This document shows, piece after piece, positions 1-64,000 of a stretch of 64,000 nucleotides of DNA (position 1 is its first letter; the number at the start of each line of letters is the position of its first letter). Made by a program: the position numbers and the translations under genes. Under the pieces are notes generated by a model. It was given only the letters and a program-made list of their open reading frames with translations. It was not told where the DNA came from and did not search any database. The DNA is from Hoeflea marina (GTDB taxonomy: Bacteria; Pseudomonadota; Alphaproteobacteria; Rhizobiales; Rhizobiaceae). The stretch is taken from assembly GCF_003182275.1 (NCBI RefSeq), contig NZ_QGTR01000003.1, forward strand, positions 310,001 through 374,000, given 5' to 3'.

Positions 1-2507
1 TTCCGATGTGCGGGGTGCCGGTGCATGCGGCGGACGACTACCTGCAACGGCTGATCCGGCTCGGCTTCCGGGTGGCCGTCTGCGAGCAGGTCGAGGACCC
101 GGCGGAATCGAAGAAGCGCGGCGGCAAGTCGGTCGTCAAGCGCGACGTGGTGCGGCTGGTAACACCGGGCACCCTGACCGAAGACAAGCTGTTGTCGCCG
201 TCCGAATCCAATTTCCTGATGGCGATGGCGCGGGTGCGCGGATCGGGCGAGGCGCAGTTCGGGCTTGCCTGGATCGAGATCTCCACCGGCGCCTTCCATG
301 TCACCGAGAGCAACCAGACACGCCTGTTGTCGGATATCCTCAGGATCGAGCCCAGCGAGCTGATTGTCGCCGAAGGCGTGTTCCACGATCCGGAGATGCG
401 GCAACTGATGGACCAGCTCGGCCGGGTGGCAGTGCCGCAGCCGCAGGTGCTCTTCGACAGCGCCACGGCCGAGGGCCGGATCGCCCGCTTCTTTGACGTC
501 GCCTCGCTCGACGGTTTCGGAAGTTTTTCGCGCGCCGAACTCGCCGCCGCCTCGGCCGCCATCACCTATGTGGAAAAAACCCAGTTCGCGGAGCGACCGC
601 CGCTTGGCCGGCCGGAGCGAGAGCGCGACGGCGCCAGCCTGTTCATCGATCCGGCCACCCGCGCCAATCTGGAGCTCATCCGCACGCTGTCGGGCGAACG
701 CCAGGGCAGCCTATTGAAGGCCATCGACCGCACGGTGACCGGCGGCGGCGCACGGCGGCTGTCGGACTGGCTGATGTCGCCGCTCACAGATCCGGAAAGG
801 ATCAATGCCCGGCTCGACGATGTGAGCTGGCTGATGAGCGAACCCGGCTTCACCGATAATGTGCGCCTGGCCTTACGAAGCGTTTCAGACATGCCGCGGG
901 CGCTGTCGCGGCTGGCGCTCAACCGCGGCGGGCCGCGCGACCTGCAGGCGATCCTGGCCGGCGTGGAGGCCGCCACAGCGATCGCTGCAAGCTTCGGCGA
1001 CCGACGGCCCCCCGCCGGCATCCAGGCCGCCGTGGCGGCGCTCGAGGCGCTGCCCGACATGCTTCGGACCGAGCTGTCGGCCTGCCTTGCCGACGAGACT
1101 CCACTCTTGAAGCGCGACGGCGGCTTCGTCCGCGCCGGGCACAATGCCGAACTCGATGAGCTCCGGGCGCTGCGCGACGAGTCCCGCCGGGTGATTGCCG
1201 GCCTGCAACTCGCCTATGCCGAGGAAACCGGGGTGCGGGCGCTGAAGATCCGGCACAACAATGTGCTGGGCTATTTCATCGAGGTGACGGCACCGAACGC
1301 AGGTCCGCTGACCGAGGGGGACGCCGCGCGCGGCCGCTTCATCCATCGCCAGACCATGGCCAACGCCATGCGCTTCACCACGACCGAACTTTCGGATCTC
1401 GAAACCCGCATCGCCAATGCCGCCGATCAGGCGCTGGCGATCGAATTCGAGCTGTTTGACAGCATGCTGTCAATGGTCGCTTCGCAGGCCGACGCGATCA
1501 AGGCCGCCGCCGACGCGCTGTCGGCCATCGACGTGCTGGCGGGACTCGCCGCGCTGGCCGAGGAACAGGGCTACGTGCGACCAACGGTGGACACCAGCCT
1601 CGCCTTCGACATCGTCGCCGGCCGCCATCCGGTGGTCGAGCAGGCGCTCAGACGCCAGGCGCAACAGCCCTTCGTTGCCAATGATTGCTGCCTGTCGCCG
1701 CCCGGCACAGAGAAGACCGGCGCCATCTGGCTGCTCACCGGCCCGAACATGGGCGGCAAGTCGACCTTCCTCAGGCAGAACGCGCTGATTGCGATCATGG
1801 CGCAGATGGGCTCCTTCGTGCCCGCCGGCTCTGCCCATATCGGCATCGTCGACCGGCTGTTCTCGCGCGTCGGCGCCTCCGACGATCTGGCGCGCGGCCG
1901 CTCCACCTTCATGGTGGAGATGGTGGAGACTGCTGCTATCCTCAACCAGGCCAGCGAACGCTCGCTGGTGATCCTCGACGAGATCGGCCGCGGCACCGCC
2001 ACCTTCGACGGGCTGTCGATCGCCTGGGCGGCCGTCGAGCACCTGCACGAGACCAATCGCTGCCGCGGGCTATTCGCCACCCATTTCCACGAGCTGACCG
2101 CACTGTCGGAGAAACTGCCTCGGCTTGCCAAGGCGACGATGAAGGTCAAGGAATGGGAAAACGAGGTCGTCTTCCTGCACGAGGTCGGACCGGGGGCTGC
2201 CGACCGATCCTACGGCATTCAGGTGGCCCGGCTTGCCGGCCTGCCGGAGGCGGTGGTGGCACGCGCCAAGCACGTGCTGGCGCAGCTCGAATCCTCCGAG
2301 CGCGAAAACCCCGCCGACCGGCTGATCGATGAACTGCCGCTGTTTGCCGCCCAGGTGAAGCGGGCGCAGCCGCCCGCGCCGCCGAAGGGGCCGTCTCCGT
2401 TCGAGGAGCTGGTCGACACGCTCAATCCCGACGAGATGACGCCGCGCGAGGCGATGGAAGCGCTCTACACCCTCAAGCGGCTGAAGGCGGACGGCAGCAG
2501 GCCGTAG
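1..2507 (+). CDS. mutS: DNA mismatch repair protein MutS (5' end outside window)
   Basis: MutS recognises base mismatches and small loops and, as an ATP-driven clamp, recruits MutL. The reading frame is open from the first complete codon of the window (CCG at 3) and enters in the middle of the N-terminal mismatch-binding domain (PMCGVPVHA), so the true start lies to the left; compared with typical MutS proteins of about 850-900 residues, some tens of residues are missing. The lever/clamp region follows, then the ATPase domain: Walker [10 protein letters not shown] at about 1740-1766 and the Walker B / ABC-signature stretch [16 protein letters not shown] near 1968-2015. The tail is the usual DNA-binding helix-turn-helix and dimerisation segment. 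No damage to the frame is visible. It is followed by a 150-base gap before the kinase gene and is probably a separate transcription unit. Confidence 0.97.
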
Positions 2508-2657
2508 CGGGCCCGAGTTGATGCGGACCCAGCCGTCACAGCTCGCCGCCAAAGCGGGGCCGGAAGCTGTTTCTGCCGAGCGAGGTTTGCCATCGTCGGT
2601 CAAACAGCTATTAACTATTCCAATCCAGTATGCCGCGATCCCAACCGAAAGCTTTCC

Positions 2658-3650
2658 ATGAGCCAGTTCGACGTCCTCTGCATCGGCAATGCCATTGTCG
2701 ACATCATTGCCCGCTGCGACGATGCCTTTCTCGATGACAACAACATCATCAAGGCGGCAATGAACCTGATCGACACGGAACGAGCGGAACTGCTCTATGT
2801 CGCCATGGGCCCCGCGATCGAAACATCGGGCGGCTCCGCCGGCAACACGGCTGCGGGCGTGGCGAGCCTCGGTGGCCGGGCTGCGTTCTTCGGCAAGGTC
2901 TCGGAAGACCAGCTCGGCAAGATCTACACCCACGACATCCGCGCCCAGGGCGTGCACTTCGAGACCCGGCCGCTGAAGGACGCGCCGCCGACGGCGCGGT
3001 CGATGATCTTCGTCACCCCGGACGGCGAGCGCTCGATGAACACCTATCTCGGCGCCTGTGTCGAACTGGGTCCCGACGATATCGAGGATGACGTCGTCGC
3101 CGGTGCGCGGGTGACCTATTTCGAAGGCTATCTGTGGGACCCGCCGCTCGCCAAGGACGCTATCCGCATGGCGGCGAAGATCGCCCACGACAATGGCCGC
3201 GAGGTGTCGATGACGTTGTCCGACCCGTTCTGCGTCGGCCGCTACCGGGCCGAATTCCTCGACCTGATGCGCTCGGGCACGATCGACATCGTGTTTGCCA
3301 ATTCCGACGAGGCGAAGTCGCTCTACGAAACGGCGGATTTCGACGAGGCCGCCACCCGGCTGGCGGCCGACTGCAAGCTCGCCATCGTCACCCGTTCCGA
3401 ACATGGGTCGGTGGTTCTGTGCGGGCAGGAACGGATAGAGATCCCGGCCATCGAAGTCACGGAAGTGGTCGACACCACCGGTGCCGGCGATCTCTACGCC
3501 GCGGGCTTCCTGTTCGGTTACGCCACCGGCAGGCCGCTCGAGACCTGCGGCCGGCTCGGCAGCCTCGCCGCGGGACTGGTGATCCAGCAGATCGGACCCA
3601 GACTGCAGCTGTCATTGCAAGAGGCTGCCGAGGACGCCGGCCTGATCTGA
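2658..3650 (+). CDS. PfkB-family carbohydrate kinase, probable adenosine kinase
   Basis: A 330-residue ribokinase/PfkB-family kinase that phosphorylates a sugar or nucleoside at a hydroxymethyl group. The N-terminal half has the substrate-binding GGSAGNT motif (residues 58-64) and the C-terminal half has the PfkB signature DTTGAGD (272-278), whose last Asp is the catalytic base and whose glycines form the anion hole. The family member conserved in rhizobia at this size is annotated adenosine kinase; the substrate itself cannot be read from the sequence. The gene starts 150 bases after mutS and is followed after 16 bases by the LysE-type exporter in the same direction, so those two may be co-transcribed. 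Fructokinase or another PfkB sugar kinase is the alternative. Confidence 0.85.
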   Translation: MSQFDVLCIGNAIVDIIARCDDAFLDDNNIIKAAMNLIDTERAELLYVAMGPAIETSGGSAGNTAAGVASLGGRAAFFGKVSEDQLGKIYTHDIRAQGVHFETRPLKDAPPTARSMIFVTPDGERSMNTYLGACVELGPDDIEDDVVAGARVTYFEGYLWDPPLAKDAIRMAAKIAHDNGREVSMTLSDPFCVGRYRAEFLDLMRSGTIDIVFANSDEAKSLYETADFDEAATRLAADCKLAIVTRSEHGSVVLCGQERIEIPAIEVTEVVDTTGAGDLYAAGFLFGYATGRPLETCGRLGSLAAGLVIQQIGPRLQLSLQEAAEDAGLI

Positions 3651-3666
3651 ACCGGACGGGGAAACC

Positions 3667-4299
3667 ATGCCATCGATCGACCTGCTGATCACCTTCCTCG
3701 TCACCACGGCGATCTTCGCCTATATCCCCGGGCCGGCGATGCTGTATGCGGCGGCGCAAACCCTGGCGCGCGGACGCAAGGCGGGGCTGCTGGCCGCCCT
3801 CGGCATCCACCTCGGCTGCTACGCGCATGTCGGCGCCGCGGCGGCTGGCCTGTCTGTCCTGTTTCACGCGGTGCCGTGGCTCTACATGGCGGTCAAGCTC
3901 GTCGGCGCCGGATATCTGGTGTGGCTGGGTCTTTCCATGCTGCGCTCGCCTTTTGCTGATGTGGCCGCCGCCGCTGGTTTCGTGGCAAGATCCGGACGCC
4001 GCGCCTTCGCCGAGAGCATCACGGTCGAGATTTTCAATCCAAAGACCGCGCTGTTCTTCCTGGCCTTCCTGCCGCAATTCGTCGATGCCGGGGCGGCTTT
4101 TCCCGTCTGGCTGCAATTCCTGATCCTCGGCGCCATCGTCAACCTGGTCTTCTCGTCGGCCGACTTCGTCTGCGTGATGCTGGCCGGTGCGATGATGGCC
4201 CGGCTCAGGCGATCGACGGCGGCGCAGCAGCTGATGCGGCGTGTCGGCGGCAGCCTCCTCATCGGGCTCGGAGCGCATCTCGCCCTGCAGCGGAGCTGA
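3667..4299 (+). CDS. LysE/RhtB family amino-acid exporter
   Basis: A 210-residue integral membrane protein with the LysE family layout: an N-terminal helix followed by the short conserved IPGPAMLY-type motif (residues about 20-27), long hydrophobic stretches consistent with about six transmembrane helices, and the internal NPKTALFFLAFLPQF segment that is diagnostic of the family. Members export amino acids or related metabolites across the inner membrane using the proton gradient. It begins 16 bases after the PfkB-family kinase stop, so transcription from the kinase promoter is likely. The exported substrate is not predictable. Confidence 0.9.
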   Translation: MPSIDLLITFLVTTAIFAYIPGPAMLYAAAQTLARGRKAGLLAALGIHLGCYAHVGAAAAGLSVLFHAVPWLYMAVKLVGAGYLVWLGLSMLRSPFADVAAAAGFVARSGRRAFAESITVEIFNPKTALFFLAFLPQFVDAGAAFPVWLQFLILGAIVNLVFSSADFVCVMLAGAMMARLRRSTAAQQLMRRVGGSLLIGLGAHLALQRS

Positions 4300-4310
4300 G
4301 AGCCGGTCAA

Positions 4311-4328
4311 ATTGTCCTGGACAAAGTG
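4311..4328 (+). repeat. Possible degenerate copy of a dispersed palindromic repeat
   Basis: The sequence ATTGTCCTGGACAAAGTG resembles the left part of the ATTGTCCT-type element seen at 57727-57757 (+ strand) and 33154-33184 (- strand), but only about half of the unit is recognisable here. It sits in the short gap between two convergent genes, a usual location for such elements. Confidence 0.3.
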
Positions 4329-4364
4329 CGGTTCCGTCGTCCGGACTGCCGCAACTCCGGCAGA

Positions 4365-5000
4365 TCACATGATGTCTTCCGGGCGGCGGCCGGGACGCGA
4401 GCGGTAGGGCGAGAAGGCCCAGCCGAAGCGCAGTGCGCCGCCGCGAACGATGAAAGCCGCCAGCACGCCGATGCCCGAGGCTGCGACCAGCGGCAGGCCG
4501 GCGAAGGTCGCCGCCACGAAGGCGCCGGCGCCAACCAGCGCCGCGGTGACATAGACTTCCGGCCGCATCAGGACCGAGGGTTCGCCCGAGAGCACGTCGC
4601 GCAGGATGCCGCCGAGCGTCGCCGTCAGCATGCCGGTGACGATGGCGACGGTGGGCGAGCCGCTGGCGGCCAGCCCCTTGGCCGCCCCCATCACCGAATA
4701 GGCTGCAAGGCCTGTGGCGTCGAGCCAGAGCAGCAGCCGGTAGCGCGATTCGAACAGGTGGGCGGTGAAGTAGACGCAGATCGCCACCGCGGCGGTGATC
4801 AGCAGGTAATTGGGGTTGCGCACCCAGAACACCGGCGCCTCGCCCAGAACCAGATCGCGGACGGTGCCGCCGCCGATGCCGGTGACGGCGGCGAGGAAGA
4901 TGAAGCCGATCATGTCGAGCTGCTTGCGCGAGGCGGCAAGCGCGCCGGTGGCGGCGAACACCGCCACGCCGGCATAATCGAGCCATTCAAGCACCGGCAT
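4365..5000 (-). CDS. Trimeric intracellular cation (TRIC) channel family protein, UPF0126
   Basis: A 211-residue membrane protein made of two related halves, each with the conserved glycine-rich motif followed by Arg-Asp: GIGGGTVRDLVLG in the first half and ATLGGILRDVLSG in the second. This duplicated pattern with about seven hydrophobic helices is the hallmark of the YadS/UPF0126 family, whose prokaryotic members have been shown structurally to be homologues of animal TRIC potassium channels. Physiological role in this organism is unknown. It is convergent with the LysE gene and transcribed in the same direction as grpE, 73 bases downstream of the grpE stop, so co-transcription is possible but not shown. 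Confidence 0.88.
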   Translation of the reverse strand: MPVLEWLDYAGVAVFAATGALAASRKQLDMIGFIFLAAVTGIGGGTVRDLVLGEAPVFWVRNPNYLLITAAVAICVYFTAHLFESRYRLLLWLDATGLAAYSVMGAAKGLAASGSPTVAIVTGMLTATLGGILRDVLSGEPSVLMRPEVYVTAALVGAGAFVAATFAGLPLVAASGIGVLAAFIVRGGALRFGWAFSPYRSRPGRRPEDIM

Positions 5001-5073
5001 GGCATCTCTCCCGTTCTCCGACCGGCACTCCGGGCGGCGCGGCGCCGGGCCATGCCGGCGTCCGCCTCAACCG

Positions 5074-5694
5074 TCACGCGTCCTTTTCGGATTCCGCGAT
5101 CGGCGCGCCGGGCTCGGCTGCCACTTCCTTGGGGCCGCCCTTGGCGACGCCGACCATGGCCGGGCGCAGCATGCGCTCGCCGAGCACATAGCCCGACTGG
5201 ACCACCTCGACGACTGTGTTGTTGGGCAGGTCCGGATTGGGGATCTCGAACATTGCCTGGTGGAAGTTCGGGTCGAACTTCTGGCCCTTCGGATCGACCT
5301 TGCGCACGCCGTGGCGCTCGAGGGCCGACAGCATGGCGCGTTCGGTCAGATCGACGCCTTCGACCAGCGCCTTGAGGCCGGTGTCCTCGGCGTCTGCAGC
5401 CTGTTCCGGGACGGAATCGAGCGTGCGGCGCAGATTGTCGGAGACCTGCAGCATGTCGCGGGCAAAGCCGGCGATCGAGTAGCTCTTGGCGTCCTTGACG
5501 TCGCGGGCGGTGCGGCGGCGCAGGTTTTCCATGTCGGCAGCGAGACGGAGATAACGGTCCTTGAGTTCGGCGTTCTCTGCCTGGAGCCGCTCGATCAGGT
5601 CCAGCGCGTGCTCGTCATTGTGCCGATCGGTGCTCGCTTCGACATCGTCGAATTCCGTATCGTCCGGCTCGTTGCCGTAATGCTCATCGCTCAT
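5074..5694 (-). CDS. grpE: Nucleotide exchange factor GrpE
   Basis: GrpE releases ADP from DnaK in the DnaK-DnaJ-GrpE chaperone cycle. The 206-residue product has an acidic N-terminus, a long coiled-coil helix ([20 protein letters not shown] region, about residues 33-75) with the conserved RRT motif, and the C-terminal beta-wing region containing [12 protein letters not shown] and [18 protein letters not shown]. The ATG at 5694 is preferred over an in-frame start 26 codons upstream because it lies at the usual family start and has AGGA about ten bases upstream. hrcA ends 117 bases upstream on the same strand; hrcA-grpE is a common heat-shock pairing. Confidence 0.96.
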
Positions 5695-5764
5695 GGGTGA
5701 GTATCCTGTGCTTGCAAATGATGGATGGTGTCGAGTTGCCCCGGATATCGACGTTCGGGACGCA

Positions 5765-5799
5765 AAAATCAAGGGCCGCCGGCATATCGGGCGGCTTAT
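5765..5799 (-). terminator. Possible weak terminator after hrcA
   Basis: On the minus strand a stem GCCGCC / GGCGGC (5790-5795 with 5775-5780, 9-base loop) lies 17-37 bases after the hrcA stop and is followed by CCTTGATTTTT. The T run is displaced from the stem, so this would be an inefficient terminator that could allow read-through into grpE. Confidence 0.35.
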
Positions 5800-5811
5800 G
5801 GAGGTACCAAC

Positions 5812-6894
5812 CTATTTGCGCACCAGCCGCGAGACCAGTTGCGCGGTGTAGTCGACCATCGGCACGATGCGGGCGTAGTTGAGCCGGGTCGGCCCGATGA
5901 TGCCGACGGCGCCGATCACCTTGTCCTCGCCGTCGCGATAGGGCGCGACGATCACCGAAGAGCCTGACAACGAGAACAGCTTGTTCTCGGAGCCGATGAA
6001 GATGCGCACGCCCGAACCGGCGTCGGCCAGCGACATCAGCTCGATCAGGCTCTCGTTGCGCTCGAGTTCGTCAAACAGCAGCCTGAGCCGGTCCAGGTCC
6101 TCGCCGGCGGAGACGTTTTCCAGGAGATTGGCGCGGCCGCGGACGATCATCCGGGTCGATCCCGACGCGCTGGAGGCACCCGCCCAGGCGGCCAGGCCGC
6201 GCTCCACCAGATCGCGCGAGAGCGCATCGAGCGCCGACCGGACCTCGCCGTGCTGCCGTTCGAGTTCCTTGCGGACCTCGTCCATGGTGCGTCCGGCGAG
6301 ATGGGCGTTGAGGAAGTTCGCCGCCTCCGTCAACTGCGAGGCGGTGACGCCGGCGGGCAGTTCCATGATGCGGTTTTCCACCTGGTCGTTGCCGCCGACG
6401 AGGACGACCAGCGCGCGCTGCGGATCCAGCCGGATGAACTCGATGTGGCGGATGGTGGACTCGTTCTTGGCGGCAATGACCAGGCCGGCGCCGCGCGACA
6501 TGCCCGACAGCATCTGGCTGGCCTCGGTCAGCAGTGTTTCGACCGGACGGTTGAGCTCGTCGGTGCGAACCTGACGCTCGATGCTCTCGCGCATCTCCGG
6601 CTGCAGGTCGCCGACCTGCATGAAGGCATCGACAAAGAAGCGCAGCCCCTTCTGGGTCGGCAGCCGTCCGGCGCTGACATGCGGGGCGTAGATCAGGCCG
6701 AGGCCCTCGAGATCGCTCATCACATTGCGGATCGACGCCGGCGAGAGCGCCACCGGCAACAGCCGCGACAGGCTGCGAGAGCCGAGCGGATCGCCCGACT
6801 CGAGGTAGGATTCGACAATGCTGCGAAATATCTCGCGCGAGCGCTCATCCAGAGTGGAGAGCAGGTCGACCGCCAGCGGATTGTTGATGGTCAT
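5812..6894 (-). CDS. hrcA: Heat-inducible transcription repressor HrcA
   Basis: HrcA binds CIRCE operators (normally upstream of groESL) and is kept active by GroEL. The 360-residue product has the N-terminal winged helix (LDERSREIFRSIVESYLESG then PLGSRSLSR and SPASIRNVMSDLEGLGL), the central dimerisation domain and the GAF-like C-terminal region ending in VGIIGPTRLNYARIVPMVDY, a signature of the family. The ATG at 6894 (MTINNPL) is chosen because upstream codons in this frame do not resemble the family and the length then matches other rhizobial HrcA proteins. It is divergent from rph and followed by grpE. No CIRCE inverted repeat was found near hrcA or grpE, so its targets are presumably elsewhere. 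Confidence 0.95.
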   Translation of the reverse strand: MTINNPLAVDLLSTLDERSREIFRSIVESYLESGDPLGSRSLSRLLPVALSPASIRNVMSDLEGLGLIYAPHVSAGRLPTQKGLRFFVDAFMQVGDLQPEMRESIERQVRTDELNRPVETLLTEASQMLSGMSRGAGLVIAAKNESTIRHIEFIRLDPQRALVVLVGGNDQVENRIMELPAGVTASQLTEAANFLNAHLAGRTMDEVRKELERQHGEVRSALDALSRDLVERGLAAWAGASSASGSTRMIVRGRANLLENVSAGEDLDRLRLLFDELERNESLIELMSLADAGSGVRIFIGSENKLFSLSGSSVIVAPYRDGEDKVIGAVGIIGPTRLNYARIVPMVDYTAQLVSRLVRK

Positions 6895-7068
6895 GGTTGA
6901 GTATCCTTCGGACCCGTCAAGGAGGCCGTCGAGCCGAATATAGGCACCCGGGACAGATCGGGGAAGGGGGAAAGCGGCAGGCGCGGCAAAGGCCACGCTG
7001 TGGTTTTCCTTTGCATGCAGGGTGTCGGACCGATAGAAGGCGGCCAGACCATCACCGGGAGACACAGC

Positions 7069-7785
7069 ATGCGCCCTTCAGGCCGGAAACTAGACCAGAT
7101 GCGCGCCGTCAGCTTCGAGCGCGGCTTCTCGAAACACGCGGAAGGGTCCTGCCTTGTGCGCTTCGGCGACACCCATGTGCTGTGCACGGCGAGCCTCGAG
7201 GAGCGGGTGCCGCCGTGGCTGCGCAACGGCGGCAAGGGCTGGGTGACGGCCGAATACGGCATGCTGCCGCGGGCGACCGGCGACCGGATGCGCCGCGAGG
7301 CCTCGGCCGGCAAGCAGGGCGGACGCACCCAGGAAATCCAGCGGCTTATCGGGCGTTCGCTGCGCGCCGTCGTCGACCTCGAAGCGCTGGGCGAACGCCA
7401 GATCACCATCGACTGCGACGTCATCCAGGCCGATGGCGGCACCCGTACCGCGGGGATCACCGGAGCCTGGGTGGCGCTGCATGACTGCCTGAAGTGGATG
7501 GAGGCGCGGTCCATGGTCAAGGTCGACCGCGTGCTCAAGGACCATGTGGCGGCCGTGTCCTGCGGCATCTTCGCCGGCCAGTCGGTACTCGATCTCGACT
7601 ATCTGGAGGATTCGGCCGCCGAAACCGATTCCAACTTCGTCATGACCGGGTCGGGCGGCATCGTCGAGATCCAGGGCACGGCCGAAGGCGTACCGTTTTC
7701 GCAGGAGCAGTTCCTCGAACTCATGCTGCTGGCGCGGAGCGGAATCAGCGGATTGGTGCAGATGCAGAAAGACACCATCGCCTGA
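7069..7785 (+). CDS. rph: Ribonuclease PH
   Basis: RNase PH is the phosphorolytic 3'-5' exoribonuclease that trims tRNA 3' ends. The 238-residue product begins [12 protein letters not shown] and shows the conserved RPH features [28 protein letters not shown] and [15 protein letters not shown] that form the phosphate and RNA binding sites, plus [14 protein letters not shown] in the core. The ATG at 7069 is preceded by a GGGAG Shine-Dalgarno sequence; longer in-frame extension to 7000 lacks similarity. The gene is divergent from hrcA and is followed by rdgB 61 bases later, with a stem-loop in between. Confidence 0.96.
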
Positions 7786-7794
7786 GCTCAACGA

Positions 7795-7818
7795 CCGGCG
7801 CATTCCAGCATGCGCCGG
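7795..7818 (+). other. Stem-loop between rph and rdgB
   Basis: A perfect 9-bp stem, CCGGCGCAT (7795-7803) and ATGCGCCGG (7810-7818), with a 6-base loop lies 9 bases after the rph stop codon. There is no T-rich tail, so it is more likely an RNA-stabilising or processing hairpin between co-transcribed genes than a strong terminator. Confidence 0.5.
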
Positions 7819-7846
7819 CGCGCTTCGGCCGGAAACAGGACCCACC

Positions 7847-8497
7847 ATGCAGACGCCTCCCAAGACCATTCTCGTGGCCAGCCACAATGAAGGCAAGATC
7901 CGCGAGATCACCGACCTGTTCGGTCCGCTCGGCATCACCGTGACCTCGGCCGCCGAGCTCGGACTGCCGGAGCCGCCGGAAATTGGACATACGTTCGAGG
8001 AAAACGCGGCACTGAAGGCCGTCACCGCCGCGCGCGCCGCCGGCATTCCGGCGCTGTCGGACGATTCCGGCCTGGTGGTCGACGCGCTTGACGGGGCGCC
8101 AGGCATCTACACAGCCGACTGGGCCGAGATGCCCGGGGGCGGCCGCGATTTCGCCATCGCCATGCGCAAGGTCGAGGACGCGTTGCGGGCGCGCGGCTTC
8201 ACCGATCCGGAGAGGCGCAGCGGCCGCTTCGTCTCGGTGCTGTGCCTGGCCGATCCCGACGGGTCGACCCAGTTCTTCCGCGGCGAGGCAGAAGGCCATC
8301 TGGTCTGGCCGCCGCGCGGCGGTCTCGGCTTCGGCTACGATCCGGTGTTCCAGCCCCAAGGCCACTCGCGCACCTTCGGTGAAATGAGCGCCGAGGAAAA
8401 GCACGGCTGGAAGCCCGGCGACGCCCACGCGCTCTCGCACCGGGCCCGCGCCTTCAAGCTGTTCGCCGAGGAGTGCCTGGGTCTGGGCAGGCCGTGA
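7847..8497 (+). CDS. rdgB: Non-canonical purine NTP pyrophosphatase (ITP/XTP diphosphatase)
   Basis: RdgB/HAM1-type enzyme of 216 residues that hydrolyses ITP, dITP and XTP to the monophosphate, removing deaminated purine nucleotides from the pool. The N-terminal nucleotide-binding motif [11 protein letters not shown] and the metal-binding [11 protein letters not shown] (residues about 66-76), followed by [11 protein letters not shown] and the C-terminal [11 protein letters not shown] and SHRARAF motifs, are all present and correctly spaced. The stop codon overlaps the GTG start of hemW, implying translational coupling in an rph-rdgB-hemW unit. Confidence 0.96.
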
Positions 8498-9696
8498 GCA
8501 CGACATCAACCAATGTGGTGGGCCTGCGCCCCGGCGTGCTGCCCGACAGCGGCCGGCCCGGCTTCGCGGTCTATCTGCACTGGCCGTTCTGCGCCGCCAA
8601 ATGCCCCTATTGCGATTTCAACAGCCATGTTCGCCACCAGGGCGTCGAGCAGCAGGCCTATGTCGCGGCGTTCCGGGCAGAGATCGCCCATATGCGGCAG
8701 CTCTCGGGGCCGCGAACGGTGAGCAGCATCTTCTTCGGCGGCGGCACGCCGTCGCTGATGGAACCCTCGACGGTCGACGCGATCCTGACCGCCGTCGGCC
8801 GGGCCTGGGACATGCCCGACGGCATCGAGATCACGCTCGAAGCCAATCCGTCGAGCGTCGAGGCGGAGCGCTTCCGCGGCTATCGCGCCGCCGGCGTCAA
8901 CCGGGTCTCGCTCGGGGTACAGGCGCTCAACGACGCCGACCTCAGGGTGCTCGGCCGGCTGCACAACACCGCCGAGGCGCTGACAGCCATAGGGCTCGCG
9001 CGCGACATCTTCCCGCGCATGTCCTTCGACCTGATCTACGCCCGGCCGCAGCAGCGCCCGGACGACTGGGCGCGCGAACTCGAATACGCCATCGATCTCG
9101 CCGCCGACCACCTCTCGCTCTATCAGCTGACCATCGAGGAAGGCACGCCGTTCTGGGGCCTGCACAAGGCCGGCAAGCTCGTGGTGCCCGACGGCGACCT
9201 GTCGGCCGAACTCTACGAACTGACCCAGGAGGTCACCACCGCGCACGGGCTGCCGGCCTACGAGGTCTCCAACCATGCCCGTCCCGGCGCCGAGAGCCAG
9301 CACAATCTCACCTACTGGCGCTATGGCGACTATGCCGGCATCGGCGCTGGCGCCCATGGGCGGCTGACCATGCCGCAGGGCAAGGTGGCCACCGCCAATG
9401 AGCGCAACCCGGAAGCCTGGCTTGCCTCGGTCACCGAGCGTGGCCACGGCATGGTCGAGACCACGCCGCTGGAAACCTCAGAGCAGGCCGACGAACTGCT
9501 GCTGATGGGACTGAGGCTGCGCGAGGGCATGGACCTCAAGCGCTGGCGGGCGCTGTCGGGCCGGACGCTCGACGCAGAACGGGTGGCGTTTCTCGAAAGC
9601 CACGGATTCGTCCAGCCGATGGGTCCCGACCGGATCCGCTGCACGCCCAAGGGCATGCTGGTGCTCGACGCCGTGGTCGCCGACCTCGCGTCTTAG
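8494..9696 (+). CDS. hemW: Radical SAM heme chaperone HemW
   Basis: HemW is the HemN-like radical SAM protein now considered a heme chaperone rather than a coproporphyrinogen oxidase. The 400-residue product has the [4Fe-4S] motif CAAKCPYC in the context [16 protein letters not shown] and lacks the fourth HemN-type Cys, as expected of Hem[10 protein letters not shown] and EANPSSVE follow for SAM and substrate binding. The GTG at 8494 overlaps the rdgB TGA (GTGA), which fits coupling better than the longer ORF beginning inside rdgB. The stop codon overlaps in a convergent manner with the stop of the GNAT toxin gene. Confidence 0.94.
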
Positions 9697-10253
9697 AAGT
9701 GTCCGTCCGATTCCCGCAAGAACTGCCGCACGGTGGCGACAGGCAGGAACAGACGACGCGGATTTGAAGGCAAGGGCTGGAAGCCATATGCCGCATAGAG
9801 CGCTGTCCGCCGGGCAACCAGAGCCGGATTGCCGTCGTCCAGCACATCAAGAACGACCATGACGATGCCAACACGCTCGGAAGCCTGTGCAATCCGCAAC
9901 AACGCATCGGCGATAAGATCGCCGCCATAGCCCTGACCGGCGTAGCGCTTGTCGATGCCGATCATTGACAGGAACGCCGCCGGAATGGAGCCGTTGGCGG
10001 GGCGGGGTCGGGCATATTTCCCCGGCAATTCCCGATAGTGGATCGCATGGGCGTTGAGTGCGGAGAATCCGATGGTGGCGCCGTCCGGGGCAACCATCAC
10101 ATAGATGCGGGTATTGTCGGCTTTCGCGAGTTTATTCGCGGTCTTCCTGAAGAAATTGTCGACCTGATCGACACCGCAGCAAAAAGCCGTCCGATCATGC
10201 TTGTCCGGATCGAACGGCTCTATGGCGTTTTTGTCGATGTTGCCACCGGTCAC
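9693..10253 (-). CDS. GNAT-family toxin of a DUF1778-GNAT toxin-antitoxin pair
   Basis: A 186-residue GCN5-related N-acetyltransferase. The beginning (PFDPDKHDRTAFCCGVDQVDNFF) and the acetyl-CoA loop GIDKRYAGQGYGGDLI followed by YAAYGFQPLP match TacT/AtaT-like toxins, which acetylate the amino group of charged tRNAs and block translation. It starts with GTG at 10253, overlapping the antitoxin stop codon (GTGA), the typical antitoxin-first arrangement. Its stop codon overlaps that of the convergent hemW gene within TTAG, so there is no spacer at all on that side. Toxicity is inferred from family and partner, not shown. Confidence 0.88.
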   Translation of the reverse strand: MTGGNIDKNAIEPFDPDKHDRTAFCCGVDQVDNFFRKTANKLAKADNTRIYVMVAPDGATIGFSALNAHAIHYRELPGKYARPRPANGSIPAAFLSMIGIDKRYAGQGYGGDLIADALLRIAQASERVGIVMVVLDVLDDGNPALVARRTALYAAYGFQPLPSNPRRLFLPVATVRQFLRESDGHF

Positions 10254-10558
10254 TTCGACAGAACACGCGCCTGATGACGGGCAAACGCATCGCGTAGGTT
10301 AGGTGTCGCAGACGACGGCGTATCGAGCGCGTCAAAGAATGCGGCATGATCGATCGGCTCAAGAAGTGTTCGCTCATGCGCGGCTATTGTTTCGAGCGCG
10401 GAAGCGTAGGCCGCAGTCATCGTGAAGACACTGTCATCGACGCCGCTGAGCGCCGCCGCCCGCTGGATCGCCTGCTTGATATGCGGCTTGGTGCGGAAAT
10501 TCATCCGCTCGCTTGCGCGCTCGGCGATATTGCTGGTGCTTTTGTCTGAGGTGACCAT
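10250..10558 (-). CDS. DUF1778 ribbon-helix-helix antitoxin
   Basis: A protein of about 102 residues with the DUF1778 pattern: an N-terminal ribbon-helix-helix segment (ERMNFRTKPHIKQAIQRAA) for DNA binding and dimerisation, followed by a helical toxin-neutralising tail (TAAYASALETIAAHERT, then ALDTPSSATPNLRDAFARHQ). The start is placed at the ATG at 10558 (MVTSDKST) because it gives the usual family length; ATG at 10564 is equally possible. It overlaps the downstream toxin gene by 4 bases and probably autorepresses through the inverted repeat just upstream. Confidence 0.86.
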   Translation of the reverse strand: MVTSDKSTSNIAERASERMNFRTKPHIKQAIQRAAALSGVDDSVFTMTAAYASALETIAAHERTLLEPIDHAAFFDALDTPSSATPNLRDAFARHQARVLSK

Positions 10559-10569
10559 GGCCATCAACA

Positions 10570-10590
10570 TGTACGCCGGAATGACGTACA
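10570..10590. promoter_or_regulatory. Inverted repeat upstream of the DUF1778 antitoxin, probable operator
   Basis: TGTACG (10570-10575) and CGTACA (10585-10590) form a perfect 6-bp inverted repeat with a 9-base spacer, 12 bases before the antitoxin start. Ribbon-helix-helix antitoxins usually autoregulate by binding such repeats at their own promoter. Direct proof would need a binding assay. Confidence 0.6.
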
Positions 10591-10788
10591 TTTTATGTTC
10601 CATGCTCGCTTGCGGCACGGCTTGGACATCGGACATCGGCCAAAGACCGGGACGTGCCGAGGCAACGACCGGTGCGTGCCGGAAAAGCCGAATTCATGCC
10701 TCTCGGCAGTCGTCATTGGCAGCACCGCCCGCCTTGTCAAAGCGGCGCAAGGCAAATACTCCAGTGTGAGCAATTCGAGCGGGGCCAA

Positions 10789-11715
10789 ATGGCAAACGAG
10801 ACACCAAGCAATGACGGCGACACCGGGCACCAGACGAGCGGACGCAGCTACCGCATCGGTCAGGCGGTGATTGCGGCGCGGCCGCTCGACCCCGGCCTGC
10901 ATCTGGTGGCAACCCCGATCGGCAATCTCGGCGACATGACGCTGCGCGCCCTGGAGACGCTTGCCTCGGCCGACATCATCGCCTGCGAGGACACCCGCGT
11001 CTCCCGCGTGCTGCTCGACCGCTACGGCATTTCCACTCGACCCTATGCCTATCACGAGCACAACGCCGACACCGTCGGCCCGAAGCTGATGGAGGCGCTA
11101 GCCGCCGGCAAGAGCGTGGCGCTGATCTCGGACGCCGGCACGCCGCTGGTCTCCGATCCCGGCTACCGGCTGGCGCAGACGGCTATAGCCGCCGACATTG
11201 CGGTGATCCCGGTGCCGGGCGCCTCGGCGCCGATGGCGGCGCTCGTCGCCTCGGGCCTGCCCAATGACGCCTTCCTGTTCGGCGGCTTCCTGCCGGGCAA
11301 GGACAAGGCGCGGCGCGAGCGGCTGGCGCAGTTCGGCGCGGTTGCTGCGACGCTGATGTTCTTCGAAAGCCCCAACCGCATCGGCGCGACGCTGAAGGCG
11401 GCGAGCGAGGTGCTGGGCGGAGACCGCCGCGCGGCCGTCTGCCGGGAACTGACCAAGACATTCGAGGAAATCCGCCGCGGTACGCTTGCAGAACTTGCCG
11501 CGCACTACGCCGACGAGAATGTCAGGGGCGAGATCGTGCTTGCCATCGGCCCGGGCATTGCCGCGACGGTGACCGAGGACGACATCGAGGCGGTGCTCGA
11601 CAAGCTCGCCGCCTCACTATCTACCGCGCAGGCAGCGACGGAAGCGGCCCGGCTCACCGGCCTGCCGCGCAAGGACCTCTACCAGCGCCTGCTTGACCGC
11701 AAGGCAGCGGGGTGA
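10789..11715 (+). CDS. rsmI: 16S rRNA (cytidine-2'-O)-methyltransferase RsmI
   Basis: RsmI methylates the 2'-OH of C1402 of 16S rRNA using SAM. The 308-residue product shows the tetrapyrrole-methylase fold motifs: [17 protein letters not shown] near residue 35, [31 protein letters not shown], and [18 protein letters not shown]. The ATG at 10789 (MANETPS) is chosen over an upstream ATG at 10654 because the intervening residues look non-coding. A possible promoter (TTGTCA at 10734, 17-base spacer, TACTCC at 10757) lies just upstream, which would fit a fresh transcription start after the toxin-antitoxin insertion. yraN overlaps its stop. Confidence 0.95.
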
Positions 11716-12092
11716 GCGCGGGCGGCGGCAAGGGGCAATTCGACCCGCGCCGGCGCAAGGCCGAACGCCGCGGCCATCGCGCCGAAACCCTCGCCGCCCT
11801 CGCACTCATCGTCAAGGGCTACCGCATCGTCGCCCGTCGTTACAAGACGCCGCTGGGCGAGATCGACCTGATCGCCCGTCGCGGCGATCTCGTGGCCTTC
11901 GTCGAGGTCAAGGCGCGGAGCGACTGGCAGGCGGGCTTCGACGCCGTCTCGCACGCGACGCAGCGCCGCATCATCGCCGCCGGCGACCTCTGGCTCGGTC
12001 GCCAGCGCGACGCCGCCCGGCTCAGCCTGCGCAACGACATCGTCGTCGTCCGACCCTGGCGCTGGCCGCTGCACTATCCCGATGCTTTCTGA
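11712..12092 (+). CDS. yraN: YraN family protein (UPF0102), endonuclease-like
   Basis: A 126-residue member of UPF0102, a Holliday-junction-resolvase-like PD-(D/E)XK fold family. The core pattern [22 protein letters not shown] (here split as [15 protein letters not shown] and VEVKAR) supplies the Asp, Glu and Lys of the nuclease-like site, near residues 50-70. The GTG start at 11712 overlaps the rsmI TGA. In related rhizobia this gene is followed by gshB; here roughly 11 kb of TRAP transporter and signalling genes intervene. Biological function of the family is not established. Confidence 0.9.
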
Positions 12093-12127
12093 CGCTCCTG
12101 CCGGCCATCCCGACCTTCCACCTCCGC

Positions 12128-12272
12128 TTGATACCGCTACCACGAGGAGAATCACCACTTCTCATCCATTTTTCACCTGAGCCACAATTGTGGACGCTGC
12201 ATAATTTCAATGCAATCCGGCGCGGCCCATAGCCTGCGAAGGGCGTCTGCCGGTTTTTTGACACCGCTACCA
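12128..12272 (+). promoter_or_regulatory. Paired LacI-operator-like repeats upstream of dctP
   Basis: TTGATACCGCTACCA (12128-12142) and TTGACACCGCTACCA (12258-12272) differ at one base. Each contains an imperfect palindrome with a central CG (TGAYACCG / CTACCA), the arrangement typical of LacI-family operators. Two sites 130 bp apart would suit DNA looping. No LacI-type gene is adjacent, so the regulator would be encoded elsewhere. Confidence 0.35.
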
Positions 12273-12468
12273 TGGAACGAGGCAAGCCTTTCCATTAGTC
12301 TTTCGTCTAAGCTGCCGGGTTGACGAAGAGGCCGGCAACCCGCCCTGACGGGGAGCGTTGCCCCCCGATAATACAATGTTTTTTCGCTTTAAACCGACGC
12401 CTTGACACCGACCGCGCCAGACGAAACCGGCGGTTCCGATGCCAGAAAACGGCGGCCGCATTGTTGAA

Positions 12469-12485
12469 CATGGATGTGATCCATG
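12469..12485. promoter_or_regulatory. 17-bp hyphenated palindrome upstream of dctP
   Basis: CATGGAT-GTG-ATCCATG is a perfect 7-bp inverted repeat with a 3-base centre, 80 bases before the dctP start. Its position and symmetry suggest a binding site for a dimeric regulator of the TRAP operon; the regulator is unknown. Confidence 0.45.
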
Positions 12486-12564
12486 CGCATCATCGGCCAG
12501 CAGCCGGGGGGCTTGATGCCCCTCCCGGCAAATCGACTGTGCATCAACCGATGGGAGAGAGAGA

Positions 12565-13590
12565 ATGAGATTCATCAACACGCTTGCAGGGCTGGCCGTC
12601 GTGACCGCTTCGGTCCTGACGCTGTCCGGCGCAGCACTTGCCGCGGACTATGACTGGACATTCCAGACTTCGGAGACAGCAGGCGAGCCCGGCTTCATCA
12701 ACAAGCAGAAATGGGCAGAAAATGTCGGCGTTCTGTCCGGCGGCCGAATCAACATCGAGATCCTGCCGATCGGCTCGGTCGTTCCGCACACCGACACGCT
12801 GGAAGCGGTGGGCTCCGGCATCCTGCAGGGGCATCTGACCGATCCGAGCTACTTTGCCGGCAAGGACCCGGCCTTCGCGATGATGGGCAACCTGGTGGGC
12901 GCATGGAGCGATCCGTTCGAACTCCTGGGCTTCATGCAGTCCGGCGGCGGCAACGAGCTCTATTCGGAGTTGGTCGAGCCCTATGGCGTCCACTTCATCG
13001 GCGCGGCGGCGACCGAACCCGAGGCCTTCGTGTCCAGCGTGCCGATCCGCACCGTGGAAGACTTGAAGGGCGTCAAGCTGCGGGCTCCGGAAGGCATGGT
13101 CTTCGAGATCTTCTCCAAGGCCGGCGCCTCGCCGGTGGCCCTTCCCGGCTCGGAAATCTTCTCCGCGCTCGACAAGGGCGTGGTCCAGGCAGCCGACAAC
13201 ACGGTGTTTGCCACCAACCAGGCGCTGGGCATGAACGACATCGCCCACTACCCGCTCTATCCGGGCTTTCACTCGCTGCCGCTGATCGACATCTCCATGA
13301 ACAAGGAGATCTGGGACGGGCTGCCCGAAGACCTGAAGGCGATCCTGAACGCGTCGGTCAACAAGTTCTGCTTCGATCACATCTATTCCGTGCGCAAGCT
13401 TGATGCCGAGGCGGTCACCAAGGCGAAGGCCAATCCGGAAATCGAGATCATCAACTGGTCCGGTGACGAACGCGCCAAGTTCCGCCGCATCGCACAGGAC
13501 GAGTGGAAGGTCTGGGCCGGCAAGTCGGATATGACCCAGCGCTACTACGACGCGGTCACGACCTACCTCACGGGCCGCAACCTGCTCTGA
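12565..13590 (+). CDS. TRAP transporter substrate-binding protein, DctP family
   Basis: Periplasmic solute receptor of a tripartite ATP-independent transporter, 341 residues. The first 27 residues form a Sec signal peptide ending ALA before ADYDW. The body has the family features: a conserved LRAPEGM motif (about residue 172), where the Arg normally salt-bridges the substrate carboxylate, and the following GSEIFSALDKGVVQAADN region. This resembles the DctP/TakP subgroup that binds 2-oxo or hydroxy carboxylates, but the substrate is uncertain. A GGGAGAGAG ribosome site precedes the ATG. It heads a dctP-dctQ-dctM operon with all three components present. Confidence 0.93.
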   Translation: MRFINTLAGLAVVTASVLTLSGAALAADYDWTFQTSETAGEPGFINKQKWAENVGVLSGGRINIEILPIGSVVPHTDTLEAVGSGILQGHLTDPSYFAGKDPAFAMMGNLVGAWSDPFELLGFMQSGGGNELYSELVEPYGVHFIGAAATEPEAFVSSVPIRTVEDLKGVKLRAPEGMVFEIFSKAGASPVALPGSEIFSALDKGVVQAADNTVFATNQALGMNDIAHYPLYPGFHSLPLIDISMNKEIWDGLPEDLKAILNASVNKFCFDHIYSVRKLDAEAVTKAKANPEIEIINWSGDERAKFRRIAQDEWKVWAGKSDMTQRYYDAVTTYLTGRNLL

Positions 13591-13652
13591 ACCTGACTTC
13601 CGCGCCCGGCGATCATCGCCCGGGCGCGGTTCACCGATACCGGGAGATAAAG

Positions 13653-14231
13653 ATGGCCGACATTCTCGAGTTGGAAGAGCGCGCCGAAAGCGGGGAGATC
13701 GAAACCCGCAGCGGGCTCGACAGGGCGGTTGCCGGCTCCACCAAATTCTTCGCCTGGGCCATCTTCCTGGCCTTCCTGGTCACGGTCTTCGAAGTGATCT
13801 CGCGCTATGTCTTCGACGCCCCGACATTCTGGGCCCACGAAAGCACAACCTTCCTGATTGCGGCCATCTTCCTGGTGGGCGGTCCGATCGCCCTGGCCCG
13901 CGACAGGCATATCCGCGTGCGCATGTTCTACGACACCGTGTCGCCGGCCGGCCGCCGCTGGCTCGACATCGTCAACTCCGCCATCGCGCTCGTGTTCTTC
14001 GCGGGCCTCGCCTACGCGGGCTGGATCATGTCCTGGAAGGCCACCCACACGCCCACGGGAGAGATTCACCTGGAGGGAACGGGGACATCGTGGAACCCGC
14101 CGACGCCGGCCCTGCTCAAGATGCTGGTGCTCATCTGCGTCGTGGTGATGTTCGCCCAGACCGTCATGCACCTGATCGCCGCATTGCGCCGCGATGTTTC
14201 GCCGCCGACCGACTCCAGCGGAGAGAATTGA
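13653..14231 (+). CDS. TRAP transporter small permease, DctQ family
   Basis: The 192-residue small membrane subunit links the receptor to the large permease. Four hydrophobic helices are apparent (about residues 30-50, 65-82, 108-128 and 150-175), with the typical RYVFDAPTFWAHE and ARDRHIRV segments between helices. The ATG at 13653 follows a GGGAG ribosome site; longer versions in frame run back into dctP and were rejected. It lies 62 bases after dctP and 2 bases before the dctM start. Confidence 0.93.
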   Translation: MADILELEERAESGEIETRSGLDRAVAGSTKFFAWAIFLAFLVTVFEVISRYVFDAPTFWAHESTTFLIAAIFLVGGPIALARDRHIRVRMFYDTVSPAGRRWLDIVNSAIALVFFAGLAYAGWIMSWKATHTPTGEIHLEGTGTSWNPPTPALLKMLVLICVVVMFAQTVMHLIAALRRDVSPPTDSSGEN

Positions 14232-14233
14232 TC

Positions 14234-15547
14234 ATGGGCCTGAGCGCGCTTGGCATCGAATACGGATCCTACGTCCTGGTGGCCGCGATCTTCCTGCTTC
14301 TTCTCACCGGCCAGCCGCTGGCCTGGGTCACCGGGCTGGTGGCGCTGATCTTCACGTTCGGCTGGTTCGGCGGCAGCGCCCTGCCGCTGGTCACCGCCCG
14401 CATCTTCGGCTTCATCACGGAATACTCGCTGGTCGCCATTCCCATGTTCATCCTGATGGCGGCGCTGCTCGACCGGTCCGGCATCGCCAAGGACCTGTTC
14501 AACGGCATGCGCGTGCTGGCGGGGCGACTTCCCGGCGGCGTTGCCGTGCAGACGCTGATCGTCGCGATCCTGATGGCAGCCATGTCCGGCGTCATCGGCG
14601 GAGAGATCGTGCTGCTCGGCATCCTGGCGCTGCCGCAGATGCTGCGGCTCGGCTACGACCGCAACCTGTCGATCGGCGTGGTCTGCGCCGGCGGATCGCT
14701 CGGCACGATGATGCCGCCCTCGATCGTGCTGATCATCTACGGCCTGGTGGCGAGCGTCTCGATCGCCGATCTCTTCGTCGCCGCCATCACGCCGGCGCTG
14801 CTGCTCCTGGCCTTCTATGTCGGCTATGTGCTGATCCTCTGCCTGCGCAATCCGCAGCTCGGTCCGCCGATGTCGAGGGCGGAACTGGCCGAGGAATCGG
14901 TGGGAAGCGCCATCCGCTCGATCATCGCGCCGATGTTCATCGTGGTGGCCGTGCTCGGCTCGATCTACGGCGGCGTTGCCTCCATCACCGAAGCCGCGGC
15001 GCTCGGCGTCTCGGCCGTGCTGGTGATTGCCCTGCTGCGCCGCGAATTGACGGTGAAAACGCTGCAGGACAGCCTGGTGCACACGCTTGAAACCTGCGGC
15101 ATGATCATCTGGATCGGAATTGCCGCGGCCGTGCTGGTGGGCGTCTACAACCTTATGGGCGGCAACCGCTTTGTCGCCGCCGCCATCCTCGGCATCGACG
15201 CGCCGCCGGTGGTGATCATCATGGTGATGATGCTCATACTGCTGGTGCTCGGCATGTTCCTTGACTGGATCGGCATTGCACTGCTGACGCTGCCGATCTT
15301 CGTGCCCATCGTCGTCCAACTGGGCTACGATCCGATCTGGTTCGGCATCCTGTTCGCGGTCAACATGCAGGTGTCTTACCTGACACCGCCCTTCGGGCCT
15401 GCCGCCTTCTACCTCAAGAGCGTTGCACCGAAGGAGATCACGCTCAAGCACATCTACACCGCGCTGCTGCCCTTCATCGCGCTGCAATTGGTGGTGCTGG
15501 CGATCATCCTGTTCTACCCGCCGATCGCCACCTGGCCGGTGAACTGA
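14234..15547 (+). CDS. TRAP transporter large permease, DctM family
   Basis: The 437-residue large subunit forms the sodium-coupled transport path. About twelve to thirteen hydrophobic helices are present, together with DctM motifs such as PMFILMAALLDRSGIAKDLF, MSGVIGGEIVLLG and GGSLGTMMPPSIVLIIYGL in the first half and LGMFLDWIGIALLTLPIFVP in the second. Its ATG at 14234 lies immediately after the dctQ stop, indicating coupled translation. It is convergent with the downstream signalling operon; no strong plus-strand terminator is evident in the 116-base gap. Confidence 0.95.
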   Translation: MGLSALGIEYGSYVLVAAIFLLLLTGQPLAWVTGLVALIFTFGWFGGSALPLVTARIFGFITEYSLVAIPMFILMAALLDRSGIAKDLFNGMRVLAGRLPGGVAVQTLIVAILMAAMSGVIGGEIVLLGILALPQMLRLGYDRNLSIGVVCAGGSLGTMMPPSIVLIIYGLVASVSIADLFVAAITPALLLLAFYVGYVLILCLRNPQLGPPMSRAELAEESVGSAIRSIIAPMFIVVAVLGSIYGGVASITEAAALGVSAVLVIALLRRELTVKTLQDSLVHTLETCGMIIWIGIAAAVLVGVYNLMGGNRFVAAAILGIDAPPVVIIMVMMLILLVLGMFLDWIGIALLTLPIFVPIVVQLGYDPIWFGILFAVNMQVSYLTPPFGPAAFYLKSVAPKEITLKHIYTALLPFIALQLVVLAIILFYPPIATWPVN

Positions 15548-15570
15548 GGAGACGAGCGGGCTGGCGAGGG

Positions 15571-15588
15571 AAAAGGGGCCTCAGCCCC
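15571..15588 (-). terminator. Terminator for the CheR/CheB/kinase operon
   Basis: Read on the minus strand, GGGGC-TGAG-GCCCC is followed directly by TTTT, 76 bases past the stop of the last gene of the signalling operon. The stem is only 5 bp but pure GC, so it may terminate that operon; the plus strand lacks a T tract. Confidence 0.5.
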
Positions 15589-15663
15589 GGCAGAAAGCTG
15601 AACGGCGGCCCGCCCGAGCCTGCGCAGCGGCATCGATCATGCATTGCCGGGCCGGCCGGCGAC

Positions 15664-16851
15664 CTACCCCTCCAGGGTTTCAGCCGAAAGGACCGTTACC
15701 GGCGGGAGATCGTGATCCGGCGGGCTGCCCCTGGGTATTTCCAGCGCGAACACGCTGCCTCTGCCCGGGCCGTCGCTCCAGACGGCGACATCGCCGCCGT
15801 GCAGTTCCATGAGCTGCTTGACGAGAGCAAGACCGATCCCAAGCCCGCCGTGGGCGTGATGGCGATGCTCTTCGATCTGCTCGAACATCCGGAAGATCGC
15901 CTTTGACCCCTCGGGCGACAGGCCCAGCCCATTGTCGGCCACAGCGACGCGGTAGGTTTTTTCCAGCACCTCGACAGAGACCTGGATACGGCCACCGCTC
16001 GGCGTGTACTTGGCAGCATTGTTAAGCAGGTTTGAAACGCATTGGGTTATGCGCACCCGGTCGGCCCAGACTTCGCAGGGCTTCTCCGGCGCGGTGAGCT
16101 CGACCGTGTGCTGCTTTTCCTCGATCGTCGCCCTCGTCATTTCCAGGGCTATGGAGACGGCGGCCTTGAGGTCGAACAGACTTTTTGACAGATTGATCTT
16201 GCCCTGCGTGATCCGTGAAATGTCGAGGAGATCATCGACCAGCCGGATGATGTGCGACATCTGCTCCTGCATCAGGCCGCTGATCTGCTCAGCCTTCTCG
16301 GAATCGGGCCTGCGGAAGAGCAGCTTCATGCCGCCATGCAGGGCGGCAAGCGGGTTGCGCAATTCGTGGACGAGAATGGCAAGGAACTCGTTTTTCCGCG
16401 TGTCGGCCAGTTGCAGGGCCTGCGCCTGTTCCTGCAGGATGTCTCGCTGCTCGGCGATCATCTGGCGCTGGCGGTAAATCTCGACAAACACCTCCGCCTT
16501 GCTGCGGAGGATGTCGGCCTCGATCGGCTTCTGGATGAAGTCGACCGCACCTGCCTCGTAGCCCTGGAAACGACGCTCGGCGCTATGGCTCCCCGCTGTC
16601 ACGAAGATGATCGGGATCCGGCGCGTTCGCTCGTTGCCGCGCATGAGCTCGGCGAGCTCGAAACCATTGAGTCCCGGCATCTGCACATCGATCAGCGCCA
16701 GGGCGACGTCATGGTGCAGCAGGAGTTCGAGGGCTTCGTCGCCAGACCTTGCCATCAGCAGCGTGAGGTCATCGCGGCGCAGCAGTGCCTCGAGAGACAG
16801 GAGGTTCTCGGAGAGATCGTCAACGAGAAGAAATTTGACGGGCGTTGTCAT
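15664..16851 (-). CDS. Response regulator receiver - histidine kinase protein
   Basis: A 395-residue soluble protein with an N-terminal REC domain (residues 1-125; phospho-acceptor Asp55 in LALIDVQMPG, Lys108 in IQKPI) followed by a short coiled coil and a HisKA domain with the phospho-His162 in VHELRNPLAALHG, then a HATPase domain (ITQCVSNLLNNAAKYTP, DNGLGLSP, GGLGIGLALVKQLMELHGG). No transmembrane or PAS domain is present. REC-before-kinase architecture suggests it is controlled by phosphorylation from another kinase, plausibly the hybrid kinase at the head of the operon. Its ATG overlaps the cheB stop by 4 bases and it is the last gene of the four-gene unit. Confidence 0.9.
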   Translation of the reverse strand: MTTPVKFLLVDDLSENLLSLEALLRRDDLTLLMARSGDEALELLLHHDVALALIDVQMPGLNGFELAELMRGNERTRRIPIIFVTAGSHSAERRFQGYEAGAVDFIQKPIEADILRSKAEVFVEIYRQRQMIAEQRDILQEQAQALQLADTRKNEFLAILVHELRNPLAALHGGMKLLFRRPDSEKAEQISGLMQEQMSHIIRLVDDLLDISRITQGKINLSKSLFDLKAAVSIALEMTRATIEEKQHTVELTAPEKPCEVWADRVRITQCVSNLLNNAAKYTPSGGRIQVSVEVLEKTYRVAVADNGLGLSPEGSKAIFRMFEQIEEHRHHAHGGLGIGLALVKQLMELHGGDVAVWSDGPGRGSVFALEIPRGSPPDHDLPPVTVLSAETLEG

Positions 16852-17420
16852 TTGAAGTTGCTCGACAGGTAGGATGGGATTTCAGGCAGCGCAAGAATGC
16901 GGGCTTTGGGGCATGCCAGGATGGCTGCATCCGGCATGGTCCTTGCAAAAGCGGTCGAAGGGTCCTGGACGATGGCGGTGCCGCCGGAGTTTTCGATGGC
17001 CTGCAGGCCCCGGGCGCCATCATGGTTGGCGCCGGTCAGCACGATGCCGGTCAGACGATCGCCCCAGGCTTCCGCAGCGCTCTCAAAGGCCACATCGATG
17101 GAGGGACGTGAAAACAACACCTCCTCCTCGTTGGAGAGCGCGATGCTGGATCGGCCCTCCAGCAGCAGGTGATAGTTGGGCGGCGCGAAGTAGATCACGC
17201 CGGGTTCGACGGGTTCCTTGTCTTCGGCCTCTATGGCCCGAAGGCGGCATTTTTCATTGAAAATCTCGGCCAGCACACTGCGCTTCTTGGGTGGCAGGTG
17301 CACGATGACAAAGATCGGAAAGGGATAGCCGGCGGGAAGTGCCGGCAGAATAGAGGACAGCGCCTCGAGCGCACCGGCCGACGCGCCGATGATCACTGCC
17401 CCTTCCGGCGTTTTGCTCAT
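16848..17420 (-). CDS. Stand-alone CheB-type methylesterase
   Basis: A 190-residue protein made only of the CheB catalytic domain. The Ser-His-Asp triad is intact: Ser14 in GASAGA, His41 in VHLPPKK and Asp134 in TGANHDGA; the EPGVIYFAPPNYHLLLE segment is also typical. The receiver domain that gates chemotactic CheB is missing, so activity would not be controlled by phosphorylation of the enzyme itself. It overlaps cheR upstream and the REC-kinase downstream by 4 bases each. The esterase substrate is unknown because no chemoreceptor gene is present nearby. Confidence 0.9.
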   Translation of the reverse strand: MSKTPEGAVIIGASAGALEALSSILPALPAGYPFPIFVIVHLPPKKRSVLAEIFNEKCRLRAIEAEDKEPVEPGVIYFAPPNYHLLLEGRSSIALSNEEEVLFSRPSIDVAFESAAEAWGDRLTGIVLTGANHDGARGLQAIENSGGTAIVQDPSTAFARTMPDAAILACPKARILALPEIPSYLSSNFK

Positions 17421-18250
17421 GCCCGGGTCCTCTGGTAGATCTTTTCCTCACGCACGAATTCGCGGAAGCTGTCCGCATGGGTGGAAAAGCGCAGCGTCTC
17501 CTTGGCGCCGAGGCCCAGAAAGCCGTTGTGGGGGAGGGAATCCCGGAACAGACCGATAGCCCGGTCCTGCAACGGCCGGTCGAAATAGATCATCACGTTC
17601 CTGCAGGAGACAAACTGCATCTCACCGAACACCTGGTCGGTGACCAGGCTGTGATCGGAGAAGACCACATTGCGGCGGAGGCTCTTGTCCAGCGCACAGC
17701 GATTGTAGGCGGTGGTGTAATAGTCGGACAGGGAGGACTTTCCTCCGGCCTGCCGGTGGTTCTCGGTGAAGAGACGGACGCGCTCGATGTCGTAGACGCC
17801 GGTCTCCGCCTGGGCCAGGGCATCCGGGTTGATATCCGTCGCGTAGAACAGGGTCCGTTCTTCCAGCCCCTCTTCCCGGAACAGGATGACGAGGGAGTAG
17901 AGCTCTTCGCCGGCGCTGCATCCGGCAACCCAGATCTTGAGGGACGGGTAGGTGCGCAGATGCGGCACCACCTTCTGCCTTATCGCCAGGAAATAGGATG
18001 GATCCCGAAACATCTCGCTGACCTGGACGGTCAGGTAGCGCAGCATCCGCGGCAACATGTCCGGATCATGAAGAACATGCTCCTGCATGGCCGAAATCGT
18101 CGAGAAGCCCAGCTGCTCGCGCGCCTGGCGCAGCCGCCGCCGGATCGACGACATCGCGTAGTTGCGAAAATCGTAGTGATAGCGGTGATAAAGCGCCTCG
18201 AGCAGCAGGCGGATCTCGATGTCCTCGACCTTCTCGTACGTGTCGATCAT
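17417..18250 (-). CDS. CheR-type protein-glutamate O-methyltransferase
   Basis: A 277-residue SAM-dependent methyltransferase of the CheR family. The N-terminal helical domain ends with the TVQVSEMFRDPSYF motif (about residues 74-88), followed by the SAM-binding GCSAGEE (110-116), the acidic ATDINPDALAQA strand-loop, and the late QFVSCRNVMIYFDRPLQ motif, all characteristic. No TPR or other extension is present. Its start overlaps the hybrid kinase stop (ATGA) and its stop overlaps the CheB start, so the three products are probably made in fixed ratio. Its methylation target is not encoded as a recognisable MCP in this window. Confidence 0.92.
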   Translation of the reverse strand: MIDTYEKVEDIEIRLLLEALYHRYHYDFRNYAMSSIRRRLRQAREQLGFSTISAMQEHVLHDPDMLPRMLRYLTVQVSEMFRDPSYFLAIRQKVVPHLRTYPSLKIWVAGCSAGEELYSLVILFREEGLEERTLFYATDINPDALAQAETGVYDIERVRLFTENHRQAGGKSSLSDYYTTAYNRCALDKSLRRNVVFSDHSLVTDQVFGEMQFVSCRNVMIYFDRPLQDRAIGLFRDSLPHNGFLGLGAKETLRFSTHADSFREFVREEKIYQRTRA

Positions 18251-21200
18251 TGCGGAATCCAGACGCGCACCAGGGACAGAAGCTTCTCGACGTCGAGCGG
18301 CTTTGCCATATAGTCGTTTGCACCCGCCTCGATGCAGCGCCGCTGATCGTCCGGCATCGCCTTGGCGGTCAGTGCAATGACGGGAAGCTTGGCCCAGGCG
18401 GAGTTCTTCCGGATGTGGCGCGTGGCGGTCAGTCCGTCCATTACCGGCATCATCACATCCATCAGCACCAGATCGATACGCCCTTCCGGCGCGCTGAGCG
18501 ACTGCTCAAGCTTGGCAAGCGCTTCCTCCCCGTTCCGGGCGATTTCGATGATCGCCCCGCGCGGCTCGAGAATGTTGGTCAGGGCATAGACATTGCGGAC
18601 ATCGTCTTCGACGACGAGAATGCGGCGTCCTTCCAGCAGCGCATCGCGGTTTCGAGCCTTGCGGATCATCATCTGCTGCTCTTCCGGCAGTTCCGAGACG
18701 ACCTGGTGCAGGAAAAGGGTCACCTCGTCCAGGAGACGTTCGGGCGACTTGGCGCCCTTGATGATGATCGACCTGGAGTAACGGCGGAGCTTCTGTTCCT
18801 CTTCGCCGGACAGGACGCGTCCGGTGTAGACAATGACCGGCGGGAACGAATGCGCGCCATCCTGGCTGATGGTTTCGAGCAGCGCAAAGCCGGACGCATC
18901 CGGCAGGGACAGATCAAGCACCATGCAGTCGAAGGTCTGCTCCTTCAGCAAGGCGAGGCATTCGCCCGCCGTGCCTGCGCCGATGGTCTCGACATCGTGC
19001 GACGCAATCAGGCGGGACACGGCCTCGCGCTGCACCGCATTGTCCTCCACGATCAGCACGCGGCGCACATTCTGGGAAACCTTTGCTTCCAGCGTCTCCA
19101 GCATGCCGACAAGCTGATCCCGGTCCACCGGCTTGAGGGCGTAGCCGACGGCTCCCAGTGACAGGGCGCGATCCGCGTAATCCTCCGCGGAGAGGATGTG
19201 GATCGGAATGTGACGCGTGCGCACGTCGCGCTTGAGGCGGTCGAGCACCGAAAGACCGGACTGGTCGGGAAGCCCCACGTCCAGCACGATTGCATGCGGG
19301 ACGAACTGGATCGCCATTTCAAGCGCTTCCTGTGCGGTTCCGGCCACCAGGGCGCGGAATTTCAGCTCGCGCGCCACGTCCCGCAGGATCGTGGCAAAGG
19401 ACGCGTCATCCTCGACGATGAGAAGCTTGCGCGCCTGTTCGCCAGCCAGGAAACGGTCGTCCTCGACGATTCCCGGAACCGCCAGCTGCGGCGACGGACG
19501 CGCCTGCGCCTGCGGCTGAGCGGCGAGCGGTGCCGGCGCGGCGGGCAGCGCGGCCGGGTCCGGAGCCGGCTTGCGGGCGAGCGAAGCCGTGAAGACCTGC
19601 GGAATGACGACGGTGAAGGTGCTGCCGGCGGACGAACTGCTCTCCAGCTGCAACGTTCCTCCCAGCAACCTTACCAGCTCGCGCGAGATGGAGAGGCCCA
19701 GGCCTGTGCCGCCGAACCGGCGGCTGATCGTGCTGTCGGCCTGGTGAAAGGCGTCGAAGATGCGTTTCTGATGGTCTTCGGCAATGCCGATCCCGGTGTC
19801 CTTCACCGAGATTGCCAACTGGGCTTCCCCATGGGCGCGGACGGCGAGCGCGACACTGCCGGTCTCGGTGAACTTGATGGCGTTGGCCAGAAGGTTCTTG
19901 AGGACCTGCTCCAGCCTCTGCGGATCGGTCTGGATGACTGCCGGCGCATCGGCCGAGGCCGTAAGCGACAACTCCAGTCCCTTGTTGGCGGTCAGCGGCT
20001 CGAAGAGATGGCGCAGCGAGCCCAGCATGCGCTCGACCGATACCGGTTCGGGGTGTATCTCGACATGGCCCGCCTCGATCTTCGACAGGTCCAGGATATC
20101 GTTGATCAGGTTGAGCAGGTCATTGCCCGACGACTGGATCGTCTGGGCGAACTTGACCTGCTCCGGCGTCAGGTTCTCATCCGCGTTGTCCGCCAGCAGT
20201 TTCGCGAGAATGAGAGACGAATTCAGCGGAGTGCGCAGTTCGTGCGACATATTGGCAAGGAAGTCCGACTTGTAGCGGCTGGCCTGCTCGACTTCCCTCG
20301 CCTTGAGCATCGTTGCCTCGTTTGCCCGCTCGAGATAGTCCCGCTGTTGCTCCAGTTCCTGCGCCTGCTCCTCGAGCTGGGAATTGGTCTGCTCGAGCTC
20401 CGCCTGCTGCTGCTCGAGACGGCCCTGGGATTCCTTCAGCGCCCGGCTCTGCTCCTCCAGTTCCTCGTTGGAAACCCGCAGCTCCTCTCCCTGCAGCTGC
20501 AGCTCCCCCGATTGCCGTTGCGTTTCTTCGAGGAGTGTCTGGAGCCGCGCCCGAAACTCGGCCGACCGTATGGCAACTGCGATCGCCCCGGAAACCTGTT
20601 CGAGAAGAACGAGGACCTGATCGCCCACAGAGGACAGGAAGCCGAGTTCGAAAAGACCCTTTACTTCACCTTCAACGATCGCCGGCGCCAGGGTGAGATA
20701 GCTGGGCTTGTTCTGGCCCAAACTCGATCCGAAACTGATGTAGCCGTCGGGGACCTCGCCGACGACGATGGGCCGGTGATCCCTGAGGACGTGGCCGAAC
20801 AGGCTGTCGGTCCGGCCGAAATGCGCAGGAAGCGCGACATCGGAGGGTACGCCGTGAGCCGCGGTGCGCACATACCTGCCTTCGCTCTCGGTGTAGAGGG
20901 CTCCGGCAACAGCTCCGAGATAGCTCGTCAGGAAGCTCAGGATATTTTCGCCCAGCTCCTCGAGCGACTGGTCTCCGGAAACGGCGGTCGCCAAACCGAC
21001 CTGGCCGTCCCTCAGCCACTGTTCGCTTCGCCGCGCCAGCGTCGCCTTGCGCATCAGCGCGCCTATGACCAGTGTCAGAACTACGCTGAGGGCACCCGAC
21101 ACGAGGCTGGTGAGGAAAGCGACCTTGTAGGCGTCGTTCATCTCCGCGACGCGCACGGTCCGCTCGGCGGTTTCAGCGTCGCGGAGCTGGTCTACGACAT

Positions 21201-21696
21201 CGCGGATGCTGTCCATGTCGGTTTTGCCGCGATCCGATGCAACAAGAGCCAGCGCCGCGCTGCGCCCCTGCTCGCGGTAGATCCTCAGGGTCTCGTCCAT
21301 CTCGTTCAACTTGGAATCGATGTAACCGCGCAACTGCTCCAGACGCCCTTGCTGCGAGGTTTCGCCTGCGATCAGCTCGTCGACAGCCCTCAATCGGTTC
21401 TGCACCTGGGAGAGCGCCCGGCGATAGGGCTCGAGATACTCCTCCTCGCCGGTCAGCAGATAACCCCTTTGCCCCGTCTCCGCGTCCTGCACGTCGAGCA
21501 ACAGCAGGTCGATCGCGACGATGATCTTGTGGGTCTGGACGACGCTTGCATTGCTCACCCGAAGCAACTGGGTGGTGTACACCGCCACCGTCGTGCTCAG
21601 GATGAAGAACACGAGCGCGACCCCGAGTCCGATCAGGACGGCCGGTTCCAGTCCGAGCGCAGTCTTGTTACCGAGGGCAGAGGTTCTTCTGTGCAT
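18247..21696 (-). CDS. CHASE3-GAF hybrid sensor kinase with three receiver domains
   Basis: A 1149-residue membrane sensor. Order: transmembrane helix (about 16-45), CHASE3 sensor (about 50-190, with QDAETGQRGYLLTGEEEYL), second helix (about 192-214), GAF domain (about 235-380), a long Glu/Gln-rich coiled coil (about 385-470), HisKA with His485 in ANMSHELRTPLNS, HATPase (ANAIKFTETG, DTGIGIAEDHQ, GGTGLGLSISRELV), a Pro/Ala-rich linker, then three REC domains with acceptor Asp806 (IVLDVGLPD), Asp928 (MVLDLSLPD) and Asp1080 (LMDVMMPVMDG). No HPt domain is seen. The ATG at 21696 is used; a GTG three codons upstream is possible. It is the first gene of the operon with cheR, cheB and the REC-kinase. 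Confidence 0.92.
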   Translation of the reverse strand: MHRRTSALGNKTALGLEPAVLIGLGVALVFFILSTTVAVYTTQLLRVSNASVVQTHKIIVAIDLLLLDVQDAETGQRGYLLTGEEEYLEPYRRALSQVQNRLRAVDELIAGETSQQGRLEQLRGYIDSKLNEMDETLRIYREQGRSAALALVASDRGKTDMDSIRDVVDQLRDAETAERTVRVAEMNDAYKVAFLTSLVSGALSVVLTLVIGALMRKATLARRSEQWLRDGQVGLATAVSGDQSLEELGENILSFLTSYLGAVAGALYTESEGRYVRTAAHGVPSDVALPAHFGRTDSLFGHVLRDHRPIVVGEVPDGYISFGSSLGQNKPSYLTLAPAIVEGEVKGLFELGFLSSVGDQVLVLLEQVSGAIAVAIRSAEFRARLQTLLEETQRQSGELQLQGEELRVSNEELEEQSRALKESQGRLEQQQAELEQTNSQLEEQAQELEQQRDYLERANEATMLKAREVEQASRYKSDFLANMSHELRTPLNSSLILAKLLADNADENLTPEQVKFAQTIQSSGNDLLNLINDILDLSKIEAGHVEIHPEPVSVERMLGSLRHLFEPLTANKGLELSLTASADAPAVIQTDPQRLEQVLKNLLANAIKFTETGSVALAVRAHGEAQLAISVKDTGIGIAEDHQKRIFDAFHQADSTISRRFGGTGLGLSISRELVRLLGGTLQLESSSSAGSTFTVVIPQVFTASLARKPAPDPAALPAAPAPLAAQPQAQARPSPQLAVPGIVEDDRFLAGEQARKLLIVEDDASFATILRDVARELKFRALVAGTAQEALEMAIQFVPHAIVLDVGLPDQSGLSVLDRLKRDVRTRHIPIHILSAEDYADRALSLGAVGYALKPVDRDQLVGMLETLEAKVSQNVRRVLIVEDNAVQREAVSRLIASHDVETIGAGTAGECLALLKEQTFDCMVLDLSLPDASGFALLETISQDGAHSFPPVIVYTGRVLSGEEEQKLRRYSRSIIIKGAKSPERLLDEVTLFLHQVVSELPEEQQMMIRKARNRDALLEGRRILVVEDDVRNVYALTNILEPRGAIIEIARNGEEALAKLEQSLSAPEGRIDLVLMDVMMPVMDGLTATRHIRKNSAWAKLPVIALTAKAMPDDQRRCIEAGANDYMAKPLDVEKLLSLVRVWIPQ

Positions 21697-22387
21697 GTCA
21701 ATCACTTGGATCTGTTGTTACCGGATGGCGGCGCGGCTGGACGTCAACTGCAGGAGCAACTGTTACTGCTCCCCTTCGGTATTGACCAGCCTGCGGAAAA
21801 GGCGAAATCTGCCCCCTTGCGTGGAGTGCGCGACATCGGAAAGCCGTCTGTCCTCAACGGCCTCCATGGCTGATTTTCCGATCCGCATCTTCTTACAGCC
21901 CTTTGCAGCACTGACCCGGCCCAAGTGGTGGGGCAAACCGCTGTTTTGGCAGCGCCATCGAACATCAGAGGTGGTTGCTAGATAGCAAGAGCACAACCCG
22001 AATGGCAAGGTCGCACCTTGCCTGAATGTCGCAAACCATCCCGCTCTTGCGATATGGCGCATCCGGCGGTCCGCCATGGGCGGAGCTGACGGCTGCAGCA
22101 TCGATTGCGCCGCTCCCGCACGCGGTTGCCCGTTCAGCCGCGAAGGGACGGGTGATCGGCGCTCCGCGCCGGTCACGATGTCGTTCCGGATGACGGCGGA
22201 TTGCAGGCCGGGGATGGCCCGGAAGATAATCGAACCGACCCACGCTCGCAATGCACTGCGGGGCACTGCGTGGCGCCCAGGTCGCGAGCCCGCCCGGAAA
22301 CATCCGGGGCAATCATTTGCGTCGACTTTGCATACGGATAGTGCCAGAAGATTCGCTGCAGCACTCATACTCGTCCGAGGACAGAAC
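21697..22387. other. Intergenic region between the kinase operon and a small secreted protein gene
   Basis: No convincing gene lies in these 691 bases, although open frames cross it. It holds the promoter region for the leftward kinase operon. Two symmetric elements are visible: TTGCTA-GA-TAGCAA at 21975-21988 and a hairpin GGCAAGGT-CGC-ACCTTGCC at 22004-22022. The rest is featureless GC-rich sequence. Confidence 0.55.
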
Positions 22388-22732
22388 ATGACTTTCAACA
22401 GCGCACGCATCGCTTTTGTTACCCTCTCTTTCAGTATCGCGGCAATCGGCATGATCGCCACTTCCGCCCACGCCGACGAGTTCTCCTTCACAGCCACCAA
22501 CACGACCGATTCGGCCATCACCGAGGTCCTGGTGTCCGAAAACAAGAGTGATTGGGGCTATTTCGACATTGGCAGCGGCATCAAGCCGGGCTCCACTGTC
22601 AATCTCCTGTGGGACCAGAGCACAAACAACGAGAGCTGCACGCAGTGGGTGAAAGCCAGCTATGCGGACGGCAGCGAATCGGAACCCGCCAAATTCGATT
22701 TCTGCGAAGACGGGCTCGAGATCGATTTCTGA
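22388..22732 (+). CDS. Small secreted protein of unknown function
   Basis: A 114-residue protein with a clear signal peptide (hydrophobic core IAFVTLSFSIAAIGMIATSA, predicted cut after AHA before DEFSF). The mature part of about 83 residues is beta-rich, acidic and has two cysteines (in NESCTQW and FDFCEDG) that could pair. The pattern Asn-Thr-Thr at the start of a strand, a Trp about 20 residues on, a GIKPGSTV turn, and a final FCEDGLEI strand resembles small periplasmic proteins common in rhizobia that have no assigned function. A GGACAG ribosome site precedes the ATG. A terminator follows. Upstream in-frame extension to 22076 lacks coding character. Confidence 0.75.
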   Translation: MTFNSARIAFVTLSFSIAAIGMIATSAHADEFSFTATNTTDSAITEVLVSENKSDWGYFDIGSGIKPGSTVNLLWDQSTNNESCTQWVKASYADGSESEPAKFDFCEDGLEIDF

Positions 22733-22762
22733 TCAGGCCCGCGCCAGCGCGCGACCATCCTC

Positions 22763-22797
22763 CGGCAGGTGGCCTGCGGTGACCTGCCGTTTGTTCT
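22763..22797 (+). terminator. Rho-independent terminator after the small secreted protein
   Basis: CGGCAGGT (22763-22770) pairs with ACCTGCCG (22782-22789) around an 11-base loop and is followed by TTTGTTCT. It lies 30 bases after the stop at 22732 and would separate this gene from gshB. Confidence 0.65.
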
Positions 22798-23059
22798 GTC
22801 CGGCGCAGATGGCACCGGCCGGAAGGCCCTCGTCGCCCGGCTCAGGCGCCATGGTGCCCGCCTCGGCGTCGATGGTGATGACGGCCCCGCTGCGAACATG
22901 CGCTGCGCCCGGCCGGAGCCCCGCTTGCGGTCCATCACCTCCGCTCAACACCGTCTGACGCCTCGTCGGCGACCCGTCCCCTGAAATCCCCATCTCCCCC
23001 GTTGCAATCATCCCCCCGGCATCCTTATGTGCGACTCCAACCGAACGGCGGAGACGGAG

Positions 23060-24007
23060 ATGGCTAAGATCAGGAATGTGGCGGTGCAGATGGACCATGT
23101 GTCCGGCATCAGCATCGAGGGCGATTCGACCTTCGCCATGTCACTGGAGGCGCAGGCGCGCGGCTACAATCTGTTCCACTACACGCCGCAGCAACTGTCG
23201 ATGCGCGACGGCCGCATCGAGGCGGTGGCCGAGCCGATGATCCTGCGCGACGTCAAGGGCGATCATTTCGAACTCGGCCCACAGGAGAAGATCGACCTGT
23301 CGACCATGGATGTGGTGCTGCTGCGCCAGGACCCGCCCTTTGACATGGCCTACATCACCTCGACGCATCTGCTCGAGCGCATCCATCCGAAGACTCTGGT
23401 GGTCAACGACCCGGCCTGGGTGCGCAATTCGCCGGAGAAGATCTTCGTCACCGACTTCCCCGACCTGATGCCGAAGACGCTCATCAGCCGCGATCCGAAG
23501 GCCATCGCCGCCTTCCGCGCCGAACTGGGAGACATGATCCTCAAGCCGCTCTACGGCAATGGCGGCGCCGGCGTCTTCCACATCAAGCCCGACGACCGCA
23601 ACATGACCTCGCTTCTGGAAATGTTCGCGCAGATGTACCGCGAGCCGTTCATAGCCCAGGAATACCTTTCCGCCGTCCGCCTCGGCGACAAGCGCATCAT
23701 CCTCATCGACGGCAAGCCGGTGGGCGCCATCAACCGGGTGCCCGCCGAGCACGATTCGCGCTCCAACATGCATGTGGGCGGCCGCGCCGAGCATTCGGAG
23801 CTGACCCCGCGCGAGGAGGAGATCTGCGCACGCATCGGCCCGGCGCTGAAGGAGCGCGGCTTCATCCTGGTCGGCATCGACATCATCGGCGACAAGATGA
23901 CCGAGATCAACGTCACTTCACCCACCGGCATCCGCGAGGTGAAAAAGTTCGGCGGCGCCGATATCGCCTCGCTGTTCTGGGACGCGGTGGAAGCAAAGCG
24001 CGGCTGA
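23060..24007 (+). CDS. gshB: Glutathione synthetase
   Basis: Catalyses ATP-dependent addition of glycine to gamma-glutamylcysteine, the last step of glutathione synthesis. The 315-residue product begins [12 protein letters not shown] and has the N-terminal substrate domain ([18 protein letters not shown]) and the ATP-grasp core: [18 protein letters not shown] glycine-rich loop, [20 protein letters not shown] and the metal-binding [17 protein letters not shown]. The ATG at 23060 follows GGAGACGGAG; an ATG 33 bases upstream is less likely. In related genomes it follows yraN directly. Confidence 0.97.
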
Positions 24008-24042
24008 GACCGGACCGGGCTGGCTCCGCCTGTCGCCGGGCC

Positions 24043-24741
24043 TCAGTTCACCGCCAGCACCAGTCCGGTGTCGTGCTGGCGGACGTAATCGACGCGGTTG
24101 CCATCCCAGTGGTAGCTGTAGTGTCGGCCCTGGACCGGCACGGGAACGACGTCCGGCCAGAAGACGCCGACGCACAGGCCGCCCGGCATGCGTACGCTCG
24201 GCCAGGTCAGGCCGTCGCTGCCCGCCGCCCGCAAGGCCGCGCCCTCCGCCTGGGAGCTGGCGTAATCGTCCGGCTCGAGCGCGCCCGGCACTGCGCCGAC
24301 ATCATCGAGATCGCGGTCGACGCTGCCTGCCAGCACGCGGAAATCCGCGGTCCAGCCCGGTGCCTCGGCGGTGGCGCGCATGAAATTCTGGTGATGGTGG
24401 ACGGTCTCGGCCAGCGCCACGTCCTCGCTGTCGCCGGCATAGTAGACCCCGTAGCTGCCGTCGCTGAAGCGGCTGGGCCGCAGCCGGGAGCAATGCACGA
24501 AGGGCGCCATCACCAGGCTGGCGCCGGGACCGGAAACCCGCCGTGCCGAGGGCACCTTGCCGAGATCCCCCATTTCAAGCCGGATGCGCGGATTGGTCTT
24601 GGCCTCGACGGCGGCCAGCGCTTCCCAGTCGCGCGGGTCGGCGATATCCTCGAACAGATTGATGGGCGGGAAGATGGACCGGATGATGCGGTAGGTCCGC
24701 GGCCAGTTCACGCGCCGGCGGGCCGCCAGCCCGCTCACCAT
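24043..24741 (-). CDS. RES-domain toxin of a RES-Xre toxin-antitoxin pair
   Basis: A 232-residue RES-family protein. Family members that have been characterised degrade NAD+ through an ADP-ribosyltransferase-like fold. The family landmarks are present in order: the Arg in TYRIIRS, the Glu of the VALAETVHHHQNF helix, and the Ser in GLTWPSVRMPGG near the C-terminus, followed by FWPDVV. The ATG at 24741 overlaps the antitoxin stop codon by several bases, the usual antitoxin-first layout. It is convergent with gshB 35 bases away. NAD+ depletion here is inferred from family. Confidence 0.88.
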   Translation of the reverse strand: MVSGLAARRRVNWPRTYRIIRSIFPPINLFEDIADPRDWEALAAVEAKTNPRIRLEMGDLGKVPSARRVSGPGASLVMAPFVHCSRLRPSRFSDGSYGVYYAGDSEDVALAETVHHHQNFMRATAEAPGWTADFRVLAGSVDRDLDDVGAVPGALEPDDYASSQAEGAALRAAGSDGLTWPSVRMPGGLCVGVFWPDVVPVPVQGRHYSYHWDGNRVDYVRQHDTGLVLAVN

Positions 24742-25145
24742 GCGCCGCGCTCGGCATCGATCCATTCGCGGAGCGCGGCAAGGTCAGACACTTCGCCGCG
24801 CAGCATCAGCTCCAGCGCCGACAGGCCGCCGAAGGCGGCATTGCGCTTGCGGATCCAGTCATAGCCGCGGGCCGGCTGCCGGAACAGATAGCGCAGTCCC
24901 TTGTGAATGCCGATCATATGCGCCATCCGCATGCGCAGATCGCGGTCGATGCGGCCGAAGCCGCCGTCCTTCCAGCGCGCCCAGGTGCGCGGCGACATGC
25001 CGCCGAGCAAAGTGCAGGCCTCGGCGTCGGACAGCGCCCACGCCCTGAACAGATTGACGACGGTGCGGGCGAGCGCGCCCGCCTCCGCTTCGGTGATGGC
25101 GGAATCGGCCTGTGTCGGGGTCGCGATGACGGGCTGGAGCTGCAA
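24735..25145 (-). CDS. Xre/MbcA/ParS-type antitoxin (DUF2384)
   Basis: A 136-residue antitoxin with an N-terminal Xre-like helix-turn-helix (ALSDAEACTLLGGMSPRTWARWKDG) and the C-terminal toxin-binding domain (RMAHMIGIHKGLRYLF, then PARGYDWIRKRNAAFGGLSALELMLRG). The reading frame extends far upstream, but a TTG at 25145 has a perfect AGGAG (25152-25156) six bases away and lies just after a strong promoter, so TTG is chosen. Homologous antitoxins are about 130-150 residues, which agrees. Overlaps the RES gene downstream. Confidence 0.87.
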   Translation of the reverse strand: MQLQPVIATPTQADSAITEAEAGALARTVVNLFRAWALSDAEACTLLGGMSPRTWARWKDGGFGRIDRDLRMRMAHMIGIHKGLRYLFRQPARGYDWIRKRNAAFGGLSALELMLRGEVSDLAALREWIDAERGAW

Positions 25146-25155
25146 CTCATTCTCC

Positions 25156-25195
25156 TTTTGGCAATAATATAAGATAAATCTGCCAAATGGCAATA
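25156..25195 (-). promoter_or_regulatory. Promoter and operator repeats of the RES-Xre pair
   Basis: On the minus strand a -35 box TTGCCA (25193-25188) and a -10 box TATATT (25171-25166) are separated by 16 bases, giving a very short leader before the TTG start. Overlapping it are TTTGGCA (25157-25163) and its inverse TGCCAAA (25181-25187), plus a direct repeat TGGCAATA at 25159-25166 and 25188-25195. The repeats cover both promoter boxes, as expected for autorepression by the antitoxin. The segment is conspicuously AT-rich. Confidence 0.65.
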
Positions 25196-25567
25196 CTTGA
25201 AACCGGATCCGCTCTGTCAGCGTGGCGCCAGCGGGCCACCGACCGCACCCGGCAGATGGATCGCCTGAATCCGGGGTAAAATGCCGGTGCAAGAGTCGGT
25301 CACCGCAAATGCCGTCCCCGGGCCCCACTGGCGCTGCCCGCACTGTGCTCGGTGCGGCGCATCGAGGTCCGCACCGTGCCGGCGCCGGCGACAGTGGCGC
25401 TTGTTTATCCGCGCCCACCGGCCCATCGGCCCGCCTCGACTTCACGCCGGCGATTGTTTGTTGCCTCTCTGTTCTTGTTTTATTCTTCGTTTCATGCATT
25501 ATTGCCTGATCGCGGAAGACGGGCGGTGACGGGCCGCGCGGTTCCTGCAGGTTGGAGGGACAGGCAC

Positions 25568-27100
25568 ATGGTGGCACGGGTCAACACGGTGGCATTCCAT
25601 GGCATCGACGCGGTGCCGATCGACGTCCAGGTGATGGTGGCGCCTGGCAAGGTCAACATGCAGATTGTCGGCCTGCCCGACAAGGCGGTGGCCGAGAGCC
25701 GCGAGCGCGTGCAGGCGGCGCTGCACGCTTCCGGGCTGACCCTTCCGGCCAAACGCATCACCGTCAATCTGGCGCCGGCCGACCTGCCCAAGGAGGGCAG
25801 CCATTTCGACCTTCCCATCGCGCTCGGCCTGATGGCCGTGCTGGGGGCGATTCCGGGCGATGCCTTGAGCGGCTTCGTGGTGCTGGGTGAACTCTCGCTC
25901 GACGGCACCATTGCCGCCGTCGCCGGGGCGCTGCCGGCGGCCATCGGCGCCAACGCGCTCGGCAAGGGGCTGATCTGCCCGGCGGAGAGTGGCCCCGAAG
26001 CGGCCTGGGCGGGCGAGGAAATCGAGATTCTGGCGCCGCGCTCGCTGATTGCCATCGCCAACCATTTCCGCGGCACCCAGGTGCTCTCGCGGCCGAAGCC
26101 CGCCATGCGTGCCGCGGGCGCCAACCAGCCGGACATGGCCGACATCAAGGGCCAGGAGAGCGCAAAGCGGGCGCTGGAGGTGTCCGCCGCCGGCGGCCAC
26201 AATCTTCTGATGATCGGACCTCCCGGCTCCGGCAAGTCGATGCTCGCCGCCCGGCTTCCGTCGATCCTGCCGCCGCTGTCGCCGGCGGAACTGCTTGAAG
26301 TGTCGATGATCCACTCCATTGCCGGCCACCTGGCCGGGGGCAAGCTTTCGGACCGGCGGCCGTTCCGCGCCCCGCACCACTCCGCCTCGATGGCCGCGAT
26401 GGTCGGCGGCGGCCTGCGCGCACGGCCGGGCGAAGTCTCGCTGGCCCACAACGGCGTGCTGTTTCTCGACGAGTTTCCCGAATTCCCGCCCGCCGTGCTC
26501 GATTCGCTGCGGCAGCCGCTGGAGAACGGCGAGAGCGTCATTGCGCGCGCCAACCACCGCGTCTCCTATCCCGCCAGTATCCAGCTGGTGGCGGCGATGA
26601 ATCCCTGCCGCTGCGGCATGGCCGGTGAGCCCGGGCACAGCTGCGCCCGCGGCCAGCGCTGCCAAAGCGAATATCAGGGGCGGATCTCCGGACCGCTGAT
26701 GGACCGGATCGACATCCGAATCGACGTGCCGGCGGTGTCGGCCGGCGACCTGATCAGGCCGCAGGCGTCAGAGACCAGCGCCGAAGTGGCGGCCCGCGTG
26801 GCGCGCGCCCGGCGCATCCAGACCGAGCGCTACCGGGCGGCGGGCCGACCCGACATCCGCACCAATTCGCAATGCCCCACGGCGTTGGTCGAGGAGGTCG
26901 CAATCCCCGATGCGGGCGGCCTGGCGCTGCTCAGGGACGCGGCGGAGAAGATGAAGTTCTCGGCGCGAGCCTATCACCGCATCCTCAAGGTGGCGCGCAC
27001 ACTGGCCGATCTGGACGGCGCGGAGGCGGTGGGCCGCATCCATCTCGCGGAAGCCATCTCCTACCGCATCACCACCGAGCGCTTCGCTGTGGCGGCTTGA
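25568..27100 (+). CDS. comM: YifB/ComM family Mg-chelatase-like AAA ATPase
   Basis: A 510-residue ComM-type protein; characterised homologues are hexameric helicases that promote branch migration during integration of transforming DNA. The N-terminal Lon-protease-like fold (ESRERVQAALHASGLTLPAKR, PKEGSHFDLPIALG) precedes an AAA core with Walker A GPPGSGKSMLAARL, Walker B NGVLFLDEFPEF, sensor region and the Cys-rich NPCRCGMAGEPGHSCARGQRC insertion, and a C-terminal Mg_chelatase domain (SARAYHRILKVARTLADLDG). GGAGG precedes the ATG at 25568. In relatives it follows gshB; here the RES-Xre pair is inserted between them. Confidence 0.95.
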   Translation: MVARVNTVAFHGIDAVPIDVQVMVAPGKVNMQIVGLPDKAVAESRERVQAALHASGLTLPAKRITVNLAPADLPKEGSHFDLPIALGLMAVLGAIPGDALSGFVVLGELSLDGTIAAVAGALPAAIGANALGKGLICPAESGPEAAWAGEEIEILAPRSLIAIANHFRGTQVLSRPKPAMRAAGANQPDMADIKGQESAKRALEVSAAGGHNLLMIGPPGSGKSMLAARLPSILPPLSPAELLEVSMIHSIAGHLAGGKLSDRRPFRAPHHSASMAAMVGGGLRARPGEVSLAHNGVLFLDEFPEFPPAVLDSLRQPLENGESVIARANHRVSYPASIQLVAAMNPCRCGMAGEPGHSCARGQRCQSEYQGRISGPLMDRIDIRIDVPAVSAGDLIRPQASETSAEVAARVARARRIQTERYRAAGRPDIRTNSQCPTALVEEVAIPDAGGLALLRDAAEKMKFSARAYHRILKVARTLADLDGAEAVGRIHLAEAISYRITTERFAVAA

Positions 27101-28057
27101 GCGGGCGGGTCGGCGTGACCATCGGAATGGCGGCAGAGCGCTGCCGGCGGACGGCATGATCGCCATCGGCTTGGCCGCCAGGCAATCCGACGGCGCACAC
27201 CCTGCGCGACCATCGGTCGGCCGGCCTTGTCGCCGCAGGGCCGGGGATGACGAGGTGGCGCTGATAGGCCGGGAATGCGCGAGCAGCCCGAGGCCAGGCA
27301 AGCCTGTCGCGTCGGTTGAGCGGTGAGTGGCGAGGGGAAGATGGTTGGGCACTGGCTGTTGGGGGCGCATGTCGATGAAACGCGCAGATCGGCGACGCAA
27401 TCGCCGCCACCTGAACCGGTACCGCCGCGCGCGTCTCGACGCGATCCGCGCCGCCCGTCGCGGCAAGGTAGCACCCGGAGGCTCCACACTGCCAGGGCGG
27501 GCCGGGACGGCGGAGCCGCTCGGGCAGATCGACCCGGAAACGGACAGGGCCGCGCAACCCGGCAGGGGCACCGCCCGGACACCCGGTGTCCCCGGCAGGG
27601 CGGCGGCGCGGCGGCGCAAGCGGCGGGCCCGGCGCCGACGGCAGCGGCGCGGACGGAAACGGCAGGGCGCACTGGTCTGATGTACCCCGTCCGATGTGCA
27701 GCTCGCGCAGTGGACGATGAGGATCACGCAGTGGCGGCGGCACTGCCGACGCGATCCCGGTGAGAGGGAACTTCGGTGGCCGCGCCCCTGGAGCAGCGGT
27801 TATGAGATCGGCATCATCGGTTGGGGCGGAAAGGCTGCAGGCAGGCTGCAAGCCGCAGGATCCGCACCAGCGCCGCTGCGGGTGGCGGGTCGCCACCCAG
27901 CGGATCGCAACCATGCGGTTGGAAGCGCCGGCTTGGGGCCCCTTAGCCGGCGGAGGTAAGTCCGCGTCAGGCCGCCGCCGAGCGACCGGCGGGAATCGGG
28001 TGGCCTCGCGTCGCGCCGATCCCTTAGACAGGCTGCATCGTGACCCAGGAGCCTGAC
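27101..28057. other. Long GC-rich non-coding or uncertain region between comM and an SDR gene
   Basis: I see no gene I can defend in these 957 bases. A hairpin CGGCAG-AGCG-CTGCCG at 27131-27146 follows comM, without a T tract. A GGACACC-C-GGTGTCC palindrome lies at 27577-27591. Around 27215-27255 the sequence, read on the minus strand, resembles the start of the common rhizobial CGTCATCC-type dispersed repeats, so part of the region may be decayed repeat DNA. One open frame (27369-27680, +) encodes an extremely Arg-rich 103-residue peptide and is doubtful. Confidence 0.5.
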
Positions 28058-28816
28058 ATGGAACTTTCAGACAAGACGATCGTCATCACCGGCGCCAGCA
28101 GCGGCATCGGAGCGGCAGCGGCGAGGCTGTTTGCGGCCGAAGGCGCAAATGTGGTGCTCGGGGCGCGGCGAGCACGGGAGCTGCGCAGACTGGTCGATGA
28201 GATCGGCGGTAAAGGCGGAAAAGCCGTCTGCTTGGCGGGTGATGCTGTCGACGGCTCCTATGCCGGGGCGCTGACGCAATTGGCCATCGACAGCTTCGGA
28301 TGCCTCGATGGTGCTTTCAACAATGTCGGAATCGTCGGCGACATGGTGGCTCTCCCGGACATGCCGATCGAGAACTGGGATCAGGTCATCGCCGTCAATC
28401 TGACCAGCGCTTTCTGGGCGGCCAGGTCGCAGATAGCCGCCATGAAGAGGCAGGGCTTCGGCTCCATCGTCTTCACCTCCTCGTTCGTGGGCTTCAGCAA
28501 TGGCGGCCTGCCGGGAATGGCGGCCTATGCGGCATCCAAGGCCGGGCTCAACGGGCTGGTGCAGTCCTTGGCGGCGGACCACGCCGCGGATGGCATCCGG
28601 ATCAACGCCCTCATGCCCGGCGGGACGATCACGCCTGCGGGTGGGGAGGGAAACCAGGAGGCGCTCGACTTCATCGCCGGCCTGCACCCGGTCAAGCGCA
28701 TGGCGGCGGCCGACGAAATTGCCCAGGCGGCGCTGTTCCTGCTGTCGGACCGGTCGCAGTTCATGACCGGCAGCCCGATGATCGTTGATGGCGGCATGTC
28801 GGTGCGGCTGCTGTAG
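28058..28816 (+). CDS. SDR family NAD(P)-dependent oxidoreductase
   Basis: A 252-residue classical short-chain dehydrogenase/reductase. The Rossmann motif TGASSGIG (residues 11-18), FNNVGIVG (88-94), catalytic Ser141/142, Tyr157 and Lys161 (YAASK) and the PGG turn in NALMPGGTITPAGG are present. Arg37-Arg38 after the second strand (LGARRAR) suggests NADP preference. The ATG at 28058 has AGGAG seven bases upstream; a GTG at 28040 is the alternative. The substrate is not predictable. It stands alone between comM and the convergent cysK. Confidence 0.87.
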   Translation: MELSDKTIVITGASSGIGAAAARLFAAEGANVVLGARRARELRRLVDEIGGKGGKAVCLAGDAVDGSYAGALTQLAIDSFGCLDGAFNNVGIVGDMVALPDMPIENWDQVIAVNLTSAFWAARSQIAAMKRQGFGSIVFTSSFVGFSNGGLPGMAAYAASKAGLNGLVQSLAADHAADGIRINALMPGGTITPAGGEGNQEALDFIAGLHPVKRMAAADEIAQAALFLLSDRSQFMTGSPMIVDGGMSVRLL

Positions 28817-28908
28817 CGTCGGCCCGATAGCCCCCCCGGCGGCCCGGTGGGCAGTCCGGTGAAGGCTTCCCGGGGCGGCCCGGTCGGAGCCTTCGGAAGG
28901 CCGCCGGC

Positions 28909-29868
28909 TCAGCCGAGGCCCTCGAACAGAGCGGTGGAGAGATAGCGCTCGGCAAAGGAGGGGATGATGACGACGATGGTCTTGCCGGCATTCTCATCGC
29001 GTTGGCCGATCTTTATCGCTGCCTGCAGCGCCGCGCCCGATGAAATGCCGACCGGCACGCCCTCGAGCCGCGCCACCTTGCGGGCCATGGCGAAGGCCTC
29101 GTCATTGGTCACCTGCACCACCTCGTCGTAGATCTTGGTGTCGAGAATGGCGGGCGCGAAGCCGGCGCCGATACCCTGGATCTTGTGCGGGCCGGGATTG
29201 CCGCCCGACAGGACCGGCGAATCCGCAGGCTCCACGGCCACGACATGCACGCCGGGCTTGCGCGCCTTCAGCACCTGGCCGACGCCGGTGATGGTGCCGC
29301 CGGTGCCGATGCCGGAGACAAAGATGTCGACGCCGCCCTTGGTATCGTTCCAGATTTCCTCGGCGGTGGTCTTGCGGTGGATCTCCGGATTGGCGGGGTT
29401 CTCGAACTGCTGCGGAATGACGCCGCCCGGCGTCTCTGCGGCCAGTTCCTCGGCCCTGGCGATGGCGCCCTTCATGCCCTTGGGGCCTTCGGTCAGCACA
29501 AGCTCGGCGCCGAGCAGCGCCAGCATCTTGCGGCGCTCGACCGACATGGTCTCGGGCATTGTCAGGATCAGCCGATAGCCCTTGGCGGCGGCGGCGAAGG
29601 CGAGCGCGATCCCGGTGTTGCCCGATGTCGGCTCGATGAGCACTGATTCGCCCGGCTTGATTCTGCCATCGGCTTCCATCGCCTCGATCATGGCTAGACC
29701 GATGCGGTCCTTGACGGACGAGATCGGGTTGAAGAATTCAAGCTTTGCCAACAGGTCTGCCTTGACGCCGTATTCGGCGGCGAGCTTGCCAAGCCGGATG
29801 ATCGGCGTGTTGCCGATGGTGTCGAGGATGGAATCGTAGATGCGGCCGCGGCCGGGGGTCTCTGTCAT
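28909..29868 (-). CDS. cysK: Cysteine synthase A (O-acetylserine sulfhydrylase)
   Basis: PLP enzyme of 319 residues that forms cysteine from O-acetylserine and sulfide. PLP-binding Lys53 lies in [11 protein letters not shown], the substrate-binding loop TSGNTG is at 80-85, and the phosphate-binding GTGGTITG loop and SSGAALQAA helix are in place. Length and motifs match CysK rather than cystathionine beta-synthase. It is convergent with the SDR gene. Upstream are a 167-base gap and a 14-bp AT-rich palindrome that may regulate it. Confidence 0.96.
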
Positions 29869-29985
29869 GGTCTTCTCCTCTGAATTGCTGGCGTCACTCT
29901 AGACCTGCAAGATGACGTGGGCGAGGCAAAACGGGTGCACGATCGGCGAGCCGCCGAAATCTGAGTTCGCAATAATCCTATCTAA

Positions 29986-29999
29986 GGAAATATATTTCC
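29986..29999. promoter_or_regulatory. AT-rich perfect palindrome upstream of cysK
   Basis: GGAAATA-TATTTCC is a perfect 14-bp palindrome 118 bases upstream of the cysK start and 37 bases past the stop of the hydroxyproline dehydratase gene. It stands out from GC-rich surroundings. It could be an operator for cysK, but no known regulator motif was recognised. Confidence 0.4.
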
Positions 30000-30035
30000 A
30001 ATCGGCAACCTTTCCGACAACCGTGACGTGCCGCG

Positions 30036-30980
30036 TCAGCGGACCAGAAAGCCGCCCGCCAGCGGGTCATCCGCTTCGAAAGTGAATTCGGCCCTGCCGG
30101 AGTAGAAGGCGCGGCCGGCGAAGCGGGTGCCGATGATGCTCTCGAACAGCCGCTCCTGCCCCTCGGCAATCTGGCCTCTGGCATGCATGGCCGCCAACCG
30201 TGCGGTAACGCCGGATCCCGTCGGGGAGCGATCGACCTGGCGCTCGGCAAAGACGCAGACATTGCGGGTGGGCTCTGCCGAGAAGGCGTGGCGGCCGTCG
30301 GTAAGGATGGAGCCATAGAGGAAGGCCAGGTCCTCGGCATCGGGATGGCTGAGCGGCACCGCCGCGGCTGCCGCCTTGGTCAGCCGGTCGGCGGCCTCGA
30401 CGAAGGCGTGCGCCGGGTCGCGTCCGAATTTCAGGCCGAACTGGCGCGCATCGGCGAGCGCATAGAAGGCGCCGCCATAGGCGATGTCGAACGTGATTTT
30501 CCCCCAAGGCTGCAGGTCCAGCACCCGCTCGCGGGCAAACAGGAAGGACGGCACGCTCTCGAAGCTCACCTCCGCGGCCCTGCCCTCGCGCATCGCCACC
30601 TCGGCCGTCACCATGCCGCAGGGGCATTCGATCTTGACGACCGTGGTCGTCCCGCCGGCCTCGACGAGGCCCTCGTCCACCGCATAGCGGCCGAGCGCGA
30701 TGACGGCGTGGCCGCACATGGTGGAATAGCCCTCGTTGTGCATGAACAGCACGGCGAGATCGGCGCCCGGCAGGTCGGGCTCGACCAGCAGCGCCCCATA
30801 CATGTCCTGATGACCGCGCGGCTCGAACATCAGGATCTGCCTGAGATGGTCGAGATGGTCGCGCACATAGGCGCGCTTTTCCAGAATTGTTCCCTTGGGC
30901 AGATCCGGGTAGCCGCCGGTGACGATCCGGAGAGGCTCGCCGGCGGTGTGCATGTCGATGACGGTGAGCGGGCGGCTCAT
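30036..30980 (-). CDS. trans-3-hydroxy-L-proline dehydratase (proline racemase family)
   Basis: A 314-residue proline-racemase-fold protein. The first active-site residue is Cys89 in STMCGHAV; the second site, which is Cys in proline racemase and 4-hydroxyproline epimerase, is Thr254 in [12 protein letters not shown]. The Cys/Thr pair is the established signature of trans-3-hydroxy-L-proline dehydratases, which form delta-1-pyrroline-2-carboxylate. No other hydroxyproline-catabolic gene is adjacent. Its start overlaps the stop of dut by 4 bases, so it is translated with a nucleotide-pool enzyme, an odd pairing. 4-Hydroxyproline epimerase is the alternative but is disfavoured by the Thr. Confidence 0.88.
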
Positions 30981-31459
30981 CCGGTTCCCGTCGAGCCGAA
31001 ACCGCCGGCGCCGCGCACGGTCTCGCCCGCCGCCGATCTCAGCTCGATGCGTGCCTGGGTCACCGGCGCAATCACCATCTGGGCGATGCGCAGGCCGCGG
31101 CTGATCTCGAAGGGCGCCTCGCCGAGATTGATCAGGATCACCTTCACCTCGCCGCGATAGTCTGAGTCGATCGTGCCCGGCGTGTTGAGACAGGTGATGC
31201 CGGCCTTCGCAGCCAGGCCGGAGCGCGGGCGGATCTGGCCCTCGAAACCGTGCGGGATCTCCATGATCAGCCCGGTCGGCACCAATACCCGGGCCCCCGG
31301 CGCCAGCATCAGCGGCTCGCCCTCGGACACCGCGGCGCGCAGATCCATGCCGGCGGCACCCTCGGTTTCATAGGCAGGCAGGGCCAGGCCAGCGCCATGC
31401 GGCAGCTGGATGAGGCCGAGCACGGGAGCGGCGGCGACGGTATGTAGCGATGCGGTCAT
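30977..31459 (-). CDS. dut: Deoxyuridine 5'-triphosphate nucleotidohydrolase (dUTPase)
   Basis: Homotrimeric dUTPase of 160 residues, which keeps uracil out of DNA and supplies dUMP. All five motifs are visible: GMDLRAA (about 37-43), [10 protein letters not shown] (about 86-95), [13 protein letters not shown] (about 103-115), GLRIAQMV (about 131-138) and the C-terminal [10 protein letters not shown] arm that closes over the substrate. It overlaps the hydroxyproline dehydratase by 4 bases and is divergent from prfC. In related genomes dut lies next to coaBC; here coaBC is about 12 kb away. Confidence 0.96.
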
Positions 31460-31551
31460 CGGCCGAGCATTTACCCCTGCGGGGCCAAGGTCAATTGCAT
31501 GCCGGGCGGCAAGCCGCTAGAAGGTGCCGCAATCAACAGGAATTCCAGAAG

Positions 31552-33141
31552 ATGTCCGAAACGATCGCCGAGGCCGTCGCCCGCCGCAGAACCTTTGCCA
31601 TCATCTCGCATCCGGATGCCGGCAAGACGACGCTGACCGAGAAGCTGCTGCTCTTCGGCGGCGCCATCCAGCTCGCCGGCGTGGTCAAGGCCAAGAAGGA
31701 CAAGATCCAGACCCGGTCGGACTGGATGAAGATCGAGCGCGAGCGCGGCATTTCGGTTGTCACCTCGGTGATGACCTTCGAGTACAATGACCGCGTGTTC
31801 AACCTGCTGGACACGCCGGGCCACGAGGACTTCGCCGACGACACCTACCGGACGCTGACCGCAGTGGATGCCGCTGTGATGGTGATTGATGCCGCCAAGG
31901 GTATCGAGCCACGGACGCTGAAACTGTTCGAGGTCTGCCGGCTCCGCGACATCCCGATCATCACCTTCGTCAACAAGATGGACCGCGAGGCGCGCAACCC
32001 GTTCGAGATCCTCGACGAGGTGGAGCAGAAGCTGGCGCTCGACACCGCGCCGATGACCTGGCCGATCGGCCAGGGCAAGTCCTTCTGCGGCACCTACCAT
32101 CTCGCCGAAAACGCGGTGCGCGGCTCCGACACCGAGACCAAGACCACCAAGGTCAACGGGCCGGAATCCGACCTCGCCGCCGGCCGCCTGCCGGAAAACG
32201 AGCGGGCCACCTTCATCGAGGAATGCGGCCTGGCGGTGGAAGCCTGCAAGCCGTTCGACCGCACCGCCTTCCTCGAAGGCCATCTCACCCCGGTCTATTT
32301 CGGCTCGGCGCTGAGGAATTTCGGCGTCCGCGACCTGATCAATGCGCTCGGCTCGCTGGCGCCGCAGCCCCGCGCCCAGGTGGCCGACATCCGGACGGTG
32401 GAAGCCACCGACGAGAAGATGACCGCCTTCGTCTTCAAGATCCAGGCCAACATGGATCCCAACCACCGCGACCGCATCGCCTTTGTCCGGGTCTGTTCGG
32501 GCAAGCTCGAGCGCGGCATGAAGGCACGGCTGGCGCGCACCGGCAAACCGATGGGCCTGTCGGCGCCGCAGTTCTTCTTCGCCTCGCAGCGCCAGCTTGC
32601 AGACACGGCCTATGCCGGCGACGTGGTCGGCATTCCCAATCACGGCACGCTCCGCATCGGCGACACGCTGACCGAGGGCGAGCAGCTGGTGTTCCAGGGG
32701 GTACCGAACTTCGCGCCGGAAATCCTGCGCCGGGTCAAGCTCGAGGACGCGATGAAGGCCAAGAAGCTCAAGGAGGCGCTGCAGCAGATGGCCGAGGAGG
32801 GCGTGGTGCAGCTGTTCTCGCCTGAGGACGGCTCGCCGGCGATCGTCGGCGTGGTCGGCGCACTGCAGCTCGATGTCTTGAAAGAACGGCTGTCGGGCGA
32901 ATACACGCTGCCGGTGAGCTTCGATCTCGCCCGTTTTTCGGTCTGCCGCTGGATTTCGGCCGACGACAATGCCGAGCTCGAACGCTTCATCTCCACCCAC
33001 CGCGGCGATATCGCCCGCGATCTCGACGGCGACCCTGTGTTCCTCGCCGCCGACGGCTTCTCGCTCAATTACGAGGCCAGCCGCTGGAAGCAGATCAAGA
33101 TGGTGGCGATCAAGGAATACCAGGTCGCCAACGCCGCCTAG
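31552..33141 (+). CDS. prfC: Peptide chain release factor 3
   Basis: RF3 is the translational GTPase that recycles RF1 and RF2. The 529-residue length is exactly typical. The GTPase motifs are G1 SHPDAGKTTLTEK, switch I near RGISVVTSVMTFEY, G3 DTPGHEDF and G4 NKMDREA, followed by the beta-barrel domains and the RF3-specific C-terminal region (LKEALQQMAEEGVVQLFSP, VVGALQLDVLKERL). The ATG at 31552 is used because codons upstream have no family similarity. A repetitive palindromic element begins directly after the stop. Confidence 0.97.
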   Translation: MSETIAEAVARRRTFAIISHPDAGKTTLTEKLLLFGGAIQLAGVVKAKKDKIQTRSDWMKIERERGISVVTSVMTFEYNDRVFNLLDTPGHEDFADDTYRTLTAVDAAVMVIDAAKGIEPRTLKLFEVCRLRDIPIITFVNKMDREARNPFEILDEVEQKLALDTAPMTWPIGQGKSFCGTYHLAENAVRGSDTETKTTKVNGPESDLAAGRLPENERATFIEECGLAVEACKPFDRTAFLEGHLTPVYFGSALRNFGVRDLINALGSLAPQPRAQVADIRTVEATDEKMTAFVFKIQANMDPNHRDRIAFVRVCSGKLERGMKARLARTGKPMGLSAPQFFFASQRQLADTAYAGDVVGIPNHGTLRIGDTLTEGEQLVFQGVPNFAPEILRRVKLEDAMKAKKLKEALQQMAEEGVVQLFSPEDGSPAIVGVVGALQLDVLKERLSGEYTLPVSFDLARFSVCRWISADDNAELERFISTHRGDIARDLDGDPVFLAADGFSLNYEASRWKQIKMVAIKEYQVANAA

Positions 33142-33244
33142 AGCATTTCCAGACGAAGTGAATTTCACTTCGTCGTAGGACAATACGACAAATCAGGAAC
33201 TTAGAGCGCGTCAGCGATTCAATGAAAGGCAGAAGCGCTCTAAG
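33142..33244 (-). repeat. Rhizobial-type palindromic dispersed repeat
   Basis: Two adjacent inverted repeats fill this gap: GACGAAGTGAA / TTCACTTCGTC (33152-33174, 11-bp arms, one-base centre) and TTAGAGCGC (33201-33209) / GCGCTCTAA (33235-33243). The minus-strand unit ATTGTCCTACGACGAAGTGA and the following bases (33184-33154, 31 bp) match the plus strand at 57727-57757 with about three differences. The layout resembles the short intergenic mosaic repeats that end in AGAGC in many rhizobia. It may also act as a 3' stabilising hairpin for prfC. Confidence 0.7.
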
Positions 33245-33313
33245 GCCGCCCGACCGGCGGCGTGCCGGGAGGCGGCGGGTCCTCTCCGGCTGGGTCCCCT
33301 GCCGACTGCCGCG

Positions 33314-35230
33314 CTATTCGCCCAGCGCGATGCCCTCGCGGCGGGGGTCGGCGCCGCCGGTGAGGCGCGGGCGGCCGTCCCTGCCCTCGCCGATGGCTAT
33401 GGCCTGCAGCCCGGAATTCAGTTCCGTCACCTGCACTGTGAAACCCATCGCCTCGAGCGGCAGCTGGAGGGTTGCGGCCTGCGTGCCCGCCTCCAGCTCG
33501 AAGGTCCCGAAGCGGTTGAGCGCGTGGGGCTGGGACACCGTCTGCTGCACATCCATGTCCCAGTCGATGAAGCCGATGAGGGCCTGCGCCATATAACCGA
33601 TGATCGAACTGCCACCAGGCGAGCCGATGACGAGGACCGGCCTGCCGTCCTTGAGCAGGATGGTCGGCGCCATCGACGAGCGCGGCCGCTTGCCGGGCTC
33701 GACCCGGTTGGCGATCGGCACGCCATTCTCGTGTGTGCGAAAGGAGAAATCGGTCAGTTCATTGTTGAGCAGAAATCCGTGCGTCATCAGCCGCGAGCCG
33801 AAGCTGTTCTCGATGGTCGTGGTCATCGACAGAGCATTGCCGGCGGCATCGACGATGACGATGTGGCTGGTCGAGGGCAGTTCGATGGACCGATCATCGG
33901 CAAGCATCGCGTGGTCGAATGGCGGCATGCCGGGCTCGACGGTGGTCAGGGCACGGTCGCCGCCGAGCAGCACCGAGCGTGCGGCGAGATAGGCGGGATC
34001 GACCAGGCCCTTGACCGGCATCGGCACGAAGTCGGTATCGGCCATGTAGCGGCCGCGATCGGCGAAGGCCAGTCGCGACGCGTCGCCGATCAGGCGCCAG
34101 GCCTCCGGACTCTCCGGGCCCAGCGCCGCGATGTCATGCGGCTCGATCATCTTGAGGATCTGCCCGACGGTCAGACCGCCCGACGACGGCGGCCCCATGC
34201 CGCAGACATCGTAGATGCGGTAATGCACGCAGACCGGGGGCCTCTGCCTGACCCTGTAGCCGGCGAGATCGGCAAGCGAGAGCACGCCGGGATTGCCGGC
34301 GGCGGTGCGGACCGCTGCGACGATGTCCTGTGCCATCTCTCCCTCGTAGAAGACACGGGCACCGTCGGCTGCCAGTCGGCGCAGCGCGGCGGCGTAGTCG
34401 GGATTCCGCAGCCAGGCGCCGGCCGCAAGCGGTGCGCCTCCCGGCAGGAAGTACTCCCGCGCGGCCGGATAACGGCCGATCCGCTCGGCGTCCCCGGCGA
34501 TCGCAGCGGCCATGCGCGGCGAGACCTCGAAGCCGGTCTCGGCGAGCCGGATGGCATCGTCGAACAGGTCGGCCCAATTGGCCCTGCCCCACTTGCGATG
34601 GGCAGTCTCGAGCAGCAGCGGCGTGCCCGGCGTGCCGACGGACCGGCCGCCGACGACGGCGTCGTAGAACTGGAGCGGCTCGCCGGCCGCGTCCTGGAAC
34701 AGGGTCGGGGTGGCGGCCATCGGCGCCGTCTCCCGACCGTCGAGCGTTTCGATGCGCCCCGTGGCGGCATCGAACCAGACCAGGAAGGCGCCACCGCCGA
34801 GACCCGAGGACTGCGGCTCGACCAGGCCCAGCACGGCCTGGACCGCGACCAGGGCATCGGCCGCCGAACCGCCCGAGCGCAGCACGGCGGCGCCCGCCTC
34901 GGCGGCCAGGGGATTGGCCGCGGCGATCATCCAGCGGTCGGCCTCCACGGGGACGCCGGCCGCCTTGGCCGCAAGCGCTGCCTCGACCTCTGGGCTCGGC
35001 GCCGCCGCATTGGGGGTCATGGCCGCGTCCCGGTCGCCGGAGCGCTGCGTCTCGGTGCCGGGCGCTGCCGGGATGGCCGGGTCGACGATCGGCCTGGGCG
35101 CCACCGCGTCGGGCCGGATGGCGAAGGATGGCGTCGCCCCCTCCGGCGCGACCGTGTCGGCAGCCTGCTGGGCAGAAGCCAGGGCGGGGAGCGCAAGGAC
35201 GAGGACTGCGGCAAGAAGCAGACGGCGCAT
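33314..35230 (-). CDS. ggt: Gamma-glutamyltranspeptidase (periplasmic)
   Basis: Cleaves gamma-glutamyl bonds of glutathione and transfers the glutamyl group. The 638-residue precursor has a signal peptide (MRRLLLAAVLVLALPALASA) then a proenzyme that self-cleaves before Thr454 in STSHIVIVD, matching the nucleophile position TTH of the E. coli enzyme. NPLAAEAGAAVLRSGGSAAD, GLGGGAFLVW and the oxyanion/lid residues GSPGGSSIIGYM are conserved. The ATG at 35230 with GGAG upstream gives the best signal peptide; longer frames are non-coding. It would act on glutathione, for which gshB is also in this window, but the two are not linked. Confidence 0.94.
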   Translation of the reverse strand: MRRLLLAAVLVLALPALASAQQAADTVAPEGATPSFAIRPDAVAPRPIVDPAIPAAPGTETQRSGDRDAAMTPNAAAPSPEVEAALAAKAAGVPVEADRWMIAAANPLAAEAGAAVLRSGGSAADALVAVQAVLGLVEPQSSGLGGGAFLVWFDAATGRIETLDGRETAPMAATPTLFQDAAGEPLQFYDAVVGGRSVGTPGTPLLLETAHRKWGRANWADLFDDAIRLAETGFEVSPRMAAAIAGDAERIGRYPAAREYFLPGGAPLAAGAWLRNPDYAAALRRLAADGARVFYEGEMAQDIVAAVRTAAGNPGVLSLADLAGYRVRQRPPVCVHYRIYDVCGMGPPSSGGLTVGQILKMIEPHDIAALGPESPEAWRLIGDASRLAFADRGRYMADTDFVPMPVKGLVDPAYLAARSVLLGGDRALTTVEPGMPPFDHAMLADDRSIELPSTSHIVIVDAAGNALSMTTTIENSFGSRLMTHGFLLNNELTDFSFRTHENGVPIANRVEPGKRPRSSMAPTILLKDGRPVLVIGSPGGSSIIGYMAQALIGFIDWDMDVQQTVSQPHALNRFGTFELEAGTQAATLQLPLEAMGFTVQVTELNSGLQAIAIGEGRDGRPRLTGGADPRREGIALGE

Positions 35231-35373
35231 GACATTGTCTCCGTTCATCATCGGTTGCCCGATCCTGCAACGGATTTGCGCAGGAGGCCAGTGCCGGGGC
35301 CGCATGCCGGCGCCACCGCATGCGAGGCGTGCCGGCGGCCCGGCCATGTCACTGCCGGCTTTCGCCCCGGCTT

Positions 35374-36672
35374 TCAGGCCGCGCCGGTGACGCGCCAGAT
35401 CACATCGCCGACATCATCGGCCACCAGCAGCGAGTTGTCCGGTCCGATGGTGACGCCAACGGGACGTCCATAGGAGACCTTCTCGTCCGGGGCCAGGAAC
35501 CCACTCAGAATGTCACGCGGCGGGCCCGACGGCCGGCCGTTCTCGAAGGGCACGAAGATGACCTTGTAGCCGGCGAGCGTCGAGCGGTTCCAGGAGCCGT
35601 GCTGTCCTATGACCATGCCGTCGGGGAAGCCAGGCAGGGTGCCGGCGGGCAGCCAGCAAAGGCCGAGCGAGGCGGTGTGGCCGCCCAGCGCATAATCGGG
35701 GCGGATGGCGGTCGCAACAAGCGCGGGATTCTGCTCGACGCGGTCATCGACCGTCTGGCCCCAGTAGCAGAACGGCCAGCCGTAGAAGCCGCCGTCCTTG
35801 ACCGAGGTGAGATAGTCGGGCGGGGTCTCGTCGCCGAGGCCGTCGCGCTCGTTGACCACGGTCCACAGCGAGCCCGTCGAAGGCTCCCAGGCCATGCCGA
35901 CCGGATTGCGCAGGCCGCCAGCGAAGATGCGGCTCTCGCCGGTGGCGATATCGAGTTCGTAGATGGCGGCGCGGCCTTCTTCTGCTTCGAAGCCGTTGTC
36001 GCCGATGTTGGAGAGCGAGCCGACGCCGCAATAGAGTTTCGAGCCGTCGGGGCTCGGCAGCAGGCTGCGGGTCCAGTGACCGGCCGGCTTGAAGTCGACG
36101 AGCTTGCGGCCCGGCGCATCGATCCGCGTGGCGCCGTCGACATAGGGATAGGACGAGATCCCGTCGGTCGCACCGACATAAAAAGTGCCGTCAAGCATCG
36201 CCATGCCGAAGGGATGGTTCAGGCTGTCCATGAAGACATGCCGGGTTTCGGCAACGCCATCGCCATCTGTATCGCGCAGCAACGTGATGCGGTTGGGGCT
36301 GTTGCCGACGGCGGCGGCGCGTTTCATGGTCGAGTAGATGGCGTAATCGAAGGGTGTCTTGATGCGCCCGCCCGGAACGCCCAGCGCTTCGGCGGTGAGC
36401 ACGTCGCCATTGGGCAGCACATGGATCCAGCGCGGATGCTTGAGGCCGGCCGCAAAGGCATTGACCTTGAGGCCGGGCGCCGCAGTCGGCGTGTGGCCGT
36501 CCTTCCAGCCGCGCGCCGTCGGCATCTTCAGCGTCGGAATGCCCTGGGGCCTGGCTTCCGGAATGATCGGCGCACCGCCGACCGCCGGGGCCTCGGCGCT
36601 GACGCCCCAGCGCCGCATCAGGATCATGACGCCGCCGATGATGGCGACGATACGGGCAAAAATGGCAGACAT
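35374..36672 (-). CDS. PQQ-dependent sugar dehydrogenase-like beta-propeller (sorbosone dehydrogenase family)
   Basis: A 432-residue protein beginning with a hydrophobic segment (FARIVAIIGGVMILM) that could anchor it in the inner membrane facing the periplasm. The rest is a six-bladed propeller typical of the glucose/sorbosone dehydrogenase family: GLKHPRWIHVLPNGDVLTAE, FMDSLNHPFGMAML, GGLRNPVGMAWEPSTGSLW, GFYGWPFCYWG, GHTASLGLCWLP and GQHGSWNRS, the last containing the His expected near the cofactor. PQQ use is inferred; substrate is unknown. It is transcribed in the same direction as ggt, 143 bases upstream of it. Confidence 0.85.
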   Translation of the reverse strand: MSAIFARIVAIIGGVMILMRRWGVSAEAPAVGGAPIIPEARPQGIPTLKMPTARGWKDGHTPTAAPGLKVNAFAAGLKHPRWIHVLPNGDVLTAEALGVPGGRIKTPFDYAIYSTMKRAAAVGNSPNRITLLRDTDGDGVAETRHVFMDSLNHPFGMAMLDGTFYVGATDGISSYPYVDGATRIDAPGRKLVDFKPAGHWTRSLLPSPDGSKLYCGVGSLSNIGDNGFEAEEGRAAIYELDIATGESRIFAGGLRNPVGMAWEPSTGSLWTVVNERDGLGDETPPDYLTSVKDGGFYGWPFCYWGQTVDDRVEQNPALVATAIRPDYALGGHTASLGLCWLPAGTLPGFPDGMVIGQHGSWNRSTLAGYKVIFVPFENGRPSGPPRDILSGFLAPDEKVSYGRPVGVTIGPDNSLLVADDVGDVIWRVTGAA

Positions 36673-36869
36673 GGATGGATCCCTTCAACTGGAACGGCGC
36701 CCGGCGACACAAGCAGCCCTGTGGCCCGGGTGATAGCGTGATTGGCGCGCCGAAGCAAAGAGCGTGGACGGGCTGGATTTCGCGTGAAGCCCTCAGCATG
36801 TCCCGCCGGATGATAACCGGCAAAGGCCGGGCGCAACCGGTCAGGTCACGCCCGGGGTCATTGTCGCCA

Positions 36870-37637
36870 TCAGCCGAAGATTTCTTCCAGGGCTTTGAGA
36901 ATTGCCGTCCAGCCGCCGATATGGCCGTCGCGGGCCTGCTCGGAGCGGAACTTCACCTGATGCAGCGTGATTTCGGTTGTGCCAGCATCGATCTCGGCAA
37001 AATCGATGGTGACCACGCTGTCATCGAGGGAATGCGGGGATTCCCAGGTGAAGGCCAGCCGCGAATGCGGATTGATCTCCAGATAGGTTCCCGCATGCGG
37101 GATCTCCTTGTCGGCGGTAGCCATGACGATCGAGAAGCGGCCGCCCTTGACCGGGTCGTTGTTCACTCTCGAGGTCTTGCCGCTGCCGTCGGGGCGCATG
37201 AATTTGGCCAGCAGCGCCGGAGACAGCCAGGCGTCAAACACCTTGTTGCGGGGAGCCGGAATCCTGCGGCTTACCGTCAATTCCAGGTCTTTCATGTCAA
37301 GCTCAACCATGTCTTCATCCTTTGAAACGAGTGCATCTTCGAGCGCCCGAAGGCGCAGGTCCCAGATCGACTTGAGTTGTCCGAACCAGCCCTCAGTCAG
37401 CTTCAGCGGTTCGAGCTCCGCGGCAATGAAATGCTCGCGGCCCATTGTCCTGCGGGTGACCAGCCCCGCCTCCTCCAGCACCTTGATGTGCTTGGAGACG
37501 GAGTTCAGCGACATGTCGAAATGGGTGGCAAGCGCTGTCACCCTCAACGCTCCTTCCTGAACAAGGAGCGTCAGGATGTGCCGCCGGGTCGTGTCCCCGG
37601 CTGCCTTCAGAATTCGTGACAGAGCATCATCGTCCAT
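36870..37637 (-). CDS. ArsR-type regulator fused to an SRPBCC (AHSA1-like) domain
   Basis: A 255-residue fusion. Residues 1-90 are an ArsR winged helix (RILKAAGDTTRRHILTLLV, FDMSLNSVSKHIKVLEEAG) with no metal-binding Cys motif. Residues about 115-255 are an SRPBCC/AHSA1 lipid- or ligand-binding domain (LTVSRRIPAPRNKVFDAWL, PHAGTYLEINPHSRLAFTW, GGWTAILKALEEIF). In many bacteria these are two adjacent genes; here the frame is continuous with a linker containing DEDMVELDMKD. The promoter is flanked by two mirror-image operator copies, which indicates autoregulation. The SRPBCC part may be the effector-binding domain or a downstream effector. Confidence 0.88.
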   Translation of the reverse strand: MDDDALSRILKAAGDTTRRHILTLLVQEGALRVTALATHFDMSLNSVSKHIKVLEEAGLVTRRTMGREHFIAAELEPLKLTEGWFGQLKSIWDLRLRALEDALVSKDEDMVELDMKDLELTVSRRIPAPRNKVFDAWLSPALLAKFMRPDGSGKTSRVNNDPVKGGRFSIVMATADKEIPHAGTYLEINPHSRLAFTWESPHSLDDSVVTIDFAEIDAGTTEITLHQVKFRSEQARDGHIGGWTAILKALEEIFG

Positions 37638-37638
37638 T

Positions 37639-37698
37639 TGTTCACCCTTGTGGTTGAATATACCGGCAGACCAAGTTAGTCAACCATATGGGTGAACA
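37639..37698 (-). promoter_or_regulatory. Promoter and twin operators of the ArsR-SRPBCC gene
   Basis: TGTTCACCC-TTG-TGGTTGA (37639-37657) and TCAACCA-TAT-GGGTGAACA (37680-37698) are reverse complements of each other apart from the central three bases, and each is itself an imperfect palindrome around TTCA-CC / GG-TGAA. Between and across them on the minus strand are TTGACT and TATATT boxes about 15 bases apart. The inner copy abuts the ATG at 37637, so binding would block both transcription and the start region. Confidence 0.7.
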
Positions 37699-37801
37699 TT
37701 TTTCAAAGCGCGTGTCCAAGGCAGCCAAACGGACGGCCCGTGGCGCAGGAAAATGCCGGGACGAATCCCGGCACCGGAGGCAAGCAATAAAACCAGGCAG
37801 C

Positions 37802-38713
37802 CTAATGCTCCGGCCTGATGAAGGTGCCGTTGCGCAGTTCCTTCATCGCAGCCATCAGCTCTTCCTGGGTGTTCATGACGATCGGGCCGTGCCAGGCGAC
37901 CGGTTCCCGGATCGGCTTGCCGGTGACGAGAAGGAAGCGGATTCCCTCGTCGCCCGCCTGCACGGTGATTTCGTCGCCCGTGTCGAAGACAACCAGCGTG
38001 CGGTTGCCCGACAGATCGCGGATGTTGAGCTCCTCTCCCAGGTATTCCTTCTCGACCTTGACGCCGAAGGGCCTGGAGGCATCGCGGAACGAGCCGGACC
38101 CGGCAAAGATGTAGGCAAAGGCCGACCGGTAGGTATCGACCGGAATGGTCTTGCGCTTGCCAGGCGGTACCGAGATGTCGAGATAGACCGGCTCGGCGGC
38201 GATGCCGTCGACAGGGCCCGACTTGCCCCAGAAATCACCGGTTATGACGCGCACGGCTGTGCCGTCATCATCGATGACCACCGGAATGTCCCTGGCGGTC
38301 ACATCCTGGTAGCGCGGCGCCGTCATCTTCAGCGACGACGGCAGATTGGCCCAGAGCTGGAAGCCATGCATCTTGCCGGCGAAATCGCCCTTCGGCATTT
38401 CCTGGTGCATGATGCCGCGGCCGGCGGTCATCCACTGCACGTCGCCGGCGCCGAGCAGGCCGCGGTTGCCGAGGCTGTCGCCGTGCTCGACGGTGCCGGC
38501 CAGCACATAGGTGATGGTCTCGATGCCGCGATGCGGATGCCAGGGAAAGCCCTTGATGTAGTCGGCCGGATCGTTGTTGCGGAAGTCATCCATCATCAGG
38601 AAGGGATCGGTCATCGACGGGTCGCCGAAGCCGAAGACGCGGTGCAGCTTGACGCCGGCGCCCTCCATGGCGGGTGTGGCGCGGCTTTCATGCTTGACGG
38701 GGCGAATGGACAT
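37802..38713 (-). CDS. Pirin family protein
   Basis: A 303-residue bicupin. The N-terminal cupin has the metal-site pattern FPWHPHRGIETITYVLAG and HGDSLGNRG, followed by MTAGRGIMHQEMP, which supplies the fourth metal ligand Glu; these match pirins with quercetinase-like sites. The C-terminal cupin contains YAFIFAGSGSFR-like residues (FAYIFAGSGSF) and VVFDTGDEITVQAGDEGIRFLLVTGKPIREPVAW split over two strands. Function in bacteria is varied and not established here. It ends about 100 bases from the divergent ArsR-SRPBCC promoter region and is on the same strand. Confidence 0.92.
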   Translation of the reverse strand: MSIRPVKHESRATPAMEGAGVKLHRVFGFGDPSMTDPFLMMDDFRNNDPADYIKGFPWHPHRGIETITYVLAGTVEHGDSLGNRGLLGAGDVQWMTAGRGIMHQEMPKGDFAGKMHGFQLWANLPSSLKMTAPRYQDVTARDIPVVIDDDGTAVRVITGDFWGKSGPVDGIAAEPVYLDISVPPGKRKTIPVDTYRSAFAYIFAGSGSFRDASRPFGVKVEKEYLGEELNIRDLSGNRTLVVFDTGDEITVQAGDEGIRFLLVTGKPIREPVAWHGPIVMNTQEELMAAMKELRNGTFIRPEH

Positions 38714-38887
38714 CGTGTGTCTCCTCAGCCGGGATTTCTCCGCCCGGGCGGGTGTGGGTGTGTTGCAGCCAATGTAGCCGCGAAGCGGGGCGCATTCGAG
38801 AGCGCGAAAGGAAACGATGTGTTCAGTTGGCAGGCCGATGCCGCTCCACTCACCAAGGGGGAACTGAAACAGTTTCCACCCACCCGC

Positions 38888-39370
38888 TCAGCCCGCGCCG
38901 CCAACCATTTCTGACAGCGGGATCGACGTGGTCTCCTTGATTTCCTCCATGACGAAGGATGCGGAGACATCCGACAGCGGCACCTTGGCGATCAGCCGCT
39001 GGTAGAGCCGGTCATAGGCCTTCACGCCGGAGACCCGGGCGCGGAGAATGTAATCGAGATCGCCCGACGTGCGGTAGACGCCGACGATCTCCGGAAAGCC
39101 GGAGACCGCAGCCCGGAACTTACCGAGCCAGTCGGGGTCGTGGTTGGCAGTGCGCACGAAGATGAACACCGACAAGCCACAGCCGGCGGCCTCGGCATCG
39201 AGGATCGCCACCCGCTCGCGGATGAAACCCCGCTCCTCGAGATTTTTCATCCTCCGCCAGCAGGCATTGCGCGAGAGATGCACGCGCTCCGCCAGCGAAT
39301 CGATGGAGAGGGTGCCATCGCGTTGCAATTGACCGAGAATACGAACATCCATATCGTCTATCTTGTGCAT
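38888..39370 (-). CDS. Lrp/AsnC family transcriptional regulator
   Basis: A 160-residue regulator with an N-terminal helix-turn-helix (DMDVRILGQLQRDGTLSIDS, AERVHLSRNACWRRMKNLEE) and the C-terminal RAM ligand-binding domain (FPEIVGVYRTSGDLDYILRARV). The ATG at 39370 (MHKIDD) is the family start; a longer frame is not supported. It is divergent from the DUF6356 gene with about 100 bases between starts, where it may bind; a small palindrome TGGACCTGTCCA lies at 39446-39457. The effector amino acid is not known. Confidence 0.92.
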   Translation of the reverse strand: MHKIDDMDVRILGQLQRDGTLSIDSLAERVHLSRNACWRRMKNLEERGFIRERVAILDAEAAGCGLSVFIFVRTANHDPDWLGKFRAAVSGFPEIVGVYRTSGDLDYILRARVSGVKAYDRLYQRLIAKVPLSDVSASFVMEEIKETTSIPLSEMVGGAG

Positions 39371-39474
39371 GGCGAGACATATATCCCAATTTTTCGGCAA
39401 TTGAAAGGATCTTTGGGACGGATATCCGCACGGACTGCGCCACAATGGACCTGTCCAATGGAGAGGAAATCACC

Positions 39475-39690
39475 ATGCCGAAAAACCTGACCACGCTGTT
39501 CACCGATCATCCGTCCTCGGTCGACGAGACCTATCTTGAGCATATGGCCTTTGCCGGCAAATTCTCCGGCACGCTGTTTCTGGCAGCCTTCGCGGCTCTC
39601 GCGCATTCGGTTCTGCCGTTTACCTTTGAGAAAACTGCAAGCCGTATGATTAACGAACTGCATCACCGGATGCACAACCGGAGCAAATGA
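39475..39690 (+). CDS. DUF6356 family small protein
   Basis: A 71-residue protein beginning MPKNLTTLFTDHPSSVDETY, with a central hydrophobic helix (FSGTLFLAAFAALAHSVLPF) and a basic His-rich tail ending HHRMHNRSK. This matches the small conserved alphaproteobacterial DUF6356 family, for which I know no function. GAGGAAA precedes the ATG at 39475. It is followed six bases later by a class II glutamine amidotransferase gene in the same direction, so the pair is probably an operon, possibly under the divergent Lrp-type regulator. Confidence 0.8.
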   Translation: MPKNLTTLFTDHPSSVDETYLEHMAFAGKFSGTLFLAAFAALAHSVLPFTFEKTASRMINELHHRMHNRSK

Positions 39691-39696
39691 ACCGCC

Positions 39697-40506
39697 ATGT
39701 GCCGTTGGGCCGCCTATCGGGGAACACCGATTCATCTTGAGCAGATCGTCTCGGCGCCCGGTCATTCGCTGATCGACCAGTCCCATTGCGCCACCCACGC
39801 CAAGACCGCCACCAATGGCGACGGCTTCGGCATTGCCTGGTACGGAGAGCGGCCAGAGCCGGGGCTGTATCGCGACGTTCTGCCGGCCTGGTCGGACTGC
39901 AATCTCAAGTCGCTCGCCCGCCAGATCCGCTCGCCGCTGTTCCTGGCCCATGTCCGTGCCTCGACCGGCGGCGCCACCAGCCGCGACAACTGCCATCCCT
40001 TCGTCCAGGGGCGCTGGAGTTTCATGCACAACGGCCAGATCGCCGGCTTCGAGCAGATCCGCCGGCCGATGGAGGCGGCGCTGTCCGACAAGCACTATCG
40101 GGCGCGGCACGGCAGCACGGATTCGGAGCTTTTGTTTCTGCTTGCGCTGGAATTCGGACTAGACGAAAATCCCGCCGCTGCCTTCGCCGCGGCGATCCGC
40201 CTCGCGCTCGCCGAATCGGCCCGTGCCGGGGTCAAGGAACTGATCCGGTTCACCGCCGCCTTTTCCGACGGCGAGGCGCTCTATGCCATCCGCTACGCCA
40301 CCGACGCGCACGCGCCGACGCTCTATTCGGCTCCTATGTGCGGCGGGCTCGGTCATTGCCTGGTCTCCGAGCCGTTCCAGGACGCGGACGCCAAATGGCA
40401 CGAGATCCCGGCCGGCAGCATGGTGACGCTGACGGCGGGCGGCATGTCGTCCGCACGGTTTTCACCGCTGCAAACGGAAGCGATGCAGATCGCCGCGGTC
40501 GCCTGA
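39697..40506 (+). CDS. Class II glutamine amidotransferase (YafJ/EgtC-like)
   Basis: A 269-residue stand-alone N-terminal-nucleophile amidotransferase. After Met removal Cys2 would be the nucleophile (MCRWAAYRGTPI). Supporting residues are HAKTATNGDGFGIAWYG (about 34-50), the glutamine-binding HVRASTGGATSRDNCHPF and the MHNGQIAGFE oxyanion/hole segment, then GSTDSELLF. No synthase domain is fused, so the ammonia acceptor or hydrolysed substrate is unknown; homologues include YafJ and EgtC, but no ergothioneine genes are nearby. Forms a probable operon with the DUF6356 gene. Confidence 0.88.
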   Translation: MCRWAAYRGTPIHLEQIVSAPGHSLIDQSHCATHAKTATNGDGFGIAWYGERPEPGLYRDVLPAWSDCNLKSLARQIRSPLFLAHVRASTGGATSRDNCHPFVQGRWSFMHNGQIAGFEQIRRPMEAALSDKHYRARHGSTDSELLFLLALEFGLDENPAAAFAAAIRLALAESARAGVKELIRFTAAFSDGEALYAIRYATDAHAPTLYSAPMCGGLGHCLVSEPFQDADAKWHEIPAGSMVTLTAGGMSSARFSPLQTEAMQIAAVA

Positions 40507-40570
40507 CGGGCCAGTTGCACCTTCGAGATCGAACGGCACGGGGCGCCATGTATCGTCTGGCGACCTATAT

Positions 40571-41401
40571 TCAAGCAGTTGGCATGGAACCGGAAGTGCG
40601 TGGCCAGCCGGGCAGTTGCTTGAAGGCCAGAACGTGAAACTGCTCCACCTCGGCGAGAGTACCGGAACTCAGCCGAGCGCCGTCATCCGAATAGAGGTCC
40701 GGATCACCTGCGAACCCCGCCGCGGCAAGTTGTGCGCGGAGCTGCGATGGCGTTGTCGTGTAGACCATGATGCCGAAATTGTGGGCGGGATGAAGGAGGA
40801 TGGCATGTTCGCCTTCCCGTTGCTCGAGCGGCATGTACAGCCGACGGCGAACGCGGCCAAGCCCGTGCATGACAAGCCGATAGGCCAGGCGCAACGGATC
40901 CGGCGTCCAGGCAACGCCGGCCCCGGCGCGGCTTCCGACAAAGCCGGTCCAGTTGCGATTGAATGTCGAGAACGCGAAAGCGCCGGTTGGCTTCAGCACC
41001 CGAGAAACCTCCCGCAGGATAGCCTCGCGGCCTTCGGGACCGACCGAGTCGATGCCGTTGTAGCTGAAGACGACCAGGTCGAAATGACCGTCGGGGAAGG
41101 CGGACAGATCGCGTGCATCCATGGTGCGGAAATCAAATCCGGGATAGTTTGAGCGGGCAAGTGCCGTCATTTCCGGCGTATAGTCGATGCCCACATAATC
41201 GCGGACGACCGGAACCAGCAGAGCGGCCGTGCGCCCCCCACCGACGCCGATGTCAAGAGTCGTGCCGTAGCCACCGCGTTCAAGGGCAGCCTCGAACACC
41301 GTGCGCTCGCCGTGGTTCAGATAGCCCTTGCTTTTCCGGTAGTAACGCCTGTCGAGCGGATTGCTCCAGGTTCGGCGGTTGATCTTTTCCATCTTATGCA
41401 T
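40571..41401 (-). CDS. Class I SAM-dependent methyltransferase
   Basis: A 276-residue methyltransferase with motif I LDIGVGGGRTAALL (about residues 50-63), an acidic strand-end in YVGIDYTPEMTALARSN, a FRTMDARDLSAFPDGHFDLV motif and VSRVLKPTGAFAFSTFNRN. This is the Methyltransf_11/25 layout; the acceptor is unknown. The ATG at 41401 has a strong GAAGGAGG five bases upstream. A candidate minus-strand promoter TTGAAC, 18 bases, TTTATT lies near 41431-41460. It is convergent with the amidotransferase gene. Confidence 0.86.
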   Translation of the reverse strand: MHKMEKINRRTWSNPLDRRYYRKSKGYLNHGERTVFEAALERGGYGTTLDIGVGGGRTAALLVPVVRDYVGIDYTPEMTALARSNYPGFDFRTMDARDLSAFPDGHFDLVVFSYNGIDSVGPEGREAILREVSRVLKPTGAFAFSTFNRNWTGFVGSRAGAGVAWTPDPLRLAYRLVMHGLGRVRRRLYMPLEQREGEHAILLHPAHNFGIMVYTTTPSQLRAQLAAAGFAGDPDLYSDDGARLSSGTLAEVEQFHVLAFKQLPGWPRTSGSMPTA

Positions 41402-41605
41402 GATCGCCTCCTTCAGAGACTTGCATTGCAATAAAGTCAGTGAGTTATCGTCGGTTCAATTTATACACCTGATCTCCGCTGAACCAGCGGCGCCTCCGCC
41501 AAACTTAAAATATCGTTAACGAGACTCCCGATTTGAGACGTCTCACCAGGGTGGGTGAGCGACCGTGCCGCTTTCCGGGCGCCTTGCTTCGGATTGGAGG
41601 GAGCT

Positions 41606-42181
41606 GTGACCCTGTCAGTTCCAGGTCGATTGCAGACACTCCTGGATGCTGCGATTGTTCGCGGGATGACAAACGAACCTGCAGCTCTCAGTCCTTTGGA
41701 CGTATTCGTAAGCCCCATGCTCGGCTTGGTTGCCTGGGGCGTGCGGACTGGATATGGCGGAACTCTAAGCTTCGAATTTGGAGAGCCCCGACTTCATGTG
41801 ATCGAGCGCAAATCGGGCTTGCGCAGATCGGCCTTCGTTGAAGGTGAGTGGCGCCTTTGGACATACTGTAGCCACTGGCTGGCGCGAGAGAACGGGATAC
41901 AACTGGCATGGAACGAGGATGAGGACTGGCTGACCGCGCGCGCCGCTGCCCGATTGAACGGGCAGAAGTTTGTGAAGGTGGCGGTGGATCCTACCGAGCG
42001 CCGCGCCACCTTCACTTTCGATCTGGGCGGCGTGCTGGAGACCTGGCCATATGGAGATGATCCCACGCACGAGCAGTGGATCATGTTCTCCAGAGACGAA
42101 GTATTCGCCTACAGGGATGACGGATGCTATTCGAGACATCCGCGCGTTGCGCCGCCGGAGCAGTGGCTTCCATTGCGCTGA
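41606..42181 (+). CDS. Conserved hypothetical protein
   Basis: A 191-residue protein I cannot assign. The GTG at 41606 is chosen because GGAGG stands five bases upstream; ATG at 41666 would give a 171-residue product that begins MTNEPAALSPLDVFVSP. The region around residues 50-110 has the pattern WGVRTGYGGTLSFEFGEP then GEWRLWTYCSHWL, which I recall from uncharacterised bacterial proteins, possibly related to immunity or defence accessory proteins, but this is not secure. No signal peptide, membrane helix or known catalytic motif is visible. Local GC is lower than in the neighbouring housekeeping genes, which hints at later acquisition. Confidence 0.65.
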   Translation: MTLSVPGRLQTLLDAAIVRGMTNEPAALSPLDVFVSPMLGLVAWGVRTGYGGTLSFEFGEPRLHVIERKSGLRRSAFVEGEWRLWTYCSHWLARENGIQLAWNEDEDWLTARAAARLNGQKFVKVAVDPTERRATFTFDLGGVLETWPYGDDPTHEQWIMFSRDEVFAYRDDGCYSRHPRVAPPEQWLPLR

Positions 42182-42330
42182 AGGCAGACCCTCGATTCAG
42201 GCGGACCATGACGTCGCGAACGCTCCCTGCAAGTGGTGCGACGAAGATCGCTGAAGTGGCGTGAAGGCGCTCCCGATTGCGTGCCTGCGCCAAGCGCCGG
42301 CACCGGGTAGCCAACCCTTCGGCAGGACGC

Positions 42331-42759
42331 TCATTCCAGGAATACAACAGCCTCCACCTCGAACAGCATGGCGTCGATGGCGAGCTTTGGCACCGGAACA
42401 AGCGTCTGCGCGGGCAGCGTATCGCCGAACGTCCGCATCACGTGCTCAGTCAGCGGACCGAGCTTCGACATGTCGTGATCGACAACGAACACCGTCAGCT
42501 TCACGACATCAGCCGGGCGGGCGCCGAGGGCTGCGAGAACTGCCGCAAGGTTGACATAGGCCTGCATAACCTGGACTGCGAAATCCGGAGAGAGAGCACC
42601 GGTGTGGTCCTGCCCGCCCTGCCCAGAAATGAAAGCCAGCCGGCCTGAAGCTGGCGCAATGACCGCGGTGCTGTAGCCATTTGGGGTGGGATCATGAAGG
42701 TGGGACGGATTGATGATGGTCGGCGTTGCGCGGATGGTTGACGAATGATCCTGGGACAT
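42331..42759 (-). CDS. RidA/YjgF-family protein lacking the canonical active-site Arg
   Basis: A 142-residue Rid-family trimer-forming protein with the core pattern LAFISGQGGQDHTG, DFAVQVMQAYVNLAAVLAALGA and VVKLTVFVVDHDM, ending LFEVEAVVFLE. In true RidA enamine deaminases an Arg lies in the PARSC-type motif; here the equivalent position in LPAQTLVPV is Gln, so imine hydrolysis of the RidA type is doubtful and it likely belongs to another Rid subgroup. The ATG at 42759 has AAGGAG upstream. It is divergent from a WYL regulator with a palindromic operator between them. Confidence 0.87.
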   Translation of the reverse strand: MSQDHSSTIRATPTIINPSHLHDPTPNGYSTAVIAPASGRLAFISGQGGQDHTGALSPDFAVQVMQAYVNLAAVLAALGARPADVVKLTVFVVDHDMSKLGPLTEHVMRTFGDTLPAQTLVPVPKLAIDAMLFEVEAVVFLE

Positions 42760-42804
42760 AAGTTTGCTCCTTGCTGAGTTGGTCCCGGTGGACATAGAAG
42801 CAAA

Positions 42805-42825
42805 CGGTGCCATTTATTGGCACCG
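42805..42825. promoter_or_regulatory. Operator-like palindrome between the RidA-like and WYL genes
   Basis: CGGTGCCA-TTTAT-TGGCACCG is a perfect 8-bp inverted repeat with a 5-base AT-rich centre, located 20 bases before the WYL regulator start and 46 before the RidA-like gene. Its position in an 85-base divergent promoter makes it the likely site of the WYL regulator. Confidence 0.7.
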
Positions 42826-42844
42826 AATGTGCTAGAACAGCCAA

Positions 42845-43564
42845 ATGAACATCCGCCTCAGACATGATGCCATCGTGCGAATCCTTCGACGCGGCGCAAT
42901 CGCGACGGTCAGCGGTCTGGCCGACGAAATCGGCGCATCGAGACGAACAGTGCTGCGCGATATCAGCGCCTTGCGAGATCAGGGCTTCGTCATCCATTCC
43001 GAATGCGGACGTGGTGGCGGGCTGCAGCTTGATCCGCGATCGGCGGAGATCACCGCACGGCTCTCCGTCACAGAGGTATTCGCGCTCATCATCAGCGTCG
43101 CAGCCATGCGAGCGGCGCGGTCGCTGCCCTTCGCCGCGCTCGCCGATGTCGGCCTTGCCAAGATCGAGAGAACCCTGCCCCCCGACAAGGTTCGAGACCT
43201 GCGCCGGCTGCTCGAGTGCCTGCATGTCGGCCAACTGTCGCCCAAGCAGGACATTTCCGACACAGGCACGATCGAGCCCGCCTTGCTGCCTGCCTTCGAA
43301 ACAGCCTTTCTGCAGCGGCTGCACCTGAAGTTTTGCTATCGGGACACCAAGGGCGTGGAAACACACCGCACAGTCGAACCGCAAGCCATGCTGATCCTGC
43401 CGCCGCTGTGGTATCTGGTGGCGTGGGATCCGGAGCGTGGCGACTTCCGCCACTTCCGCATGGACAGGGTGAGCCTGCCGGCGGTCGTGGGAGGCCCGCA
43501 GTTTCGCCGTCGGCACGTACCCTTCGAGGACGATGTCTGTCCCTTCAGCGATATGGCGCGCTGA
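42845..43564 (+). CDS. HTH-WYL transcriptional regulator (YafY family)
   Basis: A 239-residue regulator with an N-terminal DeoR/HTH_11-type winged helix (RHDAIVRILRRGAIATVSGL, GASRRTVLRDISALRDQG) and a C-terminal WYL domain carrying the literal WYL residues in PPLWYLVAWDPERGDFRHFR. WYL domains sense nucleotides or nucleic acids in several characterised regulators. It likely controls itself and the divergent RidA-like gene through the palindrome between them. Confidence 0.9.
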   Translation: MNIRLRHDAIVRILRRGAIATVSGLADEIGASRRTVLRDISALRDQGFVIHSECGRGGGLQLDPRSAEITARLSVTEVFALIISVAAMRAARSLPFAALADVGLAKIERTLPPDKVRDLRRLLECLHVGQLSPKQDISDTGTIEPALLPAFETAFLQRLHLKFCYRDTKGVETHRTVEPQAMLILPPLWYLVAWDPERGDFRHFRMDRVSLPAVVGGPQFRRRHVPFEDDVCPFSDMAR

Positions 43565-43566
43565 TT

Positions 43567-43674
43567 CTACGGCATGCGCGACAGAAGCAAGATCTCATTG
43601 CCCATCATTATATTGCTGCTAAGCAACTCCAGGACCTCGGCACCTTCATTCGCCGCATCAGGCTCATTGGACAC
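43567..43674 (-). CDS. Possible small ORF coupled to the end of coaBC
   Basis: Directly after the coaBC TAA a GTG begins a 35-codon frame ending at 43567. The peptide (NEPDAANEGAEVLELLSSN, then IMMGNEILLLSRMP) has a natural-looking composition, acidic then amphipathic, and no Arg/Pro excess of the kind seen in shadow frames. There is no Shine-Dalgarno sequence, so it could only be translated by re-initiation from coaBC. This may equally be a chance frame or a gene remnant. Confidence 0.3.
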   Translation of the reverse strand: MSNEPDAANEGAEVLELLSSNIMMGNEILLLSRMP

Positions 43675-44892
43675 TTAACTAGCCATTTTCGGCACAAGCT
43701 CCGCGATCCTTGCCGCCAGTCGCTCGGCGACCTCGGCCTTGGACAGATCGGGCCAGTCCTCGACGCCGGACTTCGAGACGATGCGCACCCGGTTGCGGTC
43801 GCCACCCATGATGCCGGTGGCGGGGGAGACGTCGTTGGCGACGATGAAATCGGCGCCCTTGCGGGCAAGCTTCGCCTGAGCATTGGAGATCACGTCGGCG
43901 GTCTCGGCGGCAAAGCCGACCACCAGCGCCGGGCGCATGGCATGGTGGCCGATGGTCCTGAGGATGTCGGGATTTTCGGTCAGCTCAAGCGGCGCGGGCC
44001 CCTCGCCTTCCTTCTTCTTGATCTTGTTTTCGGCCGAAGTGGCGACGCGCCAATCGGCGACGGCGGCGACGAAGACGGCAATGTCGGCGGGCAGCGCGTC
44101 GGTCACGGCATCGAGCATGTCGCGGGCGCTTTCGACATGGATGGCGTGCACGCCGGCCGGATCGGGGATCGAGACGGGGCCCGAGACCAGCGTCACCTCG
44201 GCGCCGAGGCGGGCGAGCGCGGCGGCGATGGCGTGGCCCTGCTTGCCCGAGGAGCGGTTGGCAATGTAGCGCACCGGGTCGATCGGCTCGTGGGTGGGGC
44301 CGGAGGTGACGATGGCCCTGCGGCCGGCGAGCGGCTTGGCGGCGGGGGCGAGGATCTCGGCGATGCTGGCCACGATATCCAGCGGCTCGGCCATGCGACC
44401 GGTGCCCGCCTCGCCGCTTTCGGCCATCTCGCCACTGGCGGGGCCGATAAAGCGGATGCCGTCTCGGCGGAGCGTCTCGACATTGCGTTTCGTCGCGGGA
44501 TGCGCCCACATCGCCGGGTTCATGGCGGGCGCCACCAGCACCGGGCGATCGGTGGCGAGCAGCACGGTGGAGGCGAGATCATTGGCAAGCCCATGCGCCA
44601 TCTTCGCCATCAGGTCGGCGGTTGCGGGCGCGACGCAGACGAGATCGCAGTCCCGCGCCAGCCTTATATGGCCGACATCCTGCTCGTCCTCGCGCGAGAA
44701 CAGCTCGGTATAGACATGACCGGAGGACAGCGCGCCGACGGCCAACGGTGTAATGAATTCCTGTGCGCCCGCCGTCATCAACGGTCGGACTTCGGCGCCG
44801 CGCTCGCGCAGCCGGCGGATGAGATCGAGCGCCTTGTAGGCGGCGATGCCGCCGGAGACGATCAGGAGGATGCGTTTGCCGGAGAGGCTCAT
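43675..44892 (-). CDS. coaBC: Bifunctional phosphopantothenoylcysteine decarboxylase/synthetase
   Basis: CoaBC makes 4'-phosphopantetheine from phosphopantothenate, cysteine and CTP in coenzyme A synthesis. The 405-residue product has the flavin-binding CoaC half (LIVSGGIAAYKALDLIRRL, the catalytic-His region SSGHVYTEL, and the substrate motif APAMNPAMWAHPATKRN) and the CoaB half (VTSGPTHEPIDPVRYIANRSSGKQGHA, and the lysine-rich loop ENKIKKKEGEGPA). The ATG at 44892 overlaps the stop of the upstream PIN-domain gene by 4 bases, so coaBC appears translationally coupled to a toxin gene. dut, the usual neighbour, is 12 kb to the left. Confidence 0.95.
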   Translation of the reverse strand: MSLSGKRILLIVSGGIAAYKALDLIRRLRERGAEVRPLMTAGAQEFITPLAVGALSSGHVYTELFSREDEQDVGHIRLARDCDLVCVAPATADLMAKMAHGLANDLASTVLLATDRPVLVAPAMNPAMWAHPATKRNVETLRRDGIRFIGPASGEMAESGEAGTGRMAEPLDIVASIAEILAPAAKPLAGRRAIVTSGPTHEPIDPVRYIANRSSGKQGHAIAAALARLGAEVTLVSGPVSIPDPAGVHAIHVESARDMLDAVTDALPADIAVFVAAVADWRVATSAENKIKKKEGEGPAPLELTENPDILRTIGHHAMRPALVVGFAAETADVISNAQAKLARKGADFIVANDVSPATGIMGGDRNRVRIVSKSGVEDWPDLSKAEVAERLAARIAELVPKMAS

Positions 44893-45311
44893 GAGGTGGG
44901 TTCCCAAGGATTGATCAGGGTGATGCCGCAGCCTTCGAAATCCCGGACATTGCGGGTGACGATGGGCATGCCACGCCGGAGCGCGATGGCGGCGATCTGG
45001 GCATCAACTCCGTTGAGCGGACGGCCCTGGCGATTTCGCTCGCTGACAACCTGCGCGTAGTAAGCGGCGTCCGCATTCTCGAAAGGCAAGATGCGGCCTT
45101 GTTCGTAAGGGATGAGAAAATTCACTACGAAATTTTGCAGGATCGATCTCCGCCGGCCATCCGGCAGAAATTCCATTCCAAGCAGGATCTCGGCTTTGAC
45201 GATGGCAGGAACATAGAGTCCATCTTCGGGCACGGAACTGAACCAGTCGATCACTTTCCTCGACGGGTTAACCGCCACAAATTCCGAGATCACATACGTA
45301 TCGAGGATCAT
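44889..45311 (-). CDS. VapC/FitB-type PIN-domain toxin
   Basis: A 140-residue PIN-domain ribonuclease. The acidic residues expected in the active site are present: Asp4 (MILDT), the Glu in VKAEILLGME, the Asp in NGVDAQIAAIALRRG and the late Asp in TRNVRDFEG. The usual DTNVISE start reads DTYVISE here, replacing a highly conserved Asn by Tyr, which could weaken metal binding. It follows the FitA-like antitoxin with a 4-base overlap and overlaps coaBC by 4 bases. Confidence 0.9.
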   Translation of the reverse strand: MILDTYVISEFVAVNPSRKVIDWFSSVPEDGLYVPAIVKAEILLGMEFLPDGRRRSILQNFVVNFLIPYEQGRILPFENADAAYYAQVVSERNRQGRPLNGVDAQIAAIALRRGMPIVTRNVRDFEGCGITLINPWEPTS

Positions 45312-45574
45312 TGATTATCTTGCCAATCGGCAAACACTTCACGTTGCCCGGCCAGTTCGGTGCGCTCCGGGATCTCCAAATCCTCGGTCCCGTACTTCTC
45401 GCGTAATCTGGAGACCCTATCCCACAGACTTTCCTTGCCCTCGGCAGGCCCGGAAAGACCGGTGCGCAACAGCACCCGCGCTTCCTCTTCCATGGAGACG
45501 CCATGGCGGGCGGCGCGTTCACGCAGGGCCTGTTTGACGGAATCATCGAGATTGCGGATGGTCAGTGTTGCCAT
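45308..45574 (-). CDS. FitA/VapB-type ribbon-helix-helix antitoxin
   Basis: An 88-residue antitoxin with the FitA N-terminus MATLTIRNLDDSVKQALRER followed by a helix (GVSMEEEARVLLRTGL) and an extended tail that would wrap the toxin (SLWDRVSRLREKYGTEDLEI). The ATG at 45574 is the family start; the open frame upstream of it belongs to the neighbouring FKBP region. The 4-base overlap with the toxin and the well-formed promoter immediately upstream support a functional pair. Confidence 0.9.
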   Translation of the reverse strand: MATLTIRNLDDSVKQALRERAARHGVSMEEEARVLLRTGLSGPAEGKESLWDRVSRLREKYGTEDLEIPERTELAGQREVFADWQDNQ

Positions 45575-45603
45575 TGGCGCCTCCTCGTCGACGGGCCTGA
45601 TCG

Positions 45604-45639
45604 TGACTGCAATGTAGGCATTGCGTGCAGTGCAGTCAA
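45604..45639 (-). promoter_or_regulatory. Promoter and operator repeats of the FitA/VapC pair
   Basis: On the minus strand TTGACT (45639-45634), a 17-base spacer and TACATT (45616-45611) form a good sigma-70 promoter. TGACTGCA (45604-45611) and TGCAGTCA (45631-45638) are a perfect inverted repeat, and GCAATG (45609-45614) with CATTGC (45619-45624) form a second one nested inside. Both overlap the promoter boxes, as expected for antitoxin autorepression. Confidence 0.68.
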
Positions 45640-45674
45640 ACGCGACTGAGCATCCGCGCATTTGCCCGGGCGGC

Positions 45675-45734
45675 GGGGCGCGACAGGAGCTGTCGCCCGA
45701 AGCGGGAAGACAACCCGGCACCGGGCCGGGTTGT
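45675..45734 (-). terminator. Tandem hairpins after the FKBP gene
   Basis: A perfect 10-bp stem ACAACCCGGC (45710-45719) / GCCGGGTTGT (45725-45734) with a 5-base loop lies 16 bases after the FKBP stop, and a second hairpin built on GACAG-GAG-CTGTC follows at about 45675-45698. There is no U-rich tail, so termination may be inefficient or factor-dependent. Confidence 0.5.
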
Positions 45735-45749
45735 CCAGGTCTTGTCCGG

Positions 45750-46183
45750 TCAGGCCGCCTTGACGATATCGACGACCTCGATGTCGAAGACCAGGTCCTT
45801 GCCGGCCAACGGATGGTTGGCATCGACGGTGACCGCCTGATCGTCGATGGCGGTCACGATGAGCGCCACCTCGCCCTGGGGAGTACGGGCCTGCAACTGC
45901 ATGCCTGCTGCGGTTCGAGTTCCGGCGGCAGGGCCGTGCGCGGCACCTTCTGGACCTTCGCGGCGTCATGGGCGCCGTAGGCTTCCTCGGCCGGGACGGT
46001 GACGGTCTGTTTGTCCCCGACCTTCATGCCCTCGACCCCGCGGTCAAGACCGCTGATGATCATCCCGGAGCCCAGCTGGAATTCCAGCGGCTCGCGTCCC
46101 ACCGAACTGTCGAACTGGGTGCCGTCCGTCAGCTTGCCGGTATAGTTTATCCGTACGGTGTCACCCGATCTGGCCTCGCTCAT
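45750..46183 (-). pseudogene. SlyD-like FKBP peptidyl-prolyl isomerase, disrupted by a one-base frameshift
   Basis: The first 89 codons from ATG 46183 read as a SlyD-type FKBP (SGDTVRINYTGKLTDGTQFD, SGMIISGLDRGVEGMKVGDK, VPAEEAYGAHD). Near 45913 the frame is lost: the original frame ends at 45854 with a nonsense tail, whereas the rest of the protein (GMQLQARTPQGEVALIVTA, DANHPLAGKDLVFDIEVVD) continues in the next frame to a stop at 45750. Adding one C in the CC pair at the break restores PPELEPAAGMQLQ and a normal 144-residue protein. Either a real inactivating deletion, a sequencing or assembly error, or, least likely, programmed frameshifting. Confidence 0.85.
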
Positions 46184-46397
46184 ATGTCCATCCAATGCTT
46201 GTGTTTGGCCCGGCGCGTCCGTCAACAACGGATCTGGTGCGCGACACTTTGCGCTGCCGGGTTTCCTGCCCTGACGGCGCATGTGCTGCCGTCGGCGAAT
46301 GCTGGCGCGGCGCCTGATGGCCGGTCCAGTGGCGACAGTTTGCGTGAAATGGACAAAAATTGCAAATCCGGCGCCGTTTCGAAGCCTCGTCACCCCG

Positions 46398-46425
46398 CCT
46401 GACGCGGGGCCTGACGCGGGGCCTG
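46398..46425 (-). repeat. Short tandem repeat and hairpin after the GNAT gene
   Basis: The 12-base unit CCTGACGCGGGG occurs twice in tandem and then starts a third time. On the minus strand the segment folds as CCCCGC-GTCAG-GCGGGG. The surrounding CGTCACCCC wording resembles dispersed rhizobial intergenic repeats. Confidence 0.45.
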
Positions 46426-46430
46426 GGAGC

Positions 46431-46862
46431 TCACCGGAGCCGCTTGGAATGCGTCGCGTCGGTCTCCTCGACCGGCTCAAAGCCGAGATGCTCGTAGAAG
46501 CCGCGCGATGCGGGCGTCGCGCGGAGCCGGACGCGGGGGAACCAGATCGAGGCGCCGTCGAGAGCGTGGCCGACCAGGGCGCGCGCGATACCCGCATGGC
46601 GGTGGCCGAGATGGACATAGAGATGGCGGACGCGGCCGACATTCTCCTCGGTGTAGGGATCGCGGTTGAGGCCGCAGAAGCCGATGAGCGCTTCGTCGTC
46701 GAAGGCGCCGATCAGCCTCGCACCCGGTCCCTCGAAGCGGTTGCCGCCCGACTTCCAGTCCTCAAGCATGCGCTCGACAAACGGGTAGCCGTCGCCCCAG
46801 GCCTCGTCGGCCAGCGGGCGGATGTCGGTGTCATCGAGAGATATGGGGCGGTAGGCGGTCAT
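46431..46862 (-). CDS. GNAT family N-acetyltransferase
   Basis: A 143-residue acetyltransferase beginning MTAYRPISLDDTDIRPLAD. The GNAT core is visible in ALIGFCGLNRDPYTEENVGR, the beta4 strand VRHLYVHLGHRHAGIARALV that contains the acetyl-CoA pyrophosphate loop (HRHAGIA), and ASRGFYEHLGFEPVEE at the end. The acceptor is unknown. The start at 46862 lies directly after the ubiB stop (ATG at 46871 overlaps it), so it is probably translated from the ubiE-ubiB message. It resembles a metabolic GNAT rather than the TacT-like toxin at 9693. Confidence 0.85.
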   Translation of the reverse strand: MTAYRPISLDDTDIRPLADEAWGDGYPFVERMLEDWKSGGNRFEGPGARLIGAFDDEALIGFCGLNRDPYTEENVGRVRHLYVHLGHRHAGIARALVGHALDGASIWFPRVRLRATPASRGFYEHLGFEPVEETDATHSKRLR

Positions 46863-46864
46863 CC

Positions 46865-48448
46865 CTACCATATGGGGTGGATGGCGAGCGCCAACCAGAC
46901 CAGGGCCGCGGCAATGATCCAGAGCGCCACCCGGCCGGAGCGGGTGTGGCGCGCCTCGGCGCGGCCGATGGCCTCGCTGGTGGCTGCATCGAAGCGCAGG
47001 CCGTTCTCGGCCATGGCACCGATTTCGACGGACAGCCGCTCGCCGCGGGCGGCGAGATCGGGCAGTTGCTCGGCCAGCCGGAAGGCTGCCATCAACCCGC
47101 CCCTGACGTCGCCCAGCACGCGGGCGGGTCCGAGATTGTCGCGGATCCAGCCGCCCACGACCGGCTCGGCGGCCTTCCACATGTTGAATTTCGGATTGAG
47201 CGTGCGCGCCACGCCCTCGACCACGACCATTGTCTTCTGCAGCATCACCAGTTCGGGCCGCGTCTCCATGTCGAAGAGTTCGGTGACCTCGAAGAGCAGC
47301 GTCAGCAGCCGTGCCATGGAAATGGTCTCGGCCGGCTGGCCATGGATAGGCTCGCCGATGGCGCGGATGGCCTGGGCGAAGCTCGCCGGATCGTGGCGGG
47401 CGTTGACATAGCCGGCCTCGAAATGGACGTCGGCGACGCGTTGGTAGTCGCGGGTGATGAAGCCGAACAGGATCTCGGCCAGGAAGCGGCGTTCCTTGCG
47501 ATTGAGCCGGCTGACGATGCCCATGTCGACCGCGACGATGGTGCCGGTCGGATCGACGAAGAGGTTGCCCTGGTGCATGTCGGCATGAAAGAAGCCGTCG
47601 CGCAAAGTGTGGCGCAGGAAGGATTGGATGAGCGTGTCGGCGAGACGGTCGAGATCGAGCCCGCTTTCCCGCAGCGCCGCCAGATCGGACATCTTGATGC
47701 CGTCGATCCACTCCATGGTGACGACGTCGCGGCCGGTGCGCTCCCAGTCGACGGATGGCACACGGAAGCCGGGATCGTTCCTGGTGTTCTCGGCCATTTC
47801 CGAGAGCGCGGCGGCCTCGAGCCGCAGGTCCATCTCGATGCGGGTGGTCTGCTCGAGCGTACGGGCGATTTCGGTCGGCCTGAGCCGGCGCGAGGCGGGG
47901 ATGAAGCGCTCCTGCAGTTCAGCAACCGTGTAGAAGGCCTCGAGGTCGTGTCGGAAGCGCAGCCGCACGCCGGGCCGGATCACCTTGACGGCGACCTTCT
48001 TCTCGCCCTCAGGCGTCAGCACCATGGCCGGGTGCACCTGGGCGATGGAGGCGGCGGCGATCGGTTCGCCGAAACTCGCGAACAGATCCTCGATCGGGCG
48101 GCCCAGCGAAGCCTCGACCTCGGCGCGGGCCTCCGCGGTGGGGAAGGTCGCCATCCGGTCCTGCAGTTGCGAAAGATCAAGCGCGATGTCGGCACCGACC
48201 ACATCGGGTCGCGTGGCGAGGAACTGGCCGAGCTTGACCCAGGACGGGCCGAGGCGCTCGACGGCGCGGGCGAGTCGGTCGCTGCGCTCCAGCCGCTTCG
48301 ACTTGCGCCGGGCGAAGAGGCCGGCGAGCCGGTGGGCGGCCTGCATTGGCGCCGGCAGTTCCTCTGCCGGCATGGCCGAGACCACCCCCTCGCGCACAAG
48401 GATGAAGCCCGCCCGCATCAGGCGCAAATAGGTGACAATGGACGCCAT
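46865..48448 (-). CDS. ubiB: UbiB protein kinase-like ubiquinone biosynthesis protein
   Basis: A 527-residue member of the ABC1/ADCK/UbiB family required for ubiquinone synthesis. The family signature KxGQ (WVKLGQFLATRPD), the Ala-rich loop (AASIAQVH), the ATP-site Lys (VAVKVIRPG) and the catalytic HADMHQGNLFVD and VDMGIV motifs are present. The C-terminus ends in a hydrophobic helix (WIIAAALVWLALAIHPIW), consistent with membrane anchoring. The ATG at 48448 follows ubiE by two bases. Confidence 0.95.
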   Translation of the reverse strand: MASIVTYLRLMRAGFILVREGVVSAMPAEELPAPMQAAHRLAGLFARRKSKRLERSDRLARAVERLGPSWVKLGQFLATRPDVVGADIALDLSQLQDRMATFPTAEARAEVEASLGRPIEDLFASFGEPIAAASIAQVHPAMVLTPEGEKKVAVKVIRPGVRLRFRHDLEAFYTVAELQERFIPASRRLRPTEIARTLEQTTRIEMDLRLEAAALSEMAENTRNDPGFRVPSVDWERTGRDVVTMEWIDGIKMSDLAALRESGLDLDRLADTLIQSFLRHTLRDGFFHADMHQGNLFVDPTGTIVAVDMGIVSRLNRKERRFLAEILFGFITRDYQRVADVHFEAGYVNARHDPASFAQAIRAIGEPIHGQPAETISMARLLTLLFEVTELFDMETRPELVMLQKTMVVVEGVARTLNPKFNMWKAAEPVVGGWIRDNLGPARVLGDVRGGLMAAFRLAEQLPDLAARGERLSVEIGAMAENGLRFDAATSEAIGRAEARHTRSGRVALWIIAAALVWLALAIHPIW

Positions 48449-48450
48449 GC

Positions 48451-49227
48451 TCAGATTTTCCAGGCCGAATGCAGCGCCGCGATGCCGCCGGTGTAGTTGG
48501 TCCAACGGACCCGCGAGAAGCCGGCGCGGGTGATCATGGCGGCGAAATCCTGCTGGCGCGGAAACTTGCGGATGGATTCGACCAGATAGCGGTAGGGCTC
48601 GCCGTCGCCGGCGATCGCCTCGCCCATGCGCGGAATGCCGTGGAACGACCAGGCATCGTAGACCTTGTCGAGCAGCGGCATCTCCACCTCGGAGAATTCG
48701 AGGCAGAGCAGGCGGCCGCCGCGGCGCAGCACCCGGAAGGCCTCGCGCAACGCCTTGTCGATGTCGGGCACATTGCGGATGCCGAAGGCAATCGTGTAGG
48801 CGTCGAAACTGGCATCGGCAAAGGGCAGGTCCTCGGCATTGGCCTCGACGAAATCGAGATTGGCCGCCAGCCCCTTCTTCTCGGCGCGCTCGCGGCCGAC
48901 GCCGAGCATCGAGCCGTTGATGTCGAGCACGGTGCCGGTGGCTTGGCGACCGGAGGCCTCAACGATGCGGAAGGCGATGTCGCCGGTGCCGCCGGCCACG
49001 TCGAGAAAGCGGAATCCGGGGCGCTTGGGCGGATTGAGGCTCGCGATCATCGCGTCCTTCCAGACCCGGTGCAGGCCGCCGGACATGACGTCATTCATGA
49101 TGTCGTAGCGCTTGGCGACCTTGTGGAAGACATCGTTGACCATCGACTGCTTCTCGCCGTCGGAGACGGTGCGGAAGCCGTAGGATGTCTGCATTCCGCC
49201 ATCGGTGGAAACGCGCTCGTCGGACAT
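48451..49227 (-). CDS. ubiE: Demethylmenaquinone/2-methoxy-6-polyprenyl-benzoquinol methyltransferase UbiE
   Basis: SAM-dependent C-methyltransferase of ubiquinone synthesis, 258 residues. UbiE signatures are clear: [28 protein letters not shown] motif [34 protein letters not shown], and [22 protein letters not shown]. The start at ATG 49227 (MSDERV) is preferred to an upstream frame. It begins the ubiE-ubiB-GNAT unit and is divergent from mutM. Confidence 0.96.
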
Positions 49228-49416
49228 GATCTCGATCCTGTCTACAGGGGAAGCCGAACGGTTCCGGACGTCCCTTCCAAGAAACTGCCGCCGGACCATA
49301 GCGGACCGCGGCACGGCGCGCTATCTAGCAGGCCAGGACGATCTGCGGCAAAGCGCGCCGCCTTATAGGACAGGCGCGGGCCAAAGGCCACCGCCGCATG
49401 CACAGGAGCGTGTCGC

Positions 49417-50313
49417 TTGCCCGAACTGCCGGAAGTGGAAACGGTGCGCCGCGGATTGCAGCCCGTGCTCGAGGGCGCGCGGCTCGTGCGGGTCGAACAG
49501 CGACGCAAGGATCTGCGCTTTCCATTCCCCGAGCGTTTCGCCCAAAGACTGGAAGGCCGCACCGTGACTGCGCTGGGGCGGCGGGCGAAATACCTGATGG
49601 CCGATCTCGATGACGGGGAAGTGCTGATTGCGCATCTGGGCATGTCCGGCTCGTTCCGGGTCGAGGCGGCCGAAGGCGCGGCGCTGGCGCCAGGCATCTT
49701 TCATCACGAGCGATCGAAGAACTCGGTCCATGACCATGTGGTCATGCATGTCGAGGGCCCCGCCGGGCCGGCGCGCATCATCTACAATGATCCCCGACGC
49801 TTCGGTTATATGGACCTGATCCCGCGCCGGGACATCGAGACGCATCCCTGGTTTGCCGGCATTGGCGTCGAGCCCACCGGCAACAGCCTGTCGGCGGCCC
49901 ATCTGGCTGAGCGTTTCGTCGGCAAGAGGGCGCCGCTGAAGGCGGCCCTGCTCGATCAGCGCATCATCGCGGGCCTCGGCAACATCTATGTCTGCGAGGC
50001 GATGTGGCGCGCCGGGCTGTCTCCCGAAAGACCAGTCGGGAATCTTGTCGGCAAGAGTGGCAGGCCGAAGGCGGGTCTCGACCGGCTGGTGGTCGCCGTC
50101 CACGAGGTCATCAACGAGGCGATCGCCGCCGGCGGCTCCTCCCTCAGGGACCACATCCAGACCGACGGCACGCTGGGCTACTTCCAGCACCGGTTCTCGG
50201 TCTATGACCGCGAAGGAGAGGCTTGCCGCCGCCCCGGCTGCGGGGCTACGGTTCTCCGCATCGTGCAGAGCGGGCGCTCGACCTTCCATTGCCCGCGCTG
50301 CCAGACCCATTGA
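49417..50313 (+). CDS. mutM: Formamidopyrimidine-DNA glycosylase
   Basis: Removes 8-oxoguanine and Fapy lesions and cleaves the abasic site. The 298-residue product starts at a TTG (49417): the mature N-terminus must be Pro, and TTG-CCC gives the required [13 protein letters not shown] with catalytic Pro1 and Glu2. GGAG lies about eight bases upstream. GRRAKYL (Lys near 57) and the C-terminal zinc finger CRRPGCG ... FHCPRCQ are intact, together with the helix-two-turn-helix [15 protein letters not shown]. Divergent from ubiE; enoyl-CoA hydratase follows 22 bases later. Confidence 0.97.
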
Positions 50314-50335
50314 TACCTGCAAGGAGCATGCCGCG

Positions 50336-51103
50336 ATGAAAACCCTGAAGACCGAGACAAGGGGCCGCGTCGCCTTGCTGACGCTCAATCGGCCCGAAGC
50401 CCTCAACGCCCTCAACTCCGAACTGATGGGCGAACTGCGCGAGGCGATGGCGACGTATGGAACCGACGACAGGATCGGCGCCATCGTGCTGACCGGATCC
50501 GAAAAGGCCTTCGCCGCCGGCGCCGACATCAAGGAGATGCAGCCGCGCGACTATGTCGGCGCGTATGTGGAGGATCTGTTCGAGGGCTGGAGCGCTGTGG
50601 CGTCGATGCGCAAGCCGCTGATTGCCGCCGTCTCCGGCTATGCGCTCGGCGGAGGCTGCGAACTGGCGATGATGTGCGACTTCATCATCGCCGCTGACAC
50701 GGCCAAGTTCGGCCAGCCGGAGATCACCCTGGGGATCATTCCCGGCATGGGCGGTTCGCAGCGGTTGACGCGCGCCGTCGGCAAGGCCAAGGCGATGGAC
50801 ATGTGCCTGACCGGCAGGATGATGGATGCGGCCGAAGCCGAGCGCTCCGGCCTGGTGTCGCGCGTGGTGCCGGCGGCCGACCTGATCGCAACCGCGATGG
50901 CGGCGGCCGAGAAGATCGCCGGCTTCTCGATGCCCGCCACCATGATGATCAAGGAATCGGTGAACCTCGTCGACGAGACCGGACTGGCCGAGGGCCTGCG
51001 CTTCGAGCGGAGGCTGTTTCACTCGCTGTTTGCCACCGAGGACCAGAAGGAAGGCATGGCAGCCTTCATCGAAAAGCGCAAAGCCAGCTTCAAGCACCGC
51101 TAG
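50336..51103 (+). CDS. Enoyl-CoA hydratase (crotonase family)
   Basis: A 255-residue crotonase that hydrates 2-enoyl-CoA in fatty-acid oxidation. Both catalytic Glu residues of the family are present, in [15 protein letters not shown] and [16 protein letters not shown], and the oxyanion loop [11 protein letters not shown] is standard. AAGGAG lies upstream of ATG 50336; a longer frame overlapping mutM was rejected. It sits in the conserved mutM - hydratase - rpsT - dnaA order of rhizobia, with no obvious functional tie to its neighbours. A loose stem GCCGCCC / GGGCGGC followed by ATTTT (51114-51156) may terminate it. Confidence 0.94.
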
Positions 51104-51161
51104 CGGGCCCGCAGCCGCCCCACCTTTCGGCGCGAAGAAGGGAGAGGGCGGCATTTTCGCG

Positions 51162-51190
51162 TTGACGGAGCAACCGATAGCCGGTATACG
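51162..51190 (+). promoter_or_regulatory. Probable rpsT promoter
   Basis: TTGACG (51162-51167) and TATACG (51185-51190) are separated by 17 bases, a good sigma-70 arrangement. Transcription would start near 51197, leaving a leader of about 120 bases before rpsT. Confidence 0.6.
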
Positions 51191-51315
51191 CCCGCCATCG
51201 AATGACATCCATTGGTGCTGTCATCCCGTTATTCGCTTTCCGGCTCTTGGTGCAAATTCACCCGCAAGGGTGCACAGGTGAGCGCGAAAGCATTTGTGTC
51301 AATTGAGAGGCATTC

Positions 51316-51582
51316 ATGGCCAATACAACTTCGGCGAAAAAGGCGACCCGCAAGATTGCCGCCCGTACGGAAGTCAACAAGTCCCGCCGGTCGCGCGTCC
51401 GCGGCTTCCTCCGCTCGGTGGAAGAAGCCATCGCCTCTGGCGATCAGACCGCTGCTGCGGCGGCACTGCGTGCCGCACAGCCCGAGCTGATGCGCGCCAC
51501 CACGAGGGGCGTCGTCCACGCCAACACCGCATCGCGCAAGATCTCGCGTCTCGCCAAGCGGGTGAAGGCCATCGGCGCCTGA
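51316..51582 (+). CDS. rpsT: 30S ribosomal protein S20
   Basis: An 88-residue, very basic S20 with the typical start [20 protein letters not shown] and the conserved [18 protein letters not shown] and [20 protein letters not shown] helices that bind 16S rRNA. GAGAGG precedes the ATG. It has its own promoter and a strong terminator. rpsT next to dnaA is the usual order in rhizobia. Confidence 0.98.
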
Positions 51583-51606
51583 AGCCATAATTAGCCGACA
51601 TTCATG

Positions 51607-51633
51607 AAAGCCCGGCCTCGCCCGGGCTTTTTT
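51607..51633 (+). terminator. Rho-independent terminator of rpsT
   Basis: AAAGCCCGG (51607-51615) pairs with CCGGGCTTT (51622-51630) around a 6-base loop, followed by a run of six T residues (51628-51633). It lies 25 bases after the rpsT stop. Confidence 0.93.
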
Positions 51634-52496
51634 GCGTTGGTCCGCCAAGGGCTTGTTGACCATCCATTGCACTGCAGTTTTCGACCGTCACATAGTTGTC
51701 GCCATACTGTTGCACCCGCATGTTATATCGTTAATTTTCAATTACTTCCGGGAGGTGGGTGTTTTCCGCCGCTGGCACGGCACGGGATTCTCGCCGAGTC
51801 GTGTCAACCCCCAAAATTCTCCGCCAAAGGCTTACTCACAGACCATTTCATGGTTGGTGGAATGAAAAGGCAATGAATCCAATCGTATGTTCATGACGGG
51901 TCCGTGACGGCTTTTTTGCCGACTCATGAGTCAAGCCCGAAGTGTGAATTTTCAGTAAATATGCTGCTTGATCTGCCCCCTCCATCCTGCCTAAATACAG
52001 CCATCAGAAGCGCGGGGCCGAGGCCTCTGGGAAGTCTCGGAAACATCGTTTTCCGGCTGACTTCCAGCATGCACTCTGAGGTGCGGCATTCTTGCCGTGC
52101 AAAATCACTGACCTACTAAAGGTTGCGCCGCAGGCTCTGTCTCCGGCAGGAATGGATTAGTGACTTCCGAACGGGGCGTTCGGCAGAACGGGATCATCAT
52201 GCCCTGATCCGGCGTTACGAGGCCGACGGATCGGACAGACACAGGGAGGCAAGCAGGACTGAAATTTCACGTTCCGAACAGGTGCCGGTCATTCGCAGAA
52301 TGACCTTCGACTGCTTCGACCACAGGCGGCCAGACGGCACGCGGTGGCAGCAGCCGGACAACGGGGGTATGGGCGCGCGGGACGAGAGCAGGCGGCACGG
52401 GGCGGATCCCGCGCGGCAGACAGCCAGGGGCATGATCGCCCCGGGGGACCACGCCGGGTCAAACCGGCATAAATGCGGCAAAAGGAATATCGGGCG
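51634..52496 (+). promoter_or_regulatory. dnaA upstream regulatory region
   Basis: These 863 bases carry no convincing gene. Five GANTC sites (51786, 51796, 51875, 51921, 51928) lie within 147 bases, the last two as the palindrome GACTC-AT-GAGTC. A CtrA-like site TTAA-N7-TTAC is at 51731-51745, and a one-mismatch DnaA box TTACTCACA at 51832-51840. A promoter candidate TTGATC (51968), 18 bases, TAAATA (51992) follows, giving a leader of about 490 bases to dnaA. The first half is AT-richer than the rest of the window. Confidence 0.6.
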
Positions 52497-54053
52497 ATGC
52501 AAACGCGAATGACGGCACAGAAGACGACAAAAAGCTGGACCGAAGCCATGGCGCCGGACCAGCAAACGGCCGCTGATGTTTGTGCGCTGAACACGATAGG
52601 GGCAGAAATGAACAATCAGAGTGCGGTTTTTGAGCGCGTGCGGGCGCGGCTCAGAGCCCAGGTGGGGCAGGAAGTGTTCACAAGCTGGTTCGGCCGGCTG
52701 AAAATGCAGTCGATGTCAAAGAGCGTGGTGCGCCTGTCTGTGCCGACGACCTTCTTGAAATCCTGGATCAACAACAAGTACCTCGACCAGATCACCACCA
52801 TATTCGCCGAGGAAGATGCCAACATCCTGAAAGTGGAGATCGTCGTCCGCACAGCCACACGCTCGGCGCAGATGGTCAGCGAAAGCGCCGCAGTGCTGCC
52901 CGCACCGGCCAACGTGCCGATGCCACAGCGCAAGGAGGGCCCGGCGGCCCTGCGCGGCACCTCCATTCACCTGACCATGCCGCAGCGCACCGCCGGCGGT
53001 GGCAATCAGGTCCTGGGCTCGCCCCTCGACCCGCGCTATACATTCGAGAGCTATGTCGAAGGCGCCTCCAACCGGGTGGCGCTCGCCGCCGCCAAGACCA
53101 TTGCCGAAGCCGGCACCGGCGCGGTCCGCTTCAATCCGCTGTTCATCCATTCCAATGTCGGACTGGGCAAGACCCATCTGCTGCAGGCGATCGCTTCGGC
53201 TGCGAGCCATCACAGCCGCAATCCGCGCGTTGTCTACCTGACGGCGGAGTATTTCATGTGGCGCTTCGCCACCGCGATCCGCGACAACGACGCGCTGTCG
53301 TTCAAGGAATCGCTGCGCAACATCGACCTTCTGATCATCGATGACATGCAGTTCCTGCAGGGCAAGTCGATCCAGCACGAATTCTGCCACCTCCTCAACA
53401 TGCTGCTCGATTCGGCCAAGCAGGTGGTTGTCGCCGCTGACCGGGCGCCATGGGAGCTTGAATCGCTCGATCCGCGCGTGCGGTCGCGGTTGCAGGGTGG
53501 TGTCGCCATCGAGATCGAGGCGCCTGACTACGAGATGCGCCTCGACATGCTGCGCCAGCGCCTGGCGATCGCCCAGATCGACGACGCCTCGCTCGATATG
53601 TCCGAGGAGGTGCTTGTTCATGTGGCAAGCGCCATCACCTCGAGCGGCCGCGAACTGGAGGGCGCCTTCAACCAGCTCCTGTTCCGTCGCAGCTTCGAAC
53701 CCGACATCAGCATCGAACGGGTCGACGAACTGCTTGGCCACCTGATCAATGCCGGTGAGCCGAAGCGGGTGCGCATCGAGGACATCCAGCGCGTCGTCTC
53801 GCGGCACTACAACGTGACGCGCCAGGAACTGGTCTCCGACCGGCGCACCCGGGTGATCGTCAAGCCCAGGCAGATCGCCATGTATCTGGCCAAGACCATG
53901 ACGCCGCGTTCGTTTCCGGAAATCGGCCGCCGCTTCGGCGGACGCGACCACACCACCGTGCTGCACGCAGTGCGCAAGATCGAGGGCCTCATCGGCAGCG
54001 ACACCAAGCTCGGACACGAAGTCGAACTGCTCAAGCGGCTGATCATCGAATAG
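52497..54053 (+). CDS. dnaA: Chromosomal replication initiator protein DnaA
   Basis: ATP-dependent initiator, about 518 residues. Domain I ([22 protein letters not shown]), a variable domain II, the AAA+ domain III with Walker [14 protein letters not shown], Walker [13 protein letters not shown] and sensor II region, and the DNA-binding domain IV with the signature [16 protein letters not shown] are all present. The start is uncertain: ATG 52497 (MQTRMTAQ) is used here, but ATG 52509 and ATG 52608 ([11 protein letters not shown], with AGGGG upstream) are possible; related DnaA proteins vary at this end. dnaN follows 262 bases later. Confidence 0.96.
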
Positions 54054-54108
54054 GCCGGACCGCCGGCGTGGGCGGTCCCCGCGCCGGCGTCGGCAACCAT
54101 ACGGGGCC

Positions 54109-54117
54109 TTATCCCCA
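54109..54117 (+). promoter_or_regulatory. Near-consensus DnaA box between dnaA and dnaN
   Basis: TTATCCCCA differs from TTATNCACA at one position and lies about 200 bases upstream of dnaN. It may mediate DnaA control of dnaN-recF, but a single near match can arise by chance. Confidence 0.35.
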
Positions 54118-54315
54118 GATTCGCGGAGGCATCATTGCGATTGCAGCCGGTTTTTCTTGCCATCGCCCGTCATTGTCTGCCATTTTGCCATCCCGGTGCG
54201 GCGGCAGGATCCGCTTTCGCCGGCCCCTTCAGGGCACTCCCCTGACAATGCGAAAACAGACAGGTCCGGCCAGTTTTTCGCGTGCCGGACGCCAACGAAA
54301 GCGGTAGCCAAGATC

Positions 54316-55434
54316 ATGCGTGTCACTCTCGAGCGTTCCAATCTCCTGAAATCGCTGAACCACGTCCACCGCGTGGTCGAGCGCCGCAACACCATACCGA
54401 TTTTGTCGAACGTGCTCCTGCGCGCCGAAGGGGCGACGCTGGACATGAAGGCAACCGATCTCGATCTCGAGATCACCGAGGCGACGGCGGCGATGGTCGA
54501 GCAGGCGGGCGCCACCACGGTGCCTGCGCATCTGCTCTACGACATCGTCCGCAAGCTGCCCGACGGCTCGGAAGTGCTGCTGGCCACCAATCCCGACGGC
54601 GGCTCGATGACGGTCGCATCCGGCCGGTCGAAATTCTCGCTGCAGTGCCTGCCGGAATCGGACTTTCCGGACCTCACCGCCGGCGCCTTCAGCCATACGT
54701 TCCGCCTGGCGGCCAAAGACCTCAAGATGCTCATCGACCGGACGCAGTTCGCCATTTCCACCGAAGAGACCCGCTACTATCTCAACGGCATCTTCATGCA
54801 CACGATCGAAAGCGACGGCGTGCTGAAGCTGCGCGCGGTCGCGACCGACGGCCACCGGCTGGCGCGGGCAGACCTCGACGCGCCGCAGGGCTCTGAGGGC
54901 ATGCCCGGCATCATCGTCCCGCGCAAGACCGTGGGCGAGCTGCAGAAACTCGTCGACGATCCGGATCTGAAGGTGACGCTGGAAATCTCGGACGCCAAGA
55001 TCCGCCTCACCATCGGCTCTGTCGTGATGACATCCAAGCTCATCGACGGAACGTTTCCCGACTACCAGCGGGTGATACCGACCGGCAACGACAAGGAACT
55101 GGTGGTCGACTGCCAGTCCTTCGCCCGCGCCGTCGACCGGGTGTCGACGATCTCGTCGGAGCGTGGCCGCGCGGTGAAGCTGGCACTCAACAACGGCCAG
55201 TTGACCCTGACGGTCAACAATCCTGATTCGGGCAGCGCAACGGAAGAACTCGCCGTCGGATACGAGCGCGAGCCGCTGGAAATCGGCTTTAACGCCAAGT
55301 ACCTGCTCGACATCACCAACCAGCTCTCGGGCACCGATGCCGTCTTCATGCTGGCCGACCCGGGCTCGCCGACGCTTGTGCGCGACACCGCCGGAGACGA
55401 CGCGCTCTACGTGCTCATGCCGATGCGGGTCTAG
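54316..55434 (+). CDS. dnaN: DNA polymerase III sliding clamp subunit beta
   Basis: The 372-residue beta clamp, three repeats of the processivity fold. The N-terminus MRVTLERSNLLKSLNHVHRV, the first-repeat NTIPILSNVLL motif, and the C-terminal VFMLADPGSPTLVRD and YVLMPMRV are canonical. The ATG at 54316 is the family start; the 53 codons upstream in the same frame do not align. It lies between dnaA and recF in the classic order. Confidence 0.97.
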   Translation: MRVTLERSNLLKSLNHVHRVVERRNTIPILSNVLLRAEGATLDMKATDLDLEITEATAAMVEQAGATTVPAHLLYDIVRKLPDGSEVLLATNPDGGSMTVASGRSKFSLQCLPESDFPDLTAGAFSHTFRLAAKDLKMLIDRTQFAISTEETRYYLNGIFMHTIESDGVLKLRAVATDGHRLARADLDAPQGSEGMPGIIVPRKTVGELQKLVDDPDLKVTLEISDAKIRLTIGSVVMTSKLIDGTFPDYQRVIPTGNDKELVVDCQSFARAVDRVSTISSERGRAVKLALNNGQLTLTVNNPDSGSATEELAVGYEREPLEIGFNAKYLLDITNQLSGTDAVFMLADPGSPTLVRDTAGDDALYVLMPMRV

Positions 55435-55674
55435 GGCATTGCCGGAAGACGTGGATTCGCTGCGTCGCGGGACCATGCCACACCTGATACACGAGAGCGC
55501 CTCTGCGGGTCCGTGACAGGGGAGCTCTCCACGGCCTCAGCCGAAACCAGCGACGGGCGCGTCGCCGCGATCGGCGGAGACGAAGCATGCCGCCTCAGCG
55601 CCGGCTTCGGCGGGCGGGCGGACAGCGGGCCATGACCGGGCCTGCCGGCAAACCGGAACAGGCGTGAATAAGAC

Positions 55675-56799
55675 TTGCACATCCTCAAGCTCAAGCTCGG
55701 CAATTTCCGCAACTACACCCAGATGTCGGTCGAATTCGACCCGCGCCATGTGGTGCTCGTCGGCGACAACGGCGCCGGCAAGACCAATCTGATGGAGGCG
55801 GTTTCGCTGCTGACGCCGGGACGCGGCCTCCGACGCGCCGCCTATGCGGACATCCCCAGGGCCGGTGCCGAGCAGGGGTTCTCCGTCTTCGCCTCGCTCG
55901 ACGGCATGGCCGGCGACGTCGACATCGGTACCGGCATCGAGGCGGGCGACGCCACGCGCCGGGTCCGGATCAACGGCGCTCCCGCCAGGAGCGCCGACGA
56001 CATGCTCGAGCATTTGCGGATCCTCTGGCTCACGCCGGCCATGGACGGGCTGTTCACGGGAACCGCCGGCGACCGGCGGCGTTTTCTCGACCGGCTGGTG
56101 CTTTCGGTCGATCCCGCCCATGGACGGAGGGCCGCGGATTACGAACGCGCCATGCGCAGCCGCAACCGGCTGCTGTCGGAAGGTCGGGCCGACCCAGTCT
56201 GGCTCGACGGTCTCGAGGGCCAGATGGCCGAGCTCGGCATCGCCATGGCGATCGCGCGTCAGGAGGTGGTTGGCATGCTGTCCTCTCTGGTGGACCGGCA
56301 TGGCGACGCGGCGGTCTTCCCGACGGCATCGCTGCGGCTCGAAGGTTTTGCCGACGCGGAGAAGGGCCTGGCCTCGAGCGAGCAGGAGAGCTGGCTCATC
56401 GATCAACTGCGCGTCGGCAGGCACCGCGACGCGGCTGCTGGGCGAACCCTTGAGGGTCCGCACCGCGCCGACCTCGTCGTCGAGCACCGAGCCAAGGATA
56501 TCGCCGCCGCATTGTGCTCGACCGGCGAACAGAAGGCGCTGCTGATCGGCCTGATCCTGGCGCATGCCCGCCTGGTCCGCGACATGGCCGGCCATGCGCC
56601 ACTGCTGCTGCTCGACGAAATCGCGGCCCATCTCGACGAGGGCCGGCGCGCCGCGCTGTTCGACCTGGTCGACGCGCTCGGCGGCCAGGCCTTCATGACC
56701 GGCACCGACCGGGGCATGTTCTCCGCCCTGGGCGAGCGGGCGCAGATGTTCGAGGTCTCGGGCGGCAAGGTCACTGGACTGGGTGCCGCCGGCGCTTGA
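55675..56799 (+). CDS. recF: DNA replication/repair protein RecF
   Basis: SMC-like ATPase that loads RecA at gaps, 374 residues. It starts LHILKLKLGNFRNYTQ with Walker A GDNGAGKTNLMEAV (about 29-42), has the signature EGPHRADLVV and Walker B LLLLDEIAAHLDEGRR. An in-frame TAA at 55669 lies two codons before the TTG at 55675, so TTG is effectively the only available start. The Shine-Dalgarno sequence is weak. dnaA-dnaN-recF are in order without gyrB, and moeB follows. Confidence 0.94.
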   Translation: MHILKLKLGNFRNYTQMSVEFDPRHVVLVGDNGAGKTNLMEAVSLLTPGRGLRRAAYADIPRAGAEQGFSVFASLDGMAGDVDIGTGIEAGDATRRVRINGAPARSADDMLEHLRILWLTPAMDGLFTGTAGDRRRFLDRLVLSVDPAHGRRAADYERAMRSRNRLLSEGRADPVWLDGLEGQMAELGIAMAIARQEVVGMLSSLVDRHGDAAVFPTASLRLEGFADAEKGLASSEQESWLIDQLRVGRHRDAAAGRTLEGPHRADLVVEHRAKDIAAALCSTGEQKALLIGLILAHARLVRDMAGHAPLLLLDEIAAHLDEGRRAALFDLVDALGGQAFMTGTDRGMFSALGERAQMFEVSGGKVTGLGAAGA

Positions 56800-56841
56800 C
56801 AGGCTGCGGCGCCGGGCGGAGTGATGGGCAAGGAGATGAGC

Positions 56842-57606
56842 ATGGATGAGACCCGGAGCCTCGACGCCAGCGAACTGGAGCGCTACGCCCGCCACATCGT
56901 GCTCGGCGAGATCGGCGGCTCCGGCCAGCAGAAGCTGAAGGCGGCGCGGGTGCTGGTGGTCGGCGCCGGCGGGCTGGGATCGCCGGTGCTCAGCTATCTG
57001 GCAGCTGCGGGGATCGGAATGCTCGGCATCGTCGACAACGATACCGTGTCGCTGTCCAACCTGCAGCGTCAGATCCTGCACGACACCGACCATATCGGCA
57101 TGGCCAAGACCGCCAGCGCCGCCCGGGCGCTCCACCGGCTCAATCCCCATGTGCGGGTGATCGAGCACGAGACCCGGCTCACCGCAGACAACGCGATCGA
57201 CATCCTCACGGCCTATGATCTGGTCGTCGACGGATCGGACAATTTCGCCACCCGCTACCTGCTGGCCGACACCGCGGAAAGGCTGGAGATCCCGCTGGTG
57301 ACCGCCGCCGTGGGAAGATTCGACGGGTCGGTGACAGTGCTCACGCCTTACGGGCAGGATCGGGAAGGCAATCCGCTGCCGCGCTTCCGCGACCTGTTTC
57401 CCGAGGCGCCGCCGCCGGGCCTCGTGCCCTCCTGTGCCGAGGCCGGCGTGGTGGGGGCCCTGACCGGCGTGATCGGCACGCTGCAAGCGATGGAAGTGAT
57501 CAAGCTCCTGACCGGCGCGGGCGAGCCGCTGATCGGCCGGCTGCTGCTCTATGACGGGCTGGCGGCGCGCTTCGACACGATCCGCTACCGCCGAAAGGGC
57601 GGCTGA
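56842..57606 (+). CDS. moeB: HesA/MoeB/ThiF family adenylyltransferase
   Basis: A 254-residue E1-like enzyme that adenylates the C-terminus of a ubiquitin-like sulfur carrier (MoaD or ThiS). It has RYARHIVLGEIGGSGQQKL, the nucleotide loop GAGGLGSPVLSYLA, DNDTVSLSNLQRQ and the DGSDNFATRYL motif. Only one Cys is seen in the C-terminal part (PSCAEAGVVG); the two CxxC zinc pairs of E. coli MoeB are absent, as in many alphaproteobacterial versions. ATG 56842 has AAGGAG six bases upstream. It follows recF by 42 bases. ThiF is the alternative identity. Confidence 0.88.
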   Translation: MDETRSLDASELERYARHIVLGEIGGSGQQKLKAARVLVVGAGGLGSPVLSYLAAAGIGMLGIVDNDTVSLSNLQRQILHDTDHIGMAKTASAARALHRLNPHVRVIEHETRLTADNAIDILTAYDLVVDGSDNFATRYLLADTAERLEIPLVTAAVGRFDGSVTVLTPYGQDREGNPLPRFRDLFPEAPPPGLVPSCAEAGVVGALTGVIGTLQAMEVIKLLTGAGEPLIGRLLLYDGLAARFDTIRYRRKGG

Positions 57607-57726
57607 GCCGACCCGCCGGCCATGCCGCAGCGGTGCGACGGGGCAGGCACGATGGCGCATGGCCGCTTCTGGAGCGCCGCCGCTTTCCTGGAACCGCAGA
57701 GGCGATCCAGGTCATTGGTCTGTTGA

Positions 57727-57757
57727 ATTGTCCTGCGGCGAAGTGAAACTCACTTCG
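57727..57757 (+). repeat. Dispersed palindromic repeat, second copy
   Basis: ATTGTCCTGCGG followed by CGAAGTGA-AAC-TCACTTCG (perfect 8-bp arms) matches the minus strand of the element at 33154-33184 over 31 bases with about three differences. It sits between two convergent genes and could act as a bidirectional hairpin. Confidence 0.65.
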
Positions 57758-57780
57758 AGTGCCAGTGCTCTGAGCGAGGA

Positions 57781-58785
57781 TCAGAACTTGAGCGGCAGCA
57801 CCCGGTCGGGCGGGCGATGGCCGTCGAAGAAGGTGCGGATGTTGATGATCACCTTGTCGCCCATGTCGATCCGGCCCTCGACAGTCGCCGATCCCATATG
57901 CGGCAGCAGCACCACCTTGTGCTGAGCCGCCAGCTTCAGCAACCGCTTGTCGATGGCCGGCTCGTGCTCGAAGACATCGAGCGCGGCGCCCGACAACCGG
58001 CCCTCCTGAAGCGACCTGATCAGCGCGTCCTCGTCGATGATGCCGCCGCGGGCCGTGTTGACGATGTAGCTGCCGGGCTTCATCAGGTTGAGCCGGCGAG
58101 CCGAGAGCAGATGGAAGGTCGCGGGCGTCGAGGGACAGTTGACCGAAACGATGTCGACGCGGGCCAGCATCTGGTCGAGGCTGTCCCAGTAGGTCGCCTC
58201 CAGCCGGTCCTCGGTGTCCGGGCTGACGCGGCGGCGGTTGTGATAGTGGACGGACAGGCCGAAGGCGCGCGCACGCCGAGCCACGGCGGTGCCGATCCGG
58301 CCCATGCCGATGATGCCGAGGCGCTTGCCGCCGATGCGGTTGCCGAGCATCCATGTGGGCGACCAGCCGTTCCAGCCGACGGCGTCACTGACGAGCACTG
58401 CCGCCCCCTCGACCAGCCGCCGCGGCACGGCGAGAATCAACGCCATGGTCATGTCTGCGGTGTCTTCCGACAGCACGTTGGGGGTGTTGGTGACGGTGAT
58501 GCCCTTCCTCTGCGCCGCATCGACATCGATGTTGTCGACCCCGTTGCCGAAATTGGCGATCAGTTTCATCTGCTCTCCTGCCTGCTCGATCAGCGCCGCG
58601 TCGATGCGGTCGGTGACGGTGGGCACGAGCACATCGGCGGAGCGCATGGCGGCGACAAGTTCGGGCTGGGTGCGCGGCGTGTCATCGATGTTGAGTTCGG
58701 CGTCAAAGAGCTCGCGCATCCGCGTTTCCACCGCATCGGGAAGACGACGGGTGATGAAGACCTTCGGTTTTTTTCTGTTTTGCAT
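57781..58785 (-). CDS. D-2-hydroxyacid dehydrogenase (glyoxylate/hydroxypyruvate reductase-like)
   Basis: A 334-residue D-isomer-specific dehydrogenase beginning MQNRKKPKVFITRRLP. The NAD(P) motif GIIGMGRIGTAVARRA, followed by HNRRRVS, where the Arg residues after strand beta2 suggest NADP, the NFGNGVDNIDVDA and catalytic Arg in NTARGGIIDEDAL, the Glu in DVFEHEPAID and the His in LLPHMGSAT are all in place. This fits glyoxylate reductase / D-glycerate dehydrogenase (GyaR) best. ATG 58785 is used; the longer frame is not supported. Monocistronic. Confidence 0.9.
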   Translation of the reverse strand: MQNRKKPKVFITRRLPDAVETRMRELFDAELNIDDTPRTQPELVAAMRSADVLVPTVTDRIDAALIEQAGEQMKLIANFGNGVDNIDVDAAQRKGITVTNTPNVLSEDTADMTMALILAVPRRLVEGAAVLVSDAVGWNGWSPTWMLGNRIGGKRLGIIGMGRIGTAVARRARAFGLSVHYHNRRRVSPDTEDRLEATYWDSLDQMLARVDIVSVNCPSTPATFHLLSARRLNLMKPGSYIVNTARGGIIDEDALIRSLQEGRLSGAALDVFEHEPAIDKRLLKLAAQHKVVLLPHMGSATVEGRIDMGDKVIINIRTFFDGHRPPDRVLPLKF

Positions 58786-59045
58786 GTTCTTCAGGTCCGG
58801 CGTTGAGAGCTCATTAACCAAAGTCGGCGACACTTGGGTCTGCTCAACTTTTCTAACAGACCTTCCGGCGATGACAATCAAAACCCATCCGGGGGCTGCG
58901 GGAAAAGCACTGCATCAGACCGCGGCCGATCCGCGGCTGCCATTTTTCGGCGTCATTGTGGCTGCCGGCTTCAGCCCGCCGGCCGCGCACCCGACGCCTG
59001 CGGTTTGACGCCCCGTCCCGGCGTCGATGAAAAAGGGTGTTTGTC

Positions 59046-59591
59046 ATGCGTCGCCTTTTCCAATTGCCCGTCCTGGTCGCCCTGCTGGCCGCCGGATTCT
59101 GCCTGCCTGCAAGCGAGCCTGTCCATGCGCAGACGGCCGCGCGCGGTGCCAGCGGCCTGCCGCTGCCGCGCTTCGTCAGTCTGAAGGCACAGCGGGTCAA
59201 TCTTCGCATCGGCCCCGGCCGTGACTATGCGGTGTCCTGGCTCTACACGCGCGCAGGCGTTCCGGTGGAGATCATCCAGGAATACGACAACTGGCGGCGG
59301 GTGCGCGATGCCGACGGCACCGAGGGCTGGATCTACCAGTCGCTGCTTTCGGGTGAGCGCACTGCGGTGGCGGCGCCGTGGAAGCGCAACTCCGGCCCCG
59401 ACACCTATGTGCAGATGCACCGGGAAGCGCGCCTCAATGCCAATGTTGTCGCCCAGCTCGAGCCCGGCGTGGTCGTGACCATGAAGGAATGCAACGGTCA
59501 ATGGTGCAAGGCCGAGACCGATGGCGTCGATGGGTGGATTTCCCAGGGCGAGGTGTGGGGCGCCTATCCGGGCGAAGCCTTCAAGAACTGA
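59046..59591 (+). CDS. Secreted protein with two bacterial SH3 domains
   Basis: A 181-residue protein with a Sec signal peptide (RLFQLPVLVALLAAGFCLPA, cut near VHAQ) and two SH3_4-type repeats: residues about 44-105 (RVNLRIGPGRDYAVSWLYTR, TEGWIYQSLL) and about 120-176 (REARLNANVVAQLEPGVVVT, VDGWISQGEVWG). Such proteins act in the periplasm, probably binding peptidoglycan or other wall components. The second repeat has two Cys in ECNGQWCKAE. The ATG at 59046 gives the best signal peptide; GTG at 59037 is also possible. Confidence 0.88.
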   Translation: MRRLFQLPVLVALLAAGFCLPASEPVHAQTAARGASGLPLPRFVSLKAQRVNLRIGPGRDYAVSWLYTRAGVPVEIIQEYDNWRRVRDADGTEGWIYQSLLSGERTAVAAPWKRNSGPDTYVQMHREARLNANVVAQLEPGVVVTMKECNGQWCKAETDGVDGWISQGEVWGAYPGEAFKN

Positions 59592-59628
59592 GCCGCGGCC
59601 CGGTTCCGGCCATGGCGGCCACAGGCAC

Positions 59629-60057
59629 TCAGCGCTTGCGGCGCAGCCGAATCACCACGTCGACATGGGCGATCTCCATGCCTTCGGGCGCCTCCGGCAG
59701 ATCGATCACCGAGATATTGCCCACCGGGATGTCGAGCACATCATTGGAACCTTCGATGACGAAATGGTGGTGGTCGGACACATTGGTGTCGAAATAGGTC
59801 TTGGCTGTCTCCAACGACAGCACCCTGAGCAGGCCTGCCTCGGTGAACTGGTGGAGCGTGTTGTAGACGGTCGCCAGCGAGCAGGGCACGCCCGCGCCGA
59901 CAGCCTCTTCATGCAGGTCCTCGGCGGTCAGATGCCGGTCGCCCTTGGCATAGAGCAGGTTCGCCAGCGCCACCCGCTGCCTGGTCGGACGCAGTTCCGC
60001 ACGGCGCAAGCGCAAAGCGGTTTCCTTGTCTGAGGCATCTCGGCGGTGAAGGGGCAT
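59629..60057 (-). CDS. irr: Iron response regulator Irr (Fur family)
   Basis: A 142-residue Fur-family regulator that in rhizobia accumulates under iron limitation and represses heme and iron-consuming genes. It has the Fur winged helix (LRPTRQRVALANLLYAKGD, LATVYNTLHQFTEAGLL), and the Irr-typical triple His in SDHHHFVIEG. The N-terminal heme regulatory motif of Bradyrhizobium Irr is absent (MPLHRRDASD), as in most other rhizobia. It is divergent from fabA, the conserved neighbourhood of irr, and has its own promoter. Confidence 0.94.
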   Translation of the reverse strand: MPLHRRDASDKETALRLRRAELRPTRQRVALANLLYAKGDRHLTAEDLHEEAVGAGVPCSLATVYNTLHQFTEAGLLRVLSLETAKTYFDTNVSDHHHFVIEGSNDVLDIPVGNISVIDLPEAPEGMEIAHVDVVIRLRRKR

Positions 60058-60095
60058 CGGGTTCCTGACAGATATCGCGTGTCGTCACATGCAAG

Positions 60096-60124
60096 CATAT
60101 ATCTTTTGCGCGCCGCGCTTTCAA
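60096..60124 (-). promoter_or_regulatory. Probable irr promoter
   Basis: On the minus strand TTGAAA (60124-60119) and TATATG (60101-60096) are 17 bases apart. Transcription would start near 60089, about 30 bases before the irr ATG at 60057. No clear iron control element was recognised within it. Confidence 0.55.
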
Positions 60125-60289
60125 TAGAAGCCGATAGTAGCAGTTTCCGGCCTTTCTGCTCTTTCAACTGTCGCATGCATCCGGTATTCGAGGGATCGAG
60201 AGGTCCGGTTTTGCCTGCACTCCGCGCCGTGATAGCGTCGGAGCATGCGGGCCATCGCGGCTAGACGATGAAGAGGAGACGCAGTCCAT

Positions 60290-60805
60290 ATGGTCGACAG
60301 GCAATCAAGCTACACCTACGAAGAGATCCTGACATGCGGACGGGGCGAACTTTTCGGTCCCGGCAATGCGCAGCTCCCGCTGCCGCCCATGCTGATGGTC
60401 CACCGGATCACCGATATCTCGGAAACCGGCGGCGAGTTCGACAAGGGTTACATTCGGGCCGAGTTCGACATCACGCCGGACCTGTGGTTCTTTCCCTGCC
60501 ACTTCCAAGGCAATCCGGTCATGCCCGGCTGCCTGGGCCTGGACGCCATGTGGCAACTGACAGGCTTCTTTCTGGGATGGCTTGGCGAACCGGGCCGCGG
60601 CATGGCGCTGTCGACCGGCGAGGTCAAGTTCAAGGGAATGGTCACGCCCGCCACCAAGCTGGTGGAATACGGCATAGACTTCAAGCGCGTCATGCGCGGA
60701 CGTCTGGTGCTCGGAATCGCCGACGGCTGGATGAAGGCCGATGGCGAGACTATCTACCGGGCCACCGACCTGCGTGTCGGCCTGGCCAAAGACAAAGCCG
60801 CCTGA
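60290..60805 (+). CDS. fabA: 3-hydroxydecanoyl-ACP dehydratase/isomerase FabA
   Basis: Dehydrates 3-hydroxydecanoyl-ACP and isomerises trans-2- to cis-3-decenoyl-ACP, the branch point of unsaturated fatty acid synthesis. The 171-residue product has the catalytic His71 in [12 protein letters not shown] and Asp85 in GLDAMWQL, one position shifted from the E. coli enzyme, and the same length. It heads the fabA-fabB-fabI operon, divergent from irr. Confidence 0.97.
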
Positions 60806-60878
60806 GACCGGCGACTTCCCGGTGCCGCCCACGGGTGGCATGTGAATGCACAGAACCCTCGATCGGAAAGGGCACATC

Positions 60879-62099
60879 ATGAGACGAGTCGTCGTGACAG
60901 GAATGGGGATCGTATCCTCCATCGGCAATACCCCGGCCGAGGTGACCGAGTCGCTTCGCCACGCCAAGTCGGGCATCAGCTTCAGCCAGGATTTCGCCGA
61001 CCACGGCTTTCGCAGCCAGGTCTGGGGCGCGCCGACGCTGGATCCGACCGAAATGGTCGACCGGCGCGCCATGCGCTTCCTGTCGCGCGGCGGCGCCTGG
61101 AACCATGTCGCCATGAAGCAGGCGATCGAGGACGCCGGCCTTGAAGAGGCCGAGATCAGCCATGAGCGGACTGGCATCGTCATGGGGTCCGGCGGCCCGT
61201 CAACCCGCACCCTGATCGACGCCGCCGACATCACCCGCAAGAACGGCAGCCCGAAGCGCATCGGCCCCTTCGCCGTGCCCAAGGCGATGTCATCGACCGC
61301 GTCGGCGACGCTCGCCACATGGTTCAAGATCCACGGCGTCAACTACTCGATCTCATCCGCCTGCTCGACCTCCGCCCATTGCATCGGCAACGCCGCCGAA
61401 CTCATCCAGTGGGGCAAGCAGGACATGGTGTTTGCCGGCGGCCACGAGGATCTCGACTGGTCGATGTCCAACCTGTTCGATGCAATGGGCGCGATGAGCT
61501 CGAAGTACAACGACAGCGCCGCCACCGCCTCGCGCGCCTACGACGTCAGCCGCGACGGCTTCGTCATTGCGGGAGGCGCCGGCGTGCTGGTGCTCGAGGA
61601 ACTGGAGCACGCCAGGGCGCGCGGCGCCAAGATCTACGGCGAGCTGACCGGCTACGGGGCAACCTCCGACGGCTATGACATGGTGGCACCGTCGGGCGAA
61701 GGCGCCATCCGCTGCATGCGGCAGGCGCTGGCGAGCGTGAAGGAGCGGGTCGACTACATCAATACTCACGGCACTTCGACGCCCGTGGGTGATTCCAAGG
61801 AAATCGGCGCCATCCGCGAAGTCTTCGGCACCGACATTCCGCACGTGCAGTCGACCAAGTCGCTGACCGGACATTCACTCGGCGCCACGGGCGTGCAGGA
61901 GGCGATCTACTCGCTGTTGATGATGAAGGAGAACTTCATCGGCGAAAGCGCCCACATTACCGAACTCGACCCGGAATTCGACGGCGTGCCGATCGTGCGG
62001 AGCCGCATCGACGACGCCAAGATCGACACGGTGCTGTCAAATTCCTTCGGCTTCGGCGGCACCAACGCCACCCTCGTCTTCCAGCGGTTCAACGGGTAA
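60879..62099 (+). CDS. fabB: 3-oxoacyl-ACP synthase I FabB
   Basis: Elongating ketoacyl synthase needed for unsaturated acyl chains, 406 residues. Catalytic Cys162 lies in [12 protein letters not shown], with the two His in [14 protein letters not shown] and [12 protein letters not shown], as in FabB. The ATG at 60879 ([10 protein letters not shown]) follows GGAAAGGGC; an ATG 33 bases upstream is less likely. It lies 73 bases after fabA and 6 before fabI. Confidence 0.97.
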
Positions 62100-62105
62100 C
62101 ACTCC

Positions 62106-62912
62106 ATGCAGGACATTCTCAAGGGCAAGCGCGGCCTCATCATGGGCGTCGCCAATGACCATTCGATCGCATGGGGCATTGCCAGAGCGGCCGCCGCCCA
62201 GGGCGCGGAACTGGCCTTCAGCTACCAGGGCGAGGCGTTCGGCCGGAGGGTCAAGCCGCTGGCCGATTCAATCGGCTCCAAGCTGCTGCTGCCGTGTGAT
62301 GTCGAGGACACGGACACCGTCGACGCGATGTTCGGCGAGATCAAGGACGCGTGGGGCGGACTGGACTTCGTCGTCCACGCCATCGGGTTTTCCGACCGCA
62401 ACGAGCTCAAGGGGCTCTATGCCGACACGACGCGGGCCAACTTCTCCAGAACCATGGTGATCTCGGCCTTCTCGTTCACCGAGGTCGCCAAGCGCGCGGC
62501 AGACCTGATGGGCGACGGCGGCTCGATGCTGACGCTGACCTATGGCGGCTCCACCCGGGTGATGCCGAACTACAACGTGATGGGCGTGGCCAAGGCGGCG
62601 CTGGAAGCCAGCGTGCGCTATCTGGCGGCCGATTACGGTCCGCGCAACATCCGCGTCAATGCCATCTCGGCAGGCCCGATCCGGACGCTGGCGGGCGCTG
62701 GCATCGGCGACGCGCGTGCCATGTTCGCCTATCAGAAGAAGAACGCGCCGCTCAGGCGCACCGTCGACATCGACGATGTCGGCAAGTCGGCGCTCTACCT
62801 GCTCTCCGACATGTCCTCCGGCGTCACCGGCGAAGTCCATTTCGTCGATTCCGGCTTCAACATCACCTCGATGCCCTGCCTGGACGAACTGAAGAAAGCC
62901 GACACCGAGTAG
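62106..62912 (+). CDS. fabI: Enoyl-ACP reductase FabI
   Basis: NADH-dependent enoyl-ACP reductase completing each elongation cycle, 268 residues. The unusual SDR dinucleotide motif GVANDHSIAWGIA and the catalytic set Tyr146 (TYGGST), Tyr156 and Lys163 (NYNVMGVAKAA) are at the same numbers as in E. coli FabI. It begins 6 bases after the fabB stop, so the three genes form one operon. Convergent with the kinase gene on the right. Confidence 0.97.
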   Translation: MQDILKGKRGLIMGVANDHSIAWGIARAAAAQGAELAFSYQGEAFGRRVKPLADSIGSKLLLPCDVEDTDTVDAMFGEIKDAWGGLDFVVHAIGFSDRNELKGLYADTTRANFSRTMVISAFSFTEVAKRAADLMGDGGSMLTLTYGGSTRVMPNYNVMGVAKAALEASVRYLAADYGPRNIRVNAISAGPIRTLAGAGIGDARAMFAYQKKNAPLRRTVDIDDVGKSALYLLSDMSSGVTGEVHFVDSGFNITSMPCLDELKKADTE

Positions 62913-63074
62913 CTCGAGACTTGACCGCGGGCCAGATCTGAAGTCCCGGATTGCGCGATCCGCGGCTTCCGCCGCCGGCCCCACGGCGATGTACCGTGCC
63001 GGTCGCCCCGTCCGACGGGTCGTGTCCGGCGCATCCGCCTCTGCAAGACGAACTTCAACTGCTTCGCCGACCGC

Positions 63075-64000
63075 CTATGCTCCGGACGGTCCCCCGACCG
63101 GTTCCGCCGCGATCGCGCGGGCGATTTCCGTGGCCAGCTGTTGCTGCGAATAAGGCTTGCTCAGGCGGGGAATGCCGAGATCCATGCCGGCGGGAAGTTC
63201 CGCATAGCCGGTGGCGAGCAGAATGGGAATGTCCGGGCGCAACCGGCGCGCCTCGCGAGCGAGTTCCGCGCCGGTCATGCGCGGCATCGAATAGTCGGTG
63301 ATGATCAGGTCGAACTTCTCGCCGCTCTCCAGGATCTTCAGTGCCTGTTCGCCTGAATTGGCCTCCACCACCTCGTGGCCGAGATCCTCCAGCATGTCGA
63401 CCGAACTCATGGCGATGAGCACGTCGTCATCGACCATGAGAATCCGGCGCACCGGTGCGTCGGCCATGCCGTCCGGTGCCGCGGTCTCCACCCGGTCCGC
63501 GGCCTCTGGCCGATCCGCGGCCCCAACTGCCGCCGGTATCCAGAGTTCCGCGGTGGTGCCCTGTCCCACCGCACTCTGCAGCTTCAGCATGCCCTCGAGC
63601 TGGATCGCCAGTCCGTGAATCATCGACAGGCCCAGGCCTGTGCCCTTGCCCAGTTCCTTGGTGGAGAAAAAGGGGTCGATCGCCCTTTCCAGCGTTGCCT
63701 CATCCATTCCCTGGCCGTTGTCGGAGACGGTGAGCACGACATAGCGCCCCTCGGCGATGTCGCCGCCCCGGACGACATCGACCTGTCGCAGCCCGATGCG
63801 GATCGTGCCGCCGCCGGTGATCGCATCGCGGGCGTTGACGACGAGATTGAGCAGAGCCAGTTCCACCTGGTTGGCATCGGCCAGTGCAGGCGGCAGCCCT
63901 TCCGCAAGCTCGGTCTCCACGGTGACACCCCCGCCCACCGAGCGGCGGAGCAGATCCTCCATGCCGGTCACAAGTCTGCCCATGTCGACCGGAGCCACCC
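63075..64000 (-). CDS. Hybrid sensor histidine kinase, C-terminal part (5' end outside window)
   Basis: The frame is open to the right edge, so the N-terminal sensor and HisKA regions are missing. Visible are a HATPase domain of the NtrB-like HATPase_c class (N box [48 protein letters not shown]), an acidic linker, and a terminal REC domain ([20 protein letters not shown], acceptor Asp in [13 protein letters not shown], Lys in RLSKPYSQ). Similar PAS-rich hybrid kinases are common in rhizobia, but the input signal cannot be judged. It converges on fabI with a 162-base gap holding no clear terminator. Confidence 0.9.

Follow-up and report, generated by a model that had tools for sequence, protein, structure and literature searches.

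The window, a 64,000-nucleotide stretch of Hoeflea marina DNA, carries on its minus strand a four-gene operon encoding, in order, a hybrid histidine kinase, a CheR-type methyltransferase, a CheB methylesterase and a REC-containing kinase, as read from the open reading frames. The operon is a member of a widespread and partly studied family, the methyl-removing half of which is largely unstudied. By analogy with known members, it is probably a methylation-controlled kinase operon of the RsbK/CfcA type, in which CheR and CheB would reversibly methylate the adjacent kinase.

Gene layout and domain architecture

The four genes are joined by 4-bp ATGA overlaps, as an earlier sequence-only reading had reported; its description of these overlaps as "four-way" needs correction to three junctions, all of which show the overlap when the bases are read directly. 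Features are given in window coordinates.

18247..21705, minus strand: hybrid histidine kinase, 1152 aa (ORF and Pfam)
21145..21552, minus strand: CHASE3 sensor domain, residues 52-187 (Pfam, 8.8e-40)
20569..20970, minus strand: GAF_2 domain, residues 246-379 (Pfam)
20281..20565, minus strand: S-helix coiled coil, residues 381-475, putative CheR/CheB substrate (sequence)
19597..20271, minus strand: kinase core, HisKA 479-546 and HATPase_c 593-703 (Pfam)
18268..19412, minus strand: three C-terminal REC domains, REC3 being residues 1029-1146 (Pfam; outer limit of REC1 approximate, by eye)
18247..18250, minus strand: ATGA overlap of kinase and cheR (read from sequence)
17417..18250, minus strand: CheR-type methyltransferase, 277 aa, CheR_N and CheR domains (ORF and Pfam)
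17417..17420, minus strand: ATGA overlap of cheR and cheB (read from sequence)
16848..17420, minus strand: CheB_methylest domain alone, 190 aa, no REC (ORF and Pfam)
16848..16851, minus strand: ATGA overlap of cheB and the REC-kinase gene (read from sequence)
15664..16851, minus strand: REC-HisKA-HATPase_c kinase, 395 aa, in a CfcD-like position (ORF and Pfam)

The hybrid kinase, whose start is ambiguous by 9 bases (GTG at 21705 or ATG at 21696), is arranged as CHASE3, GAF_2, S-helix, HisKA, HATPase_c and three REC domains, with the S-helix coiled coil recognized from the sequence and the other domains by Pfam. Two predicted transmembrane helices, located by eye, flank CHASE3, and Pfam detected no HAMP domain in this protein. 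Alignment across the cassette family showed that CheR has kept a SAM-binding motif of the AGCxxGEE type together with the basic residues R38 and R39. Ser14, His41 and Asp134 of the window CheB, which we take to be its catalytic residues, align with the conserved Ser, His and Asp of solved CheB, and the three positions are kept in 59/59, 59/59 and 58/59 cassette-family CheBs, respectively.

Pfam analysis of the four gene products identified no MCP, CheA, CheW or CheY, and CheB lacks a receiver domain, both as previously noted. The four operon neighbours tested were assigned by Pfam to DctP, glutathione synthetase, RES and Xre.

Recurrence of the cassette and chemotaxis genes of the host

Genome contigs were scanned for CheR relatives, and the best 80 loci of at least 587 confirmed relatives were surveyed. 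A hybrid kinase lies upstream of CheR in 66 of these 80, CheB lies downstream in 55 and a REC protein in 68, with all three present in 42. The gene order, which the sequence-only reading had proposed to look for across genomes, does recur, and its recurrence among the best 80 of the at least 587 relatives places the four-gene arrangement beyond chance. Searches with single-sequence seeds returned no CheA, CheW or MCP match across the 80 loci. CheB was not found in 22 of the 66 loci having a kinase, nor was it seen in Bacillota or in those alphaproteobacterial loci of the surveyed set that have an HWE kinase. A 4-bp overlap is possible at 31/72 kinase-CheR, 37/59 CheR-CheB and 19/56 CheB-REC gene junctions; such overlaps are therefore common but not fixed, and the earlier argument that they point to a role of stoichiometry is not supported.

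The cassette CheR group usually adjoins GAF/S-helix hybrid kinases. It spans 13 phyla, with CheB beside CheR in 11 of them; phyla were assigned from record titles, and several rest on MAGs. A tree of 114 CheR sequences was built with sampled chemotaxis-type CheRs but without the host's own chemotaxis CheR, which the motif used for trimming had missed. A branch with SH-aLRT 86 in this tree splits off the 87 cassette CheRs, separating them from the sampled chemotaxis-type sequences. Members of the group include CheRs from the cfcABCD gene order of Pseudomonas putida and from Neobacillus loci that also have anti-sigma-type, sigma and REC-SpoIIE genes, which is the RsbK-M-Y layout.

These data bear on the alternative that the CheR-CheB pair is a surplus set of adaptation enzymes serving the host's 15 chemoreceptors, its place beside two kinases being accidental. 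Outside the operon, the host genome does contain 15 MCPsignal matches and 4 CheW-domain matches, one of the latter within a 765-aa frame taken as CheA; a further frame encodes a 1057-aa CheB-CheR protein. However, the host chemotaxis cluster has its own CheR, the second in the genome, and a REC-CheB, the upstream kinase is retained in most surveyed loci, and the cassette CheRs are set apart from the sampled chemotaxis-type CheRs. Moreover, 13 of the 49 genomes from the 80 cassette loci that were searched for MCPs have no MCPsignal match, and 10 of those 13 carry CheB in the cassette. An accidental chemotaxis neighbour was rejected on the cluster's own enzymes, the genomes without an MCP match and the CheR tree, and we consider this explanation very improbable. 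The sequence-only reading had named a genomic MCP/CheA/CheW set served by this CheR/CheB as the contrary case: the set exists, but it has its own CheR and CheB. Its proposal of a non-chemotactic CheR/CheB circuit tied to the kinases is supported by the host cluster and the genomes without an MCP match, together with the RsbK-RsbM precedent in passages of PMC4574943.

Glutamate pairs of the S-helix and the proposed mechanism

The S-helix of the window kinase contains heptad-spaced EE pairs at residues 393, 407 and 414, with GE at 400, and a second heptad register with EQ at 431, EQ at 438, EE at 445 and EQ at 452. We take the EE pairs to be unlike the full MCP methylation consensus, which has flanking small residues. 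At least two consecutive heptad EE pairs were found in 70 of 72 cassette kinases, 45-188 residues before HisKA. Two of the 75 rows assigned to downstream REC genes also had such a run; one of them, L113, is in fact a hybrid kinase placed there in error. Among 30 host-genome HisKA kinases, the window kinase alone has such a run and the other 29 are without it, in a comparison that covers 30 of 32 HisKA places, the HisKA family only and some proteins cut 500 residues before HisKA. A run of two EE, as in the window kinase, is not rare by itself, because shuffled linkers yield one in 9.6% of cases.

Kinases retrieved with a linker profile had an EE run in 55/59 cases with an adjacent CheR, 8/31 without one and 2/4 in tandem with such a kinase, in a sample biased towards EE, since CheR-linked kinases had served to build the profile. 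The contrast became weaker after near-copies were collapsed at 60% identity: the run was then present in 25/28 kinases with CheR versus 7/12 without (p 0.039), and at least three EE in 14/28 versus 2/12 (p 0.079). On the kinase tree, the association of EE with CheR adjacency was not significant (independent pairs: 1.7 same, 0.0 opposite, of 6); its direction was as expected, EE with CheR. Of 16 CheB-CheR fusion frames retrieved through their similarity to CheR, 15 contain 4 to 8 consecutive EE pairs.

For the window kinase, we infer methylation, demethylation, stimulus and output along the following lines. As a CHASE3 membrane hybrid kinase, it may sense envelope or salt-type stress. The CheR encoded next to it would methylate Glu in the heptad EE/EQ pairs of the S-helix, the segment linking GAF to HisKA, by analogy with RsbK-RsbM (passages of PMC4574943), and this methylation would bias the kinase as RsbM does RsbK. 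The dedicated CheB would strip the methyl esters, thereby resetting the kinase, and may also deamidate Gln of the EQ pairs. Phosphoryl groups would exit via the REC domains; their likeliest acceptor would be the REC of the fourth gene product, from which they may pass on to a diguanylate cyclase.

A different possibility is a fixed set-point device, in which CheR methylates the kinase and CheB acts elsewhere or serves as a constant, unregulated eraser. The absence of REC from the window CheB would fit such a device, as would the CheB-less Bacillota and HWE-kinase alphaproteobacterial loci of the set and the statement, in passages of PMC4574943, that demethylation of RsbK is unlikely to control sigma B activation. 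Nevertheless, CheB follows CheR in most of the best 80 loci and has kept its Ser, His and Asp, and we regard this device as rather unlikely.

REC was the first domain found in all 18 cassette downstream proteins scanned with Pfam, among them kinases, REC-PAS-HWE kinases (L053, L054, L070, L080, L084, L094) and REC plus GGDEF proteins (L100, L107, L109, L117, L119, L134). That REC is a potential target of the hybrid kinase, and in the window phosphorylation of the REC-kinase by the hybrid kinase is plausible. A two-tier phosphorelay, reportedly suggested also for the KipF system of Sphingomonas, could be the main function, with CheR and CheB as mild modulators; this is possible, if somewhat doubtful, and it is compatible with a methylation-controlled kinase rather than opposed to it. 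Within the host genome, the closest match to the REC domain of the window's fourth gene product (39%, E 4.6e-19) is the first of the two REC domains in a PleD-like REC-REC-GGDEF protein, a similarity that is weakly and only suggestively predictive of output.

Adaptation by methylation is familiar from chemoreceptors. Extending the preferred reading of a reversibly methylated kinase, we tentatively propose, at somewhat less than even confidence, a receptor-free adaptation in which CheR and a REC-less CheB would write and erase methyl groups on Glu pairs of the hybrid kinase helix, providing a chemotaxis-style memory for a stress or biofilm kinase. Coiled coils with heptad Glu pairs would then be a general mark of CheR substrates in MCPs, kinases and CheB-CheR fusions. 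If CheB demethylates the kinase, the family would offer two-component systems, free of receptor arrays, in which to study sensory adaptation, and residues 393 to 453 are the predicted positions of interest in the window kinase.

Comparison with known systems

The operon shares the CheR and CheB families with Che systems but lacks a receptor, CheA, CheW and CheY, and its CheB lacks REC. CheB-CheR fusion proteins, which carry PAS/kinase parts, resemble it in combining CheR and CheB with a coiled coil that bears heptad EE pairs; they are single polypeptides, whereas the window has separate ORFs and its CheR belongs to a separate branch.

In Bacillus cereus, according to passages of PMC4574943, RsbM methylates the signalling helix (S-helix) of RsbK, a kinase with HAMP and one REC whose output passes through a REC-PP2C phosphatase to sigma B. 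A CheR thus acts there on a stress kinase, and those passages describe RsbM without a cognate methylesterase. The window likewise pairs a gene for a CheR-type methyltransferase with an adjoining gene for a CHASE3-GAF-S-helix-HisKA-HATPase-REC hybrid kinase, and its CheR is 44% identical to the cassette CheRs of two Neobacillus sigma-factor loci (the comparison with RsbM being by description, not sequence). Unlike RsbK, the window kinase has three REC domains and no HAMP detected by Pfam; unlike RsbM, its CheR has CheB directly downstream; and in place of RsbY, the fourth gene encodes REC-HisKA-HATPase, with no REC-PP2C/sigma B cluster among the four tested neighbours. Strict membership in RsbK-RsbM-RsbY was rejected on the presence of CheB and on the REC-kinase replacing the REC-PP2C/sigma cluster seen beside the cassette at L132 and L133. 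The main departure is the dedicated CheB, which would make the methylation reversible.

The cfcABCDE genes of P. putida (first gene PP_3761) encode a CHASE3/GAF hybrid kinase, CheR, CheB and a REC protein in the same order as the window, which lacks the fifth gene. Passages of PMC4951495 report that CfcA is required for the diguanylate cyclase activity of CfcR, a GGDEF/EAL response regulator, and mention, as an unpublished result, that the crinkle phenotype persisted when the remaining cfc genes were mutated. The earlier remark that such clusters have no defined function does not hold against this precedent. In P. putida strain 31303 (not KT2440), locus L076 encodes CHASE3-GAF-HisKA-HATPase-3xREC, CheR, CheB and a REC-HK, and the window CheR is 58% identical to its counterpart there. 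BmsA of Pseudomonas alkylphenolica, likewise a CHASE3/GAF hybrid kinase, affects biofilm and motility, as cited in PMC8175716, a paper that also discusses a cluster of CheR, CheB and hybrid kinase. Passages of PMC11481889 and PMC9239204 deal with different systems. If CheB demethylates the window kinase, the operon would join the RsbK-M and Cfc lines, which are mostly treated apart, save in a passage of PMC10950880 that lists both among CHASE3 kinases.

Operon anatomy and the host genome

ORF calling places four minus-strand open reading frames within 15664-21705, where the sequence-only reading had put a hybrid kinase, cheR, cheB and a REC-kinase gene. The ATGA overlaps it described were read directly from the DNA, but its "four-way" wording was wrong, as there are three junctions. 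Pfam assigns the products as follows.

Hybrid kinase, 1152 aa, minus strand: CHASE3, GAF_2, HisKA, HATPase_c and three REC domains
CheR, 277 aa, minus strand: CheR_N and CheR
CheB, 190 aa, minus strand: CheB_methylest and no other domain
REC-kinase, 395 aa, minus strand: REC, HisKA and HATPase_c

The best PDB alignment for the window CheR was 5ftw, and those for CheB were 3sft, then 1chd. Across 87 CheRs, an AGCxxGEE-type SAM motif and R38/R39 are near-invariant, and the CheB residues Ser (59/59), His (59/59) and Asp (58/59, the one exception being a gap) are retained. Two gene groups lie nearby.

Window 24043-25577, minus strand: RES-domain gene and overlapping Xre/MbcA/ParS antitoxin-type gene (Pfam)
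Window 12565-15547, plus strand: DctP-type TRAP transporter solute-binding gene with likely membrane partners (Pfam for DctP only)

The former would be a toxin-antitoxin pair going by family names, and the latter genes are oriented towards the operon. Elsewhere in the 5.26-Mb host genome, CheR and CheB each occur in three places, namely the window operon, a 1057-aa CheB-CheR frame (G000:C3:32668-34842; loci L002, L006 and L186) whose coiled coil bears seven strict-heptad Glu-Glu (EE) pairs, and a chemotaxis cluster. This cluster contains a CheR, a REC-bearing CheB and a 765-aa CheW-domain frame taken as CheA, and thus has its own adaptation enzymes. The host genome gave 15 MCPsignal matches.

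Distribution, gene order and the CheR group

A genome-contig scan using a nine-sequence CheR alignment confirmed at least 587 relatives, and the best 80 were analyzed. The gene-order search advised by the sequence-only reading bore out the arrangement across genomes: a kinase, CheB and REC protein all surround CheR in 42 of these 80 loci. Taken singly, a hybrid kinase lies upstream of CheR in 66, CheB downstream in 55 and a REC protein downstream in 68 of the best 80. Six of the 14 loci without an upstream kinase start within about 1.5 kb of the contig start, two have the kinase broken into two frames, L113 differs in gene order, and no upstream kinase was found in the other five (L063, L098, L103, L106 and L123). 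L113, from Flavobacterium xanthum, reads CheR, CheB, hybrid kinase, REC-kinase, with a CheB-CheR fusion gene nearby and no MCP match in its genome. Single-sequence seeds for CheA, CheW and MCP matched nothing in the best 80 loci, some of which are short.

Cassette-type CheRs occur in 13 phyla by record titles (12 by tree labels, plus Deinococcota), several represented by MAGs. CheR reached at least 60% identity in 3 of 150 genomes of the host's order, the window genome counted. Among plasmid records matching CheR, 67 of 565 did so, and 16 of these, found in Rhizobiaceae, Ochrobactrum and Pseudochrobactrum, reach 84-88%. A conjugative Allorhizobium plasmid (L049, NC_011984.1) carries the same four genes in the same order, and other Rhizobiaceae plasmids bear close CheR relatives. 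The cassette is therefore patchy and partly plasmid-borne, and plasmid carriage may explain its patchiness within this order.

A tree was built from 114 CheR domains, the host chemotaxis CheR not among them. A branch with SH-aLRT 86 separates 87 cassette CheRs from the rest, a grouping favored by their selection through similarity to the query. The other side of that branch holds a single group of 16 CheB-CheR fusion rows, and nine CheRs of chemotaxis or other types together with one further long-frame CheR. L055, a Persicobacter cluster that includes CheA, has its CheR on that side too; of these it sits closest to the cassette CheRs, on a branch that is long and uncertain.

For the MCP check, 50 of the 80 loci were submitted and 49 genomes searched. 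No MCPsignal match was found in 13 of the 49, a count that includes draft genomes and MAGs in which genes may be missing; the isolates among them include Flavobacterium, Chryseobacterium, Niastella, Paracoccus, Bacillus and Neobacillus. The cassette contains CheB in 10 of these 13 genomes, the Flavobacterium, Chryseobacterium and Niastella isolates included. If these assemblies are complete, the CheR/CheB substrate there cannot be an MCP.

Glutamate pairs of the kinase S-helix

The GAF-to-HisKA region, the likely substrate, is a coiled coil with Glu pairs every seven residues, conserved from Bacteroidota to Bacillota.

Window kinase coiled coil, residues 381-475: EE at 393, 407 and 414; EQ at 431 and 438; EE at 445; EQ at 452

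Methylation sites of MCPs are likewise Glu/Gln pairs seven apart. Of the 72 cassette kinases, 70 have a run of at least two EE heptads, always located 45-188 residues N-terminal of HisKA. Such runs appeared in two of the 75 rows counted as downstream REC genes, and one of those two rows is really a hybrid kinase placed there in error. Of 30 HisKA kinases retrieved from the window genome, the operon's own was the one with such a run. CheB-CheR fusion frames found via CheR similarity have runs of four to eight EE in 15 of 16 cases, L027 being the exception.

Profile A3 of this coiled coil, derived from CheR-linked kinases, served to search 398 genomes from the phylum, with the window's own match set aside; 120 regions were fetched from the A3 matches listed, and re-searching gave 125 frames. 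Among these listed matches, at least two EE heptads occur in 55 of 59 HisKA kinases adjoining CheR, versus 8 of 31 without an adjoining CheR, and in 2 of 4 in tandem with a CheR-adjoining kinase. Two kinases at contig ends and two rows without a HisKA match were left out of this count; L231, one of the 31, is also in tandem with one of these HisKA-less rows. The remaining 27 of the 125 frames are CheB-CheR fusions; each has five to eight consecutive EE heptads, but it was the linker profile that selected them. The difference narrowed on collapsing at 90% (49/53 versus 8/19, Fisher p 2e-5), 75% (40/43 versus 7/14, p 0.001) and 60% identity (25/28 versus 7/12, p 0.039). Shuffled linkers reached two EE in 9.6% and three in 0.25%. 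Independent pairs on the kinase tree (1.7 same, 0.0 opposite, of 6) run in the expected direction and are too few for significance. The EE-run excess beside CheR supports, rather than proves, the kinase as a CheR substrate.

Some GAF hybrid kinases are large, at roughly 1800-2400 aa. Those in L051, L105, L110, L116 and L120 lie beside CheR; in nine similar ones without CheR (L169-L174, L178, L179, L181) the EE run is 1 in seven cases and 2 in the other two. In L230, L231, L237, L245 and L248, S-helix hybrid kinases form tandem pairs with one partner only beside CheR.

Output and known relatives

All 18 downstream proteins from outside the window that were scanned with Pfam have REC as their first domain, a pattern that would fit phosphotransfer from the hybrid kinase to this REC. 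What follows REC varies, including a kinase, a PAS-HWE kinase module or GGDEF. In L100, L107, L109, L117, L119 and L134, a REC-GGDEF diguanylate cyclase gene follows CheB in place of the REC-kinase. The last gene of six Sphingomonad and Rhodobacter-type loci (L053, L054, L070, L080, L084 and L094), in which CheB was not found, encodes a REC-PAS-HWE kinase, a type that serves the alphaproteobacterial general stress response. Within the host genome, the REC of the fourth protein most resembles the leading REC of a diguanylate cyclase like PleD (39%), a likeness that hints at a possible diguanylate cyclase output.

PMC4574943 reports 127 RsbK-like kinases across 10 phyla; in the literature search, RsbK and CheB appeared together only there, with RsbM stated to be without a methylesterase. 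In cfcABCDE, as described in PMC4951495, CfcA is the first gene product, cfcB encodes CheR and cfcC CheB; the diguanylate cyclase CfcR requires CfcA, and mutants of other cfc genes retain the crinkle phenotype (given as unpublished). According to PMC10950880, studies suggest a salt-sensing role for CfcA and Sphingomonas KipF, both CHASE3 kinases.

The operon is real, conserved and of a known kind. Its CheB may make the predicted kinase methylation reversible. Two Neobacillus loci in the cassette CheR group encode an ATPase of anti-sigma type, a sigma factor and a phosphatase with REC and SpoIIE domains, then kinase and CheR, matching the layout of Bacillus cereus rsbK-rsbM-rsbY. The cfcABCD order is present in Pseudomonas putida locus L076 of the same group. 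The window operon shares the Cfc gene order and would be expected to function like RsbK-RsbM.
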